From Microcaldota archaeon (GTDB taxonomy: Archaea; Micrarchaeota; Micrarchaeia; Micrarchaeales; Micrarchaeaceae), in assembly GCA_021797575.1 (NCBI GenBank), contig JAJZZN010000003.1:1-64000 (forward strand): a stretch of DNA of 64,000 bases. Reading direction: 5' to 3'. Positions 1-64,000 of the stretch are shown here, piece after piece. The translations under genes were made by a program, and so were the position numbers. Positions within the stretch are counted from its first letter, which is position 1. Each line of letters begins with the position of its first letter. The notes beneath the pieces were generated by a model, which saw only the letters and a program-made list of their open reading frames with translations, was not told where the DNA came from and ran no database searches.

Positions 1-228
1 TAGAAGCAGGAGCCTGTATTGAAGCCTAGCTGCGTGCTCTTGGTCTATCATATCTGATTTGCTTAAATTGGAGAATACCACCTGCTTTATCATCTTGTAT
101 GGCATCCTGAATTTCTTCCCTTCCTCGACTATCCAGTTCTTAGAATCGTCTATGTTCTGCTTAGATTGCTGTTCTAAATCCTGCTTATAACGCGGCGCGT
201 TCGAAGCGGATTCATCTCTTGTATCCAT
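1..228 (-). CDS. Unknown protein, C-terminal part beyond window edge
   Basis: Reading the minus strand from an ATG at 228 gives 76 codons with no stop up to the window edge, so only the N-terminal part is visible. It begins MDTRDESASNAPRYKQ and is charged and probably helical; no signal peptide or membrane segment is seen. It lies 15 bases downstream of the stop of the radical SAM gene on the same strand, so the two are probably cotranscribed. I do not recognise the family and assign no function. That it is coding rests on the open frame, the ATG and the operon-like spacing. Confidence 0.5.
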   Translation of the reverse strand, partial: MDTRDESASNAPRYKQDLEQQSKQNIDDSKNWIVEEGKKFRMPYKMIKQVVFSNLSKSDMIDQEHAARLQYRLLLL

Positions 229-243
229 ATATCACACCCGCAT

Positions 244-2079
244 TTATGCCTTGACTGCCTGCTCTATGGTCTCTGCTAGCTTCTCGTTGGCAAAGTTAGC
301 AACATGCTTTCCGCCGTTGACTGGCAGTGCGAAATAGTCTATCATCCTGCCGTAGGTCCTCTTGTATGCTTCTGTTGAAGAAAGCTTCTTGACATCCCTC
401 ACGTACTTGTCTGAAGAGTAGTTCCAATTATGGTGGTTCTTCTCCCATTCAGTAGCAGGTATGCTGTACTGCCTCTGTATCTTGTCCCTGTATATCTCTG
501 GGAACACGTTGAACGTGCAGAACGGAAGCACCTCGCCATCTGGCTGTGCATAATGTATGTCGCACTTCTCTACCCTGTGTATATCATATGTATACTCGTC
601 CTGGAAATGCATCATGCCCAGGAACACAGATTTCATCTGGAACTGCCCTACTGATGCGAAGTCGTGCTTCATGAGCACAGACATCAGCAGCTTCGAGAAG
701 TTGACCGACTTCGGCTGGTACTTCTTGTCTATGAACTTCCTGAATCCGACAAGCGACTTCAGCGCCATGATCCTCTTCTCTATCTTGCTCTTGCCTTCCA
801 TCTCGTTTACTGTGTTCTGTATATGCTCCATCAGCCCTTCTAGGTCTACGAACCTAGATATGGGTATTATCTTGTTGTCGCTGTCGAGGAACAGGTATGT
901 GCCTGCGCCGCATGCGAAGTGTATTGACAGGTCGTACTTGTACTCTCCAGACAGTGCCTCTATGAACTTGCTTATTCCTCCTATGTAAGGCACTGAAGCC
1001 CAGTCATCCTTAGCTATCACGCCATTCGTCTGCTCCTCTATCAGCTTTATTGCCCCCGGTATCGATATGCGCTGCTTCTCCCTCATCCTTGTAGGCATCC
1101 TCCCTACTAGCGAAACGGGCTGGAAGTTCACAGCCCTGACTATGTCTATATTGTTGAGCGCGAAGTTTATCATCGCTCCAAGCTCATGGTCGTTTATTGT
1201 CCTTATTACAGTGGGCACCAGCACAACGCTTATGCCAGACTTCCTGCATGCATCAAGTGTAGCGGGTATCTCCCAGTGGTTCTTCGGGTTGGCCCTCGCG
1301 CTCACTCCGTCGTAGCTCATGTAGAGCGTGCTTACTCCGGCATGCCTGAGCTTCACCGCTAGCTCCGGGTTGTTGCCTATGTTTATGCCCGTTGTGTTGA
1401 GCTGGATCTGGTCGAATCCATCCTCCTTTGCCTTCTCTATTATCTCAACTATCCTCGGGTGAAGTGTCGGCTCTCCACCGGTTATCTGAAGCGCGTTTGC
1501 CGGTATGGGCTTCTGGCCTCTGAGGTTCTTGAACAGCTTGTCTAGCTCGTCGAGGCTGGGCTCGTATATCGCTTCGCCCTCCTTTGCATAGAAGAAGCAG
1601 TACCAGCAGCTCAGGTGGCACCTGTTCGTAACTACAACATTTGCAAGGCCAGTGTGCGACTTGTGCCTTTCGCACATTGCGCAGTCAAACGGGCAGTTGG
1701 CGCCCTTTGTCGGGGTTATGACATTCGGATTGTCGAATCCCCTCCCGAAATAATTGTAACGCCTCATCTTCATGTACATGTCATAATCTTCCCAGTACTT
1801 CTCTATAGTCCACTTGTGCTCCGGGCAGTACTTCCTTATCATAACGTTGTCTCCGTCCTTGTATATCGTGCCCTTTATTATCAGCTTGCACTCAGGGCAA
1901 ACCGTCATAGTTTCCTCTATGACTGGCATTTTTTCTATCTCCTCCATTGTCCTGTGGTACACTGCCAAGTGGTCCTCCTTGTTAGTCGCTATCTGGCTCT
2001 GCACTTGACCTGTCTTAGAGGTCACATCTACATGTGTAGCGTCTACATTGCCGGTAGCTTCTACGTTATTGCCATTCAT
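244..2079 (-). CDS. Radical SAM protein, tetraether lipid synthase (Tes)-like
   Basis: The 611-residue protein has the radical SAM signature CHLSCWYC (Cys154, 158, 161), which binds the [4Fe-4S] cluster that cleaves S-adenosylmethionine. Upstream is a CPEC...CPEH set (Cys61, 64, 85), like the rubredoxin-type site of Tes, and a second cluster motif CPFDCAMC (Cys129, 133, 136). Near the C-terminus is another Cys pair in a PDGEVLPFC context. This arrangement fits the COG1964/MJ0619 family, whose founding member joins two archaeol chains into tetraether lipid. The start has a good site (GGTGAATTT before ATG), with a TATA-like element about 40 bases upstream. The first 40 residues are low-complexity and probably variable. 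Family assignment is firm. Tes activity is inferred, since relatives in the family may act on other substrates. Confidence 0.75.
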   Translation of the reverse strand: MNGNNVEATGNVDATHVDVTSKTGQVQSQIATNKEDHLAVYHRTMEEIEKMPVIEETMTVCPECKLIIKGTIYKDGDNVMIRKYCPEHKWTIEKYWEDYDMYMKMRRYNYFGRGFDNPNVITPTKGANCPFDCAMCERHKSHTGLANVVVTNRCHLSCWYCFFYAKEGEAIYEPSLDELDKLFKNLRGQKPIPANALQITGGEPTLHPRIVEIIEKAKEDGFDQIQLNTTGINIGNNPELAVKLRHAGVSTLYMSYDGVSARANPKNHWEIPATLDACRKSGISVVLVPTVIRTINDHELGAMINFALNNIDIVRAVNFQPVSLVGRMPTRMREKQRISIPGAIKLIEEQTNGVIAKDDWASVPYIGGISKFIEALSGEYKYDLSIHFACGAGTYLFLDSDNKIIPISRFVDLEGLMEHIQNTVNEMEGKSKIEKRIMALKSLVGFRKFIDKKYQPKSVNFSKLLMSVLMKHDFASVGQFQMKSVFLGMMHFQDEYTYDIHRVEKCDIHYAQPDGEVLPFCTFNVFPEIYRDKIQRQYSIPATEWEKNHHNWNYSSDKYVRDVKKLSSTEAYKRTYGRMIDYFALPVNGGKHVANFANEKLAETIEQAVKA

Positions 2080-2204
2080 AAATTCACCATACCTTGTTGA
2101 AAAGTGATTTAGAAAGTATTTAAAGTGTTTCGGCGCAGAATTTTACATTTCTTCAAAAAATGCACGCCAAACCAGCACTGCAATGAGGATTCATAATGCA
2201 AAAA

Positions 2205-2250
2205 GGGCGCGGCCAAAAAGGCCGCACTTAAGGTTTGGGGCTTTGAAAAT
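2205..2250. repeat. Hairpin plus conserved box, copy 1
   Basis: A perfect 6-bp stem GCGGCC/GGCCGC (2209-2214 with 2220-2225, loop AAAAA) is followed by the box TTAAGGTTTGGGGCTTT. A second copy with an unrelated stem but nearly the same box lies at 2815-2855. This copy sits just after the stop of the 111-codon gene and upstream of the radical SAM gene, so it could be a terminator, a processing site or a leader element. Confidence 0.5.
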
Positions 2251-2255
2251 CAGTG

Positions 2256-2591
2256 TCATTTCCTGTATTTGTAATAGCTGGTTATTTCTCCGAACTTGCT
2301 GTCTATCTTCCTGTGTATATACCCATACACATCATCTGGCTCCTTTCCATCGCGGAACCGCGTCTTAACTATGAAGCCGTAATCCCCGTCAGTAACGTAA
2401 ACCTCCTCAACATCGTCGAAGCTTATGAGCTTCTCTGCGACTGTGTCAGGGTCTGCATTATCCTTGGGGTTCACAAGGTAGAACTTGTAGAACCTCTTTC
2501 CGTCGCGCTTTATGCTGTATTGCTGCTCTTTCTTCGCGAAGAGCGTTTTAGCCGCACTTTTGGAACTCGCGTTCCCGTTTCCCACCACCAT
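2256..2591 (-). CDS. Small protein with RAM-like ligand-binding fold
   Basis: A 111-residue basic protein. Residues from about 45 to 100 (LISFDDVEEVYVTDGDYGF and following) have the pattern of the C-terminal RAM domain of Lrp/AsnC regulators, a beta-alpha-beta fold that usually binds amino acids. No helix-turn-helix is visible, so it may be a stand-alone RAM protein or only resemble one. Its start lies 4 bases downstream of the stop of the 62-codon gene, so the two form an operon. Function is unknown; the fold is a weak pattern match. Confidence 0.55.
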   Translation of the reverse strand: MVVGNGNASSKSAAKTLFAKKEQQYSIKRDGKRFYKFYLVNPKDNADPDTVAEKLISFDDVEEVYVTDGDYGFIVKTRFRDGKEPDDVYGYIHRKIDSKFGEITSYYKYRK

Positions 2592-2595
2592 GAAA

Positions 2596-2784
2596 TCACT
2601 TTTTATTATAATTGAGAAGCTCGGCCATCGTCATGGTCTTCTTCGTGCCGTTGAGCGCCTCTGGCGATTCGTCATATTCTATATGCCATGAATTCTCGCC
2701 GTCCTTTACAACTCTGACAGGCCTCTTGTCATCATCAAGCACGTGCTCTTTATTCGCTCTATGTATTATTCCCATGGTTACCAC
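2596..2784 (-). CDS. Unknown 62-residue protein
   Basis: A short acidic-and-basic protein starting MVTMGIIHRANKEHV, with no membrane segment, metal motif or recognised family. Support for coding is its tight spacing (4 bases) to the downstream RAM-like gene on the same strand and a reasonable hydrophilic composition. The second Met (residue 4) is an equally good start. A hairpin box lies about 30-70 bases upstream. Confidence 0.5.
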   Translation of the reverse strand: MVTMGIIHRANKEHVLDDDKRPVRVVKDGENSWHIEYDESPEALNGTKKTMTMAELLNYNKK

Positions 2785-3144
2785 TGCAGTTTGGTGTTGA
2801 AATCATAAAGTGGATGCGCACCGATGCGGTGCGCACCTAAGGTTTGGGGTTTAAGAAAAACAAGCATATTGATGGGAGCGGAGTTGGGTGTGGGTATTTG
2901 CAATGGAATTACAAATCCTCGTATTGTTTCCAATACATGTTCCACTCCCACCATAGTTTATTTTACGCCTGATTTTGTATATATAAAATGGGTTGCCATA
3001 ATCCTGCCTGTGTGCACGCGTGCGATATACTGATAAAGTTATTTCATATATATCGCAAATTTTAACATATAATTATTATAATATTCATTCGTAATACTAT
3101 TATAATAGATAATATATAAATAATATTATTTTAATAATAATACT
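2785..3144. other. Intergenic region between divergent genes
   Basis: About 360 bases without a convincing gene. It holds the second hairpin box (2815-2855), then mixed sequence, and from about 3035 to 3140 a very AT-rich tract with many TATA-like stretches directly ahead of the Lrp-type regulator. The AT-rich part is probably the promoter and may be autoregulated, as is common for Lrp proteins. I see no tRNA, no clear ORF and no origin-type repeats. Confidence 0.5.
2815..2855. repeat. Hairpin plus conserved box, copy 2
   Basis: A perfect 8-bp stem TGCGCACC/GGTGCGCA (2815-2822 with 2828-2835, loop GATGC) runs into the box CTAAGGTTTGGGGTTTAAG. The stem sequence differs from copy 1, but hairpin position and box are kept, which points to structure being conserved. 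It lies upstream of the minus-strand 62-codon gene. Confidence 0.5.
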
Positions 3145-4722
3145 ATGCAAAGGGATAAACTTCCAAAGCTAATCAGGGAAAGGATAGACGCGCTTGAAAG
3201 CGAACTTAACAAAAAGCTCTCGGTTCTTCGTGTTTATAGGGGCAACTATTACATATACTCGTATGAAAGGGCCATTTCAAAGGCAAGGGGCAAGAAGGGC
3301 CCGATAGTGAGATACATCGGCAAAATAGACGAATCGGGTACCTTCAAGGAGCCAAGGTACAAGAGTGCAGCACCTTTTCCTGAGCAAACAGGCATGAACC
3401 CCAAGGTAAGGGCCGCAATAGACAGGCTCAAGGCACAGAACATGGAGATAAGCGTAATACCGGCAAAAGACGCTTTCTATGTATATGATATAAGGTTCCT
3501 GGAAAAGCCGCAGTGCATAGGCACCATAGACAGCAATGGCCGTATGCACGGAATAATAGGAAAGGAAGAAGCAAAAGCAGGGAAGAAGAAAGAATTGGAC
3601 CGGGCAGATCTGGCAATCCTCAGGTGCCTGAGCATGAACGCCAGGATGCCAATAAGCAGCATAGCTGAGATAGCCGGCATCACGCCTCAAGCTGCTTCCA
3701 GGAAAAAGGCTGTTCTAGAAAAGAAATACGGGATAAAGTATTTTGCAGAGATAGACTTATACGAGCTAGGTTACAGCATGTTCCTCTGTTTTGTAAAATT
3801 CGATGACTTGGTGCCAAATGCGGAAGACTTGAGAGTGGCATTGGCAAAAGAGCCGAGAGTGCAGCTCGCAATGCTCACAAAAGGACCGTACGATCTAGTA
3901 ATATACCTGCTTGCAAACGATAGCAATGACGCTACAATTAACATATACAACTTGAGGAAGGGTTCTCTAAAAGAATATAAATCGACATGGTACATGGGGC
4001 CATACAACAACTATTATGGTTATGTGCCTTTGAGGGATGAGTTCTTCGACATAATAGAAGAAACAAAGGTATGGGAGAGGAGCAGCGAAGAACCCACGAA
4101 GCCGAAAGGCAAGATGACAGTTACGGAATACACAGTACTAAGGGATATGAATACAAACGGCATGTCAACTTTCTCTGATATAGCCGAACGCTTCAAACTA
4201 AAGCCGCAGAACGTCAGATATGCATATTACGCGTTGAAGGAGAAGTACAAGTACCTTACAAGGATAACTGCAAGCCTTGCAAATGCAGAATTCAAGTACT
4301 TAGCAATGATAATAATGAAAATAAATAACATGTCTGCATTCCAGGATACAAGGAAAAATCTTATGCTGAATGTTGTCGAAGAAGCCTACCCAACAAACAA
4401 ATATGCACTAGAAGGTGATATATCAACTCCTGACGGTGTCATATTCATAGCACCCATATACAGAGAAGGTAATCTGGATATGCTTAAGAATAACCTTCTG
4501 AACACTGTGCGAGGGATAACTTTGGAGGACCTAGTAGTAGAAGAGATACTAATAGGCAGGCTCTCATACAGGCTTTTCGATAACATGTACTCTATGCAGT
4601 ACAAACCTTTGGTAGAAAAGTATAGGATCAAGACCTATAAAGGCCTTATAAATTATGATACCGAACAATACGAACGCATAGAATACAACGAAACAGATAT
4701 GAGCAACACTAAAGAAGAATAG
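3145..4722 (+). CDS. Multidomain Lrp/AsnC-type transcriptional regulator
   Basis: 525 residues in five parts. Residues 1-75 contain a segment ending VRYIGKIDESGTF, like the N-terminal region of some IS-type transposases. A less clear segment follows to about 150. Then comes a winged helix (about 152-195, ELDRADLAILRCL to RKKAVLEKKYGI), a RAM-like region (about 195-300), a second helix-turn-helix (about 315-365, TVTEYTVLRDMNTNG) and a second RAM-like region (about 370-490). Lrp proteins bind DNA as oligomers and respond to amino acids; two fused HTH-RAM units could act as a built-in dimer. The gene stands alone behind a strongly AT-rich promoter. Its C-terminal coding end is partly duplicated at 4936-5166. 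The DNA-binding role is well supported; targets are unknown. Confidence 0.7.
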   Translation: MQRDKLPKLIRERIDALESELNKKLSVLRVYRGNYYIYSYERAISKARGKKGPIVRYIGKIDESGTFKEPRYKSAAPFPEQTGMNPKVRAAIDRLKAQNMEISVIPAKDAFYVYDIRFLEKPQCIGTIDSNGRMHGIIGKEEAKAGKKKELDRADLAILRCLSMNARMPISSIAEIAGITPQAASRKKAVLEKKYGIKYFAEIDLYELGYSMFLCFVKFDDLVPNAEDLRVALAKEPRVQLAMLTKGPYDLVIYLLANDSNDATINIYNLRKGSLKEYKSTWYMGPYNNYYGYVPLRDEFFDIIEETKVWERSSEEPTKPKGKMTVTEYTVLRDMNTNGMSTFSDIAERFKLKPQNVRYAYYALKEKYKYLTRITASLANAEFKYLAMIIMKINNMSAFQDTRKNLMLNVVEEAYPTNKYALEGDISTPDGVIFIAPIYREGNLDMLKNNLLNTVRGITLEDLVVEEILIGRLSYRLFDNMYSMQYKPLVEKYRIKTYKGLINYDTEQYERIEYNETDMSNTKEE

Positions 4723-4789
4723 ATATACTAAAAATAAAATAAAATCTTTATCCTCCGCCTCTTCCTTCCCCTGGTCCTCCCATATATTT

Positions 4790-4857
4790 CACCTGCTTCT
4801 GCATCTCTGGAAGGATTTAAATACCTTTCTTTGCGGATTTTGCACCGAAAGTAATGC
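4790..4857 (-). repeat. Duplicated promoter/leader segment, copy 1
   Basis: A 68-base segment that matches 5441-5507 at most positions. Read on the minus strand it contains an archaeal TATA box (GGTATTTAAATCC) and ends in a Shine-Dalgarno-like AGGTGA, followed 4 bases later by an ATG opening only an 11-codon frame (MGGPGEGRGGG). So it looks like a promoter and leader whose original gene has been lost. Confidence 0.6.
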
Positions 4858-4935
4858 GGAAAACAAACAAACTTCTGCATCCATTTATGTTTATAAGTAC
4901 ACATTCTGAAAGTGATACAGAACTAATAAAAAGAG

Positions 4936-5166
4936 GTGATTATTGGCAGGTTGTGCTATCGGCTTTTCGACAACACGTATTCATTGCAGTATAAGCGCCT
5001 AGTAGAAACTTACAAAGTCAAAACATATTCGGGAAAAATACTCTACTATAAAGATCAAACTGAAGAGCCAAACACTAGTGAAGAAATAGACCTAAATACA
5101 AGTAACACTAATGTCAGTCCTTCCCCTGATTGGCAAATTAGCAATAAATATTGGCACCCAAAATAA
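4936..5166 (+). pseudogene. Decayed copy of the C-terminal end of the Lrp-type regulator
   Basis: The frame opens with a GTG and reads IIGRLCYRLFDNTYSLQYKR, closely matching residues near 470-490 of the upstream regulator (ILIGRLSYRLFDNMYSMQYK). It then drifts into an unrelated tail. Stop codons lie just upstream in frame, so only about the last 50-60 codons of the ancestral gene remain. Together with the duplicated promoter segments at 4790 and 5441 this marks an old tandem duplication. A translated small protein cannot be ruled out, but a gene remnant is the simplest reading. Confidence 0.65.
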
Positions 5167-5190
5167 GAACCAATTTCTGGATGAAAGGTC

Positions 5191-5427
5191 CTACCTGTCC
5201 GTCCTTTTACCCAAATATACTAGCTTAGTTTTCGAAGGCTTAGTCTGATCCATTTCAGGAATATTGCATTTGCATCCCCACTTGCAATCCAAAGTAATTA
5301 CATGTCCAGCGGGCCAGTGTGGGAAACCCAAGAGTTTACTTCTTGAGATGTGATGCAACCATTTGGAATTGAAATTAACCACAGAATGCCCACAATTCTT
5401 ACAGACATTAAATTCCAAACGATCCAT
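5191..5427 (-). CDS. Small Cys/His-rich protein, probable zinc binder
   Basis: From the ATG at 5427 the frame gives 78 residues containing CKNCGH near the N-terminus, two further His in HH, and CKWGCKC in the C-terminal half. This spacing suggests a small zinc-binding domain, but I do not recognise the family. The upstream in-frame TTG at 5433 is an alternative start. The duplicated promoter segment (5441-5507) lies directly ahead and supplies a TATA box and an AGGTGA site, which supports expression. It faces the decayed regulator copy tail to tail. Confidence 0.45.
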   Translation of the reverse strand: MDRLEFNVCKNCGHSVVNFNSKWLHHISRSKLLGFPHWPAGHVITLDCKWGCKCNIPEMDQTKPSKTKLVYLGKRTDR

Positions 5428-5440
5428 ATTCAAAAACCAT

Positions 5441-5507
5441 CACCTGTTTCAGCATCTCTGGAAGTATTAAAATACTTTCTTTGCGGATTTTGCACCAAAC
5501 GTAATGC
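5441..5507 (-). repeat. Duplicated promoter/leader segment, copy 2
   Basis: The partner of the segment at 4790-4857. The near-palindromic TATA region has changed on both arms (AAGG..CCTT in copy 1, AAGT..ACTT here), so symmetry is kept. On the minus strand it ends in CAGGTGATGG just upstream of the small Cys/His-rich gene and is probably its promoter. Confidence 0.6.
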
Positions 5508-5586
5508 AAAATGCATAGGCGGGCTGCGTCCATCATGCTCGTCGATGCAAGAGTAAGCCTTAGCCCACAAGCGCATAATATTATCT

Positions 5587-6639
5587 CTAAACCCTGTTTG
5601 GGTGCTTTCCTGTGTTTTCGTGCCTTCCCCTGTTCCTCCTATCGCCTTTGTTGCCTCCCCACTGCGCGTTCCTGTTGCCTTGGTGCTCCTTTTTCCTGCC
5701 TCCCCATCCTGCGCCCCTGTTTCCAGTGTTCCTTCTTGTGAACTGCTGCCTTTCCGGCTTCTTCTCCCTTGGAGGGCTGTTCTTCACCTTTTCTACGGCC
5801 TTCTCCAGGTCATCCTTTAGCTTATCAGCTATGAAGCGCTTCGAATAGAAATCGGCCTTCAGTGCTATGGCGAGCTTGGTAGCATATATCCTTGCAATCC
5901 TGCCTCTTGTGTCCCTCGGTGCTGCCGACACAGCAGGAAGCTTGAACAGTATCCCGTATTTGGGCGGCTTGCTGCCGAACTTTATGTGCTTGAACAGCGC
6001 CTTCTCCGCGCCCAGCAGCTGTATTGTGCTTGCAGGCATCGTCGCCATCTTTTCCATTGAGCCGGCCCTGCTCAGCATCTCCGCCATTATCTTGTCGTCT
6101 GTCAAGTATACTGAATTAGGCATAATTGATGTAGCAGTCGCCTTTATGTATTCCGACAGTCTGTCAAGCGTGTCCTGAGTAAGCCTAAGGTATTCGGAGA
6201 ACGACGATATAGCCTTAGCTTCTTCGCTGCCCAACTCCCTTCCGGAGCTGTTCTTCACCTTTTCGAACGCATCCCTTGCGCTCTCCTCGTCTCCCAATGC
6301 CTTGCCCAGCCTGTCCTCGCTCATGTCGTGATCGGCAAGCATCTTCACAAGCTCTACCAGGCTCGAAGGATTAGTTATCTTTATCTCAGGCACGTACAGG
6401 CCGAACCATTCGCTCAGCCTCTCGAACACGAGGTTGTAGCCCTTCGACATGTCAAGATAGGCGTTTATCGCCTGCATCAGCGCGAATTCCTCATTGGAGT
6501 ACTTCTCCTTTATCTGCCCCTTGACCTGGTCAAGCAGCATGCTGTGCAGGTCCTTGCCCATGCCTTCATCCTGGCTCGCGCCAGCTTCAGATTCTTCCAA
6601 TATAACACCGCATTGAAATGCAACAAAACCTATTGCCAT
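5587..6639 (-). CDS. Nop5/Nop56-58 family C/D-box sRNP core protein, short N-terminus
   Basis: Nop5 bridges L7Ae and fibrillarin in the box C/D RNP that guides 2'-O-methylation of rRNA and tRNA. The NOP domain is clear at about residues 200-265 (PASTIQLLGAEKALFKHIKF, then GSKPPKYGILF), and the coiled-coil region lies ahead of it (about 50-190). The C-terminal 65 residues are Arg/Gly/Asn-rich. The usual 100-120-residue fibrillarin-binding domain is cut to about 50 poorly conserved residues. A TATA-like ATTTATA lies only about 10 bases before the first ATG, so the true start may be the Met near residue 27. L24e is directly upstream; L7Ae, its partner, is in the same gene string. No fibrillarin gene is in the window. 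Confidence 0.85.
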   Translation of the reverse strand: MAIGFVAFQCGVILEESEAGASQDEGMGKDLHSMLLDQVKGQIKEKYSNEEFALMQAINAYLDMSKGYNLVFERLSEWFGLYVPEIKITNPSSLVELVKMLADHDMSEDRLGKALGDEESARDAFEKVKNSSGRELGSEEAKAISSFSEYLRLTQDTLDRLSEYIKATATSIMPNSVYLTDDKIMAEMLSRAGSMEKMATMPASTIQLLGAEKALFKHIKFGSKPPKYGILFKLPAVSAAPRDTRGRIARIYATKLAIALKADFYSKRFIADKLKDDLEKAVEKVKNSPPREKKPERQQFTRRNTGNRGAGWGGRKKEHQGNRNAQWGGNKGDRRNRGRHENTGKHPNRV

Positions 6640-6707
6640 CTAACCTATAAATATGTTGGGTAGAACGGTGTGCATGCATATGTGCATTATGCATAAGAAT
6701 GCGCGGT

Positions 6708-6896
6708 TCACTGCGCTTTCTGCTTCTGGGTCTCGTGCTTCCTTTCCTTTGTCTCCTTCTTGTTGAACTTCCTCTTCATCTGCACGTCGTTCTTGAAGCA
6801 CCTGCTCGAGCAATAGTACTTTATCAGGCCCGTGTTGTAGACGAACATGGTGCCAGTGCCTTTCTTTATCTCAGTAGAGCAATATGCACACTTCAT
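6708..6896 (-). CDS. rpl24e: Ribosomal protein L24e
   Basis: 62 residues with the zinc-ribbon pattern CAYC...CSSRC (Cys3, 6, 33, 37) and the L24e sequence TGTMFVYNTGLIKYYCSS, then a basic tail. It belongs to the large ribosomal subunit. It lies 10 bases after S28e in the common archaeal order L7Ae-S28e-L24e. In many archaea NDK and IF-2 come next; here Nop5 does. Confidence 0.93.
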   Translation of the reverse strand: MKCAYCSTEIKKGTGTMFVYNTGLIKYYCSSRCFKNDVQMKRKFNKKETKERKHETQKQKAQ

Positions 6897-6906
6897 ATGA
6901 GCACCA

Positions 6907-7152
6907 TCACTTCACGCGTATCTCCCTGGCCTCCCTGTTCGTATCAGGCAGCCTTACCTTGTCCCCTATCTTTACAGGGCCGAGCATGTTCCTCCTTATT
7001 ATCCTGTCCTTGTCCCTTCCTTCAAGTATCTTGCAGCTCACCGAGTATATCTCGCCGTAAATGCCTGTCTTCCTCCTTCTCTCTACATCGACTATCTCAG
7101 CCAGGTAGCCTGAGAAGCTCATCGAGGGTGTGGGTTGTTGCTGGTCTGCCAT
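6907..7152 (-). CDS. rps28e: Ribosomal protein S28e
   Basis: 81 residues. The core reads AEIVDVERRRKTGIYGEI and ends with the family C-terminus REAREIRVK. S28e is a small-subunit protein near the mRNA exit. It has about 10 extra N-terminal residues (MADQQQPTPS). It starts 13 bases after L7Ae stops. Confidence 0.92.
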   Translation of the reverse strand: MADQQQPTPSMSFSGYLAEIVDVERRRKTGIYGEIYSVSCKILEGRDKDRIIRRNMLGPVKIGDKVRLPDTNREAREIRVK

Positions 7153-7165
7153 AGTGCATCATCAT

Positions 7166-7537
7166 TTACTTTTGCTGCTTCCCTGTAACTAGGGATATGA
7201 CCTCCTTTATCGCGCCGTCGGCATTGCCCCTGCTTTCCACGGCAACCGCCGCGCACGGAGTATTGAGGCCGATGCTCTTGCCGAGGTCTGCCTTCTTCGG
7301 GACATAGCTGTACGCTATGCCTTTTTGCTCGCACAGCCCAGGAAGGTGCATGACAACTTCCTCTGGCTCTATGTCCTCAGCCATGACGACGAATGTGGCA
7401 AGGCCGCGCTCGACGCTCTTCGTTACCTCGTTAACGCCCTTCTTTATCGTCCCTGACTGCTTAGCCAGCTGCAATGCCTCGTAGGTCTTTGAAGCCGCTT
7501 CCTCTACCACTTCGAATTTCACGTATGATTTTGCCAT
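7166..7537 (-). CDS. rpl7ae: Ribosomal protein L7Ae, kink-turn binding
   Basis: L7Ae binds kink-turns in 23S rRNA, C/D and H/ACA guide RNAs and archaeal RNase P. The sequence shows the family landmarks MAKSYVKFEV, GVNEVTKSVERG, VVMAEDIEPEEVVMHLPGLC and a C-terminal AAVAVESRGNA. I choose the ATG at 7537 because GGTGAA sits 4 bases ahead; a GTG at 7546 lies inside that site. A TATA element near 7605-7620 gives this group its own promoter, separate from EF-2. Confidence 0.93.
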   Translation of the reverse strand: MAKSYVKFEVVEEAASKTYEALQLAKQSGTIKKGVNEVTKSVERGLATFVVMAEDIEPEEVVMHLPGLCEQKGIAYSYVPKKADLGKSIGLNTPCAAVAVESRGNADGAIKEVISLVTGKQQK

Positions 7538-7604
7538 AATGTTCACCGTCGGTTTTTACGTCATCCAGTAAATACAAATAACGAGCCGTAATTATAGTTC
7601 TATC

Positions 7605-7620
7605 AAAAACATATATAAAG
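7605..7620 (-). promoter_or_regulatory. TATA promoter for L7Ae-S28e-L24e
   Basis: On the minus strand CTTTATATATG lies about 70 bases ahead of the L7Ae start, in the gap after the EF-2 stop. The expected transcript start, about 25 bases downstream, leaves a leader of roughly 50 bases. Confidence 0.45.
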
Positions 7621-7650
7621 CTAATGCAATCCCGATTAACGGAAGCAAGC

Positions 7651-9843
7651 TCAGTCGAGGAACTGCTCTGGCTTCGGCGGCTCGACCGGCAGCCCCTTCC
7701 TCGTCCTTATGTCCCTCACGACTTTCGGCTGGAGGTCCTTCGGCAGCTTCTCGTATCCTGCGAACTCCTCGTACCATATCGCCCTGCCTTGGGTCAGGCT
7801 TCTCAAGTCGTTCGAGAATCCCTTTATCACTTCTGCGAAAGGCATCTTCGCGTGCACAGTGACGAGCTCCCTGTCCTGCTCTATATCCAGTATCTGGCCG
7901 CGCTTGCCCTGCAGGAATGAAACCACGTCAGACAGCGTGTCCTGCGGTATGTTTATCATGAATTTCTGCTTCGGCTCGAGAAGCACAACGCCTGCAGTCA
8001 GCATTGCAGCATATATTGCGTTCCTGACTGCCGGTATTATCTGCGCCGGCCCCCTGTGCACCGGGTCCTCGTGTATAGTCGCATCGACGATGCTGACCAT
8101 CACTCCGGATACCTTCTCCCTCGCCAGCGGACCGTCCCTGGCGGCGTTGTTGAACGCCTCTATTGCGAGCTCCATCACTTCATTGAGATACTGCACGCCG
8201 TGCGTAGCGTCGACGAAAAGGTTGTGGTTGTTTATCTGCACAACGTTCTTGGCGGTCTGCCTGTCCAGGCCGGCCTTTATCATAAGGTCTATCACGGCCT
8301 GCCCCTTCGGCTTGCCGTTCTTTATGCCTTCATCTTCGAGCGCATCCTGCACCGCCTGCGGCACAGGCCCTACCGTTATGTAGAACTTTGAATGCTTGTT
8401 GGGCGATTTCCCTATCACAGGCCCGGCGCCATTCTCTATTGTCTCGGTATAGACCACTATCGGCTCGCTCGTTATTATAGGTATCTTGAAGTCGTCTTTG
8501 AGCCTTGTCTCCTTTATCTCCAGGTGCAGCTCTCCCATGCCGCTTATCAGGTGCTCTCCTGTCTCCTGGTTTATCTCTACAACCATCGTCGGATCTTCCT
8601 TCTGCATTATCCTGAGCGCCTCTATGAGCTTTGTCGTGTCCTTCGGATCCTTGGGCTCTATCGCCTTAGTAACTACCGGCTTCGAGTAGTGCACAATCTG
8701 CTCAAACGGCTCGATATCGCCCTCGCTCAATGTGTCTCCAACAGTAGGGTCGCTAAGCCCTACCAATGCAGCTATGTTTCCTGCTGGAATGTCATCTACT
8801 ATGACTTTGTCCGGCCCCATGTAAAGCGCCACCTGCTGTACGCGCTGCTTTTCTATCTTGCCTGACATCTTGAGCTCCATGCCTTTCCTGACGGTACCTG
8901 AGAAGACCCTGCATATTGCGACTTCGCCGCTGTGCGGGTCGTACATTATCTTTATTATAACGGCGTTGACACGCGCCTTTGCATCAGTTGCCAGCATCGC
9001 CTTGCCGTCTTCGCTCTCTAGGTTGCCATGCCATATCTGCGACAGCCTGTACTTCTGTGCCTCTTCTGGGCTGGGCAGGTGCTTTATTATCATCGGAAGA
9101 ATGGCGTCCTCTATAGGCGCTATCTGTTCGAGCTTCTCCTGGTTGCCCGCCGCGGTATACTCAAAGACGTCCTTGAACGAAACCTTCTTCTGCTTCATCA
9201 CGTCTACCGATACCGCCCACCTCTTCATCGCTGAGCCGAAGCATACGCTCCCGTTCTCAACGCTGACCTTCCACTTCTCCGCGTATTCGACTGGGGCATA
9301 GTTCTCTATGAGCCTGTTTATGCTGTTTATGAGCTCTAGTAGCCGCTCCTGCGTCTGTTCCGGCGTTAGCCTGAGTTCGTTGAGCAGCCTGTCAACCTTG
9401 TTGACGAATAGAACAGGCCTGGCCTTCTCTTTCATCGCCTGCCTTAACACTGTTTCTGTCTGGGGCATGACTCCTTCTACAGGGTCAACCACCAGCACGA
9501 CTCCGTCCACTGCCCTCATGGCCCTTGTCACGTCGCCTCCGAAGTCTACGTGCCCTGGCGTGTCAATCAGGTTTATTATGTAATCCTTGTCCTCGAAGTT
9601 GAAGCCCAACGATATATAGGCAGATTTTACCGTCATCCTCCTCTCCTTCTCAACCTCCTCGTAGTTTGTGTACAGGAGGTCGCCAGCCGATGCCCTGGGT
9701 ATAAGGCCTGCCTTGGCGAGAAGCGAGTCCGTAAGGGTGGTCTTGCCGTGGTGCACATGAGCAATTATAGCTATGTTCCTTATCATAGATATATTGTTCA
9801 TTATCTTCGTAATTTCCTCTACAACATACTCTTTCCTTACCAT
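7651..9843 (-). CDS. fusA: Translation elongation factor EF-2
   Basis: 730 residues, the usual archaeal EF-2 length. EF-2 is the GTPase that drives tRNA-mRNA translocation. G3 DTPGHVDF, G4 VNKVDR and the switch region ERRMTVKSAYISL are normal. The C-terminal HRGPAQIIPAVR loop carries the His expected to become diphthamide. The G1 loop reads AHVHHGKTT, not AHVDHGKTT: the codon at 9751-9753 encodes His31 where Asp is almost invariant. The rest of the protein looks intact and well conserved, so this is unlikely to be a decayed gene. It follows S7 by about 24 bases in the S12-S7-EF2 order typical of archaea. Confidence 0.96.
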   Translation of the reverse strand: MVRKEYVVEEITKIMNNISMIRNIAIIAHVHHGKTTLTDSLLAKAGLIPRASAGDLLYTNYEEVEKERRMTVKSAYISLGFNFEDKDYIINLIDTPGHVDFGGDVTRAMRAVDGVVLVVDPVEGVMPQTETVLRQAMKEKARPVLFVNKVDRLLNELRLTPEQTQERLLELINSINRLIENYAPVEYAEKWKVSVENGSVCFGSAMKRWAVSVDVMKQKKVSFKDVFEYTAAGNQEKLEQIAPIEDAILPMIIKHLPSPEEAQKYRLSQIWHGNLESEDGKAMLATDAKARVNAVIIKIMYDPHSGEVAICRVFSGTVRKGMELKMSGKIEKQRVQQVALYMGPDKVIVDDIPAGNIAALVGLSDPTVGDTLSEGDIEPFEQIVHYSKPVVTKAIEPKDPKDTTKLIEALRIMQKEDPTMVVEINQETGEHLISGMGELHLEIKETRLKDDFKIPIITSEPIVVYTETIENGAGPVIGKSPNKHSKFYITVGPVPQAVQDALEDEGIKNGKPKGQAVIDLMIKAGLDRQTAKNVVQINNHNLFVDATHGVQYLNEVMELAIEAFNNAARDGPLAREKVSGVMVSIVDATIHEDPVHRGPAQIIPAVRNAIYAAMLTAGVVLLEPKQKFMINIPQDTLSDVVSFLQGKRGQILDIEQDRELVTVHAKMPFAEVIKGFSNDLRSLTQGRAIWYEEFAGYEKLPKDLQPKVVRDIRTRKGLPVEPPKPEQFLD

Positions 9844-9867
9844 TATAACACGCCTTTTATTTCAGCC

Positions 9868-10647
9868 TTACTTCGCACTCCTTGCCATGCGCTCTATTTC
9901 GTTCTTGCGCTTTATGGAATAGCTGTTAGGGTCGTTCTTAGAAGCGAGAACCAGCTCGTTAGCGAGGGCGTCAACTATTGTCCTCTTCTTCTTGAATGCG
10001 TCGAGTATCGAAGCCATGGCTATGTTCCTGAGCGATATGTCGAGCCTGCGGCTTGCGCTCACGTCAACCGCGACATTCGACACTATGCCTCCATAACGAA
10101 CCCTTGTAGTGTCGTCTATCGGAGCGCTGTTTTCCAGTGCTTCTACAAGCACCTGCAGGGGGTTCTGACCTGTGCGCTTGTTCACCTGCGCGAACGCATC
10201 CTCAAGTATGTGCATTACCTTTATCTTCTTGCCCTGCAGCCTTCCCTCTGTCCTTATGGTCTTGCCTCCGACCTTGCCTCCTGTCCCTCCCCTCATCAGG
10301 GAGTTTTCAAGCCTTTCTACGATGTTTATGTTGGTCTTGGAGAACATCTTCTGGCTGTCCCTCCTGAAGCTCGTAGGGTACTCCAACGGCTTCAGGTTTA
10401 TGTAGTTCTGCAGGCTCAGGTCCTCTATCTTAACATCATAGCTGTATTTGCCGAACAGCAGCCTCTCATGGCTGTCTATCGTCGGTATGTTGCCTTTTAT
10501 AGTAGAAGCCTTGGCCGGTTTTGCTGCAGCTTTGGTCGTGCGCCTGCGCGGTTTCTTTACTGGCTCTTGCACTGCCGCCGCTTTATCGGTAGCTGCGTCT
10601 GTTTTGTCTTTTGTGACGTCCTGTGCTTCGTTCGTTTCAGCTGCCAT
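9868..10647 (-). CDS. rps7: Ribosomal protein S7
   Basis: About 259 residues. The core (from about residue 60) has LRNIAM and related S7 sequence, including NALEN-like EALENSAPIDDTTRVRYGGI and a C-terminal KRKNEIERMARSAK. S7 nucleates the head of the 30S subunit. The first 55 residues are an Ala/Lys/Thr-rich extension not found in most S7 proteins. The ATG at 10647 is preferred over the TTG at 10653. It starts 7 bases after the S12 stop. Confidence 0.94.
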   Translation of the reverse strand: MAAETNEAQDVTKDKTDAATDKAAAVQEPVKKPRRRTTKAAAKPAKASTIKGNIPTIDSHERLLFGKYSYDVKIEDLSLQNYINLKPLEYPTSFRRDSQKMFSKTNINIVERLENSLMRGGTGGKVGGKTIRTEGRLQGKKIKVMHILEDAFAQVNKRTGQNPLQVLVEALENSAPIDDTTRVRYGGIVSNVAVDVSASRRLDISLRNIAMASILDAFKKKRTIVDALANELVLASKNDPNSYSIKRKNEIERMARSAK

Positions 10648-10653
10648 AATCAA

Positions 10654-11082
10654 TCATCTCTTGGGCTTGTCAACCACACCTCTTCTGACTAGGTCAAGGT
10701 CTGCGCCGTTTATCTCAGACACCTTGTACTTCATGCCGGGTATGCATCCCATCTGCCCTCTCTGCGATCCGCCTAAGCCTTCTATGGTGACTTCGTCGTG
10801 CTCATCTATGAAGTTTATCGATCCGTCTCCGGGAACGAACGCACCTACTACCTTGTTGTTCTTTATGAGCTGCACGCGCACGCACTTTATGTGGCCAGAG
10901 TGCGGCTGCTTCTGCTCTACTATGAACTTCTGCAGAACAAGGCCGGTTGCCCTTGGAACTGTTCCCATCGGGTCGTACTTGTCCTTGAGCTTGAACATCT
11001 TCCTCTTTTCCCACTTCTTCAGAAGCCTCTGCTTCTTCCTCTGCCTGAGCAGCTTTCTCGCGGCGAATTCTCCATTTGGCAT
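10654..11082 (-). CDS. rps12: Ribosomal protein S12 with altered PNSA loop
   Basis: 142 residues, archaeal uS12 length. Matching landmarks are RATGLVLQKF, KCVRVQLIKN, GDGSINFIDEHDEVTIEGLG and the closing PGMKYKV. S12 lines the decoding centre. The nearly universal PNSAIRK loop reads PHSGHIK here (P60-K66, coded by 10894-10905 and flanking bases): Asn to His, Ala to Gly and Ile-Arg to His-Ile. The ATG follows GAGTGAT at good spacing. The gene sits between L30e and S7; NusA, usually between L30e and S12, is absent. Confidence 0.95.
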   Translation of the reverse strand: MPNGEFAARKLLRQRKKQRLLKKWEKRKMFKLKDKYDPMGTVPRATGLVLQKFIVEQKQPHSGHIKCVRVQLIKNNKVVGAFVPGDGSINFIDEHDEVTIEGLGGSQRGQMGCIPGMKYKVSEINGADLDLVRRGVVDKPKR

Positions 11083-11092
11083 AAAATATCAC

Positions 11093-11398
11093 TCACTCTT
11101 TATTAACCGATTCAAGTATCTTCGAGTTGCCCGGCTCAATGACCGAAAGGAAAGCAACCGGGAAAGGCTTTCCGCACACTGCACCTAGCTCTACGGCATT
11201 GCCTTCAAACTTCACTACCTTTATGCCCGCAAGCGACGCCACATGCTCTATATCAAGCTTGTTGTCCTTGTTGTTAATGGAAGCCATGACAATGAGCTTC
11301 GATTTGCTGTTGCGTACGGACTTGGCTACGCTGCGAATGCCTAGCGCGGTGTTGCCGCTTTCGACAGCTAGCCGTATGTCATTAGTTATGTCAGCCAT
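11093..11398 (-). CDS. rpl30e: Ribosomal protein L30e
   Basis: About 101 residues from the ATG at 11398 (another in-frame ATG is at 11407). The L30e/L7Ae fold is seen in ITNDIRLAVESGNTALGIRS and AGIKVVKFEGNAVELGAVCG. It is a large-subunit protein and heads the L30e-S12-S7-EF2 string. In most archaea RNA polymerase genes precede it; here they are absent. Confidence 0.92.
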   Translation of the reverse strand: MADITNDIRLAVESGNTALGIRSVAKSVRNSKSKLIVMASINNKDNKLDIEHVASLAGIKVVKFEGNAVELGAVCGKPFPVAFLSVIEPGNSKILESVNKE

Positions 11399-11465
11399 AA
11401 AAACCATCAGGAATATCAGAACCGAAAAAGCGGTCTAGAAATGCACTCTATAATTTCTATAAAGA

Positions 11466-11484
11466 AAGATATATAAGTATTGCT
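11466..11484 (-). promoter_or_regulatory. TATA promoter for L30e-S12-S7-EF2
   Basis: The minus strand reads ACTTATATATC about 70-80 bases ahead of the L30e start, in a 120-base gap with no gene. A transcript starting about 25 bases further on would have a leader of roughly 50 bases. Confidence 0.45.
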
Positions 11485-11529
11485 ACGGAAAGCGGCACAT
11501 CCGCCGATACCCCCTAGCCCCCCTGCGGT

Positions 11530-11967
11530 TCAGTACCTCCTTATGCCTATCCCCAGCTCCGCCTTAATGTCCTTGCCTGCCTTGCGCATCTCACTGCCCG
11601 AGGCGTTAGGCTTGTAGTACCTTGCATAAAGATCCTCTATGCCGTTGCTATCGCCAAGCATTGTGCGCTTGTATATGAGCGATAACAGGCTGGTCCCGGC
11701 GGAGTACCACGAGTATAAAACCAAGAGCTTGACTGCCTTCATTGCAGTCTCCTCGCCGAGCGTGTTCCTCCAGAAAGGTATTAGGTTTTTGTATTTATCA
11801 TAGAGCAGGTCGTTATACCTCCATATGGGCATCGACAAGAACTTGGAGAAAATGCTCTTTTCAGACTCCTTCCACACGCTCATCCTTGCCTCATCATAGA
11901 AATCCGCGCTCTCCTTTAAAGTATGTATTTTTTCCTTTAACCTGGTGAAGATGGTAGCATCTCGCAT
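11530..11967 (-). CDS. Unknown helical protein
   Basis: About 145 residues, mostly alpha-helical in appearance, with many Lys, Glu, Tyr and Trp and no metal motif; one moderately hydrophobic stretch lies near AMKAVKLLVLYSWYSAGTSL. The longest frame opens with a TTG at 12015, but that lies in a TATA-like tract (ATATATATTT). The ATG at 11967, about 45 bases downstream of that tract, is the better start. It follows the nucleotidyltransferase-like gene on the same strand but probably has its own promoter. No family recognised. Confidence 0.55.
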   Translation of the reverse strand: MRDATIFTRLKEKIHTLKESADFYDEARMSVWKESEKSIFSKFLSMPIWRYNDLLYDKYKNLIPFWRNTLGEETAMKAVKLLVLYSWYSAGTSLLSLIYKRTMLGDSNGIEDLYARYYKPNASGSEMRKAGKDIKAELGIGIRRY

Positions 11968-12048
11968 GTTGTCATTCGTATCCAAGAAATCACCATAAAC
12001 GAAGCGGCTCTCCAAATATATATTGTTTACGTTTGCGGCTTCGTCAAG

Positions 12049-12912
12049 TCACTGCGCTTTCGGTTTCTTTGGCAATACGGACAACTTGCCCTCCTTAATT
12101 AGCTTCTCCCTCTCATCTGCGCGTATGCGCCTCGCCATTTCAATAGCCAACTTTTTCGACCTTGCTGAAGGCATTCCAGCCGCTTCTATGCCTACACAAG
12201 TGCGAAGCACATACTTTTCGTAATACAGGCCCAAGCCCCTATAATCTGTAGATAGCAGAATAAAGCTGAACATTTGGGCATTGGAGCCGCTGGCCCTCTT
12301 TATTGTACGCTCGTTGAAATCGACCAGGTTGGCTCCAAAATTCCCCTTTGCGCTAGCTATTGCATGTTTGATGTCCTCCTTTAAACTATGCAGCTGTTCT
12401 GGGCTGTCATGCCTCTTATCCTTCAGCAATATTATGTCTATGTCATCATGTCTTGACGGATAACCATTCCTGTCGAAGTAGGAACCCCGGCCAACTGCAG
12501 CGTCTATCAGCCCTTTCGAATGCATTTCGGAAAGTGTTGCAGTGATCTGTCCCAGCTTAATATTCAGCTGCGCCTTCCTTCGCAACGCCAATAACTTCTC
12601 TTCCTCCAACCGTGCCTCCGCTGCACGTCTCTCCGACGGTTTTGCAACTACTATTATGTCGCTCTTCAATGAATCATAAATCCATTGCTCGTAGGGCCTC
12701 GGGTGCGTGGCAAGCACAAGCGTATCGCCTGAAGTAAAACTAATATCTGAAGAGCCACGAGCCAGCGCAGGTGTGGACAGCGGATACTCTCTTCGCATCA
12801 AGCCTGCCAGCCAAACCCTCCTCTGATTTTTTGTTACCCATTTGGCCTCGCTCTCGCTAGGTGCAACGGGTATGCTGTCTGCAATCCAGTTTATGCCCTT
12901 AACTACTCTCAT
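12049..12912 (-). CDS. Nucleotidyltransferase-like protein
   Basis: 287 residues. Around residues 139-160 the sequence GRGSYFDRNG...HDDIDIILL resembles the GS-x(n)-DxD metal-binding core of polymerase-beta-type nucleotidyltransferases, with a longer spacer between GS and DID than usual. A charged coiled stretch (about 93-120) precedes it, and the C-terminus is Lys/Arg-rich. Such enzymes move NMP groups to RNA, proteins or small molecules; the substrate here is unknown. It is not next to a HEPN gene, so the usual toxin-antitoxin pairing is not seen. Confidence 0.5.
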   Translation of the reverse strand: MRVVKGINWIADSIPVAPSESEAKWVTKNQRRVWLAGLMRREYPLSTPALARGSSDISFTSGDTLVLATHPRPYEQWIYDSLKSDIIVVAKPSERRAAEARLEEEKLLALRRKAQLNIKLGQITATLSEMHSKGLIDAAVGRGSYFDRNGYPSRHDDIDIILLKDKRHDSPEQLHSLKEDIKHAIASAKGNFGANLVDFNERTIKRASGSNAQMFSFILLSTDYRGLGLYYEKYVLRTCVGIEAAGMPSARSKKLAIEMARRIRADEREKLIKEGKLSVLPKKPKAQ

Positions 12913-12967
12913 ATAATCATATAAATAATTAGGAAATATATATACGCAGCCAGACTGCCGGACTGGA

Positions 12968-14464
12968 TCAAGCCCTTTTTATGACCTCGCCGTTACCAGT
13001 ATCCTCTACCTCTATCCGATACTCATCCTTAAGCCTCCTCCTTATTTCGTCAGCCAATGCGTAATTGCCATTCTTCCTAGCCTCCTTCCTGAGCTTTATT
13101 AGCTTTTCCACTACAGGATCAAGCTTGCCCTTGGCCATGTCTGCAAACTCGTCGAGCTTGAGGCCCAGCACGCGGTCGAACGATAGCAGAGCCTTGAGCA
13201 CTGTCTTAGCACTCCTCTTAGAAAGCCCCCTCCTGTCTATGAGCTTATTCACAGTGTTTACCATCGTGAAAACAGCCTTTAATGCTTCGGGCATGTTGAG
13301 GTCTGTGTTTATGGATCTGACGAATGAGTCCTTCGCTTCCTCTATAGCGCGCTTCGCTTCTTTGTCATCCGGCTTCATGCTCTCTGCATTGCTGAGCCTT
13401 GTTATAAAATCGGACAGCCTCTTCACAGCGCCTCTTGCGCCCTCAAGGGATTTGTCAGTTATGTTAGGCTGGCTCCTGTAATGCACCGAAATGAGCAGGT
13501 ACCTTATGTCCCTCCATGCATATCCTTTCTTCAGCAGATCGTCGAGTGTGAAGAAATTACCAGCGGATTTCGCCATCTTCTTCCCGTCTACGAGGACGAA
13601 CTCGTTGTGCATCCAGTAATTCACGAACTTCTTGCCTGTAGCGCCTTCGCTCTGCGCTATCTCGTTTGTGTGGTGTATCGGTATGTGGTCCACCCCGCCA
13701 GTATGTATATCGAAGGTCTCGCCAAGGTATTTCATCGACATAGCCGAGCATTCTATGTGCCATCCAGGGAACCCTACTCCCCACGGACTGTCCCACTCCA
13801 TCTGCCTCTTCACATCCTTCGGCGAGAATTTCCACAGTGCGAAATCCGTCACGTGCCTTTTGCCCGGAACCGTCTCAACACGTTCGCCGAATATCAGGTA
13901 ATGGTTCAGCTGATCGAAATTCATGCCTGTCAGCGCACCATAGTCCTTGAACTTTGAGCTGTCATAATATATGCCGTCGTCTATCTTATAGGTGTATCCC
14001 TTCCGCTCAAGCTCGCCCACAAGGCTTATCATCTCATTGATGTGCTCTGTTGCCCTGGGAGACACTGCAGGCCGCAGGCAATTAAGCGTATCGCAATACC
14101 TGAAAAACGCATCCTCATAAAATTTTGCAATTTCATATGCAGTTTTGTGCTCCTTCTGCGCCTCTCTCTCCATCTTGTCCTCACCGGCATCGGCTTGGCT
14201 TGTCAGATGTCCAACATCGGTTATGTTCCTTACGCTTATTACCTTGTACTTATTGTATTCCAAGGTCCTGCGCAGCAGGTCTACAAAAATATATGCGAAC
14301 ATATTACCCATGTGCGGGTAGCTGTACACTGTGGGTCCGCAAGAGTACATGCGCACCACACCCTTTTCTATAGGTACAAACTTTTCGAGCTTCCTGTCCA
14401 TGGTGTTGAAAAGCAGTATCCTGCTCTTTGACCCTTTTGTGGCGGGGTTGCTTTTTGCTGTCAT
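12968..14464 (-). CDS. cysS: Cysteinyl-tRNA synthetase
   Basis: A class I aminoacyl-tRNA synthetase that charges tRNA-Cys. Visible landmarks are MYSCGPTVYSYPHMGN (the HIGH motif, here HMGN), the zinc-site region GWHIECSAMSMKYLG and HTGGVDHIPIHHTNE, and GKKMAKSAGN (KMSKS motif). The C-terminal helical domain is complete. The 498-residue length is normal, with a 15-residue basic N-terminal extension. The membrane protein gene follows 155 bases or less downstream on the same strand. Confidence 0.96.
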   Translation of the reverse strand: MTAKSNPATKGSKSRILLFNTMDRKLEKFVPIEKGVVRMYSCGPTVYSYPHMGNMFAYIFVDLLRRTLEYNKYKVISVRNITDVGHLTSQADAGEDKMEREAQKEHKTAYEIAKFYEDAFFRYCDTLNCLRPAVSPRATEHINEMISLVGELERKGYTYKIDDGIYYDSSKFKDYGALTGMNFDQLNHYLIFGERVETVPGKRHVTDFALWKFSPKDVKRQMEWDSPWGVGFPGWHIECSAMSMKYLGETFDIHTGGVDHIPIHHTNEIAQSEGATGKKFVNYWMHNEFVLVDGKKMAKSAGNFFTLDDLLKKGYAWRDIRYLLISVHYRSQPNITDKSLEGARGAVKRLSDFITRLSNAESMKPDDKEAKRAIEEAKDSFVRSINTDLNMPEALKAVFTMVNTVNKLIDRRGLSKRSAKTVLKALLSFDRVLGLKLDEFADMAKGKLDPVVEKLIKLRKEARKNGNYALADEIRRRLKDEYRIEVEDTGNGEVIKRA

Positions 14465-14476
14465 ATTAACACTGCA

Positions 14477-14812
14477 TCAATACTCGTGGAGCTTCTTCAT
14501 GATCTCCTCGAATTCCTTTTTGCTTATGTCCCCCCTGGCATATCTCTCCTTGGCTATCCATTCGGCTCTCTCTTCCCTGTACCAGGTCCTCCCGTGCCTA
14601 CCGAATCCGAATATCCAACGGAAAAACAGCACCAGCAGCATTATCCAGAAGAACATCCAGAATATTCCGAGGGCTCCTATAAAGGGCGCGAAGCCTATCA
14701 TGAAAACAGAATAATGGAAGAATATTACTGCCACAAATACCACTATCGCCAAAGCGACAAGCACCAAGAAGATCATCATAGTGGGCATATCCACATTTTC
14801 GTGAGAGACCAT
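14477..14812 (-). CDS. Small membrane protein with SHOCT domain
   Basis: About 111 residues. Three hydrophobic segments fill residues 12-70 and are followed by a basic linker. The C-terminal 30 residues, YARGDISKKEFEEIMKKL, match the SHOCT (short C-terminal) domain often found on small membrane proteins. The start is the ATG at 14812; a TTG lies 3 bases upstream. It begins 60-70 bases after the signal peptidase gene ends. Function is unknown. Confidence 0.7.
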   Translation of the reverse strand: MVSHENVDMPTMMIFLVLVALAIVVFVAVIFFHYSVFMIGFAPFIGALGIFWMFFWIMLLVLFFRWIFGFGRHGRTWYREERAEWIAKERYARGDISKKEFEEIMKKLHEY

Positions 14813-14874
14813 CAAATCATCAATAACTTTGCACTACAATACTATAAAATATATGTGCTAAGCCTTATACTGCG

Positions 14875-15924
14875 TTAATGCTGCACGACTGAGTTGCACC
14901 CTGCAGGCTGTGCAATGCCCCCGCTGAACATCAGCTTGATATAGCCGAGATACGGCACGCTTGCTATGACCCTGCCAGATACGTGGCTCTGGTTTATCGG
15001 ATAGTTGCCGTACTGCATGTCCAGTCCGGGATTGTTGTCCCCCTTGGTCAGTGCATAGTAGCTTCCAGATACATTGAGCACTGCATACACCCTGTGCACC
15101 ACGTAGGCGTCTCCAAGCTTGTAGAAGTAATCGCTTGGGAGTGTCTTATAGACTATTATGGTGTTGTTTGCATCGCCATATACGCTATGGCCCAGCACGT
15201 CTATGCCTGTTGTATAAGCTTCGCTCTCAATCGTTCCGTTGCTGAATTTCATCGCCCTGCTTCCGCAGTAATACCTTACAAGGTTGTTATTCTGATAACC
15301 AGCGGGTATCGGATAATATCTGCCGTCGAAGAACTTGAAAAGCCCGATATTCCAGCCTCCATGCACTATCTGGCTGATCTGCATGCCGCTGCTTGTGTTC
15401 GTGTAGGCCATGCACACCAGGTTCTCGGAGCCGAAATTGCTCTCCATAGGGTTAAACTCCTCGCGCGTCACGTTTATTATCGGCGCATGGACATTGCTGA
15501 GGTTGAAGCCCTGCAGCACTATCAGGTCGCCTCTCTGCAATACTGGAAGCATGCTGCAGCTTGGCACCACGTCTATCGGATCATTGGTAGCCAGGAAGAA
15601 TCTCAAAGCGAACCATATGAGCACTACTATTGCTATCGCAATAATTATCTCTATGAGGTTCCTCTTCAGCCCCTCGTCCTTTACGCTGTAGGTAAACTCC
15701 ATCACTATTATTACTACTATTGTGAAGGCAGCAAGTGTTCCGAATATTATCGATAGCCGGCTCCCTTGCTCAGCCACATAGAGCGCGATCAGGACCAAGA
15801 AGATTACATAGAGCGGCCATGTGGTTATACCTTTCTTTCTATCAACGGGTTTCGCGATTGGATGATCCTGCGTGCCTCTCCCTCTATTCGGCACATGCTT
15901 GGATCTGCTGGTCTTCCTTGCCAT
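14875..15924 (-). CDS. Type I signal peptidase (archaeal S26B type)
   Basis: Signal peptidases cut signal peptides from exported proteins at the outer face of the membrane. The catalytic box PSCSMLPVLQRGDLIV supplies Ser124, and VVHRVY supplies the His that archaeal and ER-type enzymes use in place of Lys. TKGDNNPGLD is the third conserved box. Three hydrophobic segments (about 36-50, 57-77 and 90-112) precede the catalytic domain, more than the single anchor of many archaeal enzymes. At 349 residues it is long for the family. The gene starts 4 bases after the SMC stop. Confidence 0.85.
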   Translation of the reverse strand: MARKTSRSKHVPNRGRGTQDHPIAKPVDRKKGITTWPLYVIFLVLIALYVAEQGSRLSIIFGTLAAFTIVVIIVMEFTYSVKDEGLKRNLIEIIIAIAIVVLIWFALRFFLATNDPIDVVPSCSMLPVLQRGDLIVLQGFNLSNVHAPIINVTREEFNPMESNFGSENLVCMAYTNTSSGMQISQIVHGGWNIGLFKFFDGRYYPIPAGYQNNNLVRYYCGSRAMKFSNGTIESEAYTTGIDVLGHSVYGDANNTIIVYKTLPSDYFYKLGDAYVVHRVYAVLNVSGSYYALTKGDNNPGLDMQYGNYPINQSHVSGRVIASVPYLGYIKLMFSGGIAQPAGCNSVVQH

Positions 15925-15928
15925 ATGA

Positions 15929-17113
15929 TCATTCTTTTATGCTTATGCCACCGGAGCCGCTGGGTTCGCTTGCCAGTGCGATGCCCACAGCTTTCGACTC
16001 GCCTCCCTGCATGCTTATGCCTATCTTTGTATCTGCTGCTAGTATCATGGAGTCGTTGTGCGTGACAACTATGAACTGCGACCTGCTGCTCAATTCCTTT
16101 ATGAGCAGCGAAAGCTTTTTCGAATTCTCCTTGTCCAATGCGCTGTCTATTTCGTCGAAGATGTAGAATGACATCGGGTTGCGCATCTGTATCGAGAAGA
16201 CAAGCATCAGCATTACCAGCGATTTCTGCCCTCCTGAATACCTATCTGGCGCTATCGTCTTCTTGCCAGTATCTATCCTTATCGACAGGCCCGAATTGAA
16301 CGGGTCATCCTTTTTATCCAATACCAGCGTGGCATTACCTGGGAATATGTGGCTGTAGAGCTTGCCGAAGTTCTTGTTGACTGCATCAAGCGTCTCGAAG
16401 AAGACATTGAGCTTCTTGGACTCTATCTGGTCTATCATGTCCATTATAGACGCCTTCTCTGCGTCGAGCGTCTTCATGTGCCCCTGCGCCTCCTCCACAT
16501 CCTTCTTCCTGCTCTCATACAGCTCCGGGGCCTTCATGTTCACAGTACCGAGCTTCTCAATCCCTAGCTTGCACCTAGCCAGCTCCTTCTCTATCTCCTC
16601 TATTGGCAGGTCTATCGGGTCATACCTGCCATATGTGTTCAGCTCGGCCCTTATGTCCCCCAGCCTGACCTCGGACTGGGCTTTTTTCATCTCTGCTTCG
16701 AGCAGGTCGCGGTTTACCCTTTCGAGCTCGCTCGATATCCTGCCCTTCTCGTTGCTCAGCTTGGATATCTGCTCGTCATACCTTGACACTTCCTGATATA
16801 TGCTTCTTGTGCTCTCGTCATAGTCCTTCATCTTTTCGCGCAGCTTTGCTAGCTCGCCATTCAGCTTTGCGATTTCTGCAGACGTGCTCTTGCCTTCAGT
16901 CATGAGCTTCTTCGCCCTTTCGCCGTTTGCCTTGATCTCTGTATTTATCTCGGACAGCCTCTGCGACAGCATCTCGCTCTCCTTCCTCTTTGCAGCTATG
17001 TCAATCTTTAGCTTTTCTACTTGGTCCCTTACCTCTTTTATGCGCGCAAGCTCCTTTCTATTGGCATGAAGGCCTGTGCTAGAGAGTGCCGCATCCAGTT
17101 TTTTGTACAGCAA
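15929..17113 (-). CDS. smc: SMC chromosome partition protein, C-terminal part (after -1 frameshift)
   Basis: This frame holds the second coiled coil and C-terminal ATPase half of SMC. It has the ABC signature YSGGQKSLVML and Walker B with D-loop YIFDEIDSALD, ending VVTHND. The nominal first codon (17113) is only a TTG in mid-helix. Reading further upstream in this frame, through 17114-17185, gives unbroken coiled-coil sequence (KHLEIDENLKKYAELYDKEK) that joins the N-terminal frame at the A7 tract. So it is almost certainly the continuation of the upstream frame, not a separate gene. The joined product would be about 1137 residues, the normal SMC length. Confidence 0.9.
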   Translation of the reverse strand: MLYKKLDAALSSTGLHANRKELARIKEVRDQVEKLKIDIAAKRKESEMLSQRLSEINTEIKANGERAKKLMTEGKSTSAEIAKLNGELAKLREKMKDYDESTRSIYQEVSRYDEQISKLSNEKGRISSELERVNRDLLEAEMKKAQSEVRLGDIRAELNTYGRYDPIDLPIEEIEKELARCKLGIEKLGTVNMKAPELYESRKKDVEEAQGHMKTLDAEKASIMDMIDQIESKKLNVFFETLDAVNKNFGKLYSHIFPGNATLVLDKKDDPFNSGLSIRIDTGKKTIAPDRYSGGQKSLVMLMLVFSIQMRNPMSFYIFDEIDSALDKENSKKLSLLIKELSSRSQFIVVTHNDSMILAADTKIGISMQGGESKAVGIALASEPSGSGGISIKE

Positions 17114-17157
17114 TGCGCTGGCTTCCTTCTCCTTATCGTAAAGCTCTGCGTACTTCT

Positions 17158-19341
17158 TCAGGTTCTCATCGATCTCGAGATGCTTTTTTTCAGTTCACTT
17201 ACTTCCTCGGAAGTCTTTTCATGCATACGCCCTGCTTCCTCCTTGCTCGCCTTCTCGTTGGCATAAGATTCCTCGAGATACTTGAGCTCGGTTTCAGCTT
17301 TCACAGCAGAGGACTCGTACACCGAAAGCTCCTTTTTCAGCGCCTCCGCTTTCATCTCGGCTTCCTTGATCCTGCCGTTCACCTCGTCTATCTTTGCTGA
17401 TAACGACCTCAGCTTGGATTCAAGCGATGCCGACGATGCCTGCACGCGCATGCTCCCTCCTGTAATTATGCCTGATGTATCGAGCAGGCTTCCGTCCAAT
17501 GTTACGTAGCGCGCATCCCCTATACCATGCCGCTTTGCGTCGCGTATCTCATCCACTATGTACACGCTGGAGAAGACGTATTCCATCACCTTCTCAAACT
17601 TCTTGTCGTACCTTATGTGTGATATAAGGCTGTCAAGACCCTTATCTGCAGGCTGCTTTCTAGTCTTTAAGTCCTCGATAGGTATGAACGACGCCCTACC
17701 CAGCTTTGAGCGCTTCAGTTCCTCTATCGCCTTCTCGGCAGTCTCGACCTTGTCAACAACGAAGTAGTTGAGCCTGCTATACGCCGAAGCGTTGACTGCA
17801 AGCGCGTATTTGTCGTCATAGCTGCATATGCCCGCAACCCTGCCGAAGAACCCATCGCCTATCTTTTCATGCAGATCCTTTTCTATCCTGTCGTAGGCAT
17901 TGCCCGAAACCGCCAGCTGCTCCCTAACCCCAAGCTTTTCAGCGTCCGCCTTAGACCTTTCATCCGCGAGAGCCTCTATATTCTTCTGCAGCGCCAGCAC
18001 CTCCTTCATTATCCTTCCTTTTTCCGAATTGCTGGATTCGAGCTCCTTCCTCTTCGCATCAATGAGCTTTCTGAAATGATTGAGCCTCTCTTCTGCACCT
18101 TTCTCGCCGCGCTCCAGCTCGCCAACCGACTTGCTTATCCTATCCATATCGGCATTGAGCATCGCCTTCCTGTTGTTCAGCTCCGATATCATGCCCGCAT
18201 ACGAGTTCAGCCTTTCCACTGATGCCTTGTACTCTGAAGATATAGTCTCAGAATCGTCAGTGCCCTCTCCCTGCGACGCGGGCACCTGCACCTCAAGTTC
18301 TGACACCTTGGCTTCGCTCTCTTTGATGCTGGATTCATCCTCCTTGAGCTTTTGCTCTATGCCTGATGCATCCGCGGCGAGCTGCTTGCCCCTCTCATCG
18401 AGCTCCTTCACGCTTTTCTCTATGGTGCTGAGCTCTGAGCCCTTGACTGCGATATCCCTGTTCAGCTGCTCGAGCAGCCTGTTGGTTGAGCTTGCCTCCA
18501 GGGAGCTCTCATTTATCTTTTTCGAAAGTGCATCCCTCTTTTGCGAGAAATCCGATAAGTTCACGTCTATCTCCATCAACCTCGCGCTAAGCGACTCCTT
18601 GCTCTTCCTGCCGGCTTCATAATCCCTTACTGCGCTGTTGTACGCCGCCAGCACCTCGTTCTCCCTGTGCGTCAGTAGCGAATAGTTCAGGCGCTTTGCC
18701 ATGTCGCTCAGCTTCGCGTACTGCTCCGCCTGCTCCTTCTCCTTCTCTAACTCCGCCATGAAACCTATGCGCTCGTTAAGCACCATCTGCGCCGCTCCAA
18801 TCTTTGTCTCGACCTTGTCAAGCTCCTTCAGCGCAGCATCCTTCTTGACATCAAACTCCTTTATGCCCGCGGCTATGTCTATGAGCTCCCTCCTCTCCCT
18901 CGCGTTCAATTCCAGGAGCTTGCCTATTTCGCCCTGCGTTATGGTATTGGTCTCGTTTATGCTGCTGCCCTTCTCGTTGAGGAACGATACGAGCTCCTGC
19001 CTTGTGGCCCTCTTGCCGTTCAGCCTATATACAATCTTATTGTTCCTTATGGTGCGCAGCACCTCCGCCGGCATGTCGCCCCCGAGCACCGCCTTGACAT
19101 ATGTTGGGTGTGCATCCTTGTCCTTTTCGTTGCCTCTGGTGTCATTTATGAGCTGCGTTACGTTAGTTGCCCTTAGCCTGCGCAGGGATTGCTCTCCTAG
19201 GACAAAGAGCAGTGCGTCGCATATATTCGACTTCCCGGAGCCGTTAGGGCCGGCGATGCAGTTGAAGCCCTGGCTGAACTGTATGTTCGCATGCTTGAAG
19301 GATTTGAAGTTGTGGATTACAAGCCTTTCAACGTGAAGCAT
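17158..19341 (-). CDS. smc: SMC chromosome partition protein, N-terminal part
   Basis: SMC proteins form ring-shaped dimers that compact and segregate chromosomes. This frame has Walker A GPNGSGKSNICDALLFVLGE near residue 32, the Q-loop region, a long first coiled coil (about 160-500), and the hinge (about 505-640, GRVAGICSYDDKYALAVNAS). It then enters the second coiled coil and stops after SISRSMRT. The last eight residues are read past the A7 tract in the wrong frame; the product of normal decoding would lack the C-terminal ATPase half. A palindrome overlaps the likely transcript start. Confidence 0.93.
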   Translation of the reverse strand: MLHVERLVIHNFKSFKHANIQFSQGFNCIAGPNGSGKSNICDALLFVLGEQSLRRLRATNVTQLINDTRGNEKDKDAHPTYVKAVLGGDMPAEVLRTIRNNKIVYRLNGKRATRQELVSFLNEKGSSINETNTITQGEIGKLLELNARERRELIDIAAGIKEFDVKKDAALKELDKVETKIGAAQMVLNERIGFMAELEKEKEQAEQYAKLSDMAKRLNYSLLTHRENEVLAAYNSAVRDYEAGRKSKESLSARLMEIDVNLSDFSQKRDALSKKINESSLEASSTNRLLEQLNRDIAVKGSELSTIEKSVKELDERGKQLAADASGIEQKLKEDESSIKESEAKVSELEVQVPASQGEGTDDSETISSEYKASVERLNSYAGMISELNNRKAMLNADMDRISKSVGELERGEKGAEERLNHFRKLIDAKRKELESSNSEKGRIMKEVLALQKNIEALADERSKADAEKLGVREQLAVSGNAYDRIEKDLHEKIGDGFFGRVAGICSYDDKYALAVNASAYSRLNYFVVDKVETAEKAIEELKRSKLGRASFIPIEDLKTRKQPADKGLDSLISHIRYDKKFEKVMEYVFSSVYIVDEIRDAKRHGIGDARYVTLDGSLLDTSGIITGGSMRVQASSASLESKLRSLSAKIDEVNGRIKEAEMKAEALKKELSVYESSAVKAETELKYLEESYANEKASKEEAGRMHEKTSEEVSELKKSISRSMRT
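17184..17190 (-). other. A7 slippery tract in smc
   Basis: On the coding strand the sequence is GAACTGAAAAAAAGC. In frame zero this reads E-L-K-K-S and reaches TGA 24 bases later. Slipping back one base reads E-L-K-K-K-H-L-E-I-D and restores the SMC frame. The run of seven A is a plausible site for -1 ribosomal frameshifting or polymerase slippage; a homopolymer sequencing error is the main alternative. Confidence 0.8.
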
Positions 19342-19356
19342 CTATACACCAGGTCG

Positions 19357-19379
19357 CCTAATCGCCTAAAATGATTAGG
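19357..19379. promoter_or_regulatory. Inverted repeat at the smc promoter, possible operator
   Basis: CCTAAT (19357-19362) and ATTAGG (19374-19379) form an inverted repeat separated by 11 bases, which contain a second CGCCTAA. TATA-like ATTAATAATATTT lies just upstream on the minus strand, so the repeat would cover the expected transcript start. That is the position of a repressor site. Confidence 0.4.
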
Positions 19380-19402
19380 TATGGAAATATTATTAATAGC
19401 AT

Positions 19403-20509
19403 TTAAGCCTTTTCAGGCGTGTTCTTCTTGGCGTTCGGATTGTTCTTTGCCATCCTGAGCGCTATCACGTACTCCAGGTGCTGCCCCAGTACAATTCCTA
19501 CAAACTTGCCTCTCTTCTTTACTGCAAGCAGCCCGATGTTCTCGGTAGCCATCATCTCAAGGGCCTTCGACAGCTTCGCGTTCCAGTCTACCGATGGCAG
19601 GGGCACGCTGGCCTCGTATGCGGTTGTGCTTGGCAGCTTGCCGAACGCGCCCTGCGGCTGCAGCTTTGTGACCAGCCTTATGCTGCTGCCGTCCTTTATG
19701 ATTATTATGTGCGTGCGCTCCCGCATCATTATTTTGTACAGCTGTTCCATTGACGCATTCTTCTCGACTACTGCGTAATTGCTGCTCATCACGTCCTTTA
19801 CGTGCAAGTCGGATGTGTACTCCTTCATGTATGCGTTCTGCATCTCTGCCTTAGCGCCTCCGTACAGGTACATAGCTATAAGGACGTCCCAGAACACGAT
19901 GAACTCCTTCTCGAACAGGGAGTAGTTCACAAGCGTGGCTGCATATGCTATTGTGCCGACTATGAGCAGCACAACTACTATGTTGCTTGCCTTTACCGTT
20001 ATCTGCGTGGCCCTCAGGTAGCTGCGCTTCCTCTGCAGATAGCTCCTGAAGACCCTTCCACCGTCAAGCGGGAATCCCGGTATGAAATTGAAGGCACCTA
20101 AAAGTATGTTGATGAGGAACAGGAACTGGACCAGCTGCTTTACTATTCCCGCAGGTATGTACACTACCATGATGCCGAATACAAACCCCAGGAACATGCT
20201 CATAAGCGGACCTACTACGGATATCCTGTATTCGAGCTCCGGCGCTATGTCATCAGTATCCATGACAGAGGCGCCGCCTATAGGCAGCAGGACTATCTTC
20301 TTTATGTTTATGCCGTTCTTCTTCGCGGTTATAGAATGTGCGAGCTCGTGTATAAACACGCATACGAACAAAAGCACTATCACTATGAACAAGTATATCA
20401 GCGCCGGAGTAACGGCCAGCAGGAACAGCCCGAACAGGAGCAGCATTACAAATGTCCAGTGCAGCTGCACCTTGATGCCGAATACCTTCCCAATATACGG
20501 TGAATCCAT
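19403..20509 (-). CDS. Site-2 type membrane metalloprotease with CBS domains
   Basis: A polytopic intramembrane zinc protease of the M50/S2P family. The zinc motif HELAH lies near residue 55 and the third-ligand motif NFIPGFPLDGGRVFRS near 140. Six or so hydrophobic segments fill residues 10-215. The C-terminal 130 residues form a CBS-domain pair (DVMSSNYAVVEKNASMEQLY, then a second repeat ending near GIVLGQHLEYV), which usually senses adenosine nucleotides. The start at 20509 is favoured by a perfect GGAGGT 3 bases ahead. It is divergent from the phosphoesterase gene. Its substrate is unknown. Confidence 0.88.
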   Translation of the reverse strand: MDSPYIGKVFGIKVQLHWTFVMLLLFGLFLLAVTPALIYLFIVIVLLFVCVFIHELAHSITAKKNGINIKKIVLLPIGGASVMDTDDIAPELEYRISVVGPLMSMFLGFVFGIMVVYIPAGIVKQLVQFLFLINILLGAFNFIPGFPLDGGRVFRSYLQRKRSYLRATQITVKASNIVVVLLIVGTIAYAATLVNYSLFEKEFIVFWDVLIAMYLYGGAKAEMQNAYMKEYTSDLHVKDVMSSNYAVVEKNASMEQLYKIMMRERTHIIIIKDGSSIRLVTKLQPQGAFGKLPSTTAYEASVPLPSVDWNAKLSKALEMMATENIGLLAVKKRGKFVGIVLGQHLEYVIALRMAKNNPNAKKNTPEKA

Positions 20510-20607
20510 GATACCTCCATAGTATTGCAGCATAAAAGACTAAAAGTATAGCGGGGCATTTGTGCAGCGACATAAAAGATTATTAATGCAGAACGTGCAT
20601 TATCAAT

Positions 20608-21360
20608 GTGAAAGACATAAAGTTCGTATACGAGAAGCCTGCTGCAATCATACATGCCAACGGCAGGGACAGGCTTGTCATAGGCGACCTGCACATCGGC
20701 GCCGAGAAGAAGCTCATAGACAAAGGAGTTAAGCTATACAATGCGACCAACATGATGGCAAAAGAAGTAGTCTCAATAGCTTCTGAATTCGATATCGGCG
20801 AGATAATAATGCTCGGGGACATAAAGGACAGCATAATGCACCCCGAGCGCAGCGAGCTTATGAACATAAAAGGCTTCTTCAACGCCCTCGAAGGATATAA
20901 AGTAAAGATAGTCAGGGGCAACCATGATGCGTACATAAGCGAGATAACGGGAATCGAACCTGTCGACGAACTGCTCATAGGGAGGTTCGCGCTGCTGCAC
21001 GGGAACAGGTGGCCAACGGAGCCCGCCATGCGGAAAAGCTACATAATGACAGCGCACAACCACATATCGGTGTCGTTCAAGGACAAGCAGGGCGGGTACT
21101 ACCAATACAAGGCGTGGATGATAGCGAAGCTGAACCCAGAAGAAGCAGCAAAGCGCTACGAGCGCTTCAACAGGAACGCGAAGCTGGTCATGATGCCTGC
21201 GTTCAACGAGCTCATAATGGGCATGCCGATAAGCAGGCATGACAGCGACAACATCAACCCGCTGGTGCGCAACAAAGTCTTCGACTATGCAAACGGCACT
21301 GTGTACAACCTCGCCGGAGAGAACCTGGGCAGGCTGAGCAAAATAAGCGAATCAGTCTAA
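20608..21360 (+). CDS. Calcineurin-like metallophosphoesterase
   Basis: The dinuclear metal motifs are in order: GDLHIG (about 26), GDIKD (about 70), GNHDAYI (about 100), LLHGNRWP (about 130) and TAHNHISVSF (about 150). It matches the archaeal MJ0037-like phosphoesterase family, whose substrates are not settled. Start is a GTG at 20608; an overlapping ATG in another frame stops at once. A TATA-like ATTATTAATG about 27 bases upstream suggests a leaderless transcript. Its last 4 bases overlap the end of rpoK, read from the other strand. Confidence 0.85.
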   Translation: MKDIKFVYEKPAAIIHANGRDRLVIGDLHIGAEKKLIDKGVKLYNATNMMAKEVVSIASEFDIGEIIMLGDIKDSIMHPERSELMNIKGFFNALEGYKVKIVRGNHDAYISEITGIEPVDELLIGRFALLHGNRWPTEPAMRKSYIMTAHNHISVSFKDKQGGYYQYKAWMIAKLNPEEAAKRYERFNRNAKLVMMPAFNELIMGMPISRHDSDNINPLVRNKVFDYANGTVYNLAGENLGRLSKISESV

Positions 21361-21557
21361 TTCGTGCCCTCTGCTCTCAATATGGTTATCGGTATCACGC
21401 CCTTGTCGAATTCAAGCTCTGCGAGCATTACCGGATCAACTACTCCCTCTGGCACTTTAATAAGCGGCGGTGCGCCATATGCCAGTTCAAGGGCCCTCGC
21501 ACCGACAATCCTGGCCTTTTCATACTTTGTATAGCTTTCTTCCATAGGGATCATCAT
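21357..21557 (-). CDS. rpoK: RNA polymerase subunit K (Rpo6)
   Basis: 66 residues with the hallmark sequence YEKARIVGARALELAYGAPP, then VPEGVVDPVMLAELEFDKGV and PITILR. RpoK is the archaeal counterpart of bacterial omega and eukaryotic RPB6 and helps assemble the polymerase core. It overlaps the end of the geranylgeranyl reductase gene by 4 bases (ATGA) and is therefore translated from the same message. The Met at 21554 or 21545 could also be the start. Confidence 0.94.
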   Translation of the reverse strand: MMIPMEESYTKYEKARIVGARALELAYGAPPLIKVPEGVVDPVMLAELEFDKGVIPITILRAEGTN

Positions 21558-22999
21558 ATAGGGTTTGGCTTAAATCTTTCCTTGACCTCATGCATCTCTT
21601 TCTTGACGCTCTCCTTCCACGCGTCGAATTCTTTTGGTGATGCGGGGTAATTGCTGTAAAGTGCGTTGAACTCCTTCATCTTGTTTATTACGAACAGAAG
21701 GTTCGAGAATGCAGATATGTTCCTAGCGCCCTTGAGGGCGAATTTGAATTTCGAAACCATACTCAGCTCAGGTGTCTTGCCATAGCTGAGGGTCTCGGCC
21801 TCCTTCGACGTAAGGAAATTCTTCATGCCGTAGTTTATTATGTCATCGCTGAGCGACTGCAGGTATATCCTGAACACCTCGAGCCCTGCGGTCTTGTTCC
21901 CGTACTCCTTGTTGAATTCCACATTGTACCTCCACAGGCCATTGACGCTGACATCCCCTGCTTCTATGGCTTCTGCGGCGTTCTTGCCTGCAAGTACGCC
22001 TGCCACTAGCGCCGGCCCTATACCTCCTGCGCTTATCGGGTTGGGCATAGCCATGCTGTCTCCAGCTCCCATATAACCGTTGAAGACTAAGCTTTCCATC
22101 TGCCTCCTCACCGCTACCGACCAGTAACCCTTACCATTGTTGAAGTCGTTGTCCAGCACCGGATTCTTAATCACGGGATTTGACCTGACATATTCATCCA
22201 TAAGCGTGTGCAGAGTATCCTTCTTTCCGAGTTTCTCATTCCTTATGTCGAGGCTGCGCTTCTGCACTCCTATGCCTATATTGACCCTCTTGCCGTTCTT
22301 CGGGAATACCCATCCATAGCCCCCCGGGGCCATCCTCTGGTTCAGGTGTATGAGTGCGTTGTCCGGATCGTAGTACCTCTTGTCCTCGTGGTCCACTTCG
22401 AACGAGTATATGTACCTGCCGGTGGATTCAACGTCGTCGATGTCTATCATCTTATCGACGAAATTGTTCTCTGGCAGCCTCCTTCTCAATGTAGTGGCTA
22501 TGCCAAGCGCATCTATGACTATCTTGGCCCTGAACTCCTTGTGCTCCTTCTTGCTGTCCTTGCCGAATACTCCCACAACGAAATTGTCCTCTATTACGGG
22601 CCCTTCCACCTCGAATTCCTGCACATATTCAGCCCCGCTTTTTATCGCCACGTCGAGGAGCTTCTGCTCGAACAACGGCCTGTTGAGCACATAACCCTTG
22701 CCCTCGAAAAGGAAACGCGACTCGAGGTCCGGCGAGAGGGCGTATACACCGTCAACCTTCTTGTCTAGCTCGGGATAGTCAAAGTTTATATCTATGTAAG
22801 ATTTTATGAACTGCAGGTGCCCATCTGCAACCGCATCGCCACATACCCAGCCCCAATTTGTCTTCTTGCCTGCTTCTTCCTTCCTGTTCCTGTCCAAAAG
22901 CAATACACGAAGCCCTTTGCGGGCAGCCATGGTCGCCGCTAAAGATCCCGACATACCAGAGCCTGCCACTATTATATCGTATGGTTTGTTATCTGCCAT
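21554..22999 (-). CDS. Geranylgeranyl reductase family flavoprotein
   Basis: About 481 residues. The N-terminal FAD-binding fold starts with DIIVAGSGMSGSLAATMAAR and continues with a GWVCGD segment. The second FAD motif is GYMGAGDSMAMPNPISAGGI, close to the GDAA-x-x-x-P signature, and the helical C-terminal domain is complete. Enzymes of this family reduce double bonds of geranylgeranyl chains in archaeal membrane lipids or in quinones. A paralogue lies at 57648. The start at 22999 has a GAGTG site; another ATG lies 9 bases further up. It is cotranscribed with rpoK. Confidence 0.88.
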   Translation of the reverse strand: MADNKPYDIIVAGSGMSGSLAATMAARKGLRVLLLDRNRKEEAGKKTNWGWVCGDAVADGHLQFIKSYIDINFDYPELDKKVDGVYALSPDLESRFLFEGKGYVLNRPLFEQKLLDVAIKSGAEYVQEFEVEGPVIEDNFVVGVFGKDSKKEHKEFRAKIVIDALGIATTLRRRLPENNFVDKMIDIDDVESTGRYIYSFEVDHEDKRYYDPDNALIHLNQRMAPGGYGWVFPKNGKRVNIGIGVQKRSLDIRNEKLGKKDTLHTLMDEYVRSNPVIKNPVLDNDFNNGKGYWSVAVRRQMESLVFNGYMGAGDSMAMPNPISAGGIGPALVAGVLAGKNAAEAIEAGDVSVNGLWRYNVEFNKEYGNKTAGLEVFRIYLQSLSDDIINYGMKNFLTSKEAETLSYGKTPELSMVSKFKFALKGARNISAFSNLLFVINKMKEFNALYSNYPASPKEFDAWKESVKKEMHEVKERFKPNPI

Positions 23000-23106
23000 A
23001 ATATGCACTCACTTTGCCTGATTGAAAAGCGAATAAAGCAACAAAGCAATATAAGTAAGAAACATTAAATATTTATTCCTGTGGCTGTGCAACGCAGTAG
23101 ATGATG

Positions 23107-23209
23107 TGCGGGGGGTGAGATTCGGACTCACGAAGGTGCTAGACCACAGGATCTTAAGTCCTGCGCATTTTTCCGTGGCCTGAGCCAAACCAGACTTTGC
23201 TACCCCCGC
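23107..23209 (-). tRNA. tRNA-Leu(UAA) with a probable intron in the D arm
   Basis: On the minus strand the acceptor stem GCGGGGG pairs with CCCCCGC, followed by discriminator A. The anticodon arm CAGGA-CTTAAGA-TCCTG gives anticodon UAA, a long variable arm (GGT/ACC stem) marks it as class II, and the T stem is GTGAG/CTCAC. The D region is 36 bases where about 19 are expected; the excess is close to 17 bases at about 23173-23189 (TTTGGCTCAGGCCACGG). The T loop is TCCGAAT in place of the usual TTCGAAT. CCA is not encoded. It is 8 bases upstream of where the PAC2 gene ends. Confidence 0.85.
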
Positions 23210-23217
23210 CCATATGT

Positions 23218-23955
23218 TCATGCATACATCGAAGGGCCTGTAGAAGGCTGCGCATCAATGTCATGCGGCGACTCCTTGCTCTTTTCAAGCAGATCGCGTA
23301 CCCTCGCTTCAACCTCCTTGGCCTCTTTGTCGAGCTCGCTCACATCTATATCAATGCCGAGTATCTTGTTCATCTTCTCTATCGCGAGCTCTGCATACTT
23401 GGGGTCTATCATCTCCGGGTTGACCTGCACCAGCAGGTTTATGTCGCTGGTGCTGTCTATGGCTGCCCTCATGATCAAGCACGCGCTTATGCCAGTAGCA
23501 ACTCCCTCGCCTATCTTCTTGATGCCTGCATCATCAAGAGTCTTGCTAAGCTTTGGCAACGACACTATGCCGAATACAGAGTCGCCGTCAGGCTTTTCCA
23601 CTGGAACTCCGCTGAGCGATATGGTCATTGAGAACTTGTTCTCCTTTATGAACTCGTGCAGCGAGTCTGCTATATGGTATATCGAAGCTTCCTTGTTGGG
23701 GCTGGTCTCGGCGAACAGCGCCGCCATCTTGTATTTCTTGGAATAATAGAGCCTAACCGGAGGCAGCGGCATATCGTTGTGTATGGATACCAGCGGCGGC
23801 AGCAGCTCGCTGTCCACATATCCAACATAATCCATTGAGAGCTTGTTCACGATATAGCTTATGGCCATAGGCCCCACTAGCCCTGCCCCCGGGAACCCCT
23901 CTATGAACGTGCAACCGCTAAAGTCTATCTGCTTCAAAAGCTTTATCTCTACCAT
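23218..23955 (-). CDS. PAC2 family protein (proteasome assembly chaperone-like)
   Basis: The likely start is the ATG at 23955 (MVEIKLLKQIDF), giving 245 residues; the open frame runs 40 codons further but begins in non-conserved sequence. The N-terminal FIEGFPGAGLVGPMAISYIV is the PAC2/COG2047 signature, found in archaeal relatives of eukaryotic proteasome assembly chaperones. The C-terminal 50 residues form a charged helix (IDVSELDKEAKEVEARVRDL). It ends 8 bases before the tRNA-Leu gene. Its role in archaea is not established. Confidence 0.82.
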   Translation of the reverse strand: MVEIKLLKQIDFSGCTFIEGFPGAGLVGPMAISYIVNKLSMDYVGYVDSELLPPLVSIHNDMPLPPVRLYYSKKYKMAALFAETSPNKEASIYHIADSLHEFIKENKFSMTISLSGVPVEKPDGDSVFGIVSLPKLSKTLDDAGIKKIGEGVATGISACLIMRAAIDSTSDINLLVQVNPEMIDPKYAELAIEKMNKILGIDIDVSELDKEAKEVEARVRDLLEKSKESPHDIDAQPSTGPSMYA

Positions 23956-24104
23956 ATGTATCAATAGTTCTGCTGATAGAACATATAAAAAATGTAGCTT
24001 AAATAATCGGGTACCGGCTGCAACGTGCGCATTTCTCCCCGTTTTATGCTTAATCAGAACATATTTATATCTCATAAAAATGCAGTTTTTATGACGATAG
24101 ACGA

Positions 24105-24150
24105 CGATACTTATTTAAATCTATATTATTTATAAGATAAATGTGATTAA
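24105..24150 (+). promoter_or_regulatory. Strong AT-rich promoter of the tandem-repeat protein
   Basis: TATA-like stretches (CTTATTTAAAT and TATTTATAAG) stand within 45 bases of the start, and GTGATT lies just before the ATG. The density of consensus elements suggests a highly expressed gene. Confidence 0.5.
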
Positions 24151-24375
24151 ATGGCTGAAAGAGTAGGAAGCGAAGCAATAGAGAGAGAAGACGGCTACCT
24201 CTATTATCTTGGGAAGGATGGATACGCTTGGAGAACCCCTATGAAGTCCAACAAGCGCGGAAGGAAGCAGAGGGTCGGATCTGAGAAGATACAGAGGGCT
24301 GACGGATACCTGTACTTCATAGACAAGAAGGGCTACGTAGCAAGGACCAAGATGAACAGGAGAGGAAGGAGGTAA
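24151..24375 (+). CDS. Small basic protein made of two tandem repeats
   Basis: 74 residues built from two copies of one 35-residue unit: RVGSEAIEREDGYLYYLGKD... (from residue 4) and RVGSEKIQRADGYLYFIDKK... (from residue 40). Each ends in a Lys/Arg-rich stretch. The Gly-Tyr-Leu-Tyr pattern suggests a small beta-sheet unit, and the charge suggests contact with DNA or RNA. Its own promoter and T-rich terminator make it a single-gene unit that is probably strongly expressed. A chromatin or ribosome-associated role is possible but unproven. Confidence 0.75.
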   Translation: MAERVGSEAIEREDGYLYYLGKDGYAWRTPMKSNKRGRKQRVGSEKIQRADGYLYFIDKKGYVARTKMNRRGRR

Positions 24376-24380
24376 ATAAC

Positions 24381-24418
24381 CTTTTTTTGTTTAAATCTTT
24401 TTCTTTAATCTTTTTCTG
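24381..24418 (+). terminator. T-rich transcription terminator
   Basis: Four runs of T (CTTTTTTTG, then three shorter runs) follow the stop within 50 bases. Archaeal RNA polymerase stops at such T runs without a hairpin. Confidence 0.65.
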
Positions 24419-24519
24419 TTTTCATTGCGCAGCTAGTGCATGCTTTGTAAACGCATAAACACATCAAAAAGGTAAACTATAAATCCACGCCTGTGCAAAT
24501 ATGATATACCGGCGTTGCA

Positions 24520-25092
24520 ATGATAATCGATGAAATAAAGATCGAAGCCTGCAAAGGCGTTTACATGCCGCGCGAAGACTCGTACCTGCTTGCCGAGGCT
24601 ACCGAGAAATATGCGAGCGGCAGGGTGCTCGATCTAGGCACAGGTAGCGGAATAAACGGGATAGTCGCGGCAAAGAAAGGCTGTGACGTGACGTTCGCGG
24701 ACGTCAACAGCTTGGCGCTTTCATGCGCAAGGCACAATGCCGAGCTCAACGGGGTAAAGGGCGAATTCATTAGCACCAACCTGTTCAGCAACATAAGCAA
24801 GAAATACAACACCATACTGTTCAATCCCCCGTACCTGCATTCCAAGCCGCTCCAGAACATAAAGAATGTGGACGGTGATGACATTGCCGTGAACGGCGGA
24901 ACCGACGGCCGCGAGCTGATCAACGCCTTCCTTAACACATACGGTAATTATGTGCTTCAGGATCATACAGTGCTGCTTGTTGAAAGCTCGCTTAACAGGT
25001 ATGAGGAGGACGTCAAGATGCACAATGCCGAGATCATAAGCACAAAGCCCTTCATGTTCGAGACCATCGTGGTGCTGAAGATAAGTGATTGA
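24520..25092 (+). CDS. HemK/Mtq2-like N5-glutamine methyltransferase
   Basis: 190 residues. The SAM site VLDLGTGSGINGIVAAKKG is near residue 38 and the catalytic NPPY motif (ILFNPPYLHSKP) near residue 105. NPPY marks methyltransferases that act on planar amide or amino groups, and short archaeal members like this resemble eukaryotic Mtq2, which methylates the GGQ glutamine of release factor eRF1. The next gene starts immediately after the stop (TGAATG). Substrate is inferred from family. Confidence 0.85.
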   Translation: MIIDEIKIEACKGVYMPREDSYLLAEATEKYASGRVLDLGTGSGINGIVAAKKGCDVTFADVNSLALSCARHNAELNGVKGEFISTNLFSNISKKYNTILFNPPYLHSKPLQNIKNVDGDDIAVNGGTDGRELINAFLNTYGNYVLQDHTVLLVESSLNRYEEDVKMHNAEIISTKPFMFETIVVLKISD

Positions 25093-25581
25093 ATGGCAGC
25101 AAATGTTGAATTCGTGGGCATGGAAAAAGATGAAGATACCTCTATAATCATAGGCCATGCGGGATTCATAAAAACGGTCGAGGACCTGTATGAGGCACTT
25201 ACAAATGCGGTGCCGCAGATAAAATTCGGCCTCGCCTTCGCCGAAGCCAGCGGCAAGCGCCTCCTGAGGAGCGACGGCAACGACAAGAAGCTGGAAGAGC
25301 TTGCCCAAAGGAACCTGATGGCGATAAATGCTGGCCATACTTTCCTAATAATGTTCAAAAACGCCTATCCAATAAACGTGGTGAAGCACATACGCGATGT
25401 CAATGAGGTAGTATCAATCTATTGCGCTACTGCAAATCCTGTTTCCGTTGCTATAGCAGAGTACAACGGCAAGCGTGCTGTAGTGGGCATATCGGATGGG
25501 GACACGATGCTCGGAACGGAGGAAGATGCAGACAAGAAGGAACGTCATGACCTTCTGCGCAAAATAGGCTATAAGAAGTAA
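25093..25581 (+). CDS. Adenosine-specific kinase family protein (DUF355/COG1839)
   Basis: 162 residues that match the COG1839 family throughout: IIGHAGFIKTVEDLYEAL, KFGLAFAEASGKRL, NLMAINAGHTFLI, VNEVVSIYCATANPVSV and GVVGISDG-like VVGISDGDTML. The family is labelled adenosine-specific kinase after structural work; its cellular role is poorly known. It begins directly at the end of the methyltransferase gene, so the two are cotranscribed. Confidence 0.85.
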   Translation: MAANVEFVGMEKDEDTSIIIGHAGFIKTVEDLYEALTNAVPQIKFGLAFAEASGKRLLRSDGNDKKLEELAQRNLMAINAGHTFLIMFKNAYPINVVKHIRDVNEVVSIYCATANPVSVAIAEYNGKRAVVGISDGDTMLGTEEDADKKERHDLLRKIGYKK

Positions 25582-25593
25582 TGAAGCCTTTTG

Positions 25594-27213
25594 CTACAGC
25601 GCGCTCTTGCCTTCCCTCTTTGCAATGCTTGCCTTGACAAATTCCACGAACAGAGGCGCAGGCCGGCCCGGTGTGGACTTTAATTCAGGATGTGCCTGCG
25701 TGCCTATTCCGAACGAATCTTTCCACTCTACGGTTTCGACCAATCTGTCCATCGGAGTCACGCTTGATATGACGAATCCGTGATTCTCCATATCCTTTAT
25801 GTATTTATTATTGAACTCATACCTGTGCCTATGCCTCTCGTGGAAGGCATCGCTTTTGTAGGCCCTATAAGCAATCGAATCCTTCTTTATTATCCGCCCC
25901 TCCCACGTGCCCAGCCTCATGGTTGCGCCTTTGTACTCCTGGCGCCGCTGCGAAGGCAGTGTGTATATGATTTTGTACCGTGTCTTGGGATCAAATTCGG
26001 TAGAGTTGGCGCCTTTCATGCCGCACACATTCCTTGCGTATTCTATAGACATAAGCTGCATTCCAAGGCACAGGCCCAAGTACGGTGTCTTGCTTTCACG
26101 TGCATATGATATCGCATTTATCATGCCCTCTATGCCTCTCTTTCCGAAACCTCCGGGCACTATTACCCCATCCAAATCCTCAAGGTATTTGCGCCCATCA
26201 CCGTTTTCAAGCGATTCCGACTCTACCCACCTTATATTTACCCTGGCATCTAGCGCAGCGCCTGAATGCACCAATGCCTCCTTGACGCTTATATACGCAT
26301 CGCGCAGTTCGACATACTTGCCTACTATCCCAACATTAACCTCCTTTTTGGGATGCAGCAAAGCATCATTGAGCTTCTTCAGCCTGTTCAGCTTCTCCTT
26401 CGATATGCTCCTCTTGCTCAGGCCAAGCTCATCTATTAGCATCTTGTCAAATCCCTGATCCATGAAATGCAACGGTATGGTATAAAGGTGCGACATGGTG
26501 GAATCATCAAATATGTGCGATTCGTCAATACTAGTGAAAAGAGAGAGCTTCGTCTTGGTCTTTTTCTGCAACTCTCCTTCAGTCCTGCAGAAAAGGAAAG
26601 TCGGCTTTATGCCAAGGGCCATCATGGCTCTATAAGCTATCTGCGTTGGCTTGGTCTTCTGCTCCCCTACCACGTCAAGGAGGGGCAGGTATGTCAATGA
26701 TGCAAATACTACTTTTTCCTTAAGCGTAAGCTGCCTAATTGCCTCAATGAAATAACTGTTCTCTATGTCGCCAAGTGTTCCACCTACCTCTATGACCATT
26801 ACATCGAGGTCGTTCTTCTCTGCAATCCCCTTTATCCTTGTCAGAATTTCGTTTGTGAGATGCGGTATTATCTGCACATCTTCGCCAAGATACTCGCCTT
26901 TCCTCTCTTTCTTTATTATAGTGCTGAACAGCTTGCCTCCTGTTATCGAAAGATCTCCAAACAGCGGCTTTTCAAGGAACCTCTCATACATGCCGAAATC
27001 CATGTCTACTTCGCTCTTGTCGTCAAGTACAAAGACCTCCCCATGCCTGTAGGGGTTCATGGTGCCGCAATCGTAATTGAGATATCCGTCGAATTTTACT
27101 GGCAGAACCTTATACCCGTACATATCGAGTATTTTCAGTATAGAAGAAGTTATCAGGCCTTTTCCCATGCCGCTCATGAGCGACCCCGTCACAACAACAA
27201 ACTTGGTTCGCAT
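25594..27213 (-). CDS. pyrG: CTP synthase
   Basis: CTP synthase makes CTP from UTP with glutamine as nitrogen source. The synthetase domain begins MRTKFVVVTGSLMSGMGKGL and contains DGYLNYDCGTMNPYRHGEVF. The glutaminase domain has the oxyanion and nucleophile region PYLGLCLGMQLM (catalytic Cys) and the closing HPE motif (GTQAHPELKSTP). About 539 residues is normal. The ATG at 27213 is favoured because a TATA element (TATTTATTA) about 25 bases ahead implies a leaderless message. It converges on the COG1839 gene. Confidence 0.96.
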   Translation of the reverse strand: MRTKFVVVTGSLMSGMGKGLITSSILKILDMYGYKVLPVKFDGYLNYDCGTMNPYRHGEVFVLDDKSEVDMDFGMYERFLEKPLFGDLSITGGKLFSTIIKKERKGEYLGEDVQIIPHLTNEILTRIKGIAEKNDLDVMVIEVGGTLGDIENSYFIEAIRQLTLKEKVVFASLTYLPLLDVVGEQKTKPTQIAYRAMMALGIKPTFLFCRTEGELQKKTKTKLSLFTSIDESHIFDDSTMSHLYTIPLHFMDQGFDKMLIDELGLSKRSISKEKLNRLKKLNDALLHPKKEVNVGIVGKYVELRDAYISVKEALVHSGAALDARVNIRWVESESLENGDGRKYLEDLDGVIVPGGFGKRGIEGMINAISYARESKTPYLGLCLGMQLMSIEYARNVCGMKGANSTEFDPKTRYKIIYTLPSQRRQEYKGATMRLGTWEGRIIKKDSIAYRAYKSDAFHERHRHRYEFNNKYIKDMENHGFVISSVTPMDRLVETVEWKDSFGIGTQAHPELKSTPGRPAPLFVEFVKASIAKREGKSAL

Positions 27214-27364
27214 GTAAATCATTTACTAATAAATAATAAATACCTTTTCAAATTCCAACCACATGCATGCTTCGTATACACGCAGTGCTTTATGTGGCAT
27301 TAACAGCACAATGTGTAAAATTGCGAGCAGCAAGACTTATTAATTGATAAAACGATTATCAACT

Positions 27365-28300
27365 ATGCAATACGTGAAATTCGACCATGCCAACGAGAAA
27401 GTCAGCGCAATCGGGGTCGGTACATGGAAGCTTGGCAAAAATCCAAAAGCCGAATTGCAAGCGCTGCGATATGCCATATCAAACGGTGTCAATTTCATAG
27501 ACACTGCAGAAATGTACGGCACAGAAGGCTTGGTCGGCTCAGCCATCGAGGGCACGGATAGGAAATCGCTGTTCATAGCCACAAAGGTTTCGCCGCATAA
27601 TTTCCATTATTCGGATGTCATGCGCGCGTGCGAGGCAAGCCTGTCAAGGCTCGGCACCGACTACATAGACCTGTATCAGCTCCATTGGCCGAACCATTCA
27701 ATTCCTATAAGCGAGACGATGTCTGCCATGGAAAAGCTTGCAGACGAGGGCAAGATAAAGCACATAGGGGTAAGCAATTTCTCTGTGGGAGAACTGCAGG
27801 AAGCGCAGGCAGCGATGAAGGAGCACAAGATTGTATCCAATCAGGTCGAATACAGTGTGTTCGTGCGGTCCATAGAGAAAGAAGGGCTGCCAGAGTACTG
27901 CCGTAAGAACGACATAGCAATAATAGCGTACAGCCCATTGGCGCGAGGCCTTATATCAAAGGACAGCGATTCAAAAATAAGCGAAGCACTGGAATCGATA
28001 GCTAAAAAGCATAAAGTGTCTGCTGCGCAAGTGGCATTGAACTGGCTGGTATCAAAGGGCAATGTGATACCAATACCAAAGGCGTCAAGCACGGAGCACA
28101 TGAAAGAAAATGTTGCCTCCACAGAATTTACGCTGGACGCTTCCGATATCGCAGAGATAGACGGCACTGCTAACCGCAGGAGGCCCATAGGCGGTGTGTT
28201 CAGGCCTCTGCTGAAGAAAAATGCGGCATGGTCGAGGATAATGACAAAGATGAACAGCAAAAATGCTAAAACCAACGGTGCTGAGATTGGAGAGAAATGA
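27365..28300 (+). CDS. Aldo/keto reductase
   Basis: About 311 residues from the ATG at 27365; a TATA-like TTATTAATT 25-30 bases upstream fits a leaderless start. Family landmarks are GVGTWKLG, the catalytic Tyr in FIDTAEMYGTE, LYQLHWPN, HIGVSNFS and the NADP-binding IPIPKASS. Aldo/keto reductases reduce sugars or other carbonyls with NADPH; the substrate is unknown. The C-terminal 40 residues are basic and not typical. The gene ends inside the start of the proton ATPase gene. Confidence 0.9.
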   Translation: MQYVKFDHANEKVSAIGVGTWKLGKNPKAELQALRYAISNGVNFIDTAEMYGTEGLVGSAIEGTDRKSLFIATKVSPHNFHYSDVMRACEASLSRLGTDYIDLYQLHWPNHSIPISETMSAMEKLADEGKIKHIGVSNFSVGELQEAQAAMKEHKIVSNQVEYSVFVRSIEKEGLPEYCRKNDIAIIAYSPLARGLISKDSDSKISEALESIAKKHKVSAAQVALNWLVSKGNVIPIPKASSTEHMKENVASTEFTLDASDIAEIDGTANRRRPIGGVFRPLLKKNAAWSRIMTKMNSKNAKTNGAEIGEK

Positions 28301-30686
28301 GGGTAGCATAAGCGACGCCAAGAAGGCAATAAGGGAACAGTCAACGTCGCTAAAGGAAGGGCTTACAGAGGCGGAAGCCTCAAAGAGGCTGGAGAAATAC
28401 GGCCCCAACGAAATCGTAGAGAAAAAGAAAAGCGCAATAGCGCTGCTCGCCAAGAAATTCTACGGGCCCATACCATTCATGCTCGAGATAATCATAATAC
28501 TTACTTATTTCCTCAAGGACTTCAAGGACTTCTACATAATACTTGCATTGTTGATATTCAATGGCATAGTCAGTTTCATAGAGGAAAAAAATGCCGATAA
28601 CTCAATAGAGCTGCTCAAGAACAGGCTGCGTGTCAGTGCGCGGGTCCTCAGGTCAGGGGCATGGTCAATAAAGCCTGCAAAGGACATAGTACCCGGTGAC
28701 ATAATCCGCCTTCGCTTGGGGGACGTAGTGCCTGCCGATGGGGTGGCTGTATCATCAGACGGCCTAAGGGCGGACCAGTCCGTCCTGACAGGCGAGACCA
28801 TGCCATCCAAGAAAGGCGTAGGAGACAAGGTATATTCGGGGTCTGTAATAACAGGAGGCGAAGGTCTGTGCGTAGTCACCGCCACCGGCTATGGCACATA
28901 TTACGGCAAGACAACCAAGCTTGTGCAGGAAGCCAAGCCAAAGCTGCACCTTCAGACACTGATAGTTGATGTTGTGCGCTACCTTATAATAATGGACTTG
29001 GTGCTCGTATCGCTGCTCTTCATAATAGCAACATACTTATTCGGGTATTCACCCATAGAGCTGCTGCCTTTCATACTGGTAGTGGTCATAGCGTCAGTGC
29101 CTGTGGCTTTGCCTGCAGCATTTACCGTTACTATGGCTACCGGCACAGAGAAGCTTGCGGCAAAGTCCGTGCTTGTAACTAAGCTCGAGGCTATAGAAGA
29201 GGCCTCAACGGTAAACGTGATATGCTTCGACAAGACCGGCACAATAACGGAGAACAAGCTTGAGGTCAAGGAGGTTTTTGTAGTAAACGGGGCGAGCGAG
29301 AAGGATGTGATGCTTGCTGCATCACTGTGTTCAAGAAGGGCGGACAACGACCCCATAGACAATGCGGTTCTCGACTATGCTGCGAAGCTCGGCATAAAAA
29401 CGTCCGATTATGAAGTGAAGAAGTTCGTGCCCTTCCAACCGAAGACCAAGGAAGCAAGCGCTACCGTGCAGCACGGAGGCAAAAGGTTCACAGTATCAAA
29501 AGGCGCAGTGCCTGTGCTTCTTTCGGATATACATACGGAAGGGAAGACCGCGTCACTGCTGAACCGCAAGACCGAAGAATTTTCCAGGAACAAGTTCAGG
29601 ACAATAGCGGTTTCGACATATGTTTCGGGCAAGCCTAGGATAATCGGCATAATAGCGCTGTACGACAAGCCCAGGAAGGACTCCAAAGAGCTGATAAAGG
29701 AGCTGAAGTCCTTGGGCATCAAGGTGAAGATGCTCACCGGCGACGACGTGAACATAGCAGAGGAGATAGCAAAAGAGGTAGGGATAGATGGCAAGGTAAT
29801 GAGCGTGAATGAGCTGAAGGGCAAGACAGAGGACCAAGTCAAGGACATGATAGATGAGACAGAGGTGTTCGCCGAGATATATCCAGACGACAAGTTTACC
29901 ATAGTCAAGGCGCTGCAGGACAAGGGCTACAGGGTAAGCATGACAGGGGACGGAGTCAACGACGCCCCCGCATTGAAGCAGGCCGAAGTCGGCATAGCCG
30001 TGGAGAACGCTACGGATGTAGCTAAGAGCGTCGCAGCGATTGTCCTGGAGAAGAACGGTGTGGAGGTCATAGTCGACATGATAAAGGAAAGCAGGATGAT
30101 ATTCGAGCGCATGATGACCTACACGATAACAAAGATAACCCGTGTTATACAGATACTGTTCTTCATATTCATAGCGTTCATGCTCCTCAGGTCGATGCCC
30201 ATCCTGCCGTTCGAGCTCATACTGCTGATATTCACAAACGACATAGTCAACATAAGCGTTGCTACAGACCATACCAAATACTCCATCAAGCCCGATGTGT
30301 GGAAAATCAGATCGCTGATTAACATCTCGCTTCTGCTAGGCATATCGATGCTTGCAGTGTCGCTTGCATTCATACCAATCGCAAGATACCTGGTTCTCGG
30401 CCTCGCGGCATTCCAGACCTTTGCATTCCTTATGATAAACGTGACTGACAACATACTGTTCTACGGCATAAGGGCGCGCTCCAAGGCGTTCGGCATAAGG
30501 CCCAGCTCCAAGCTCGTCGCTGCTTCCATAGGAGGTGTGCTGTTCGGCATATTAATATCCTACTACGGAATAATAGTGCATCCGATAAGTGTATATACAA
30601 TACTAGTGCTCCTGGTCGCGGCAGCCGCATTCATGGCGCTGTTCAATGTTGCACGCGTATACATATTCAAAGCCCATAACGTGTGA
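28263..30686 (+). CDS. P-type proton-pumping ATPase (P3A)
   Basis: 807 residues, compact like the plasma-membrane H+-ATPases of plants, fungi and acidophilic archaea. The phosphorylation motif CFDKTGTITENK places the aspartate at about 323. TGET, MLTGDD and MTGDGVNDAPALKQAE are all present, with four membrane helices before and about six after the cytoplasmic loops. The short N- and C-terminal tails lack heavy-metal motifs. The helix after GDGVNDAP and the VALPAAF segment (about 282) fit the proton-pump class. It overlaps the aldo/keto reductase gene by 38 bases. Its probable job is proton export. Confidence 0.9.
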   Translation: MLKPTVLRLERNEGSISDAKKAIREQSTSLKEGLTEAEASKRLEKYGPNEIVEKKKSAIALLAKKFYGPIPFMLEIIIILTYFLKDFKDFYIILALLIFNGIVSFIEEKNADNSIELLKNRLRVSARVLRSGAWSIKPAKDIVPGDIIRLRLGDVVPADGVAVSSDGLRADQSVLTGETMPSKKGVGDKVYSGSVITGGEGLCVVTATGYGTYYGKTTKLVQEAKPKLHLQTLIVDVVRYLIIMDLVLVSLLFIIATYLFGYSPIELLPFILVVVIASVPVALPAAFTVTMATGTEKLAAKSVLVTKLEAIEEASTVNVICFDKTGTITENKLEVKEVFVVNGASEKDVMLAASLCSRRADNDPIDNAVLDYAAKLGIKTSDYEVKKFVPFQPKTKEASATVQHGGKRFTVSKGAVPVLLSDIHTEGKTASLLNRKTEEFSRNKFRTIAVSTYVSGKPRIIGIIALYDKPRKDSKELIKELKSLGIKVKMLTGDDVNIAEEIAKEVGIDGKVMSVNELKGKTEDQVKDMIDETEVFAEIYPDDKFTIVKALQDKGYRVSMTGDGVNDAPALKQAEVGIAVENATDVAKSVAAIVLEKNGVEVIVDMIKESRMIFERMMTYTITKITRVIQILFFIFIAFMLLRSMPILPFELILLIFTNDIVNISVATDHTKYSIKPDVWKIRSLINISLLLGISMLAVSLAFIPIARYLVLGLAAFQTFAFLMINVTDNILFYGIRARSKAFGIRPSSKLVAASIGGVLFGILISYYGIIVHPISVYTILVLLVAAAAFMALFNVARVYIFKAHNV

Positions 30687-30762
30687 TTAGGGCTATACTA
30701 AAGTATACCTATCATAAATCAAGCTTTTTATTCATGCCATGCGCTATAATGCGGGTGAATAT

Positions 30763-31875
30763 ATGAAGTGCTTGAATAGCAAGGCGTACTATTTCCCATT
30801 ATACTTGGTAGCAGCTATGGTTGCATTCATGGCGATATCCTCAGGCTATGCATATGCTTCCGGAATCGGCACATCGCAGATACAGATCAATCCGAGCACG
30901 GCAAGCGTGCATGCAGGCAGCTCCACTTCAATAGGATATACTGTAAGGCTCACAAGCGGAACTACTTGGGGCACAACCATAAGTGCAGCAGACGCTTCAC
31001 AGCTGTCTTCTGATGGCATAGGTATATCATTCAGCAATTCCTATGCGGATCCCACTTATTCTGGCACGATGACGATAACCACGTCAAGCTCGACAAAGGC
31101 CGGCACATACAATGTGACCCTTGAGGCTACAGGCGACGACCCGTCTACCGGCACCACCACATTTTCATTGGTAGTATTGGCCCCGTCAAGCAGCTCCTCA
31201 ACGACTACCACAACTGTGCCGCCAGTCGGCGTGCCTGAATTCAATCTGATAAACAAGTCCACGAAGCTAATAAATGCGTCTGTCGGCGGCAATATTTCTA
31301 TCGGCAGCCTCTTGTCCGCAAGGATCAGGCCTGGAACATACGCACTGATAAACGGGAGCATGGTCTCATCATACAATTTCTCATTGGCACTGTTCACGAG
31401 CTCAAACGTCACTAGCCCGCCAAATGAAAGCAGCTACGTGCCTGGAGGGGCATACGCATTCGAGGTAAACAACCAGATAACTCCAAGCATAGAATTCGTA
31501 AACTCATCGGGGAAACCCTATGCGGTGATAAGCACAGTTGCGGCAAATTATAGCACAACTACGTGGACATTCCTCGGAGGCACTTTCAACGGTACGGCTT
31601 ACAAGGGCGGCAAATATGCATTCGCCGATGTATGGAACCATGTGAATTCGACTACCATGGTCAATACGCAGTTCGTCAAGCCCGTCATGTGGGTATTCGA
31701 GACCAATACAACCACCCATACTACTACATCTACCGCTCCAGCATCAACAACCACTGCGCCCCCTACAAAGACCACTGCGCCCCCTACTACTTCATACACT
31801 GATTATTACATAGCCATTGCAGTAGTAATAATCATAATAGCGGTAATCGCAGCGCTGCTTTTGAGGAAGAAATGA
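30763..31875 (+). CDS. Secreted, Thr/Ser-rich surface protein anchored at the C-terminus
   Basis: About 370 residues from the ATG at 30763. A signal peptide (hydrophobic core LYLVAAMVAFMAI, cleaved after YAYA or nearby) leads into a beta-rich extracellular part with many N-glycosylation sequons. A Thr/Pro-rich stalk follows (about 325-350), then a single membrane helix YYIAIAVVIIIIAVIAALLL ending in RKK. This is the plan of archaeal surface-layer or adhesion proteins. The sequons would suit the AglB in this window. Exact function is unknown. The next gene overlaps by 4 bases. Confidence 0.7.
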   Translation: MKCLNSKAYYFPLYLVAAMVAFMAISSGYAYASGIGTSQIQINPSTASVHAGSSTSIGYTVRLTSGTTWGTTISAADASQLSSDGIGISFSNSYADPTYSGTMTITTSSSTKAGTYNVTLEATGDDPSTGTTTFSLVVLAPSSSSSTTTTTVPPVGVPEFNLINKSTKLINASVGGNISIGSLLSARIRPGTYALINGSMVSSYNFSLALFTSSNVTSPPNESSYVPGGAYAFEVNNQITPSIEFVNSSGKPYAVISTVAANYSTTTWTFLGGTFNGTAYKGGKYAFADVWNHVNSTTMVNTQFVKPVMWVFETNTTTHTTTSTAPASTTTAPPTKTTAPPTTSYTDYYIAIAVVIIIIAVIAALLLRKK

Positions 31876-32327
31876 TTACGGTGCGCAAGATGGGGATTCC
31901 GAAACCTTTGTATATATCTGTAGCGATTGAGTTCATAGCAGGCCTGTACCTGCTTCTATTCGACAAGCTGCTGTTCAGCCTCGGCCTTCTGCACTGGTTC
32001 GGCCTGCTGTTGTTCCTGCTGCTGAATGCATTGCTGCTTCTGGGTAGCATGGGCAAGCTCAGGGGCGCTGAGAGCACATACATGAAAATAATGTCAGGCA
32101 TAAACATTCTCGGCTTCATATTGTTCATTCTCGATGCAGCGTTCGGCCTGCCATTCACCAAGTTCAACCCAGGCATAAGCCTCAACTCGAATATAGGGTG
32201 GTCATACCTCTTCGGTTTCGGTACCAACGCAGTGTCATCATTCAGCACTTCCTTTGGATTCACCGTGCTGCTGCTGACAGCGCTCATATCAGGCATTTGG
32301 TTCGCATACCTGTCGCGAAAGCGCTAA
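31872..32327 (+). CDS. Four-helix membrane protein, unknown
   Basis: 151 residues with four hydrophobic segments (about 12-30, 35-58, 74-90 and 120-145) and short polar loops. No motif recognised. The start overlaps the stop of the surface-protein gene (ATGA), so the two are translationally coupled and may act together at the membrane. Confidence 0.6.
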   Translation: MITVRKMGIPKPLYISVAIEFIAGLYLLLFDKLLFSLGLLHWFGLLLFLLLNALLLLGSMGKLRGAESTYMKIMSGINILGFILFILDAAFGLPFTKFNPGISLNSNIGWSYLFGFGTNAVSSFSTSFGFTVLLLTALISGIWFAYLSRKR

Positions 32328-32407
32328 ATTCCATAACTAAGCAAAATATATTAAATTGTTCGCTCTTAAATACTACTACTTATAGCTTATGCTCATCAGT
32401 GATGCAC

Positions 32408-32914
32408 ATGGGTGCTTATAAAAACATAAGAGAGACTCTAATAAACGAGTACAAAGCGAGGGATGACCTCTACAAGAGCAAGATAGCCGAATGGTCCGGC
32501 GACCAGACTGTCGCTAGGATAGAAAAGCCCTCCAATATACCGAGAGCCAGGGAGCTCGGCTACAAGGCAAAGGAAGGCATACTAGTGGTGAGGGTCAAGG
32601 TTGTCAAGGGAAAGCGCAAGAGGCCCAAGGCCGATGGAGGCAGGAAACCCTCGAAAGCGGGAAGGTTCTATGCTAGGGCAAAATCCCTGCAGTCCATAGC
32701 GGAAGAGAGGGCTGCAAGAAAATTCACCAACTGCGAAGTCATAAATTCATATTCCGTTGGGCAGTCAGGAACCCACTCGTTCTATGAGGTCATACTCGCA
32801 GACAGGCAGAATCCTGCGCTCAGGAAAGACAAGGAGTACAGGAATCTTGTAAGCAAACGCGGAAGAGCTTTCAGGGGCATGACGAGCTCCGGGAGGAAGC
32901 ATGCGCAGAAGTGA
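32408..32914 (+). CDS. rpl15e: Ribosomal protein L15e
   Basis: About 168 residues. The start MGAYKNIRETL is typical of the family and follows a GTGATG site; an in-frame ATG 6 bases up is the alternative, and the longer open frame ahead is not coding. Other marks are RARELGYKAKEGILVVRVKV, GGRKPSKAGRF and the C-terminal RGRAFRGMTSSGRKHAQK. It belongs to the large subunit. The Pcc1 gene follows at once. Confidence 0.94.
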   Translation: MGAYKNIRETLINEYKARDDLYKSKIAEWSGDQTVARIEKPSNIPRARELGYKAKEGILVVRVKVVKGKRKRPKADGGRKPSKAGRFYARAKSLQSIAEERAARKFTNCEVINSYSVGQSGTHSFYEVILADRQNPALRKDKEYRNLVSKRGRAFRGMTSSGRKHAQK

Positions 32915-32918
32915 TGCG

Positions 32919-33155
32919 ATGCCCAAAGGCACGTACTCGTCAAAGCTGCACATCTCAAAACTGCCAGGCTTGGACTACTCAAAGATAATAGACGTAAAGA
33001 GCAAGTACAAGCGCAGCAGCATATCGGTCAAAGAAGGCGAATCATCAATAGAATTCAGGATAGGCGCGGAAGATCCTGTGGCCCTGAGGGCATCGGTGAA
33101 CGCAGTGATGCGCAGCATAGAGATAATAGAGAATGCCTACAGGGCGAGGATATAG
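32919..33155 (+). CDS. KEOPS complex subunit Pcc1
   Basis: About 78 residues from the ATG at 32919 (GTGAT 3 bases ahead); an upstream ATG at 32901 overlaps L15e. The C-terminal ALRASVNAVMRSIEIIENAY matches the Pcc1 helix, which forms the dimer interface in KEOPS, the complex that makes t6A37 in tRNAs reading ANN codons. The other subunits (Kae1, Bud32, Cgi121) are not in this window. Identification is by one short conserved stretch plus size. Confidence 0.75.
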   Translation: MPKGTYSSKLHISKLPGLDYSKIIDVKSKYKRSSISVKEGESSIEFRIGAEDPVALRASVNAVMRSIEIIENAYRARI

Positions 33156-33224
33156 GCAATAGCAAAATCAGGCCCGAAAGTCCGAGAGGAAGCGCGTAAA
33201 AATATTCCGCAATTCGAGAAAAGT

Positions 33225-33317
33225 AAAAATATATAAATGTGCTGGTGTAAAAGATATATGACTGCTGATATATTCCTTATTTCAGTCAGGCTTGGCGGAT
33301 TGGCTGCTGCCATGTGA
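33225..33317 (+). promoter_or_regulatory. Promoter with 19-codon leader ORF ahead of L3
   Basis: A TATA element (AAAAATATATAAATG) is followed 25 bases later by an ATG (33258) opening MTADIFLISVRLGGLAAAM then TGA. The first bases can also fold (TGACTG with CAGTCA). A second TATA-like GCTTAAGTA sits 25 bases ahead of the L3 start. So the ribosomal operon may have two promoters and a leader peptide, or the leader RNA may regulate it. Confidence 0.35.
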
Positions 33318-33352
33318 AAGTTTGCTTAAGTACGAATTAGAAGTGTTTATCT

Positions 33353-34312
33353 ATGACTAGAGGATCGCTGCAATATTGGCCGAGGAGACGCGCCACAAGG
33401 CGCCTGCCCAGGATAAGGTCTAGGCCAAGGCATGGCACGCATCTTGGCGACATAATAGCCTATAAGGCAGGCATGACCAGCGTATCTATGATAGACGATT
33501 CTGAATCCACAACAAAGCAGCAGGAGATAAGCAGGGCGTGCACAATACTCGACATCCCCTCGATGGAGATGTACGGCATGCGTTTCTACGCCAAAGACGA
33601 CATAACCGGTTACAAGAAGGCAGTAGCAGAATTATACAATAAGGAGATAGCGCAGAAGCTCAAGATAAAATCCGTAAAGAACGACGAAAGCAAGCTCGAT
33701 TCGTTCAAGCAGCGCCTTTCCGAATTCATAGACGTAACAGCTCTCATGGTCGCACACCCTAAAACGCTCAATGTGGAGCAGAACCATCCAGAGAGGTTCG
33801 AGACAAGCGTCAATGCGAAGAGCATCGAAGATAAGTTCTCGTTCATAAGCTCCCACCTGGGGAAGGAAATAAGGGCAGGAGACATATTCAAGCCTGGAGA
33901 GTACATAGACCTGGTGTCGATATCAACAGGCAAGGGGTGGCAAGGAACCATAAAGCGTTTCGGCACAGCGAGGCTGGACCACAAGGCGACGCAGAAGGTA
34001 AGACACATAGGTGTTATGGGATCCATGGGCATTGGAAGAGTGCTGTACACCGTGCCGCATGCAGGGCAGATGGGATTCAACTACAGGACAGAGAGGAACA
34101 AGCGCATACTTAAGATTTTTGACAAGGAGGAGACTGCGAGCCTTAACAAGGCAGGAGGATTCAACAACTACGGAACCATAAGGGGTTCTGCGATACTTCT
34201 TGACGGAACAGTACCGGGGCCGGCCAAGAGGCTGGTTAGAATAAAGGAGAGCAATGGCAACATCAACCTGAAGGGCATAAAGGAGCCCAAAATAGTCGAA
34301 ATAAACAGGTAA
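33353..34312 (+). CDS. rpl3: Ribosomal protein L3
   Basis: 319 residues with the archaeal L3 signature GSLQYWPRRRATRRLPRIRS at the N-terminus, HLGDIIAYKAGMT, and the core loop VTKGKGWQG-like STGKGWQGTIKRFG with the His-bearing stretch RHIGVMGSMGIGRV. L3 reaches the peptidyl-transferase centre. It opens the operon L3-L4-L23-L2-S19-L22-S3. Stop and next start overlap (TAATG). Confidence 0.96.
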   Translation: MTRGSLQYWPRRRATRRLPRIRSRPRHGTHLGDIIAYKAGMTSVSMIDDSESTTKQQEISRACTILDIPSMEMYGMRFYAKDDITGYKKAVAELYNKEIAQKLKIKSVKNDESKLDSFKQRLSEFIDVTALMVAHPKTLNVEQNHPERFETSVNAKSIEDKFSFISSHLGKEIRAGDIFKPGEYIDLVSISTGKGWQGTIKRFGTARLDHKATQKVRHIGVMGSMGIGRVLYTVPHAGQMGFNYRTERNKRILKIFDKEETASLNKAGGFNNYGTIRGSAILLDGTVPGPAKRLVRIKESNGNINLKGIKEPKIVEINR

Positions 34313-34317
34313 TGATA

Positions 34318-35133
34318 ATGGCGTCTGTCAATATATACAGTGTAGACGGTAAAGAAGTGGGCAAGATAGAATTGCCCAAGGTCTTCGAGAAGACCGTCCG
34401 CGAGGAGCTCATAAGGAGAGCAGTAGTAGCGGAGCAGAGCATGAGGCTGCAGCCGCAGGGGCACTACCTACTCGCAGGAATGCAGACAACAGCGAGGTAC
34501 TACGGAAGATACGACGCATCATGGAGGACAGGCAGGCATATGGGTATCGCAATAAGGCCGAGGGAGAAGCTCGGAGGCGGAAGGCAGGGCCAGGTCAAGC
34601 GCATACCTTCTGCAGTGAAGGGAAAGAGAGCTCATCCGCACAAGATAGAGAAGCGCCTTTCCGAGTCGATGAACAACAGGGAGTACCAGGCCGCATTGGC
34701 AAGCTCGATATCGGCCAGCGCGAAGCACATGCTTAAAGGCATAACCACTCCGATAGTAGTGGACAATGCAATCGAATCGCTCAAGAGCACAAAAGAGATA
34801 CTAAAGATGTTCAAAGGCATGCAGATGCAGAGCCTCTTGGAAGAAGGCAGGAAGAAATACGTGAAGAAGGGCCTGCGCAGGGGCTCAAGGAGAGTGCATT
34901 ACAAGAACACCGCTGCTTTGATAGTCAACTCGGACAAGGGAGTCGTAAAGGCGGCGAGGAACATACCGGGAATAAGCGTATGCACCGTCGACAAGCTTAC
35001 TGTCAACATGCTTGCTCCGGGAGGCAATCCGGGCAGGATATCAATATGGAGCGCAGACGCAGCAAAGAACGTAGAGAGCAAGATAAACGACCTCACGCTC
35101 AAGAGCCAAGCCAAATACTACATGTCGGATTAG
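34318..35133 (+). CDS. rpl4: Ribosomal protein L4
   Basis: About 271 residues from MASVNIYSVDGKEVG; the upstream ATG at 34312 overlaps the L3 stop. The long loop that lines the exit tunnel is present (RRAHPH-like GKRAHPHKIEKRLSESMN), with ISIW near the C-terminus. Second gene of the operon. Confidence 0.95.
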   Translation: MASVNIYSVDGKEVGKIELPKVFEKTVREELIRRAVVAEQSMRLQPQGHYLLAGMQTTARYYGRYDASWRTGRHMGIAIRPREKLGGGRQGQVKRIPSAVKGKRAHPHKIEKRLSESMNNREYQAALASSISASAKHMLKGITTPIVVDNAIESLKSTKEILKMFKGMQMQSLLEEGRKKYVKKGLRRGSRRVHYKNTAALIVNSDKGVVKAARNIPGISVCTVDKLTVNMLAPGGNPGRISIWSADAAKNVESKINDLTLKSQAKYYMSD

Positions 35134-35142
35134 GTGTTAATA

Positions 35143-35394
35143 ATGTCGGTTTTAAGATACCCTCTCGCAACGGAAAAAGTCGTAGGCCTGATAGACAGGC
35201 AGAATACGATAACATATGTGGTCAACCACGACGCCACCAAGAGCGAGATAAAGAGCGACTTCGAGAAGAGGTTCAACGTAAAAGTAAGCAGGGTTAACAC
35301 TGTGGAGATGCCGAAGAACTTCAAGAAGGCATTTATAAAGTTGGCCCCGAATTATAAAGCAGGGGACGTAGCCGTAAAACTGAAATTGGTGTAA
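35143..35394 (+). CDS. rpl23: Ribosomal protein L23
   Basis: 83 residues from the ATG at 35143; the longer frame opens with a GTG that overlaps nothing but gives a non-conserved MLI. Core marks are YPLATEKVVGLIDRQN and IKSDFEKRFNVKVSRVNTV. L23 sits at the tunnel exit and docks SRP, whose SRP54 subunit is also in this window. Confidence 0.94.
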   Translation: MSVLRYPLATEKVVGLIDRQNTITYVVNHDATKSEIKSDFEKRFNVKVSRVNTVEMPKNFKKAFIKLAPNYKAGDVAVKLKLV

Positions 35395-35398
35395 TTGC

Positions 35399-36115
35399 AT
35401 GGGCAAAAAGCTTAGGCAGCAGAGGAGGGGCAAAGGCTCCAACGTGTACACAAAATTGCCTAACACGTTCGACGTCACTGTAAAGTTCGCGCACGACATA
35501 GACGCCAAGAAGACCGGGGAAGTGATTGCCCTGTTCAACAGCACCGGCCATACCGTACCTATAATGGAGGTGCAGTACGAAGACTTTTCAAGAGGCATGC
35601 TCGTAGCGCCAGAGGGCATAGCAATAGGCGACAAGATCTCTATAGGATACAAGGACGGATTCTCACTGGGCAGCGTAATGAAGCTCTCTGATATACCAGA
35701 GGGTATACCGATATACAATATAGAATCAAAGCCAGGTGACGGAGGGAAGATGGTCCGGGTAGCAGGCGCAGCAGCATACATAAAGGCTCACATAGGCGAT
35801 ACTGCAACTGTCACCATGCCATCAAAGTCCAGTGTAGTGCTGTCAAACGAATGCAGGGCGCAGCTGGGCGTCATCGCGGCAGGAGGAGTGCTCGACCAGC
35901 CGCTCGTAAAGGCGGGCAAGAGCCATTACATTTACCACGCAATAAACAGGACATGGCCAAGGAACAGGGGAGTCAAGATGAGCCCTGTTGACCATCCGTT
36001 CGGAGGCAAGCAGCACCACAAAGGTAAGAGCAGCATGACTTCAAGGAATGCACCTCCTGGAAGGAAGGTCGGGCACATAGCTGCAAGGCGCGTAGGAAGA
36101 AAGAAGAAGGGATAA
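35399..36115 (+). CDS. rpl2: Ribosomal protein L2
   Basis: 238 residues. It begins MGKKLRQQRRGKGSNVYTKL, has SMPEGT-like sections, and ends with the conserved MSPVDHPFGGKQHH region whose His is close to the peptidyl-transferase centre. Four bases after L23. Confidence 0.96.
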   Translation: MGKKLRQQRRGKGSNVYTKLPNTFDVTVKFAHDIDAKKTGEVIALFNSTGHTVPIMEVQYEDFSRGMLVAPEGIAIGDKISIGYKDGFSLGSVMKLSDIPEGIPIYNIESKPGDGGKMVRVAGAAAYIKAHIGDTATVTMPSKSSVVLSNECRAQLGVIAAGGVLDQPLVKAGKSHYIYHAINRTWPRNRGVKMSPVDHPFGGKQHHKGKSSMTSRNAPPGRKVGHIAARRVGRKKKG

Positions 36116-36116
36116 A

Positions 36117-36509
36117 ATGGTAGAAAGAATCGCTTATAAAGGCTTGATGGGCGACCAGGTAAAGGCCCTGTCCAACGATGAGTTCAACAGGATGATAAAG
36201 TCGAGGGCCAGGCGCGCCCTTAAGAGGAACTCATTGAACTACCGCACGCTCAACGAGAAGATTGAGGAGTACAGGAAAAAAGGCATAGACAAGCCAATAA
36301 AGACGCATCTCAGGGAGGCTGTGATCGTGCCGCAGTGGATAGGCCTCAAGTTCAAGATCCACATGGGCAAGGAGTTCCAGGAGATTGCAATAGCGCCTAA
36401 CATGGTCGGCAGGAGGCTCGGAGAATTCGTATATACGAGCAAGCGCGTGCAGCATTCCGCTCCAGGAATAAGGGCTACGCGCGGAAGTAAATTCCTATCG
36501 GTGAAGTAA
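36117..36509 (+). CDS. rps19: Ribosomal protein S19
   Basis: 130 residues. The C-terminal half is diagnostic: KTHLREAVIVPQWIGLKFKI, HMGKEFQEIAIAPNMVG and RLGEFVYTSKRVQHSAPGI. It binds 16S rRNA in the 30S head. One base separates it from the L2 stop. Confidence 0.95.
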   Translation: MVERIAYKGLMGDQVKALSNDEFNRMIKSRARRALKRNSLNYRTLNEKIEEYRKKGIDKPIKTHLREAVIVPQWIGLKFKIHMGKEFQEIAIAPNMVGRRLGEFVYTSKRVQHSAPGIRATRGSKFLSVK

Positions 36510-37220
36510 TTGGAGTATTCATTCAACAGGGACAGGTCCGAAATCGTATTTGCGCACATGAAGGACATAAATGCGAGCTACAAGGACCTGTGCAATGTGT
36601 GCGATTCAGTGAGGTACAAGAGCGTGCCTGAAGCGATAGCCATACTCGATTCAGTCAAGGAGGGCACACCGCTTCTTTTCAGGAGGCACAATAAGGGCAT
36701 GGGCTCAAGGCATGAGCTCGGCGGCAAGAAGGGCAGGTACCCGATAAAGTGCGCTTCGATAGTAAAGAAAGCCATAGTGAATGCATCCGCCAATGCATCG
36801 AACAAGGGCCTGGATCCGGATAATATGTTCATTGTGCATGCGACAGCCAACAAGACAACGATAAACCGCAGGTATCCATCGAAAGGCATACTGTACCACA
36901 GGTCAGGAGGCTACGGCTATTCCTCAGCAAGGCGCAGCGACCTTGAGTTCGCTAAGCTCGAAGTAGGCATAGCTACAGGCACCGAGAAGGGGCTCAGCCA
37001 GAAGATGCAGAAGGCCATAGAGCACAGCAGGAAGTACCTCGAGAAGATGGAGAAGCAGAAGCCCAAGGCCAAGCCGGCTAAAGCCGCACCGAAGGACAAG
37101 GCGCTCACTTCACCAGCAGGGACTGCAAAGCCGGCGAAGAAGCCCGTTCATCCGGAAATGCAGAAGAGGCCCGAGCCCGTGAAGACTGATACAAATGCGC
37201 AGGAGGATAAAAAAGTTTAA
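36510..37220 (+). CDS. rpl22: Ribosomal protein L22 with long tail
   Basis: 236 residues, starting at a TTG immediately after the S19 stop; no ATG is near and the first residues (MEYSFN) are followed by family sequence. The tunnel loop region and the RRYPSKGILYHRSGGYGYSS segment match archaeal L22, which is about 150-160 residues. The last 70 residues are a Lys/Pro/Ala-rich extension (EKQKPKAKPAKAAPKDKALT) not usual in L22. Confidence 0.93.
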   Translation: MEYSFNRDRSEIVFAHMKDINASYKDLCNVCDSVRYKSVPEAIAILDSVKEGTPLLFRRHNKGMGSRHELGGKKGRYPIKCASIVKKAIVNASANASNKGLDPDNMFIVHATANKTTINRRYPSKGILYHRSGGYGYSSARRSDLEFAKLEVGIATGTEKGLSQKMQKAIEHSRKYLEKMEKQKPKAKPAKAAPKDKALTSPAGTAKPAKKPVHPEMQKRPEPVKTDTNAQEDKKV

Positions 37221-37231
37221 TGAGGCATTGC

Positions 37232-37855
37232 ATGGCTATAGAGAATAAATTTTTGAGCGATTCTATAATAAAGCACAGCATATCCCAGTTCATGGAGCAG
37301 TCGCTCACAAAGGCTGGCTTCTCCAGGGTAGAAGTGCAGAAGACGCCGGTAATAACAAGGATAACCGTTTATGTGCTGAACCCTGGAAGGGTGATAGGCA
37401 GGGGCGGCAAGACCATAGACGCACTGACAGACCAGGTAAAGGAGCTGTTCAAGATGCAGAACCCGCAGATAAGCATAGTCGAGGTGGAGAACCGCATGCT
37501 CGAGCCGCTTCTAGTGGCCAAGGACATAGCGCAGAAGCTTGAGCGCGGGCTCAACTTCAGGAGGATACAGCAGAGCTACCTCAAGAGCATAATAGCCAAC
37601 GGTGCACTTGGCGTAGAGATAATAATCGGCGGGAAGCTTGTCGCCAAGAACGCTCGTGCAAAGTCTATAAGGAAGAGCGTTGGGTACATACCAAAGGCGG
37701 GGGACGTGACCAACCTGGTCAGGGTCGCCTATGCAACAGCGTACCCGAAATACGGCGCGATAGGGATAAAGGTTAGGATAGTGCCGCCAGGCACCAAATT
37801 CCCGGACAGGGAGATAAAAGCAGTGGAGGTCCCGAGATCCATACTCAATGGGTGA
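37232..37855 (+). CDS. rps3: Ribosomal protein S3
   Basis: About 207 residues. I take the ATG at 37232, with GAGG 7 bases ahead; the ATG at 37220 overlaps the L22 stop. The KH domain holds VLNPGRVIGRGGKTIDALTD, and the C-terminal half ends IKVRIVPPGTKFPD. S3 helps unwind mRNA at the entry site. In most archaea L29 and S17 follow; here the operon stops and AglB comes next. Confidence 0.95.
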   Translation: MAIENKFLSDSIIKHSISQFMEQSLTKAGFSRVEVQKTPVITRITVYVLNPGRVIGRGGKTIDALTDQVKELFKMQNPQISIVEVENRMLEPLLVAKDIAQKLERGLNFRRIQQSYLKSIIANGALGVEIIIGGKLVAKNARAKSIRKSVGYIPKAGDVTNLVRVAYATAYPKYGAIGIKVRIVPPGTKFPDREIKAVEVPRSILNG

Positions 37856-37964
37856 ATGGATCAATGCAAAATCGCAATAAAAGGTTTGCAGCGGAATCTC
37901 TTTATTCATTGCCTAAAAAGTCTGTCTTAAGATACGGGCTGCACTGTGTCACGTTACAAAATGT

Positions 37965-40900
37965 ATGATGGTTGTTATGCTTCTAGCCTTTGAGACAGGG
38001 TTTATAGCCTTTTTCACGATGTTCATACCGGGAGTGCTCCTAGCGTACGCATTGCTCAGGAAGACAGGGCTCCACACATTTGAGAAGCTCGTCATAGGGT
38101 TCATATTCGGCCTCATAGCGCCAGCAACGCTTACGTGGATAGACGCATATCTTATGCCGTACATCCACATATTCGCATTCTCATTGCCTCTGTTCGAGGT
38201 CAACGCGCTAATAATAACAATAGTTGCTGCCCTGATCTGCTGGAAGGAAGGCGTATTCAACGACTTCTCGCAGTATGTCAATGCAAAGGCGAAGCGTGCT
38301 GTAGAGGAGAGGCAGATAAAATCGGCAGAGCGCGTCGAATCGATGGAACTCTCGGAGCTGAGGTCAAACCTGAAGGGCTTCGAGAAGGCGCAGTCAATAA
38401 TCAAGCAGCACGAAGAGGAAGAGGCTGCCCTGAAGCATAAGCAGGAGGCAGAGCTGTCGAATGCTTCTGGCCTTGGAGAAGACGAGAAAGCAAAGATATC
38501 CGAGCTGCACAACAAGGCGCTAGCGGATCTTGTAGGAAAGCACGTTTCAGAGGAGAAGGGAATGCTCGCAGCGCTCAAGAAGGAGCAGGAGGAGATAGAG
38601 CTCAAGAGCAGGCCTGCCGAAGCGTCGTCCAGCCGTTCAGTGCCTTCCTGGGTATGGTGGGTGCTGCTGCTTTTCATGGTAATAACTTTCGCCACGCGCA
38701 TGCTCAGCGTTCCTATAACACCTACATTCTTCGAGTTCGATCCGTATTTCGACATGCTCGCCACAGAGCATCTTCTTACATTCGGATACCAGCCGCTGTT
38801 GTCGCATTCCGCATGGCCCGTTGTGGCAAGCGGCACTGTCATGAGGATACAGCCGCTTATACCATACCTTGAGGCTTATTGGTACTCGCTCGCCAACTAT
38901 CTGGGCCCGCACTTCACCACGTTCAACACCACGCTTATGAGCTATGTTGGCGGTGTGTATCCACCAATCACAGCAGCGCTTCTCGTGTTCGTAATATTCA
39001 TGCTCCTTTACAATGAATACGATCCTTATATAGGCCTCATAGGCGCTTCTTTCGCCATGGCCATGCCGATACTGTTCACCACATTCGTATCCGGGGAGCA
39101 GCTCCTGGAGCCATGGGGCATATTCTCCCTATTCTTCTTCTTCGCGGCATACATGCTCGCGGTAAAGAACATGAAAAGCACGAGGCTTGCCATATTCGCA
39201 GGAATAGCTTTCGCATCCACCTTCCTGGGCGCCCACTACTATACAGTGGATGCGGGAGTATTGACTCTGTACATCATATTCCAGGGAGTGATAAGCTACC
39301 TGAGGGGAGACCTGGGCAAGGATTTCTACAAGATGAATGCCATCGTGATAATAGTAATTGCGATATTCCTGGCATTCTATTCGCCGTACCACGCGACGCT
39401 GAGCGGGCGCATACCAACAGTGCTTGGCATACCAATAACTGTAAGCGGGCCTCTGGCGGCATTGATACTCATAGCTGTAATAGACTACCTGCCAAGGATA
39501 CTCAAGCAGTACCATGTGCTGTTCAATAAGATAGACATGAAGATGAAGGTGCTGTGGCTCGTAATAATAGCAATAATAGTGCTGGCGCTCCTCGCCGCTA
39601 CGCCTCTGGGCAAGCCTGTGAAGGGCTACCTGAGCCTGAGCACGAAGTTCACCACTCCATCTACCCCGCTTTTCATGACAGTACAAGAATTCGAGCCGAC
39701 AGGGCTGACTTACAACTTTGGCGCGGCAGGCCTTGGGATAATAGCATTGAGCGTGTTCGGCGTGCCGCTTTTCGTATGGCTTCTCTCGGCATTGGCGATA
39801 ATACTCATATGCATCAGCATATACTACCGCAGGAGCAATACCGGCATATTCTACCTTATGATAGCTCTTCCGCTCATGGTCGCAGCTTTCTCCGAGGTCA
39901 AGTACATACCGCACTTTGGCGTTGCGTACATAATGCTCCTCGGCATAGTGATAGGGGAGGTAGCTGTGCTTGCGGGTAACAACTTCAAGCTTAAGCATGA
40001 GGCAGACGAAAGCGTATCGACCTTTATAAAGAGGGCATATACAGAGCACAAGGACCTCATGTACTTTGTGTTCAGCATAGCGCTGTTCTTCTTCTCACCA
40101 ATAATCGCGATAATATACCTTCTATTCATACTCTTCACGCACAGGACCGAGAACAGGAACTATATGTGGGCGCTGCTTGGCTTCTTCCTGATAGTTGAGA
40201 TAGCAGGAGCAGCTCTAGGCCATCCGATATACGGCGAGAGCTATTCCCTTATACAGGCAGCGGGATCAACAACCCTGTACTACGGCTCTCCGTCTACTGC
40301 ATGCTCATCCGTGAACAGCAGCGGCAATTCCATAGGCCTTGACCTATACTGCAACGTCGTTCCGAAATACTGGCTCTCTGCACTGTCATGGATGAAGAGC
40401 AACATAGGCCCGAACGGCCCGAGAGTCATGTCCTGGTGGGATTACGGCGACTGGATAAACTGGTTCGGCCAGACGCCTACAGTAACGAGGGGCGACAACG
40501 CAGAGCCTACAGAGGACTTCGCAGTCGCAGCCAACTACGTGCTTGGCCCGAAGGACAATTACACCCCTGCTGTTCTGGACAACTTCATGAACACCAACCA
40601 GACAAAGTACCTAGTGTTCGACCAGGGCCTAATACAGAAATGGGGTGCGTTGGATTTCCTCGCATGCATACACATAAACGAGACATCAAGGGCATTCGCG
40701 ATAGCGGAGGGCAAGCTGCAGAATCCTCCGGTTCCATACGCTCTGGGCAACTCGCCATGCGAGCTGGCTCATGATCCGCAATACGTGCTGGTGCCGCTGC
40801 CTACCCTGATACCAACCATAGAGAAGCCCACGATAAACGAATACTGCTCAATATCCAATTCTAGCACACAATATGCATACTCCTATCTCGTTGACAACAA

Positions 40901-41330
40901 TTCGCTCACAAACCAGTCTGTCTGCGTAGACCTGAATCCGACCAGCAGCGACGCATTCAAGGTGTACTACCAGAACGGCACCCAGATGAATGCTTACGTG
41001 CAGGCAATAACCCAATCGCCATTGGGCGAAACCGCGCTGACAAGGGGAGGCCCGCTATACTTGGAATACCTGATGGTATACACGCCGAACGGCCCCAACG
41101 ACACAATAACGAATGCTCCATCGGAGTTCTACCTGTCGAACTTCTACAAAGGTTTCTTCTTCGGGAAGCTTCCAGGATTCACGCAGGTATATCCGGCAAA
41201 CGCAACGGGCATAAACTTCGTCAACAATACATACCCGATACGCATACTTGCGCTTGACAACTTCACAGGGCAGCTGCCTCCTAAGGCATCGAAGCCCAGC
41301 TATGTGGTGAACAATTACACCTTCCCGTGA
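37965..41330 (+). CDS. aglB: Oligosaccharyltransferase AglB (STT3) with N-terminal fusion
   Basis: AglB moves a lipid-linked glycan to Asn of Asn-X-Ser/Thr sequons outside the cell. The catalytic EFDPYFD motif is at residues 257-263, and the acceptor-binding WWDYGDW lies at about 824-830. Between them are around a dozen membrane helices; a soluble domain follows to residue 1121. Usually the DxD motif is within the first 60 residues. Here 225 residues precede it: three membrane helices (about 10-30, 40-60, 65-92) and a cytoplasmic coiled coil (about 105-215, rich in Glu, Lys and Ala). No gene break is visible, so this looks like a fusion. It stands 110 bases after S3. Confidence 0.92.
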   Translation: MMVVMLLAFETGFIAFFTMFIPGVLLAYALLRKTGLHTFEKLVIGFIFGLIAPATLTWIDAYLMPYIHIFAFSLPLFEVNALIITIVAALICWKEGVFNDFSQYVNAKAKRAVEERQIKSAERVESMELSELRSNLKGFEKAQSIIKQHEEEEAALKHKQEAELSNASGLGEDEKAKISELHNKALADLVGKHVSEEKGMLAALKKEQEEIELKSRPAEASSSRSVPSWVWWVLLLFMVITFATRMLSVPITPTFFEFDPYFDMLATEHLLTFGYQPLLSHSAWPVVASGTVMRIQPLIPYLEAYWYSLANYLGPHFTTFNTTLMSYVGGVYPPITAALLVFVIFMLLYNEYDPYIGLIGASFAMAMPILFTTFVSGEQLLEPWGIFSLFFFFAAYMLAVKNMKSTRLAIFAGIAFASTFLGAHYYTVDAGVLTLYIIFQGVISYLRGDLGKDFYKMNAIVIIVIAIFLAFYSPYHATLSGRIPTVLGIPITVSGPLAALILIAVIDYLPRILKQYHVLFNKIDMKMKVLWLVIIAIIVLALLAATPLGKPVKGYLSLSTKFTTPSTPLFMTVQEFEPTGLTYNFGAAGLGIIALSVFGVPLFVWLLSALAIILICISIYYRRSNTGIFYLMIALPLMVAAFSEVKYIPHFGVAYIMLLGIVIGEVAVLAGNNFKLKHEADESVSTFIKRAYTEHKDLMYFVFSIALFFFSPIIAIIYLLFILFTHRTENRNYMWALLGFFLIVEIAGAALGHPIYGESYSLIQAAGSTTLYYGSPSTACSSVNSSGNSIGLDLYCNVVPKYWLSALSWMKSNIGPNGPRVMSWWDYGDWINWFGQTPTVTRGDNAEPTEDFAVAANYVLGPKDNYTPAVLDNFMNTNQTKYLVFDQGLIQKWGALDFLACIHINETSRAFAIAEGKLQNPPVPYALGNSPCELAHDPQYVLVPLPTLIPTIEKPTINEYCSISNSSTQYAYSYLVDNNSLTNQSVCVDLNPTSSDAFKVYYQNGTQMNAYVQAITQSPLGETALTRGGPLYLEYLMVYTPNGPNDTITNAPSEFYLSNFYKGFFFGKLPGFTQVYPANATGINFVNNTYPIRILALDNFTGQLPPKASKPSYVVNNYTFP

Positions 41331-41387
41331 TAAAAGAAAGGATTAAATTAGTGTTTGGTGTCAATCTTAATGCTCCATCCTGATGGT

Positions 41388-41462
41388 GGGCTTGTAGCTC
41401 AGCCTGGTCAGAGCGGCGGTCTTATAAGCCGTAGGTCGAGAGTTCAAATCTCTCCAGGCCCA
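41388..41462 (+). tRNA. tRNA-Ile(UAU)
   Basis: 75 bases. The acceptor stem GGGCTTG pairs with CAGGCCC (one wobble). The D arm is GCTC/GAGC, the anticodon arm GCGGT-CTTATAA-GCCGT has wobble pairs at both ends, the variable loop is AGGTC, and the T arm GAGAG-TTCAAAT-CTCTC. The loop gives anticodon UAU, reading AUA. Most archaea read AUA with a CAU tRNA carrying agmatidine. CCA is not encoded; there is no intron. Confidence 0.88.
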
Positions 41463-41510
41463 CTAATATGATTATGCAAGGCGTTCAGGAGCACCGCTTC
41501 AGTGGAAGAG

Positions 41511-42275
41511 ATGAGGATAAAATTCGTTTGCGACAGGTACTGCGGCGTCGCTCAGGGCGATGTACGCCAGTTGGCAAGCGCTGCCGGAATAAAGCTTTCT
41601 GATTCCAACTACGACGCAGTGGTAATAATCGGAGGCGACGGCAGCTTCCTCAACCACGCCCTTGATTATAAAAAGCCCGTGCTGCCTATAGAAGGGGTGC
41701 ACAGGGGCCATCTCAAAAGCGTCGGCATGCTTACAGAGCACAAGTTCTCAGATCTTCCTATGCTGCTGCACAGGCTATCAGAAAGGCAATTCAAGGTTGT
41801 GCCAGAGCCGGTGCTTGAGCTCAAGCATTCTGGCAATGTATACAGATCTATCGGAGACTTCTACGTTGAGAGAATAGACACCAAGGAGGCAGTCAGGTAC
41901 AAGGCTGTCATAAAAGACGGCACAAATAAGACAGTCAGTTATGCAATATCAAACGGCTTCATAATCACTACGCCAATAGGCTCTACTGGTTATTTCTCGT
42001 ATTTGGACACACTTGAGCACCATCGTCCAAAGCGCATAGAAGGCATCGGCTTCGCACACATACTGCCTTCTACTGTAAAGGACATGGTTAATGGCAAGAA
42101 TGTTGTGTACAAGGTGCGCAGGACCTTTTCCATGAATGCGAAGATTGATGTGTTCCTGGAGCGCAATACTGCGTACCTTTTCGGCATACCAAAACGGAAT
42201 TCCGGAATAAGGCTGACCGATGGCCGCATAAGCGCAAGGGCAATCAATGGGGGCCTGAAGAAGATAATAATCTGA
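41511..42275 (+). CDS. NAD kinase
   Basis: About 254 residues from the ATG at 41511 (a GTG lies 9 bases up). The family motifs are AVVIIGGDGSFLNHAL, where GGDG binds ATP or polyphosphate, and the long signature ISNGFIITTPIGSTGYFSYL. The enzyme phosphorylates NAD to NADP. In this setting NADP would serve glucose dehydrogenase and the reductases. The N-terminal domain is short. Confidence 0.88.
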   Translation: MRIKFVCDRYCGVAQGDVRQLASAAGIKLSDSNYDAVVIIGGDGSFLNHALDYKKPVLPIEGVHRGHLKSVGMLTEHKFSDLPMLLHRLSERQFKVVPEPVLELKHSGNVYRSIGDFYVERIDTKEAVRYKAVIKDGTNKTVSYAISNGFIITTPIGSTGYFSYLDTLEHHRPKRIEGIGFAHILPSTVKDMVNGKNVVYKVRRTFSMNAKIDVFLERNTAYLFGIPKRNSGIRLTDGRISARAINGGLKKIII

Positions 42276-42341
42276 CGCATGTCAATCGCCTGCAAGCACA
42301 TGAATAAATAAATTGCCTGTAATGTGTGCTTGGGCGAAAAT

Positions 42342-43769
42342 ATGAAACTTTTTATAGACGGATCATGGAGCGATTCGAGCAGCGGCAGCACGATAGAGAA
42401 GCTCAGCCCAGTCACAGGAGCGAAGATGTACGATTTCCCTGCAGCAACGAAAGAGGATGTGAACAGGGCCATAGACGCTGCCTACAATTCTTGGGAGAAA
42501 TGGTATTTGATGGGTTCCGTAAACCGGTCAAAGATCATATATAAGGCAAAAGACCTGATAGAGAAGAGCAGGAAGCAGCTGGAAGACATACTTGTGAAGG
42601 AGAACGGGAAGATAAGGCCCGAGGCCATAGGCGAGGTTGACGGGGTAATAGACCAGCTCCAGTACTATGCAGAGTTTGCCAGGAAGATAAATGGAGACAT
42701 AGTAGAAGGCGAGAATGGAAACAGGAAGATATTGCAGTACAAGGTTCCATACGGCGTTGTAGTGGCAATAACGCCATGGAACTTCCCTGCAGCCATGGTA
42801 GCACGTAAGATGGCTCCAGCGCTCATGACTGGCAATTCCGTTGTAGTCAAACCCAGCAGTGACACGCCAGGCAGCGCAGAATTCATCGTCAAGATGTTCA
42901 TAAAGGCAGGAGTGCCAAAAGGAGTTGTGAACCTAGTTACTGGCAAAGGATCAGAAATCGGCGACTACATAATATCACACAAGCACGTGTCGCTCGTGTC
43001 GATGACAGGTTCTACATCTACCGGCCAGAGAATAATGGAGAAAGCGTCGTCGAACATGTCCAAGCTGATACTCGAGCTCGGCGGCAAGGCGCCATTCATG
43101 GTCTGGGAGGACGCCGACTTGGCAACAGCCCTCAAGGTATTCATGTGGGCGAAGTATTCAAATACTGGACAGTCATGCATCGCAGCAGAGAGGCTGTACG
43201 TGCACGAAAAGGTCTTCGACAAATTCATGAAGATGGTAGTGGAAGCGTCAAAAAGGCTGAGTGTAGGAAATCCGGAGAAGGCAATGATGGGCCCTCTGAT
43301 AAACAAGGCTGCATTGGACAACATAGCCAAATATGTAAGCGAGGCGGAGGAAGAGGGCGGCAAGGTGATAACCGGAGGAGGTAAGCCGAAGCTAGCAGGT
43401 GCATTGAAAAAAGGATACTTCTACCAGCCAACGATAGTCACTGGTGTAAGCCAGAAATCAAAGCTGTTCCAAGAAGAGATATTCGGACCGGTCATAGGCG
43501 CGGCAAAGGTCTCATCAGTAGAGGACATGTTTGAGAAGGCAAATGATTCAAAATACGGCCTCGCGTCATACCTATTCACAAAGGACCTGAGCCTGGCTAA
43601 CAGGGCCGCGGAGGCGATACGCTTCGGCGAGCTCTATATCAACATGCCTGGCCCTGAAGCTTCGCAGGGTTACCATACTGGTTTCAGGATGACAGGGCAG
43701 GCAGGAGAGGGGAGCAAATACGGCATAGAAGAATACCTAAAGCTGAAGAACGTTTACATAGAGTATTGA
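42342..43769 (+). CDS. Aldehyde dehydrogenase, glyceraldehyde-type candidate
   Basis: About 475 residues from [13 protein letters not shown]. Conserved parts are [20 protein letters not shown], the substrate-side Glu in LELGGKAPF, and the nucleophile in [18 protein letters not shown] enzymes oxidise aldehydes to acids with NAD(P). Lying next to a dehydratase and the glucose-oxidation genes, it could be the glyceraldehyde dehydrogenase of the non-phosphorylative Entner-Doudoroff route. The 2,5-dioxopentanoate dehydrogenase of pentose oxidation is the main alternative. The dehydratase gene follows by 8 bases. Confidence 0.88.
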
Positions 43770-43777
43770 GTGGTCAT

Positions 43778-45457
43778 ATGGTGGAAAGCAAAATCAATCA
43801 AATATCAAAGGCATTCTATGGCGGGATATACAAGGCCCCTAATAGGGGATACCTGAAGGCCATAGGGAAATCCGACGAGGATCTTGGGAAGCCGATGGTA
43901 GGCATAGGTGCAGCATGGAGCGAGACAGGCCCGTGCAACATACATACGCTCATGCTCGGCAGGCAGGCAGCCAAAGGCGTTGCCGCAAACGGAATAACCT
44001 CATTCCTGTTTGCAACTCCTGTAGTGATAGACGGCATAGCGATGGGTTCTGAAGGGATGAAATACTCGCTGGTGAGCAGGGAGGTAATAGCCGATACCGT
44101 GGAAATGATGATAAAGTCCAACGGCTATGATGGGTTCGTAGGGATATCAGGATGCGACAAGACAAGTCCTGCTATGATGATGGCTATGGCGAGGATGAAC
44201 CTGCCTTCAATACTGCTCTATGGAGGAACCACGCTCAACGGCAACCTGCGCGGCGAGAAGATAACCATGCAGGAGATATTCGAGGGTGTCGGGTCATATT
44301 CCAGCGGCAAGATGTCGATAAAAGAGCTCAAGGAGATTGAGGACAATGCAATACCATCAGCAGGCACGTGCGCCGGGCTCTATACTGCGAACACGATGGG
44401 AATGATGACAGAAGTGTTGGGCCTCGCGCTGCCAGGAAGCGCATCCATACCTGCAGTAGATGGAGGCAAGTCAGATTACGCGTACAGGACAGGGGAAGCC
44501 ATGCTTACCATAATGGAGAACGGGATAAAGCCTAGGGATATACTTACCTACGAGGCCTTCGAAAACGCAATCACGGTTCTCATGGCAAGCGGCGGCTCCA
44601 CCAACGCGGTGCTGCACCTGCTCGCGATAGCGCACGAGGCATCAGTGAAACTGGCATTGGACGATTTCACGAGGATAGGGAGCAAGACGGCCGAGATAGT
44701 CAACATGAAGCCTGGCGGATCATTTACAATGGAGGACCTGAACAACTACGGCGGCGTTCCGCTGATAATGAAAAAGCTCATAAAGGCAAATCTGATAAAC
44801 TCGGACCAGATAACAGTGACAGGAAAGACAATAAAGGAAAACTTCGAGGGCATCAAGCTGGCGGAAGATAATCCAGACATAGTGAGGGATGTGAAGAAGC
44901 CATTTCACAACGCCGGCGGCATACACATATTGAAGGGCAGCCTAGCTCCAGAAGGGGCAGTGATAAAGGCATCCGCTTCAGGCATACTCTCGCATAAAGG
45001 GCCTGCAGTCGTATTCGATTCGGAACAGAAGGCATTCACGGCAGTAACAAAAGGCAAGGTGAAAAAAGGGGACGCAGTAATAATAAGGTATGAAGGGCCG
45101 AAGGGCGGCCCGGGCATGCGCGAAATGCTTTCGGTGACTGCAGCGATAATAGGCCGCGGCCTGGGAGAAAGCGTTGCGCTTGTGACTGACGGAAGGTTTT
45201 CCGGAGCGACCCGCGGGCTGATGATAGGGCATGTCACTCCAGAGGCGTATGTCGGAGGTCCGATTGCGCTCGTGAAAGATGGCGACATGATAAGCATAGA
45301 TGTTGCAAAGGGCAGGCTAGACCTAAATGTAAGCAGCGGAGAGCTAGAAAAGAGGCGCAAGGCGCTGAAGCCGAGGGCTCCATTATATACGACTGGCCTG
45401 CTGTCGCATTACGCGAAGCTAGTTACCGATGCGTCGCACGGAGCAGTGCTTTCCTGA
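43778..45457 (+). CDS. IlvD/Edd family dehydratase
   Basis: About 559 residues from the ATG at 43778. The iron-sulfur cysteines lie in [25 protein letters not shown] and [15 protein letters not shown], and the C-terminal ...[20 protein letters not shown] is the family signature. Members dehydrate either dihydroxy acids in branched amino acid synthesis (IlvD) or sugar acids such as gluconate and xylonate. No other ilv gene is nearby, and the neighbours are sugar enzymes. So a sugar-acid role is possible, though IlvD remains the sequence-based default. Confidence 0.88.
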
Positions 45458-46648
45458 TTACTTTGCCGCCTTCCAGGTGCCTTTTACGACCCATGGAGGC
45501 TCGTCAGGGTTGAACGGTTCCATTCCATCCACTTTGTACTCCTCCAGTATGCGCTCGTTGATCTCTATTCCTAGCCCAGGCTTGCCGCTTATCGTATAAG
45601 CTCCATCCTCAAGCTTGTACCCGCTCTTCACAACCTTCTTCTTCCAGTCAGGCCAGAAATGCTCGAAGCTCTCCTGCATAAAGAAGTTCGGTATTGTTAC
45701 GTCTATATTGAGCGTAGCTGCGGTCTGTATGGGACCGAAGGCGTTGTGGAACGCAACTTCAGCACCAAAAGACTCAGCCATCGATGCAATCTTCTTGCCT
45801 TCAAGAATGCCCCTCGCATTGGTTATGTCGGGCTGCAGTATGTCAATCAGGTCGTCAACAAGATACGGCAGGAACAGGTTTTTGTTCATCACCCTCTCTC
45901 CTAGCGCTATCGGTATGTTTGTCGTATCCCTGAGCCTTTTGAGCCCCACTATGTTATCTGGATGCACCGGCTCCTCTATGAAAGCGGGCTTAAGGCCCTC
46001 AAGGGCTCTTGCGATGCTTATTGCTGCATTGGCATTGAACCTTCCATGGCACTCTATTAGCACGTCTGCGCCCTTGGCTGCATCCTTTACCGCACCTACA
46101 ACGTCAGCAGCATGCTCTACGTGCTTCTTGTCTATGACATCGTAGGCGTTGCCAAATGGATCGAATTTCATCGCTTTGAAGCCAGCTTTTGAGACCTCCT
46201 TGGCCTTCTTTGCAAAACTATCCGCAGAGACACAGTCCGAATACCAACCGTTTGCATAGCCTCGTATGCTCTCATTAAGCATCCCCCCAAGCATCTTGTA
46301 TATGGGCATGCCATAAATCTTTCCCATTATGTCCCAAGATGCTATCTCAAAAGCGCTGAAAGCTGAAGTGGTCTCCATGGATTCGGGCATGTAGAACGAA
46401 TTCTTGTAGACTTCGAGCGAATTCCTCTCTATGTCCGTAGGATCCTTGCCCTTCAGTATCCTGGCTATCTCCCTTGCCTCCTCCATAACCGGCTTGGTCA
46501 TCAGTGTGGTCGGAGCCTCTCCATACCCCACCACTCCATCAGATGTGGTCAGCCTAAGCACTATTATCGTAGAACTCCAAGGGCTAGACTTCTCACCCTT
46601 GCTTATATCTCCTACTTCTATTATGTCAATATCCCTTATCTTGCTCAT
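45458..46648 (-). CDS. gnaD: Gluconate dehydratase (enolase superfamily)
   Basis: About 396 residues from the ATG at 46648. Segments match the Sulfolobus gluconate dehydratase: EIASWDIMGKIYGMPIYKML, VYANGWYSDCV-like RGYANGWYSDCVSADSFAKK, FKAMKFDPFGNAYDVID, VLIECHGRFNANAAISIA, FIEEPVHPDN, ALGER, HNAFGPIQ and the closing PPWVVKGTWK. The acidic residues in LIECH, IEEP and LGER are the expected metal ligands. The reaction is gluconate to 2-keto-3-deoxygluconate, the committed step of the archaeal Entner-Doudoroff path. It converges on the IlvD-type gene with no gap and is divergent from KDG aldolase. Confidence 0.88.
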   Translation of the reverse strand: MSKIRDIDIIEVGDISKGEKSSPWSSTIIVLRLTTSDGVVGYGEAPTTLMTKPVMEEAREIARILKGKDPTDIERNSLEVYKNSFYMPESMETTSAFSAFEIASWDIMGKIYGMPIYKMLGGMLNESIRGYANGWYSDCVSADSFAKKAKEVSKAGFKAMKFDPFGNAYDVIDKKHVEHAADVVGAVKDAAKGADVLIECHGRFNANAAISIARALEGLKPAFIEEPVHPDNIVGLKRLRDTTNIPIALGERVMNKNLFLPYLVDDLIDILQPDITNARGILEGKKIASMAESFGAEVAFHNAFGPIQTAATLNIDVTIPNFFMQESFEHFWPDWKKKVVKSGYKLEDGAYTISGKPGLGIEINERILEEYKVDGMEPFNPDEPPWVVKGTWKAAK

Positions 46649-46780
46649 GTACTCACCTGTATACACTACGCTCTGCACCAAACCATAAATAGTTTCTTAA
46701 CTGATGTAGATACATATATAATCGGCATCACGGCTCGCGCATGCAGCCGTATTGAATAATGCAGATAATGGGCGGAATTG

Positions 46781-47671
46781 ATGTTATACCAGCACAGGAA
46801 ATATGGTATGGTCACGCCGACAGTGACGCTCTCAAATCGCGGCGCCATAGATTCTGAAGCGGCAAAATCACTGATGCGCTTCCTTAAAAAGTCAGGCGTA
46901 AAGGGTGCCTTCATTGCAGGATCTACAGGTAACACGCCAATGCTGAGCATGCAGGAGCACAAGTCGCTATTAAGTCAGTACATACAATACGCAAAGGACG
47001 AGCACTTAGCGACATTCGCAGGCATAGGCAGGGACTCTATCGACGAGACATTAGTAATGGGCAAATATGCCATAGACATCGGTGCAGACAAGCTCGTCAT
47101 AGTGACACCGTACTATATCAAGGAGGACCAGAAGCAGATGCATTCCTATTACTCGAAGCTTCTAAGCAAGCTCGACTCAAGTGCGCTCATATACAATGTT
47201 CCATCGCTCACCGGCAATAACATAGAGGCCGAGACTGTCGCAAGGCTCGCCAGAGAAAATGGCAACCTCGAAGGAGTCAAATCCACCAATACAGACTTCA
47301 ACCAGTTCCAGAAACTGATATATTACACTGAGAAAGACTTCATGGTCTTCCAGGGGTACGACCATCTCCTGCTTCCATCCCTCGAGCTTGGCGCTTCCGG
47401 AGGAGTATGCGGCACCACCAATTTCGCAGATATTGCAGTAAGGCTTTACTCATCATACAGCAAAAAGGAAATTGACAAGAGTATCAAGCTCCACAAGAGA
47501 CTCTCTGGAATATACCACATCCTTGAGCCATATGAGTTCCCTGCGGCATACAATGCAATGTTCTACAAGCTAATCATGGGCCGCACAGTAGCCAGTGAGA
47601 CCGAACTGTTTGGTAAAATAGGCAAAAAAGAGGTCAACTCGCTGTCGAAGGCACTGAAAAAACTACTATGA
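46781..47671 (+). CDS. kdgA: 2-keto-3-deoxygluconate aldolase (DapA superfamily)
   Basis: About 296 residues. It is a class I aldolase; the Schiff-base Lys is in LEGVKSTN (about 167), the catalytic Tyr in LIYNVPSLTGN (about 138), and GSTGN in the N-terminal third binds the keto acid. The same family includes dihydrodipicolinate synthase and N-acetylneuraminate lyase. The adjacent gluconate dehydratase supports KDG cleavage to pyruvate and glyceraldehyde. Start is the ATG at 46781; a TTG precedes it. Confidence 0.82.
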   Translation: MLYQHRKYGMVTPTVTLSNRGAIDSEAAKSLMRFLKKSGVKGAFIAGSTGNTPMLSMQEHKSLLSQYIQYAKDEHLATFAGIGRDSIDETLVMGKYAIDIGADKLVIVTPYYIKEDQKQMHSYYSKLLSKLDSSALIYNVPSLTGNNIEAETVARLARENGNLEGVKSTNTDFNQFQKLIYYTEKDFMVFQGYDHLLLPSLELGASGGVCGTTNFADIAVRLYSSYSKKEIDKSIKLHKRLSGIYHILEPYEFPAAYNAMFYKLIMGRTVASETELFGKIGKKEVNSLSKALKKLL

Positions 47672-47680
47672 TCCTAAAGC

Positions 47681-48763
47681 CTACATCACAAAGACATTTT
47701 TTATCCGCGATTTTTCATTGAGCATATCATAGGTCTTGAAGGCGCTTACAGGAAACCTTGTTATCAGCTTCTCCAATACGCCCCCATACCTATTCTCTAT
47801 CTCTATCATGTCGTTCACACCCATCTCAAAATGGGTCCTGTTGGAATTGACGCTGCCGAAAACCATCCTGTTGCCTAGAACCATGTCATAGCCAAGCTTT
47901 GCAATATCGATGCTTTCCATCGATGTTCCTCCAGTAACGCTGAGAAGGCAATCTACGCCGTTTATTCCAGTTATTCCAAGCGAGCCCCTCACGGCATCCG
48001 GATTACCTGTAGCCTCGATGACGATATCTATGTTCTTGCCAATGGTTTTAGGTAATGAGCCAATGCCGTCCTTGGAAGAATCTATGTGCTCTATGCCAAG
48101 GGCTTCAAATATGTCATTCTTGACGCCGCTGGCGCTGGACCTGTCTACAGAGAAGACATCAATGCCCCTGAGCCTCAGTTGCATCGCAGCGAACAGGCCC
48201 ACTGATCCCGTGCCTAACACTACTGCAGTATGGGGCTTCCATATCATGCGTTTCTGAATCGCAAATATCTGTGATATCGCCTTCTCCGTTATGCTGAACG
48301 GTTCAAGCATCACCGCAACTCCCTTTATGGAGTCTGGTATCTTTACCAGGAAGTCAGGCACTTCTTTGTAATATTCTGCCATGTATCCGTGCGCGCCTTT
48401 TATGCCCCTCTCTGTATAGTTGCCGGTGAGGCACATATCAGACTGTCCGTTGACGCAGTTTATGCAGCTGTCGGGCCTCCTCACAGTGGCGACTACCAAT
48501 TCGTCTTTCTTGAAGCCTTTTACGTCGCTTCCAACACTCTCAACTATGCCTATCGCCTCGTGCCCTACTATTAGGTATTCGCTGCCCGCTGGCGCCTCTC
48601 CGTATAAGCCTTCCCCAATCTCTTTGTCCGTGCCATCCATGCCGACCTCTATCACCTTAACGAGTACCTCGTTGCTTCCAATCGCTGGCTTATCGGCATC
48701 CCTGACCATAAGGCTACCCTTCACTTTAGGTACTACCGTCACTGCCTTGATATAATCACCCAA
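47681..48763 (-). CDS. gdh: Glucose 1-dehydrogenase (MDR family)
   Basis: 360 residues. Marks are VGMDGTDKEIGEG, IVGHEAIG (zinc His), the structural zinc loop CINCVNGQSDMC, and the Rossmann motif VLGTGSVGLFAAMQL. The catalytic zinc position usually held by Cys (CGTD) is Asp here (DGTD), as reported for the haloarchaeal enzyme. It oxidises glucose to gluconolactone with NAD(P). The listed start is a TTG, but GGTGAT stands 3 bases ahead of ATC-AAG-GCA, where relatives have Met-Lys-Ala. So ATC might be a near-cognate start. The cyclase-family gene overlaps its start by 8 bases. Confidence 0.88.
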   Translation of the reverse strand: MGDYIKAVTVVPKVKGSLMVRDADKPAIGSNEVLVKVIEVGMDGTDKEIGEGLYGEAPAGSEYLIVGHEAIGIVESVGSDVKGFKKDELVVATVRRPDSCINCVNGQSDMCLTGNYTERGIKGAHGYMAEYYKEVPDFLVKIPDSIKGVAVMLEPFSITEKAISQIFAIQKRMIWKPHTAVVLGTGSVGLFAAMQLRLRGIDVFSVDRSSASGVKNDIFEALGIEHIDSSKDGIGSLPKTIGKNIDIVIEATGNPDAVRGSLGITGINGVDCLLSVTGGTSMESIDIAKLGYDMVLGNRMVFGSVNSNRTHFEMGVNDMIEIENRYGGVLEKLITRFPVSAFKTYDMLNEKSRIKNVFVM

Positions 48764-49367
48764 CCAATATTGCCCTTGCGGGGGCGCCGTCGCACTTAAT
48801 CTTGAGAGGCAGGCCTATGAATGTATAAGTCCCTGCAGGAACCCCTTTAAGGTACACCCCCTCAAAGAGGGTCATATTCTCTATTGTAATCTCATGCACT
48901 ATGTCGTCGGTATTGAACTTCTTAATGCTGAGGTAGTCTATGCCAAGCGTCTTTACTCCCTTAGAAACGAGGTATCTGGCTCCGTCCTCTGACAGGTGTG
49001 CAAAATCCTTCCTAAAGGTCTTATACTGCTTCAGCGAGTTGTTGGTCTTGAGCAGTATTATATCCCCCCTGCCTATTCTGAACTTTCTCAGCTCCTGCGC
49101 ACCTATCACATTGCCTTCTTTTGTTAAGTCAAGAACTTTGCATCTGCCGTAGAAAGTATCAACGGGCAGCCTGTCAGCCGTTTTCCCTCTGGCTTTTATG
49201 TGCCTTTCAGCATCCGCATGGGTGCCCGTATGGCTACCCATGTGTATCAGGGAAACGTTAGTCGGGCTCTTCGGAATGCTTGAGTGCTTATAGATGTGCA
49301 GCTCTGGATCATGGGGGTATACTAGCATGCCCTCTTCTACAGTCATAGAAATATCATAAATCTTCAT
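48756..49367 (-). CDS. Cyclase/kynurenine-formamidase family hydrolase
   Basis: About 203 residues. The metal site motif SHTGTHADAERH (HxGTHxD) marks the PF04199 family, which includes kynurenine formamidase and other amide or ester hydrolases. The central IGIDYLSI-like LGIDYLSIKKF and the C-terminal HEITIENMTL region are also typical. It overlaps the start of glucose dehydrogenase, so the products probably act together. Hydrolysing gluconolactone is an attractive guess that the window does not prove. The ATG at 49367 is about 25 bases from a TATA element, implying a leaderless message; ATG 49373 is the alternative. Confidence 0.78.
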   Translation of the reverse strand: MKIYDISMTVEEGMLVYPHDPELHIYKHSSIPKSPTNVSLIHMGSHTGTHADAERHIKARGKTADRLPVDTFYGRCKVLDLTKEGNVIGAQELRKFRIGRGDIILLKTNNSLKQYKTFRKDFAHLSEDGARYLVSKGVKTLGIDYLSIKKFNTDDIVHEITIENMTLFEGVYLKGVPAGTYTFIGLPLKIKCDGAPARAILVG

Positions 49368-49379
49368 GCTCATCTGGCA

Positions 49380-49397
49380 GTATATATATTTTAAAGG
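49380..49397. promoter_or_regulatory. Shared divergent TATA region of the cyclase-gdh and glucoamylase units
   Basis: A single AT tract (TATATATATTTTAAAGG) stands between the two units. On the minus strand TTTAAAATA fits the cyclase start. On the plus strand TATATATATTTT fits a transcript start near 49411, with AAGGGATT just ahead of the glucoamylase start. One regulator could control both units. Confidence 0.45.
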
Positions 49398-49444
49398 TTA
49401 AATAACAATTCTGTCAAAGATAATACATAGATAAAGGGATTCAA

Positions 49445-51199
49445 TTGAGCCTTGATTACGGGATAATAGGAAACTGCAGGACAGTCGCACTCGTCAAGAG
49501 CGATACATCAATAGATTGGCTGTGCCTGCCGCGCTTTGATTCGCCTTCCATATTCTCAAAGATTCTGGATAAAGAGAATGGAGGCAGCTTCAAGATATGT
49601 CCAGTTGGCGAATATAGCATTAAGCAGTCATACGTGGAAAACACAAATGTTATCAAGACTACGTTCTACAACAGCGAATCGGAATTCGATGTGATAGACT
49701 ATTTTCCATACTATAGGAAAGGCAACATCATCCTGAGGAACTCCGAGATTCACAGGGTCATAGTGCGCAGGCGTGGCAATCCGATAGTACGCGTGCTGAT
49801 AAATCCAATAATGGAATACAACAAATATGCGCCCAGCAAGCAGATCGAAGAAGACAGGCTGGTATTCTCATATAAAAACACCAAATTGCACATATATTCC
49901 AACCTTGGCCTGAAGGAGCTCTATGCAGGCGAAGAGATTGCCTTGCCGGAAAAGGGATATATCGTATTGGCATATAACAAGCTCAAGTACTTCGCGAATA
50001 TCAAATACATAATGCAGGAGATGGAAAGCACCATAGATTATTGGAAATCGTGGTCGAAGGAAATCAAGGGAGGCAGCAAGTACCGTGAGCTCAAGGTCCG
50101 CTCTGCATTGGTCCTGCGCCTGCTGACATATGAGGATACCGGAGCCATAGTAGCTGCTGGCACTACCTCAATTCCAGAGGTGAAAGGCTCGGTAAGGAAC
50201 TGGGACTACCGCTACTCGTGGGTGCGTGATTCATCATTCACAGTGCAGGCGCTGATAAAGCTTGGCCTTATAGGGCCTGCATATAGCTTCATAAAATGGC
50301 TCAACATGATATATGCAGAGCACGGAGTGAGCCTGCAGGCGCTGTTCAAGGTCAACGGCGGGGATTACATCAGCGAGTCGATACTGACAAATATGGCAGG
50401 CTATGGCGGTTCGAAACCGATACGGATAGGCAATGAAGCGTACAAGCAGCGCCAGATAGACATAATCGGCGAGCTGGTCAACTCGCTGTACCTGTTCTAC
50501 CTGAAGCACAACGCCAGCCCTGAAATCAGCGAGATAAGCTGGGATCTGATATTCGGTTTTGTCGAGACTGCAATCAAGGAATGGAAGGAGAAAGACCACA
50601 GCATATGGGAGTTCAGGGGCACCAACAGGCACTACACATTCTCCAAGGTGATGTGCTGGGTGGCGGTTGATAGGGGCATAAAGATCGCAAAGAAGCTCGG
50701 GCATTCCGATGTAACAGAACGGTGGTCTAAGGCAAGGGACGAGATCAAATCGAGCGTAATGGAGCACGGATGGAACAGCAAGGCACAGGCATTCACGCAG
50801 TACTACGGTTCAAGCAGCCTTGATGCAAGCCTTTTGCTCATGCCGGCATTCGGCATAATAAGATGGAGGGACAAGAAGATGCTGAGCACCATAGAAGCGA
50901 TAAGGAAAGAGCTCACAAACGGGCCATTTGTGATGCGCTACAAGAGCAAGGACGAGTTTGGCATGCCGAAGAGCGCCTTTATAGCATGCTCCTTCTGGTT
51001 CATAGATGCCCTTTACCATACCGGAAAAAGGAAAGAGGCTTTAAATATGTTTAAGCGCATAATACTATTTCAAAACCACATGGGGTTGCTATCAGAGGAC
51101 ATAGACATGAAGAGCAATGAGCTTCTTGGCAATTTCCCGCAGGCATACTCGCACATAGCTTTGATAAATACCATTGCTACTATATTTGGCGAAAGGTAA
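49445..51199 (+). CDS. GH15 glucoamylase or trehalase
   Basis: 584 residues with no signal peptide visible. The N-terminal DYGIIGNCRTVALVKSDTSI and IDWLCLPRFDSPSIF are standard for the family, as is the catalytic-domain motif RNWDYRYSWVRDSSF. C-terminal FPQAYSHIALINT is also conserved. Family members release glucose from starch-like chains or from trehalose; related Thermoplasma enzymes have been shown to be trehalases. The start is a TTG with AAGGGATT 4 bases upstream; no ATG is nearby. The transporter-like gene follows by 3 bases. It would supply glucose to the oxidation pathway. Confidence 0.9.
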   Translation: MSLDYGIIGNCRTVALVKSDTSIDWLCLPRFDSPSIFSKILDKENGGSFKICPVGEYSIKQSYVENTNVIKTTFYNSESEFDVIDYFPYYRKGNIILRNSEIHRVIVRRRGNPIVRVLINPIMEYNKYAPSKQIEEDRLVFSYKNTKLHIYSNLGLKELYAGEEIALPEKGYIVLAYNKLKYFANIKYIMQEMESTIDYWKSWSKEIKGGSKYRELKVRSALVLRLLTYEDTGAIVAAGTTSIPEVKGSVRNWDYRYSWVRDSSFTVQALIKLGLIGPAYSFIKWLNMIYAEHGVSLQALFKVNGGDYISESILTNMAGYGGSKPIRIGNEAYKQRQIDIIGELVNSLYLFYLKHNASPEISEISWDLIFGFVETAIKEWKEKDHSIWEFRGTNRHYTFSKVMCWVAVDRGIKIAKKLGHSDVTERWSKARDEIKSSVMEHGWNSKAQAFTQYYGSSSLDASLLLMPAFGIIRWRDKKMLSTIEAIRKELTNGPFVMRYKSKDEFGMPKSAFIACSFWFIDALYHTGKRKEALNMFKRIILFQNHMGLLSEDIDMKSNELLGNFPQAYSHIALINTIATIFGER

Positions 51200-51202
51200 A
51201 GC

Positions 51203-52144
51203 ATGATAAACCTTTATAATCCGCAGAACGTCGGGCTGATAAGCGCTCTTGTCATATCGTACTTATTGGGACTAGTGCATGGTATCACTCCGGACGAGCA
51301 CACGTGGCCCATAACCTTCTCATACGCCATAGGCAGCTATAGCGTTAAAGGCGGCGCGAAGGCAGGCCTGATATTCTCAAGCGGTTTCACGATTCAGCGC
51401 GCAATAATGTCAGAGATAGCCTATCTAGCGCTGGCTGGCATATTTATGACCAGCGTTGCGTTCGGCATCACATACGTAGCTGTAGGCGCGGCGATGTTCG
51501 GTGCAGGCGTATACATAAAGAACAAAAAGATATACCCTCATTGGCACTGGCTAGAAGAGAAGCTGTCATACGTAACAGGCATACACAAGCCTGGCGACAA
51601 GATACAGAAGAAAGAGATGGAGCACAAGCTCAACCCGGTAATGGAGTCAGGCGAGAACCTTAAGCCTGTGCCATCGAAGCTCGCGTTCGCACACGGCCTA
51701 ATAGCAGGCTTCGGCTTCGGTGCATTCGCACTTATACTATACACAGTAATAGCACCAGTAATGCCGAACATATGGTTCGGCTGGATTCCTGGATTCCTAT
51801 TCGGGATTGGCACCATGACCATGCAGGTAATCTTCGGAAGCATTTTCGGAGCCTGGCTCACAAAAGTGAAGAAGCTCACCATAAAAGGCATGCAATACCT
51901 AGCGAGGTACATAAGTTCAAATGTGCTGTACTATGGCGGATTAACATTTGCTGTTGCAGGTGCATTAATACTCAAGTTCCCGCAGGTACTGTCATATGGG
52001 GTAATAACGCCGATAAAAGTGCATAACCTTCACGACCTCGGCGTTGGCTTCTTCATAGTGATATTTGTGGTGGTGGTTATAGGGATAGTGTCGTATATAG
52101 AAGGGATGAAAAAGGTAGAAAAGTTAGGATATACAAAATCATAG
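51203..52144 (+). CDS. Polytopic membrane protein, NicO/UreH-like
   Basis: 313 residues, about seven membrane segments. The first contains LLGLVHGITPDEHTWPITFS, resembling the HGxxPDH metal-coordinating motif of NicO/RcnA nickel-cobalt transporters and UreH-like proteins. A second His-containing segment AFAHGLIAGFGFGAFALI lies in the middle, consistent with an internal repeat. A His-rich loop (YPHWHW) and charged cytoplasmic loop separate the halves. Transport of a divalent metal is a reasonable guess. It is directly behind the glucoamylase gene, with 3 bases between. Confidence 0.65.
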   Translation: MINLYNPQNVGLISALVISYLLGLVHGITPDEHTWPITFSYAIGSYSVKGGAKAGLIFSSGFTIQRAIMSEIAYLALAGIFMTSVAFGITYVAVGAAMFGAGVYIKNKKIYPHWHWLEEKLSYVTGIHKPGDKIQKKEMEHKLNPVMESGENLKPVPSKLAFAHGLIAGFGFGAFALILYTVIAPVMPNIWFGWIPGFLFGIGTMTMQVIFGSIFGAWLTKVKKLTIKGMQYLARYISSNVLYYGGLTFAVAGALILKFPQVLSYGVITPIKVHNLHDLGVGFFIVIFVVVVIGIVSYIEGMKKVEKLGYTKS

Positions 52145-52160
52145 GATTTGCGCGATATGG

Positions 52161-52676
52161 ATGGAAGGGCATAATTTCAACTTTGAAGCGATGGGCAGAA
52201 TGCGCAATGCTTCATTCAACGAAGACGAGATAATCGGATTCCTTGGTATAAAGGAGCATATGAGCGTACTTGACCTTGGGGCTGGAGATGGCTTTTTCGC
52301 CAAGATGTTCGTGAACAGGGGCGCAGAAGTCACTGCAGTGGATAGGAACAGCAAGTATTTTGAGGATATGAATGATCTCGGTATAGCCACTAAAAAAGGC
52401 GACATATGCACGTTCGATGAAGGGAAATACGATTTGGTGTTCATTGCAAACGTTTTGCACGATCTGGACTGCCATGCAACTCTGCCCAGCAACTTATTAA
52501 AGATGGTGAAAAACGAATTGGCAATACTCGAGTTCAAGGAGGATGCACCTTTCGGTCCTCCGTCGGATATAAGGCTGCGACCAGAAGACGTAGAAGGCAT
52601 TTTCGAGCCGGCAGGCTTCAAATTAGTAAAGCAGAAGGAGCTCAGATACCATTACATAATGCTATTCGGGAGGTGA
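52161..52676 (+). CDS. Class I SAM-dependent methyltransferase
   Basis: 171 residues. The SAM motif is VLDLGAGDGFFAKMF (about 37), with the acidic ribose-binding AVDRN after strand 2 and YDLVFIANVLHDL as motif after strand 4. The substrate is unknown. It is 16 bases after the membrane protein gene and converges on the next gene. Confidence 0.8.
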   Translation: MEGHNFNFEAMGRMRNASFNEDEIIGFLGIKEHMSVLDLGAGDGFFAKMFVNRGAEVTAVDRNSKYFEDMNDLGIATKKGDICTFDEGKYDLVFIANVLHDLDCHATLPSNLLKMVKNELAILEFKEDAPFGPPSDIRLRPEDVEGIFEPAGFKLVKQKELRYHYIMLFGR

Positions 52677-52682
52677 ATATGC

Positions 52683-53165
52683 TTACTCCGGCTGGCTTCC
52701 CGAATCATCCACTGCGATGCCGGAATCGTCTGCCGATGCTTCTGCAGCATTGTGCAATGACGTTTTTCTCCCTCCTCTCTTGGTCTGCCTGCCTGTGCGT
52801 GCATTTGCAAACTCTATGCTCAGGTCCTCATCAGCCTTGCTGTCCATCCACTCCTTTATATAAGTCGCTATGTTCTTAAAAGGCCTCGTATACCTGTCAG
52901 TAAGCATATAGTAGTTGTCTTCATGTTTTAGCATTCCAACCTGCACCGCATAATCAAGATATCTCTTTGCCGTGGCTATGGGTATTTCCTTGGGCACATC
53001 GCGCAGCCTGAGCTGGCCCTTTCTTTTGGTTTCGAGCAGCAACGCAGAGAACCTGTATGCCTCAGTTTCACTGTCAAAGAAAACCTTTGCTATGTCTTTA
53101 ACATTCGGGCTCTTAAGCTTCTCCTTGAGCGGCGCATCCTCAAACTCCCAGTACTTTATGGACAT
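52683..53165 (-). CDS. Unknown protein with winged-helix-like region
   Basis: About 160 residues from the ATG at 53165 (MSIKYWEFED). Residues around 40-95 (ETKRKGQLRLRDVPKEIPIA to YYMLTDRYTRPF) have the rhythm of a winged helix ending in a beta hairpin, and the last 45 residues are Ser/Ala/Asp-rich and probably disordered. It lies 29 bases downstream of the DRG GTPase end on the same strand. A DNA-binding role is a guess. Confidence 0.5.
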   Translation of the reverse strand: MSIKYWEFEDAPLKEKLKSPNVKDIAKVFFDSETEAYRFSALLLETKRKGQLRLRDVPKEIPIATAKRYLDYAVQVGMLKHEDNYYMLTDRYTRPFKNIATYIKEWMDSKADEDLSIEFANARTGRQTKRGGRKTSLHNAAEASADDSGIAVDDSGSQPE

Positions 53166-53194
53166 TTGATCAACAATAGCATTATGCAAGAAAT

Positions 53195-54298
53195 CTATTT
53201 ATTCTTGATGAATGTCAGCACGTCTCCCTCCTCAAGCACGTGGTTGACGCCGACCCTCTGGTTCTTGAACTTGACGCTCCTGCCTTCAACGTATGCAGAT
53301 TTGAGCTCGTCCGCTATGTCAGTGTGCAACTTTTTTGCGGCATCACCCACTGTTGACCCTCTCTTCAATATGAGCGGCTCCACTTCGGCCTTGTCAAGCC
53401 TGTGCTTCAGGTATACGGTGATTATCCCCAGGTTATCATATATGCCTTCTATGAGCGAATCGGCATTCCTCCTATCTATCATGCTTACCGGAAACACGTC
53501 TATTGCATACTTTGACCGTATTTTTTCCGCTATGCCTTCATAATCAGGCACTAGGTCTATCTTGTTCAGCGCTACTATGGCCTTTATGTATATCGACCTG
53601 CCTGCGAGCAGGCTTATGAGCTCATCCTCATCCACCCTGCTCCTTATCCTTACTATTGAATTTGCCATTCCCAATCCGAAGAATATCACCTGAAGCTCCT
53701 TGTATGTAAGTGTTGATTTGTTAGCCTCTATACGCAGCCCCTGTCCCTTCGAGTCGAGCACCTGCACGTCCGGTCTCTCCACATTCACATATATGTTAAG
53801 CGCCCTGAATTCATCCATCAGCTTGTCGAGCTGCGCCGGGTTTGTTGCATCTATGACGAATACTACGAGGTCCGATATCCTTGCAGCTGATATTACTGAT
53901 CTTCCTCCGCCAACACCAAGGTGTGCATTCTCTATAAGTCCCGGAAGGTCGAAGACTTGTATGTGCGCATGGTTATGTATAAGCATACCGGGGACTATCT
54001 CCGTGGTGGTGAATGCATAGCTTGCAGTCTTCGATTTTACATTTGATATCGCATTGATGAGTGTGCTCTTTCCGGCACTAGGGAATCCAATCAATGCAAC
54101 TGTAACATCACCCGCTTTCTTTACGAAAAAACCCTTGCCTTTCTTGCCCTTGCTGCCCTCTACGATATCCCTTTTTGTTTTCGCGATCTTTGCGCGCAGT
54201 ATTCCAAGGTGCTTGTTTGTCGCCTTATTATACTTGGTATTGGAATACTCTTTCTCCAACTCTTCGAGCTTATTCTTGAGCCCTTCCACCTTCTCCAT
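53195..54298 (-). CDS. DRG-family GTPase with TGS domain
   Basis: 367 residues. GTPase motifs are G1 GFPSAGKSTL, G3 DLPGLIENAHLGVGGG, and G4 ALNKIDLV. A helical N-terminal segment (1-60) precedes it, and a C-terminal TGS domain (about 295-367) ends VEEGDVLTF-like VLEEGDVLTFIKNK. Developmentally regulated GTP-binding (Rbg/DRG) proteins associate with ribosomes. About 365 residues is typical. Confidence 0.93.
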   Translation of the reverse strand: MEKVEGLKNKLEELEKEYSNTKYNKATNKHLGILRAKIAKTKRDIVEGSKGKKGKGFFVKKAGDVTVALIGFPSAGKSTLINAISNVKSKTASYAFTTTEIVPGMLIHNHAHIQVFDLPGLIENAHLGVGGGRSVISAARISDLVVFVIDATNPAQLDKLMDEFRALNIYVNVERPDVQVLDSKGQGLRIEANKSTLTYKELQVIFFGLGMANSIVRIRSRVDEDELISLLAGRSIYIKAIVALNKIDLVPDYEGIAEKIRSKYAIDVFPVSMIDRRNADSLIEGIYDNLGIITVYLKHRLDKAEVEPLILKRGSTVGDAAKKLHTDIADELKSAYVEGRSVKFKNQRVGVNHVLEEGDVLTFIKNK

Positions 54299-54438
54299 AA
54301 AAACCAGATCCCCGTTTATGGATGTATACGCAGATACATCAAAGTAGAAACACTTTTACTACTCTTATCGATAAAATAGTATATGCTTAAATATATTAAC
54401 AGTTAACCTTAAAAATGTTACAACAAAGTGTGAATAAA

Positions 54439-54516
54439 ATGGCAGCAAAGAAACGTGCCGCTAAGAAGGCCAAGAAGTCTAGCGGCAAGAAAAAGGGAAA
54501 GAGTAAGAAAAGGTAA
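54439..54516 (+). CDS. 25-residue Lys/Arg-rich peptide
   Basis: An ATG at 54439 opens MAAKKRAAKKAKKSSGKKK followed by six more residues, ending KKR and TAA at 54514. About 60 percent of residues are Lys or Arg and the rest are small, as in histone H1 tails. It sits alone between two divergent/convergent units. AT-rich TATA-like sequence lies just upstream (GTATATGCTTAAATATATTAA) and a strong T-run terminator follows. It was too short for usual gene finders. Nucleic-acid binding is likely from charge; exact role unknown. Confidence 0.6.
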   Translation: MAAKKRAAKKAKKSSGKKKGKSKKR

Positions 54517-54540
54517 TTGAGGCGGTTGTTACCGTTTCCG

Positions 54541-54579
54541 ATTTTTTATTTTTTTCTAATTTTTTATGTTTTTGTTTTG
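54541..54579 (+). terminator. T-rich terminator between convergent genes
   Basis: ATTTTTTATTTTTTTC and three more T runs follow the basic-peptide gene. The same composition is seen behind the tandem-repeat protein at 24381. Read from the other strand it is A-rich, so it serves the plus-strand gene. Confidence 0.65.
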
Positions 54580-54601
54580 ATGCAAACTTAGTGCATCTTT
54601 T

Positions 54602-55900
54602 CTATTTCATGAATTTCGCAAATTTCTTCTTGAAATTCCTGTCGTTCTTCATGCTGTTGAACATCCTCTTCATCTTATTGAAATCCGATAGGAATTGATG
54701 GACATCCCTGTCGGTGGTGCCGCTCCCCCTCGCTACTCTCCTTATCCTATTGGGGTTGTGCATCAGTTTCTCGTCAGTTCTCTCTTCCTTGGTCATAGAG
54801 CCTATTATGACCTTGTACTTGTTCAGTTTCTCCTCTCCCTGGTTCACAAGCTCTTTTGGGACGTCAGCAGCGCCGAGCATACCGAACACATTTTTCAACG
54901 GGCCCATTTTGTTGAGTGCCTTCAGCTGGTTGTAGAATGTCTCGAAGTTCAGGTTTTCCATATCTACGTCTTCAGGCTTTATCGCTGCCTCTTTTATCGC
55001 TTGGTTCACGCTGTCTACTAGCGAGAGTATGTCGGGCATGCCCAGCAGCCTTCCTATAAACTTGCCCGGATCATATGGTTCAATGTTAGCGAGCTTCTCG
55101 CCGGTGCCTATAAACATCACTTTGACCTTTGCAGCGTTCGCTGCGCTCAGGGCGCCTCCTCCCTTTCCCGATCCATCCATCTTTGTTACTATTATGCCTG
55201 TGAGCCTTATTGCCTCGTCGAATTTCTCGGCCTGCTGCTTCGCAACATGACCTATGTCTGCATTTATGACTAGAACCTTCTCGTCTGGATTGAACGCGCG
55301 GTTTATGGCCTTCAGCTCACTAACAAGCTCTTCGTCCAATGCGCTCCTGCCGCTGGTATCGCATATGACAACCTTCCTATCTGCATGAACCTTAAGCGCC
55401 TCTTTTACTATCTTGGTTGGATCATTCTCGCCCTTGATGCCAAAGAATCCAACGTTTGCCTGCTTTGCAAGCGTCTCGAGCTGCTCATACGCAGCGGGCC
55501 TTGAAACGTCGCAGCATATCACCGCTGCGCTGAGGCCTCTGTCCTGGTAGAATTTAGCCAGCTTAGCCGCCGTGGTTGTCTTTCCAGAGCCGTACAGGCC
55601 TGCAAGCAGTATCCTCTTGGGCTTAAGCTCCGGGCTGTATGTGCTGCCTACAAGCGCTACGAGCCCCTCATAGACAAGATTCGTTATGTAGTCGCTCGGC
55701 GCCACGCCCTCTGGCGGCTTGCTCTTCAGCGCCTTCTCCTCTATTTCATGCGTGAAGTCGAAGACAAGCTGCACGTCTATGTCTGCGCTGAGCAAGGATT
55801 TTTGCAGCTCCTTATTGAACTCCTTGATGGTCTTGGCATCTATGATGGTTGCTCTTGTGAGCTTCGCCATCGCTTGCCTGAGACCTTCGCCTAAATCCAT
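54602..55900 (-). CDS. srp54: Signal recognition particle protein SRP54
   Basis: About 432 residues from the ATG at 55900, with GAGGTGA ahead. The N domain (1-90) is followed by the G domain with GLYGSGKTTTAAKLAKF, CDVSRPAAYEQL, DTSGRSALDEEL and TKMDGSGKGGGALS. The C-terminal M domain (from about 295) has KMGPLKNVFGMLG, GSMTKEERTDEKLM and RIRRVARGSG, which binds 7S RNA and signal sequences. Complete, normal length. Confidence 0.96.
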   Translation of the reverse strand: MDLGEGLRQAMAKLTRATIIDAKTIKEFNKELQKSLLSADIDVQLVFDFTHEIEEKALKSKPPEGVAPSDYITNLVYEGLVALVGSTYSPELKPKRILLAGLYGSGKTTTAAKLAKFYQDRGLSAAVICCDVSRPAAYEQLETLAKQANVGFFGIKGENDPTKIVKEALKVHADRKVVICDTSGRSALDEELVSELKAINRAFNPDEKVLVINADIGHVAKQQAEKFDEAIRLTGIIVTKMDGSGKGGGALSAANAAKVKVMFIGTGEKLANIEPYDPGKFIGRLLGMPDILSLVDSVNQAIKEAAIKPEDVDMENLNFETFYNQLKALNKMGPLKNVFGMLGAADVPKELVNQGEEKLNKYKVIIGSMTKEERTDEKLMHNPNRIRRVARGSGTTDRDVHQFLSDFNKMKRMFNSMKNDRNFKKKFAKFMK

Positions 55901-56007
55901 CAATATTCACCTCAATTGGCGTAGGGGCCCAATAGATGGGCATTGCTAAGCCATATATACTCTATACCCAATAAAATATTAATACGAGCCTTAATAATAA
56001 ATGGACG

Positions 56008-57147
56008 ATGCATATGAAGCTGCTGCTGACCCAAGCCAACCTGACATTGATGGGCGGTGCCGAGCGCGTACTGCTTAAGATAGCGCAGCATTACAATGCA
56101 AAGATATACACAGCAGAATACGATAAGAAATCAACATTCCCGGAATTCTCCGATCTGGATGTCGAAGTAATAGGCAAGCCCGTCATCACTAAGATACTCC
56201 CTTATGGGCGCGTAATGCAGGGCCTAAACTACGGGCTAAGCTTCTACAACCTGAGGATCAGCGAGGATTACGACGTAATAAATGCGCACATGGCGCCAAG
56301 CCACTGGGCAAGGCACAAGAATGAGCGGGTGATATGGTACTGCCATACGCCCCTCAGGGACATATACGACCTGTACCAGTACAGGCTGTCCCTTAAAAAA
56401 ACATATCAGAAGCCCGTGCACATACTCGGCGCCAAGGGCGTAAGGAGGATAGACAAGAAGGTAGTGAAGGACATAGAATTCATCTTCGCAAACAGCTCCA
56501 ATACCGAGTCCAGGATACGCAAATATTACGGCAGGGAAGATGCAGAAGTGCTCAATGGAGGCATAGACTACAAGCAGTACAAGAACCTCGGCGATGGCAA
56601 GTACTTCTTCTATCCTTCCAGGATATCGCAGAACAAGAGGCAGGAATACGCCATACGCGCCTTCTCCATATTCAAGAGGAAGACAAAGGGCTACAAGCTC
56701 GTGCTGTCGGGCGCGGTATCCAAGGACGATTTCTACGCTTCATACTACAACAGGATCAAGGAGGAAGCGAAAAAGGTAGGGGATGTGCAGATAATAGAGA
56801 ACCCGAGCGATTCAAAGCAGAGGAGCCTTTTCGCCCATTCTTCGGCGGTTCTGTACACCCCGATAAACGAGGACTACGGCCTGGTGCCATTGGAAGCTAT
56901 GGCAAGCGGCAAGCCGGTGATATCAGTCAACGAAGGCGGGCCAAGGGATACAATAATCAACGGAAAGACAGGATTCCTTGTGAATGATGAGAGGGAAATG
57001 GCAGCCAAAATGCAGATGCTTGTCGAAAATCCGCAGCTCTCAAAGGACTTAGGCAAGGCCGGCATAGAAAGGGTAAGAAAAAGCTACTCCTGGGACAGGT
57101 TCTTCAAGATATTTGATAAGAGGGCCAGGCAAGTCGCCAAGCTGTAG
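56008..57147 (+). CDS. Family 4 glycosyltransferase
   Basis: 379 residues, GT-B fold. Two marks are clear: YPSRISQNKRQEYAIRAF at the start of the nucleotide-sugar domain (about 205) and the conserved E-x7-E region NEDYGLVPLEAMASGKPVIS, followed by NEGGPRDTI. Such enzymes transfer a sugar from a nucleotide-sugar donor; with AglB in the window, a role in glycan assembly for surface proteins is possible. ATG 56014 is an alternative start. A TATA-like AAAATATTAATA lies 30 bases upstream. Specificity unknown. Confidence 0.87.
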   Translation: MHMKLLLTQANLTLMGGAERVLLKIAQHYNAKIYTAEYDKKSTFPEFSDLDVEVIGKPVITKILPYGRVMQGLNYGLSFYNLRISEDYDVINAHMAPSHWARHKNERVIWYCHTPLRDIYDLYQYRLSLKKTYQKPVHILGAKGVRRIDKKVVKDIEFIFANSSNTESRIRKYYGREDAEVLNGGIDYKQYKNLGDGKYFFYPSRISQNKRQEYAIRAFSIFKRKTKGYKLVLSGAVSKDDFYASYYNRIKEEAKKVGDVQIIENPSDSKQRSLFAHSSAVLYTPINEDYGLVPLEAMASGKPVISVNEGGPRDTIINGKTGFLVNDEREMAAKMQMLVENPQLSKDLGKAGIERVRKSYSWDRFFKIFDKRARQVAKL

Positions 57148-57150
57148 CAA

Positions 57151-57459
57151 TTACTTTGATTTTGGAGTGATTGATATTACATATTTGGATATGACTCCTG
57201 CAGCGTATGCGAGCACCTTCTTTATGTTTGCCTCGGTATTGGTGCCTGTGCATATCATCTTGCCATTCTTGAAAAGTATTATCACGGCTTTCGGCTCAGC
57301 CACCTTAAATATAGCACCAGGAAACTGCTCCGGCTCGTAGTCCACGGCCTTGACGTTCTTCGACAGGGCATAGAGGTCTATCTCGGCATGCAACGCCGCG
57401 CTGACAACTATATTCTCTATCTTTATGACAGGGTTGTTGAGGCTTTTTGTCGAGGGCAT
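57151..57459 (-). CDS. Half-size TATA-binding protein (single TBP repeat)
   Basis: 102 residues that match exactly one repeat of TBP. IKIENIVVSAALHAEIDLYA is the first strand and helix; YEPEQFPGAIFKVAEPKAVI and ILFKNGKMICTGTNTE follow. Phe46 (in EQFPG) and Phe63 (in ILF) stand where the intercalating Phe pair of a TBP repeat lies. Normal archaeal TBP is about 180 residues with two repeats; here the frame stops after one, and no second repeat is nearby. It might bind TATA as a dimer or act as a modulator. The visible ATG may not be the start: GGTGAT at 57502-57507 points to an ACG at 57496-57498. Confidence 0.8.
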   Translation of the reverse strand: MPSTKSLNNPVIKIENIVVSAALHAEIDLYALSKNVKAVDYEPEQFPGAIFKVAEPKAVIILFKNGKMICTGTNTEANIKKVLAYAAGVISKYVISITPKSK

Positions 57460-57495
57460 TTCCTTTGCCTGGGCTGTTTTTGCGGTCTTTGCTGC

Positions 57496-57542
57496 CGTTA
57501 AATCACCATCAATGATATAATGCTATACAACCTTTATATATG
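57496..57542 (-). promoter_or_regulatory. Promoter and ribosome site of the TBP-like gene
   Basis: The minus strand has CATATATAAAGG (57532-57542), then 25-30 bases later GGTGAT (57502-57507), followed by TTA and ACG-GCA-GCA-AAG in frame with the TBP repeat. If ACG starts translation the product gains 13 residues beginning like many proteins here (MAAK). Confidence 0.45.
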
Positions 57543-57647
57543 TTTTGTAGGCTTTGCCTCTATACGCTGATGTTGTGCAAGCATTACAGTGTGACATATT
57601 TAAATCCCAAATCCGTTATTATTGCTGGTTCATTAGATGCCGTCTAG

Positions 57648-58769
57648 GTGTATCATACGACTAAATCTGTATGCATTATAGGTGCGGGTACTATAGGCTT
57701 GATATTAGCAAAGACGCTGGCAGCCTCCGGCATAGAAGTTGACGTATACGAATCCAAGTCAAATGTTTCGGATGGTTCAGAAAAGGCCTCAGGAATAATA
57801 TCAAAAATAGGCCTTGATCGCATCGGTGTTGAATACAAAAAGTCCATAGTCAACAAGCTCAGCGGCGCAATACTGCATTCCGGGAGCAGGAAGCTGAGGA
57901 TAAAGTCAAATGATACAAAGGCGTATGTTATAGATAGGGGCAAGTATGTAGAAGAATGTGCCTCAGAGGCTAAGCGTGAAGGTGCCAAGATATATACCAA
58001 TACGCGATTCAGCCCAAACGACCTAATAAGGTTGAAGGACCAATATGATGCAATAGTCGGGGCAGATGGCGCTGTATCAACGGTTGCAAAGACCTTTTCA
58101 TTTCCGCCAATAGGTTCATATGTCCTTACGTACAAGGCTGAATACTCTGGAGCAGATGTCGGGGAGACCGATGTTGTAGACCTTTTTTTTGACAATACGA
58201 TGATGCACAACTTCTTCGGATGGAGCGTGCCCTATAGCCATGATATAATGGAACTGGGTCTCGGCATCGATTCCGCATACAAGAAGAACAGCAAAGCGGT
58301 TTTTGATAGGTTCGTCAAGAAGCCTGAGATTGCAGAAATGCTGAAATCATCCAATATGGTGTCTGGGCATGCCAGCATGATACCGTTGGAGACAAGGCAG
58401 AAGACCGTGATCGGGAACGTACTTCTTGTTGGTGACGCGGCCGGCCAGACAAAAGCAACTACAGGAGGCGGAATAGTATTCGGCTCAGGATGTGCAAGCA
58501 TAGCTGCAGACTCTATAACAAGATACATTAATCAGGGCATCCCATTATCAAGATACGAGCGTGCTTGGAGAAGGAAATACGGGTTTGAGATGTTCCTCCA
58601 TAAGAAGATACACAATCTATATTCATCATCAAGCCCAGCCCGGATGGACCGCATATTCAATGTAGTGAAGGCGATTGGGGGTGAGAAATTCCTCGGCTCA
58701 TACGGCGACATGGACAGGCCCAGTATAATGCTCAAAAGGCTCATATTCCGCGGGCTCATAAGCGACTGA
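57648..58769 (+). CDS. Second geranylgeranyl reductase-like flavoprotein
   Basis: 373 residues beginning at a GTG. The FAD-binding N-terminus VCIIGAGTIGLILAKTLAAS has the GxGxxG motif with an acidic end at VYESKS. The second FAD motif LLVGDAAGQTKATTGGGIVF matches the GDAAG-x-x-x-P/T-x-x-GGG signature of geranylgeranyl reductases. A TATA element (CATATTTAAATCC) lies 45 bases upstream. It shares the fold of, but is only distantly related to, the paralogue at 21554. Substrates may be archaeal lipids or a menaquinone side chain. Confidence 0.8.
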   Translation: MYHTTKSVCIIGAGTIGLILAKTLAASGIEVDVYESKSNVSDGSEKASGIISKIGLDRIGVEYKKSIVNKLSGAILHSGSRKLRIKSNDTKAYVIDRGKYVEECASEAKREGAKIYTNTRFSPNDLIRLKDQYDAIVGADGAVSTVAKTFSFPPIGSYVLTYKAEYSGADVGETDVVDLFFDNTMMHNFFGWSVPYSHDIMELGLGIDSAYKKNSKAVFDRFVKKPEIAEMLKSSNMVSGHASMIPLETRQKTVIGNVLLVGDAAGQTKATTGGGIVFGSGCASIAADSITRYINQGIPLSRYERAWRRKYGFEMFLHKKIHNLYSSSSPARMDRIFNVVKAIGGEKFLGSYGDMDRPSIMLKRLIFRGLISD

Positions 58770-58774
58770 GCAGT

Positions 58775-60196
58775 TCACATGCCGAACAGTGAAAGGCTGG
58801 CCGCGCTCGCGGCGTGTATGATAGGCCCTGGATACAATCCGAACAGCACAACCACTGCCAAGCACACTGCAACCGCAGCGATTATGTATCCGTTGGCAAA
58901 CAGCTTGCCGCTGCCCACACTTACGCCCTTCTTTGAATACATAGAGCCGATTACCTTGCCGTAATAGTATATCGACATGAAGCTGTTTAGTATTCCGAGC
59001 CCTGCCAGTATGAGCATGCCTTTGTCAACCGCGCTGGAGAACAGCAGCAGCTTGCCAGTGAAGCCCAAGAGAGGGGGCACGCCTGCCATTGAAAGCATGA
59101 ATATACTCAATGATATGCCTGCAAACTTGCTCCTGTAGCCCAGCCCGGAATAATCGTCTATGCTCCTGAGCCCTTTGGACTCCAGCCACAGCACTACCGA
59201 GAATGCGCCTATTACCATGAACATGTGCGCTGCTATCTGCACTATGCTCGCCTCTATCCCGAAGCTGTCAGCTACAGCTATGCCTATAAGTATGTATCCT
59301 GCCTGGGATATAGAAGAATAAGCGAAAAGGCGCTTTACGTCCTTTTGGACAAATGCCATTATGTTGCCGAAGAACATGGTCAGTATTGCCAGGAGCTCGA
59401 ATATGGGCGAGAATGTCGCAGAGTATCTCGAAAGCAGCACAAAGAAAGTGGTCATTATGGCTACGAAAGCCACCTTTTTGTTCATGCCTGCAAGCATTGC
59501 GGTTATGTTTGTAGGTGCACCCTGGTATACGTCAGGCACCCAGAGGTTGAATGGAAATAGCGAGGCCTCAAATGAGAACCCTGCGATGAAGAGTATTATT
59601 GCAAGCGTTAGTATATAGCTACCTGGCGCCGGGCCCGACGCAGTAAAGCCAGATAGGAGCAGCGACGGATCATAGGAGAACATCATCGCAACAGCGAAGA
59701 GCAGAACCGATATTGCAATGGCACCCAGTATGAACAGTTTTACTGCGGGTTCGACTCTGCTCTTGCCGTCAAGTATTATCATGAATACGGTGCTCAGCGC
59801 CACCAGCTCTATGCCTACGACTGTAGTTACCAGCGATGTTGAAGCAGCGACACCTATTACCCCAAGAAGCATGAAGCCGAAGAGTGCCGAGAAGCCAGTG
59901 AAATCATTCGAGTACCTGTACGAAATCAAGTATATGAGAGTGCCTGAGGCCATGAACAGTGCAGCGAAGAGTGCCGAGAAAGGATACATTTCAAATATTC
60001 CAAGCAGCGTCGTGCTCGAGCCGCCCGTGAAGACTGAGAGAAACAGCGCAGTGTCTATGGCAAGCAGCGGAAGGCCTATCAAAAATGCAACATTCTTCCT
60101 CCTGTGCAATGCTGCGGCTAGCCCCGATGCAATGAACAGGGCAAGCACTGCGAATGCGGCATATACGAGCATTAAATCGCTATTTGGTGCAAGCAT
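58775..60196 (-). CDS. nuoN: Complex I subunit N
   Basis: About 473 residues, 13-14 membrane helices. This is one of three antiporter-like proton channel subunits of NADH:quinone oxidoreductase. Marks are FNLWVPDVYQGAPTNITAML and KDVKRLFAYSSISQAGYILI. The ATG at 60196, with GGTAGGA ahead, is preferred over a TTG at 60205. It ends the nuoJ-K-L-M-N order. Confidence 0.92.
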   Translation of the reverse strand: MLAPNSDLMLVYAAFAVLALFIASGLAAALHRRKNVAFLIGLPLLAIDTALFLSVFTGGSSTTLLGIFEMYPFSALFAALFMASGTLIYLISYRYSNDFTGFSALFGFMLLGVIGVAASTSLVTTVVGIELVALSTVFMIILDGKSRVEPAVKLFILGAIAISVLLFAVAMMFSYDPSLLLSGFTASGPAPGSYILTLAIILFIAGFSFEASLFPFNLWVPDVYQGAPTNITAMLAGMNKKVAFVAIMTTFFVLLSRYSATFSPIFELLAILTMFFGNIMAFVQKDVKRLFAYSSISQAGYILIGIAVADSFGIEASIVQIAAHMFMVIGAFSVVLWLESKGLRSIDDYSGLGYRSKFAGISLSIFMLSMAGVPPLLGFTGKLLLFSSAVDKGMLILAGLGILNSFMSIYYYGKVIGSMYSKKGVSVGSGKLFANGYIIAAVAVCLAVVVLFGLYPGPIIHAASAASLSLFGM

Positions 60197-60205
60197 TCCT
60201 ACCAA

Positions 60206-61615
60206 CTATGAACCTATTATTTTAAGCAATATAAACGGCAGCATGCCGAATGCAAATATGAACAACAGCAGCACCGAATAACCAGCTTTCTGCGCAGCTG
60301 TTGGAAGGTAAGGTGCTTCTGTACCGTTCCTTCCATTGACTATCGATCTGCTGACTACCAAGTAAAGCAATCCGCCTGCAAGCAGTATTGCACCGAGCGG
60401 TATCAGCCCGTAGAGCCCGAAGGCGCTGAACGCGCCAATGAATATCAGCAGGTCAGCTATGAATCCTACTGTGAGCGGAACGCCGGTTATGGAGAAAATG
60501 CCCAGCATGAACGAGTATGCCGTGGAAGCAGAACCCTCGACAACTCCGCGTATGAACTTTATGCTCCTCGATCCGAACATGCCCTCTATGCTACCTGCCA
60601 CGAGGAACAGCAGCGCTATGCCAAGCCCGTGTGCCAGCATGCCATATATGCTGCCCTCCCTGCCTATGACGGTGATTGAAGCTATTCCTACAAGTATTAT
60701 GGACATGTCAAGCATGCTTATGTACGATATTAGCCTCTTTATGTCGCTCTGGTTTATTGCTACTAAGACAGCATAGAAGGCGGATATGGCAGCCAGTGCC
60801 AATATGTATGTGCTATACTTGGCAGCTATTGGCATCATAAGGAACAGAAGCAGCATCCCGTACGCTCCGAACTTCGAAAGAACGCCTGATATCAGCATGG
60901 ATCCCTGCGTGGAAGATTCTGTGTACGCATCGGCCATCCACGAATGCAGGGGGAATATCGGCATCTTTATCATGAATGCGACGAAAAGCAGCACGAATAT
61001 CGATTCCTGTATGCCTATGGGTATGAGGCTCCCGTGCGATATTATGTAAGCGATGTTGAAGGAATGCACCGGCGTACCGAAATATATGAGAATAATGCCC
61101 AATAGGAGCGCAGCGCTTGCTCCAAGGGAGTATACAAGGAACTTCAGTGCCGCTGACCTCCTATTTGCTGAACCCATATAGCTTATCATGAAGAACGTAG
61201 CTACTACGCCAACATCCCAAAATATGAAGAACAATATTAGATTGGATGACGAGAACAGGCCTATTGCGGCAAGACCAAACAGCAGCATGAGCACGGCCGC
61301 ACCCTTGCTTGTTTCCTCTCTGCCGCTTGACAGCGCCGCAGCGAATAGCACAATAGCAGTCATTGCCAGCAGCACTGCGGATATGGGCGTAGCTATGAAA
61401 GAAACATGCACGCCGAATTGCGGTATGTATGCGTAGGTCTGCGCCATCACGTTAGCCCCAAGAATATACTCATACGCTACTATGAGCAACACCATAATCA
61501 GAACTATGGCAGTGGCAGCGACGCCTATATAATAGCTGAAGCGTTTTTCGAGCAGTGCGGCTAGCACTATGCCCAAGGTGAGCGCCGCGAATATTATGCT
61601 GAATTCTGGGATCAA
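60206..61615 (-). CDS. nuoM: Complex I subunit M
   Basis: 469 residues, about 14 membrane helices. Marks are FPLHSWMADAYTESSTQGSM and SDIKRLISYISMLDMSIILV, where the Lys residues lie on the proton path. The start is a TTG at 61615 with GTGATG ahead; the closest ATG is in another frame and stops at once. It starts 4 bases after nuoL. Confidence 0.92.
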   Translation of the reverse strand: MIPEFSIIFAALTLGIVLAALLEKRFSYYIGVAATAIVLIMVLLIVAYEYILGANVMAQTYAYIPQFGVHVSFIATPISAVLLAMTAIVLFAAALSSGREETSKGAAVLMLLFGLAAIGLFSSSNLILFFIFWDVGVVATFFMISYMGSANRRSAALKFLVYSLGASAALLLGIILIYFGTPVHSFNIAYIISHGSLIPIGIQESIFVLLFVAFMIKMPIFPLHSWMADAYTESSTQGSMLISGVLSKFGAYGMLLLFLMMPIAAKYSTYILALAAISAFYAVLVAINQSDIKRLISYISMLDMSIILVGIASITVIGREGSIYGMLAHGLGIALLFLVAGSIEGMFGSRSIKFIRGVVEGSASTAYSFMLGIFSITGVPLTVGFIADLLIFIGAFSAFGLYGLIPLGAILLAGGLLYLVVSRSIVNGRNGTEAPYLPTAAQKAGYSVLLLFIFAFGMLPFILLKIIGS

Positions 61616-61619
61616 GGCA

Positions 61620-63401
61620 TCACTTTATCAAATTCATGGCGAAAACTATCACTAGGAACACTATGCCTGCAGCAAACGCTATCGCATAGGTGTTTATGCT
61701 CCCGTTCTCTATCCTTTTCAGGGCATTGCCGAGCAGTATGAAGCTGTAGGCTCCTCCGTTTATCACGCTGTTTATCGCATCGTTTAGCGCGTCAAACCCT
61801 TCGCCGAGCAGCTCTATTCCTTTAAGCAGGTATACATAGAATGCATTTATGAAGAAGCTATTGTGAAGCAGCTTGTACTCCAGGGAGGACGCATCTACAT
61901 GGGGTGCCCTGCCTCGCGAATAAAGAATGTAAGCGATTCCGAGCCCGGTTAGGACAAGCACGGTCTCTATCAACGAGTCAATGATGCTTATGCTGAATTT
62001 AGGCATTGCGGCATAATACATCGGAAGCATAAAATAGGCAAGGCCGCTTGCAAGCACCAGCACTGCCAGTATTGCAATCGGCGCCAGCATGGATCTAGGT
62101 ACAGTCCTATATCCGAAGCTTGACAGGTAGCTGTCTTTCCTGGACGGCAGGTACAGCCAGCGGAAGATGTACACGCTTGATAGGAAGTCTATCGCTACCA
62201 GTGCGATATATACGTACATGCTGCTGGCAGAAGTGTCTATCCCAAGCTTGCCGAAAAATCCGCCAAGGGGGAATATGCCCGCCAGGGACAGCACCCCTAT
62301 GATCGTCGATATGTACAGCAGCTTGTTCGTCTTGAATCCGAAGTTGTAGGTCTTGTATATGTTCTCCTCTCCAGTAGCCTTCATTATCGAGCCTGCGCTC
62401 ATGAACAAGAGCGCCTTGTAGAACGTCTGTACTACGAACAGCAGCATTGCTGCGAATATGGCGTTGAATCCCAAGGCTATGAACATCAGCGCCAGGTCCT
62501 CCATCGTAGAGTATGCCAGTATCTTCTTTATGTGGTGCTCAGACAGTGCGTTCATAACAGCTATTATCGCAGTTATCAGGCCTATTGCGAGTATGGGCAT
62601 GAGCATGCCGGCCTTTACATATAGCGGCAGCAGTATCGCGATAAGGAACACCCCCGCCTTAACCATGGTCGAAGAGTGGAGGAAGGCGGATACGGGCGTA
62701 GGCCCTTCCATGGCATCGGACAGCCACTCATTGAATGGGAACTGCGCGGATTTCGTGAACGCTGCGACCAGTATAAAGGCGAGCGCTACCTTCAAGTAGA
62801 CTGTGCTGCCTGCAATTGAAAGCAATGAAGATATGTTGAGCGTATGATACGCGCTCCACAGCACTATGATTGCGGCGAGGAACAGGATGTCGCCTATTAT
62901 TATTGTGCTTATCGCCTTCCTCGCGGCATCAGGCACTACCTTCTTCGCGTACCAGAACCCTATTAGCAGGTAGCTTGTTATGCCGAGCATCTCCCACGCT
63001 ATGAACATGGTTACGAAGTTGCCCGATATCGCGAACAGCATCATCGCTGCGGCGAACAGGCTTATTTCGAAATAGTACCTGCTCTGCTCGCTCTTGGTGT
63101 CCATGTAGCCGAAAGAATAAAGGAAAATCAACGGCGTGACTATGCCTACCAAGGCGAGAAGCAACGCGTTGAGCGGAAGCACAGAAGTTGTTATGTTGAA
63201 CGAATAGCCCTGCAGGCTGAACCAGCTCACCCTATAAGTCCCTCCGACATAATAAAGGACTACTACGGCTATGATGATGAGCGACAGCACGCTGCCCGCC
63301 ATCGCTATGTACTTGGCAGCACGGTCGCGATGTATCGCCAATATTATCAGTGCAGCAGCTACCAGCGGCGCAACGCTCAGCAATGGCAATGCCTGCAACA
63401 T
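61620..63401 (-). CDS. nuoL: Complex I subunit L
   Basis: About 593 residues. Key parts are FIAWEMLGITSYLLIGFWY, SAQFPFNEWLSDAMEGPTPV, SAFLHSSTMVKAGVFL and HHIKKILAYSTMEDLALMF. The C-terminal lateral helix and final anchor are present. It pumps protons in complex I. The ATG at 63401 follows GGAGTGA. The related Mrp antiporter is unlikely given flanking nuoK, M and N. Confidence 0.93.
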   Translation of the reverse strand: MLQALPLLSVAPLVAAALIILAIHRDRAAKYIAMAGSVLSLIIIAVVVLYYVGGTYRVSWFSLQGYSFNITTSVLPLNALLLALVGIVTPLIFLYSFGYMDTKSEQSRYYFEISLFAAAMMLFAISGNFVTMFIAWEMLGITSYLLIGFWYAKKVVPDAARKAISTIIIGDILFLAAIIVLWSAYHTLNISSLLSIAGSTVYLKVALAFILVAAFTKSAQFPFNEWLSDAMEGPTPVSAFLHSSTMVKAGVFLIAILLPLYVKAGMLMPILAIGLITAIIAVMNALSEHHIKKILAYSTMEDLALMFIALGFNAIFAAMLLFVVQTFYKALLFMSAGSIMKATGEENIYKTYNFGFKTNKLLYISTIIGVLSLAGIFPLGGFFGKLGIDTSASSMYVYIALVAIDFLSSVYIFRWLYLPSRKDSYLSSFGYRTVPRSMLAPIAILAVLVLASGLAYFMLPMYYAAMPKFSISIIDSLIETVLVLTGLGIAYILYSRGRAPHVDASSLEYKLLHNSFFINAFYVYLLKGIELLGEGFDALNDAINSVINGGAYSFILLGNALKRIENGSINTYAIAFAAGIVFLVIVFAMNLIK

Positions 63402-63405
63402 CAAT

Positions 63406-63705
63406 TCACTCCTTCAATTTCGAAAGCTTAGATACATCAAGGCTAACATCTGCCTTGACCATGTACTGGTAAAGCGATATCGCAACGACTACCTCTGCAG
63501 CGGCAATGGCCCATACTGCGAACAGCAGCAGAAGGATGTTGCCCGTGCCCAAATAGCTGAACACTGAAGCTGCCAGAAGTGCAGCAGCTACCAGCACTAT
63601 CTCTACCGAGAACATCATAACTATGAAGTGCCTGCTTGAGGATATCCCTGCTATGCCTATGGCAAACAGCATCAAGCTCAGGCCGAGCAGGTATATGAAT
63701 ATCAT
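63406..63705 (-). CDS. nuoK: Complex I subunit K
   Basis: 99 residues, three membrane helices, with the conserved Glu residues in FIVMMFSVEIVLVAAALL and AIAAAEVVVAISLYQY. The AGGTGG site lies 6 bases before the ATG. It overlaps the preceding nuoJ-like frame by 4 bases (ATGA). Confidence 0.92.
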   Translation of the reverse strand: MIFIYLLGLSLMLFAIGIAGISSSRHFIVMMFSVEIVLVAAALLAASVFSYLGTGNILLLLFAVWAIAAAEVVVAISLYQYMVKADVSLDVSKLSKLKE

Positions 63706-63998
63706 TTCTTGCCACCTATCCTTTTCATCACTATTACGGCGCCTATTGATACCGCGAATATGAATATTGCTACGAAGTAAAGGTATTGTATAGACGAAGA
63801 CATGTCTGCCGATATCTCGCTTCCTGTCAGCGCATTGCTGACAGTTGAGGAAGAGCCCAGCGCCACGAGCGGGTAGAGGAGGACCGCCGCCAGTACTACC
63901 GATATCACTGCCAGCCCTATGTACGAAGTGTGCTTGAAGCGCGAAAAGCTCCCGGAGGCTACGCCAACGAATATGTACGTCGATACTCCTCCTATCAT
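63702..63998 (-). CDS. nuoJ: Complex I subunit J, second part or truncated by window
   Basis: 98 residues reaching the window edge, with three hydrophobic stretches; the last, YFVAIFIFAVSIGAVIVMKR, is like the final helix of NuoJ. NuoJ is usually about 160-170 residues. The ATG at 63998 could be a true start following an overlapping stop (TAATG) of a first nuoJ half, as some archaea split this gene. Or the frame may simply continue beyond the window. The sequence cannot settle it. Confidence 0.65.
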   Translation of the reverse strand: MIGGVSTYIFVGVASGSFSRFKHTSYIGLAVISVVLAAVLLYPLVALGSSSTVSNALTGSEISADMSSSIQYLYFVAIFIFAVSIGAVIVMKRIGGKK

Positions 63999-64000
63999 TA

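Follow-up and report, generated by a model that had tools for sequence, protein, structure and literature searches.

Half-size TATA-binding proteins as a probable replacement for the two-repeat TBP in a family of Micrarchaeota

The gene tbpB, found in the 64,000-nucleotide stretch of micrarchaeal DNA analysed here (the window), encodes TBP-B (B). Together with a second half-size TATA-binding protein, A, it probably (we put it at about 0.7) replaces the two-repeat TBP in this Micrarchaeota family, the half-size proteins pairing as dimers that act with TFB. The tbpB product is 115 aa long when read from an ACG codon at 57498 and 102 aa from an ATG at 57459, and residue numbers such as F46 and F63 are counted from this ATG. 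The locus has the following features:

57151..57498, reverse strand: half-TBP gene tbpB, ACG start to stop, with a single PF00352 repeat
57181..57426, reverse strand: TBP repeat forming one lobe, with two Phe, EPEQFPG stirrup and NGK turn (PF00352 and AlphaFold2 model)
57457..57459, reverse strand: alternative in-frame ATG, lacking a Shine-Dalgarno (SD) sequence
57496..57498, reverse strand: probable ACG initiation codon of tbpB (conserved SD and ACG)
57504..57507, reverse strand: SD sequence GGTG of tbpB, 5 nt before the ACG, a spacing conserved in nearly all (from sequence)
57533..57540, reverse strand: TATA box TATATAAA of tbpB, 34 nt before the ACG (from sequence)
56008..57147, forward strand: convergent neighbouring glycosyltransferase (Pfam Glycos_transf_1)
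57648..58769, forward strand: divergent FAD-dependent oxidoreductase, a conserved neighbour of tbpB outside the system (Pfam DAO/FAD_binding_3)

The initial annotation had aligned the protein to one TBP repeat only, with both phenylalanines (46 and 63), EPEQFPG and NGKM retained, and this description holds in every particular. The protein matches PF00352 once with 82.3 bits (cut-off 22.9; E 2e-23) over profile positions 2–85 of 85, and carries YEPEQFPG, ILFKNGKMICTG and both Phe. It falls far under the cut-off of the NCBIfam full-length TBP models and, with one repeat in 102–115 aa, does not contain two tandem repeats in one chain. An AlphaFold2 model of the product (mean pLDDT 88.8) superimposes on half of human TBP 1cdw with an rmsd of 0.9 Å over 80 columns (TMq 0.75) and on M. 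jannaschii TBP 2z8u with a TMq of 0.77. The DNA-contact residues N16, F46, F63, K67 and T71 are all present in the lobe, and across 40 single-lobe proteins the positions N16, V18, Y41-E42-P43, Q45-F46-P47-G48, F63 and G66 are invariant, with K67 nearly so. In established TBP structures, residues at these positions face the DNA or form the stirrup of the lobe.

A PF00352 search of the window's genome (G000; 659 kb in 34 contigs, 77% complete) recovered exactly two sites, namely tbpB and a second single-repeat gene, A, which encodes 119 aa on another contig (G000:C30) beside rpl21e (ribosomal protein L21e) and fibrillarin. Neither gene is fused to another repeat, and A and B are 47% identical, about as distant as the two lobes of classical TBPs (42–56%). 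Two of the checks proposed at the outset have outcomes here: the same search found no two-repeat TBP in this assembly and did find a second half gene. Ca. Micrarchaeum sp. A_DKE, whose chromosome is closed (G262, NZ_CP060530.1, 989,838 bp; G302 has the same coordinates), likewise encodes the same two half-TBPs and no two-repeat TBP, so missing contigs do not explain the absence of the latter. As judged from gene content, the half-TBPs would have to serve as TBP, since neither the organism's own assembly nor the closed A_DKE genome offers any other.

This arrangement extends well beyond the window's organism. We surveyed 301 genomes of the phylum and drew completeness tallies from genomes of ≥90% completeness, designating the window's family f1 and its sister family f2. 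At least two half-TBP genes, unlinked and single-repeat, occur in 30/32 such f1 genomes, and the f2 genomes encode either one half-TBP (11/19) or two (8/19), with A as the only copy in G124 (single contig, 93% complete) and G125 (three contigs, 97%). In families f14–f16 and f18–f27 all loci read are single-repeat and a genome carries between one and three such genes, and in f3–f5 and f13 all loci read comprise two repeats in one frame of ~200 aa. The Diapherotrites group (19 genomes) has mostly single-repeat TBPs of 88–124 aa, some with long tails, and includes fused TBPs in G312 and G313. Half-TBPs are thus the usual or only TBP across Micrarchaeota and Diapherotrites, and many good genomes have A alone. 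Because whole lineages of relatives hold half-TBPs only, the two-repeat TBP is dispensable. The intact, free-standing repeat originally recognised in tbpB is matched by single-repeat orthologues across the family, and the circumstance that would have told against it, homologues that are always two-repeat, does not obtain in this family or in most of the phylum. A classical two-lobe TBP in G254 (C43:2733-3251, L003, 185 aa) was left out of account: that genome also has both halves, and the two-lobe gene is probably a contaminant from another archaeon, or else was transferred.

A and B form two orthologous groups. In the lobe tree B is a separate clade with members from both f1 and f2 (support 0.99), and the genomic contexts of the two never cross, A lying next to rpl21e in 126/146 loci and B next to the FAD oxidoreductase in 48/65. 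From the tree and the counts, A appears to be the older copy, universal in this order. B would be its paralogue, which probably arose before f1 and f2 diverged and later disappeared from some f2 members.

A second property of B is its start codon. The initial annotation had begun the gene at 57498, an ACG codon that at first seemed wrong; it is probably the real start, lying 5 nt behind the GGTG motif in a conserved arrangement. Of the f1 B genes, 34 were listed, and 25 of them have an SD followed by ACG; the arrangement is clear in 24, and the other has TGTG. A further gene, L163, also has ACG but a weaker SD. Among 37 B loci there are 26 matches to SD-ACN (G270 contributes two), all of which are ACG and never ACA, ACC or ACT, and eight SD-ACG B genes have no in-frame ATG, GTG or TTG before the lobe. 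The remaining f1 B genes and the f2 B genes start with ATG, and A genes start with ATG, GTG or TTG, with one clear exception carrying an SD and ACG (L074 in G203). Across 387 kb of the window's genome there are 11 in-frame SD-ACG against 49 SD-ATG, and most of the SD-ACG lie deep inside frames; by this count the genome does not use SD-ACG generally. The conserved ACG behind an SD suggests that translation of B is weak and may be kept low or regulated. A rare start codon is known to limit synthesis in E. coli infC, which begins with AUU. Like infC, the tbpB gene pairs a good SD with a rare start codon that is conserved; it differs in that the codon is ACG and the gene is archaeal and encodes a basal transcription factor, with regulation of tbpB being our proposal. 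For the neighbouring FAD oxidoreductase (window 57648-57671, forward strand), too, the start may be an ACG at 57657 (SD AGGTG) or a GTG inside the SD; G246 has ATG at the corresponding position.

We posit that two lobes would pair edge to edge in the manner of the N- and C-lobes of a normal TBP, as an A-A homodimer or, where B is present, an A-B heterodimer. Such a dimer would bend TATA DNA by four phenylalanines, two per subunit, and recruit a conventional TFB, which would give the complex its direction; B would be translated from its conserved ACG, probably in low or regulated amounts. That this lobe type can pair is indicated by natural two-lobe fusions of it, which are predicted to adopt a normal saddle (pLDDT 92, TM 0.87–0.88 to 1mp9). 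The partner appears intact, as all 19 genomes checked encode one or more TFBs with two cyclin repeats, and the single TFB gene of the window's genome (L197) encodes a Zn ribbon and two cyclin repeats. From the invariant contact residues, the intact TFB and the saddle predicted for fused lobes we infer that organisms with A alone make A-A dimers and that the window's organism forms A-A dimers, A-B dimers or both. Binding and bending of TATA DNA and recruitment of TFB by the half-TBPs are likewise expected. A dimeric TBP, as originally suggested, is therefore still the leading reading, with the amendment that two distinct half genes had been missed; given these two different genes, heterodimer and homodimer are equally likely for tbpB. 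The TFBs of f1 and f2 also have a basic N-terminal extension of ~60–80 residues before the Zn ribbon, which other families lack.

The most serious competing explanation, less probable than joint replacement but deserving weight, is that the A homodimer is the basal TBP and B an accessory paralogue, acting as a homodimer at a subset of promoters or as a modulator that pairs with A, with its expression held low by the ACG. Basal transcription does without B in several f2 genomes, as they have only A (the single-contig G124 and the three-contig G125 among them), and the conserved weak start is essentially confined to B, both of which fit an accessory role. This is countered by the retention of B in nearly all near-complete f1 genomes and by its preservation of every DNA-contact and stirrup residue.

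The distance between the TATA box of tbpB and its ACG is similar to that of a genome-wide TATA-like motif. An expectation-maximisation (EM) motif recovered genome-wide from the window's genome is palindromic (AAAnn-TWTWWAWA-nnTTT). The palindromic motif was also recovered from a neo-two-lobe genome; other controls were underpowered or gave different motifs, and Halorubrum as a control had too few TATA sites. A symmetric-anchor test returned symmetry in G000, A_DKE and G003 and asymmetry in the A-only G124 and in the classical pool, with small samples (n=13–31) in the tandem sets. It is suggestive that a symmetric dimer would permit such a palindromic motif, which the controls do not confine to half-TBP genomes. 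Promoter symmetry was accordingly dropped as proof of a symmetric TBP, given the same motif in the neo-two-lobe genome and the mixed anchor test, and no part of our reading depends on it.

The two-repeat TBPs of Micrarchaeota bear on the history of the single lobe. Those of f3–f5, f13 and others share the lobe type and phylum of the half-TBPs and differ from them in joining two lobes in one chain. In f3–f5 and f13 their two lobes are 57–76% identical to each other (48% in G069), compared with 42–56% in classical TBPs. Approximately unbiased (AU) tests were run on an unrooted lobe tree of 61 sequences. A tree constrained to group micrarchaeal N-lobes with classical N-lobes, and C-lobes with C-lobes, is worse by 79 log units and can be rejected (AU p=0.002); the test does not reject a tree that unites every micrarchaeal and diapherotrite lobe in a single clade (AU p=0.64). 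Because their repeats are near-identical and do not match the classical N/C division, the two-repeat proteins of some of these families look as if they were re-fused from single lobes or homogenised by gene conversion. G121 (f2) carries, where a contig ends (L128:1486-1896, reverse strand), a partial tandem copy of a half-TBP, consisting of 30 identical residues, a linker and a full lobe, which is possibly a fresh two-lobe fusion and could also be a contig-end artefact.

Taken further, these patterns allow a broader scenario that we regard as tentative, a little short of even odds: a basal system built on a half-TBP dimer would be ancestral to Micrarchaeota and Diapherotrites, the two-repeat TBP would have been re-invented by several fusions, and one lineage would have divided the job between two paralogues, one of them throttled by its ACG start. 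The system might even survive from before the duplication. This last idea, that these phyla retained a pre-duplication single-repeat TBP instead of losing one repeat, is unlikely on present evidence. It draws on the result that the lobes of the two groups together may make up a clade separate from the classical N- and C-lobes, on an unrooted tree that permits a root on the branch to the micrarchaeal and diapherotrite lobes and is also compatible with a reduction to one lobe, and on the depth of half-TBPs within both groups. However, in fast tests that placed single lobes among classical N- or C-lobes, p was 0.05–0.06, so that these placements are not firmly excluded. A two-repeat TBP is present in other archaea and in eukaryotes, and given this distribution loss is the simpler history unless these phyla branch first; among DPANN the comparison covered Micrarchaeota and the Diapherotrites group.

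A role for tbpB in some other nucleic-acid task, akin to the TBP-like domains of RNase HIII and DNA glycosylases, is very improbable: such enzymes do contain TBP folds, but in sequence and structure alike the protein most resembles true TBP, TFB is present and the genome has no other TBP. That the gene is a fragment or pseudogene, or that a frameshift or assembly error conceals a second repeat next door (the latter named by the initial annotation as one way in which its reading could fail), is rejected, as the frame is intact, the flanking sequence is occupied by the glycosyltransferase and FAD oxidoreductase and holds no adjoining TBP repeat, the protein recurs at 98–100% identity in two other assemblies, and a single-repeat gene is found in nearly all genera of the family, including in closed or single-contig genomes.

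Classical archaeal TBPs (M. jannaschii 2z8u, P. woesei 1ais/1pcz and S. acidocaldarius 1mp9, with 38–39% lobe identity in structural alignments) share with the half-TBPs the fold, the Phe pair, the EPEQFPG stirrup and a TFB partner gene. Half-TBPs are unlike them in having one repeat per protein, encoded by two genes in the window's organism and by one in many relatives. Brindefalk et al. are said to have described single-lobe (monopartite) TBP-domain proteins in archaea in 2013. Single-lobe archaeal TBP-domain proteins are also mentioned in passing by Ravarani et al. (2020); these resemble the half-TBPs as free-standing lobes in archaea, and the mention itself comes without taxa, a check for the absence of a two-lobe TBP, an A/B pair, re-fused forms or an ACG start. 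Our search of the open-licence literature found no paper in which a half-TBP is the sole TBP and none that deals with the A/B pair, re-fused TBPs or the ACG start. Within that literature, the single-lobe archaeal TBP is thus already known, a precedent missed by the initial annotation, and these four aspects appear to be new.

The two-fold pseudo-symmetry of TBP is a standard example of a fused homodimer, the free half of which has been thought lost or barely mentioned. Here, lineages with small and partly closed genomes live on free halves, in one- and two-gene forms, beside relatives in which the halves have apparently been re-fused. The step from homodimer to fusion, and the way in which a symmetric TBP would obtain direction from TFB, thereby become testable in living organisms, among them A_DKE, for which a co-culture exists and RNA reads have been published under BioSamples SAMN15702898 and SAMN15702859 (PMC8975820).

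Further variation in lobe number and tails was observed in the Diapherotrites group. G312 has a 726-aa open frame with four successive TBP repeats (C8:9538-10695) and additionally encodes a two-repeat TBP in a 377-aa frame, and two half-TBPs of this group (L312 and L318) carry long Lys/Ala-rich N-terminal extensions that resemble histone tails.
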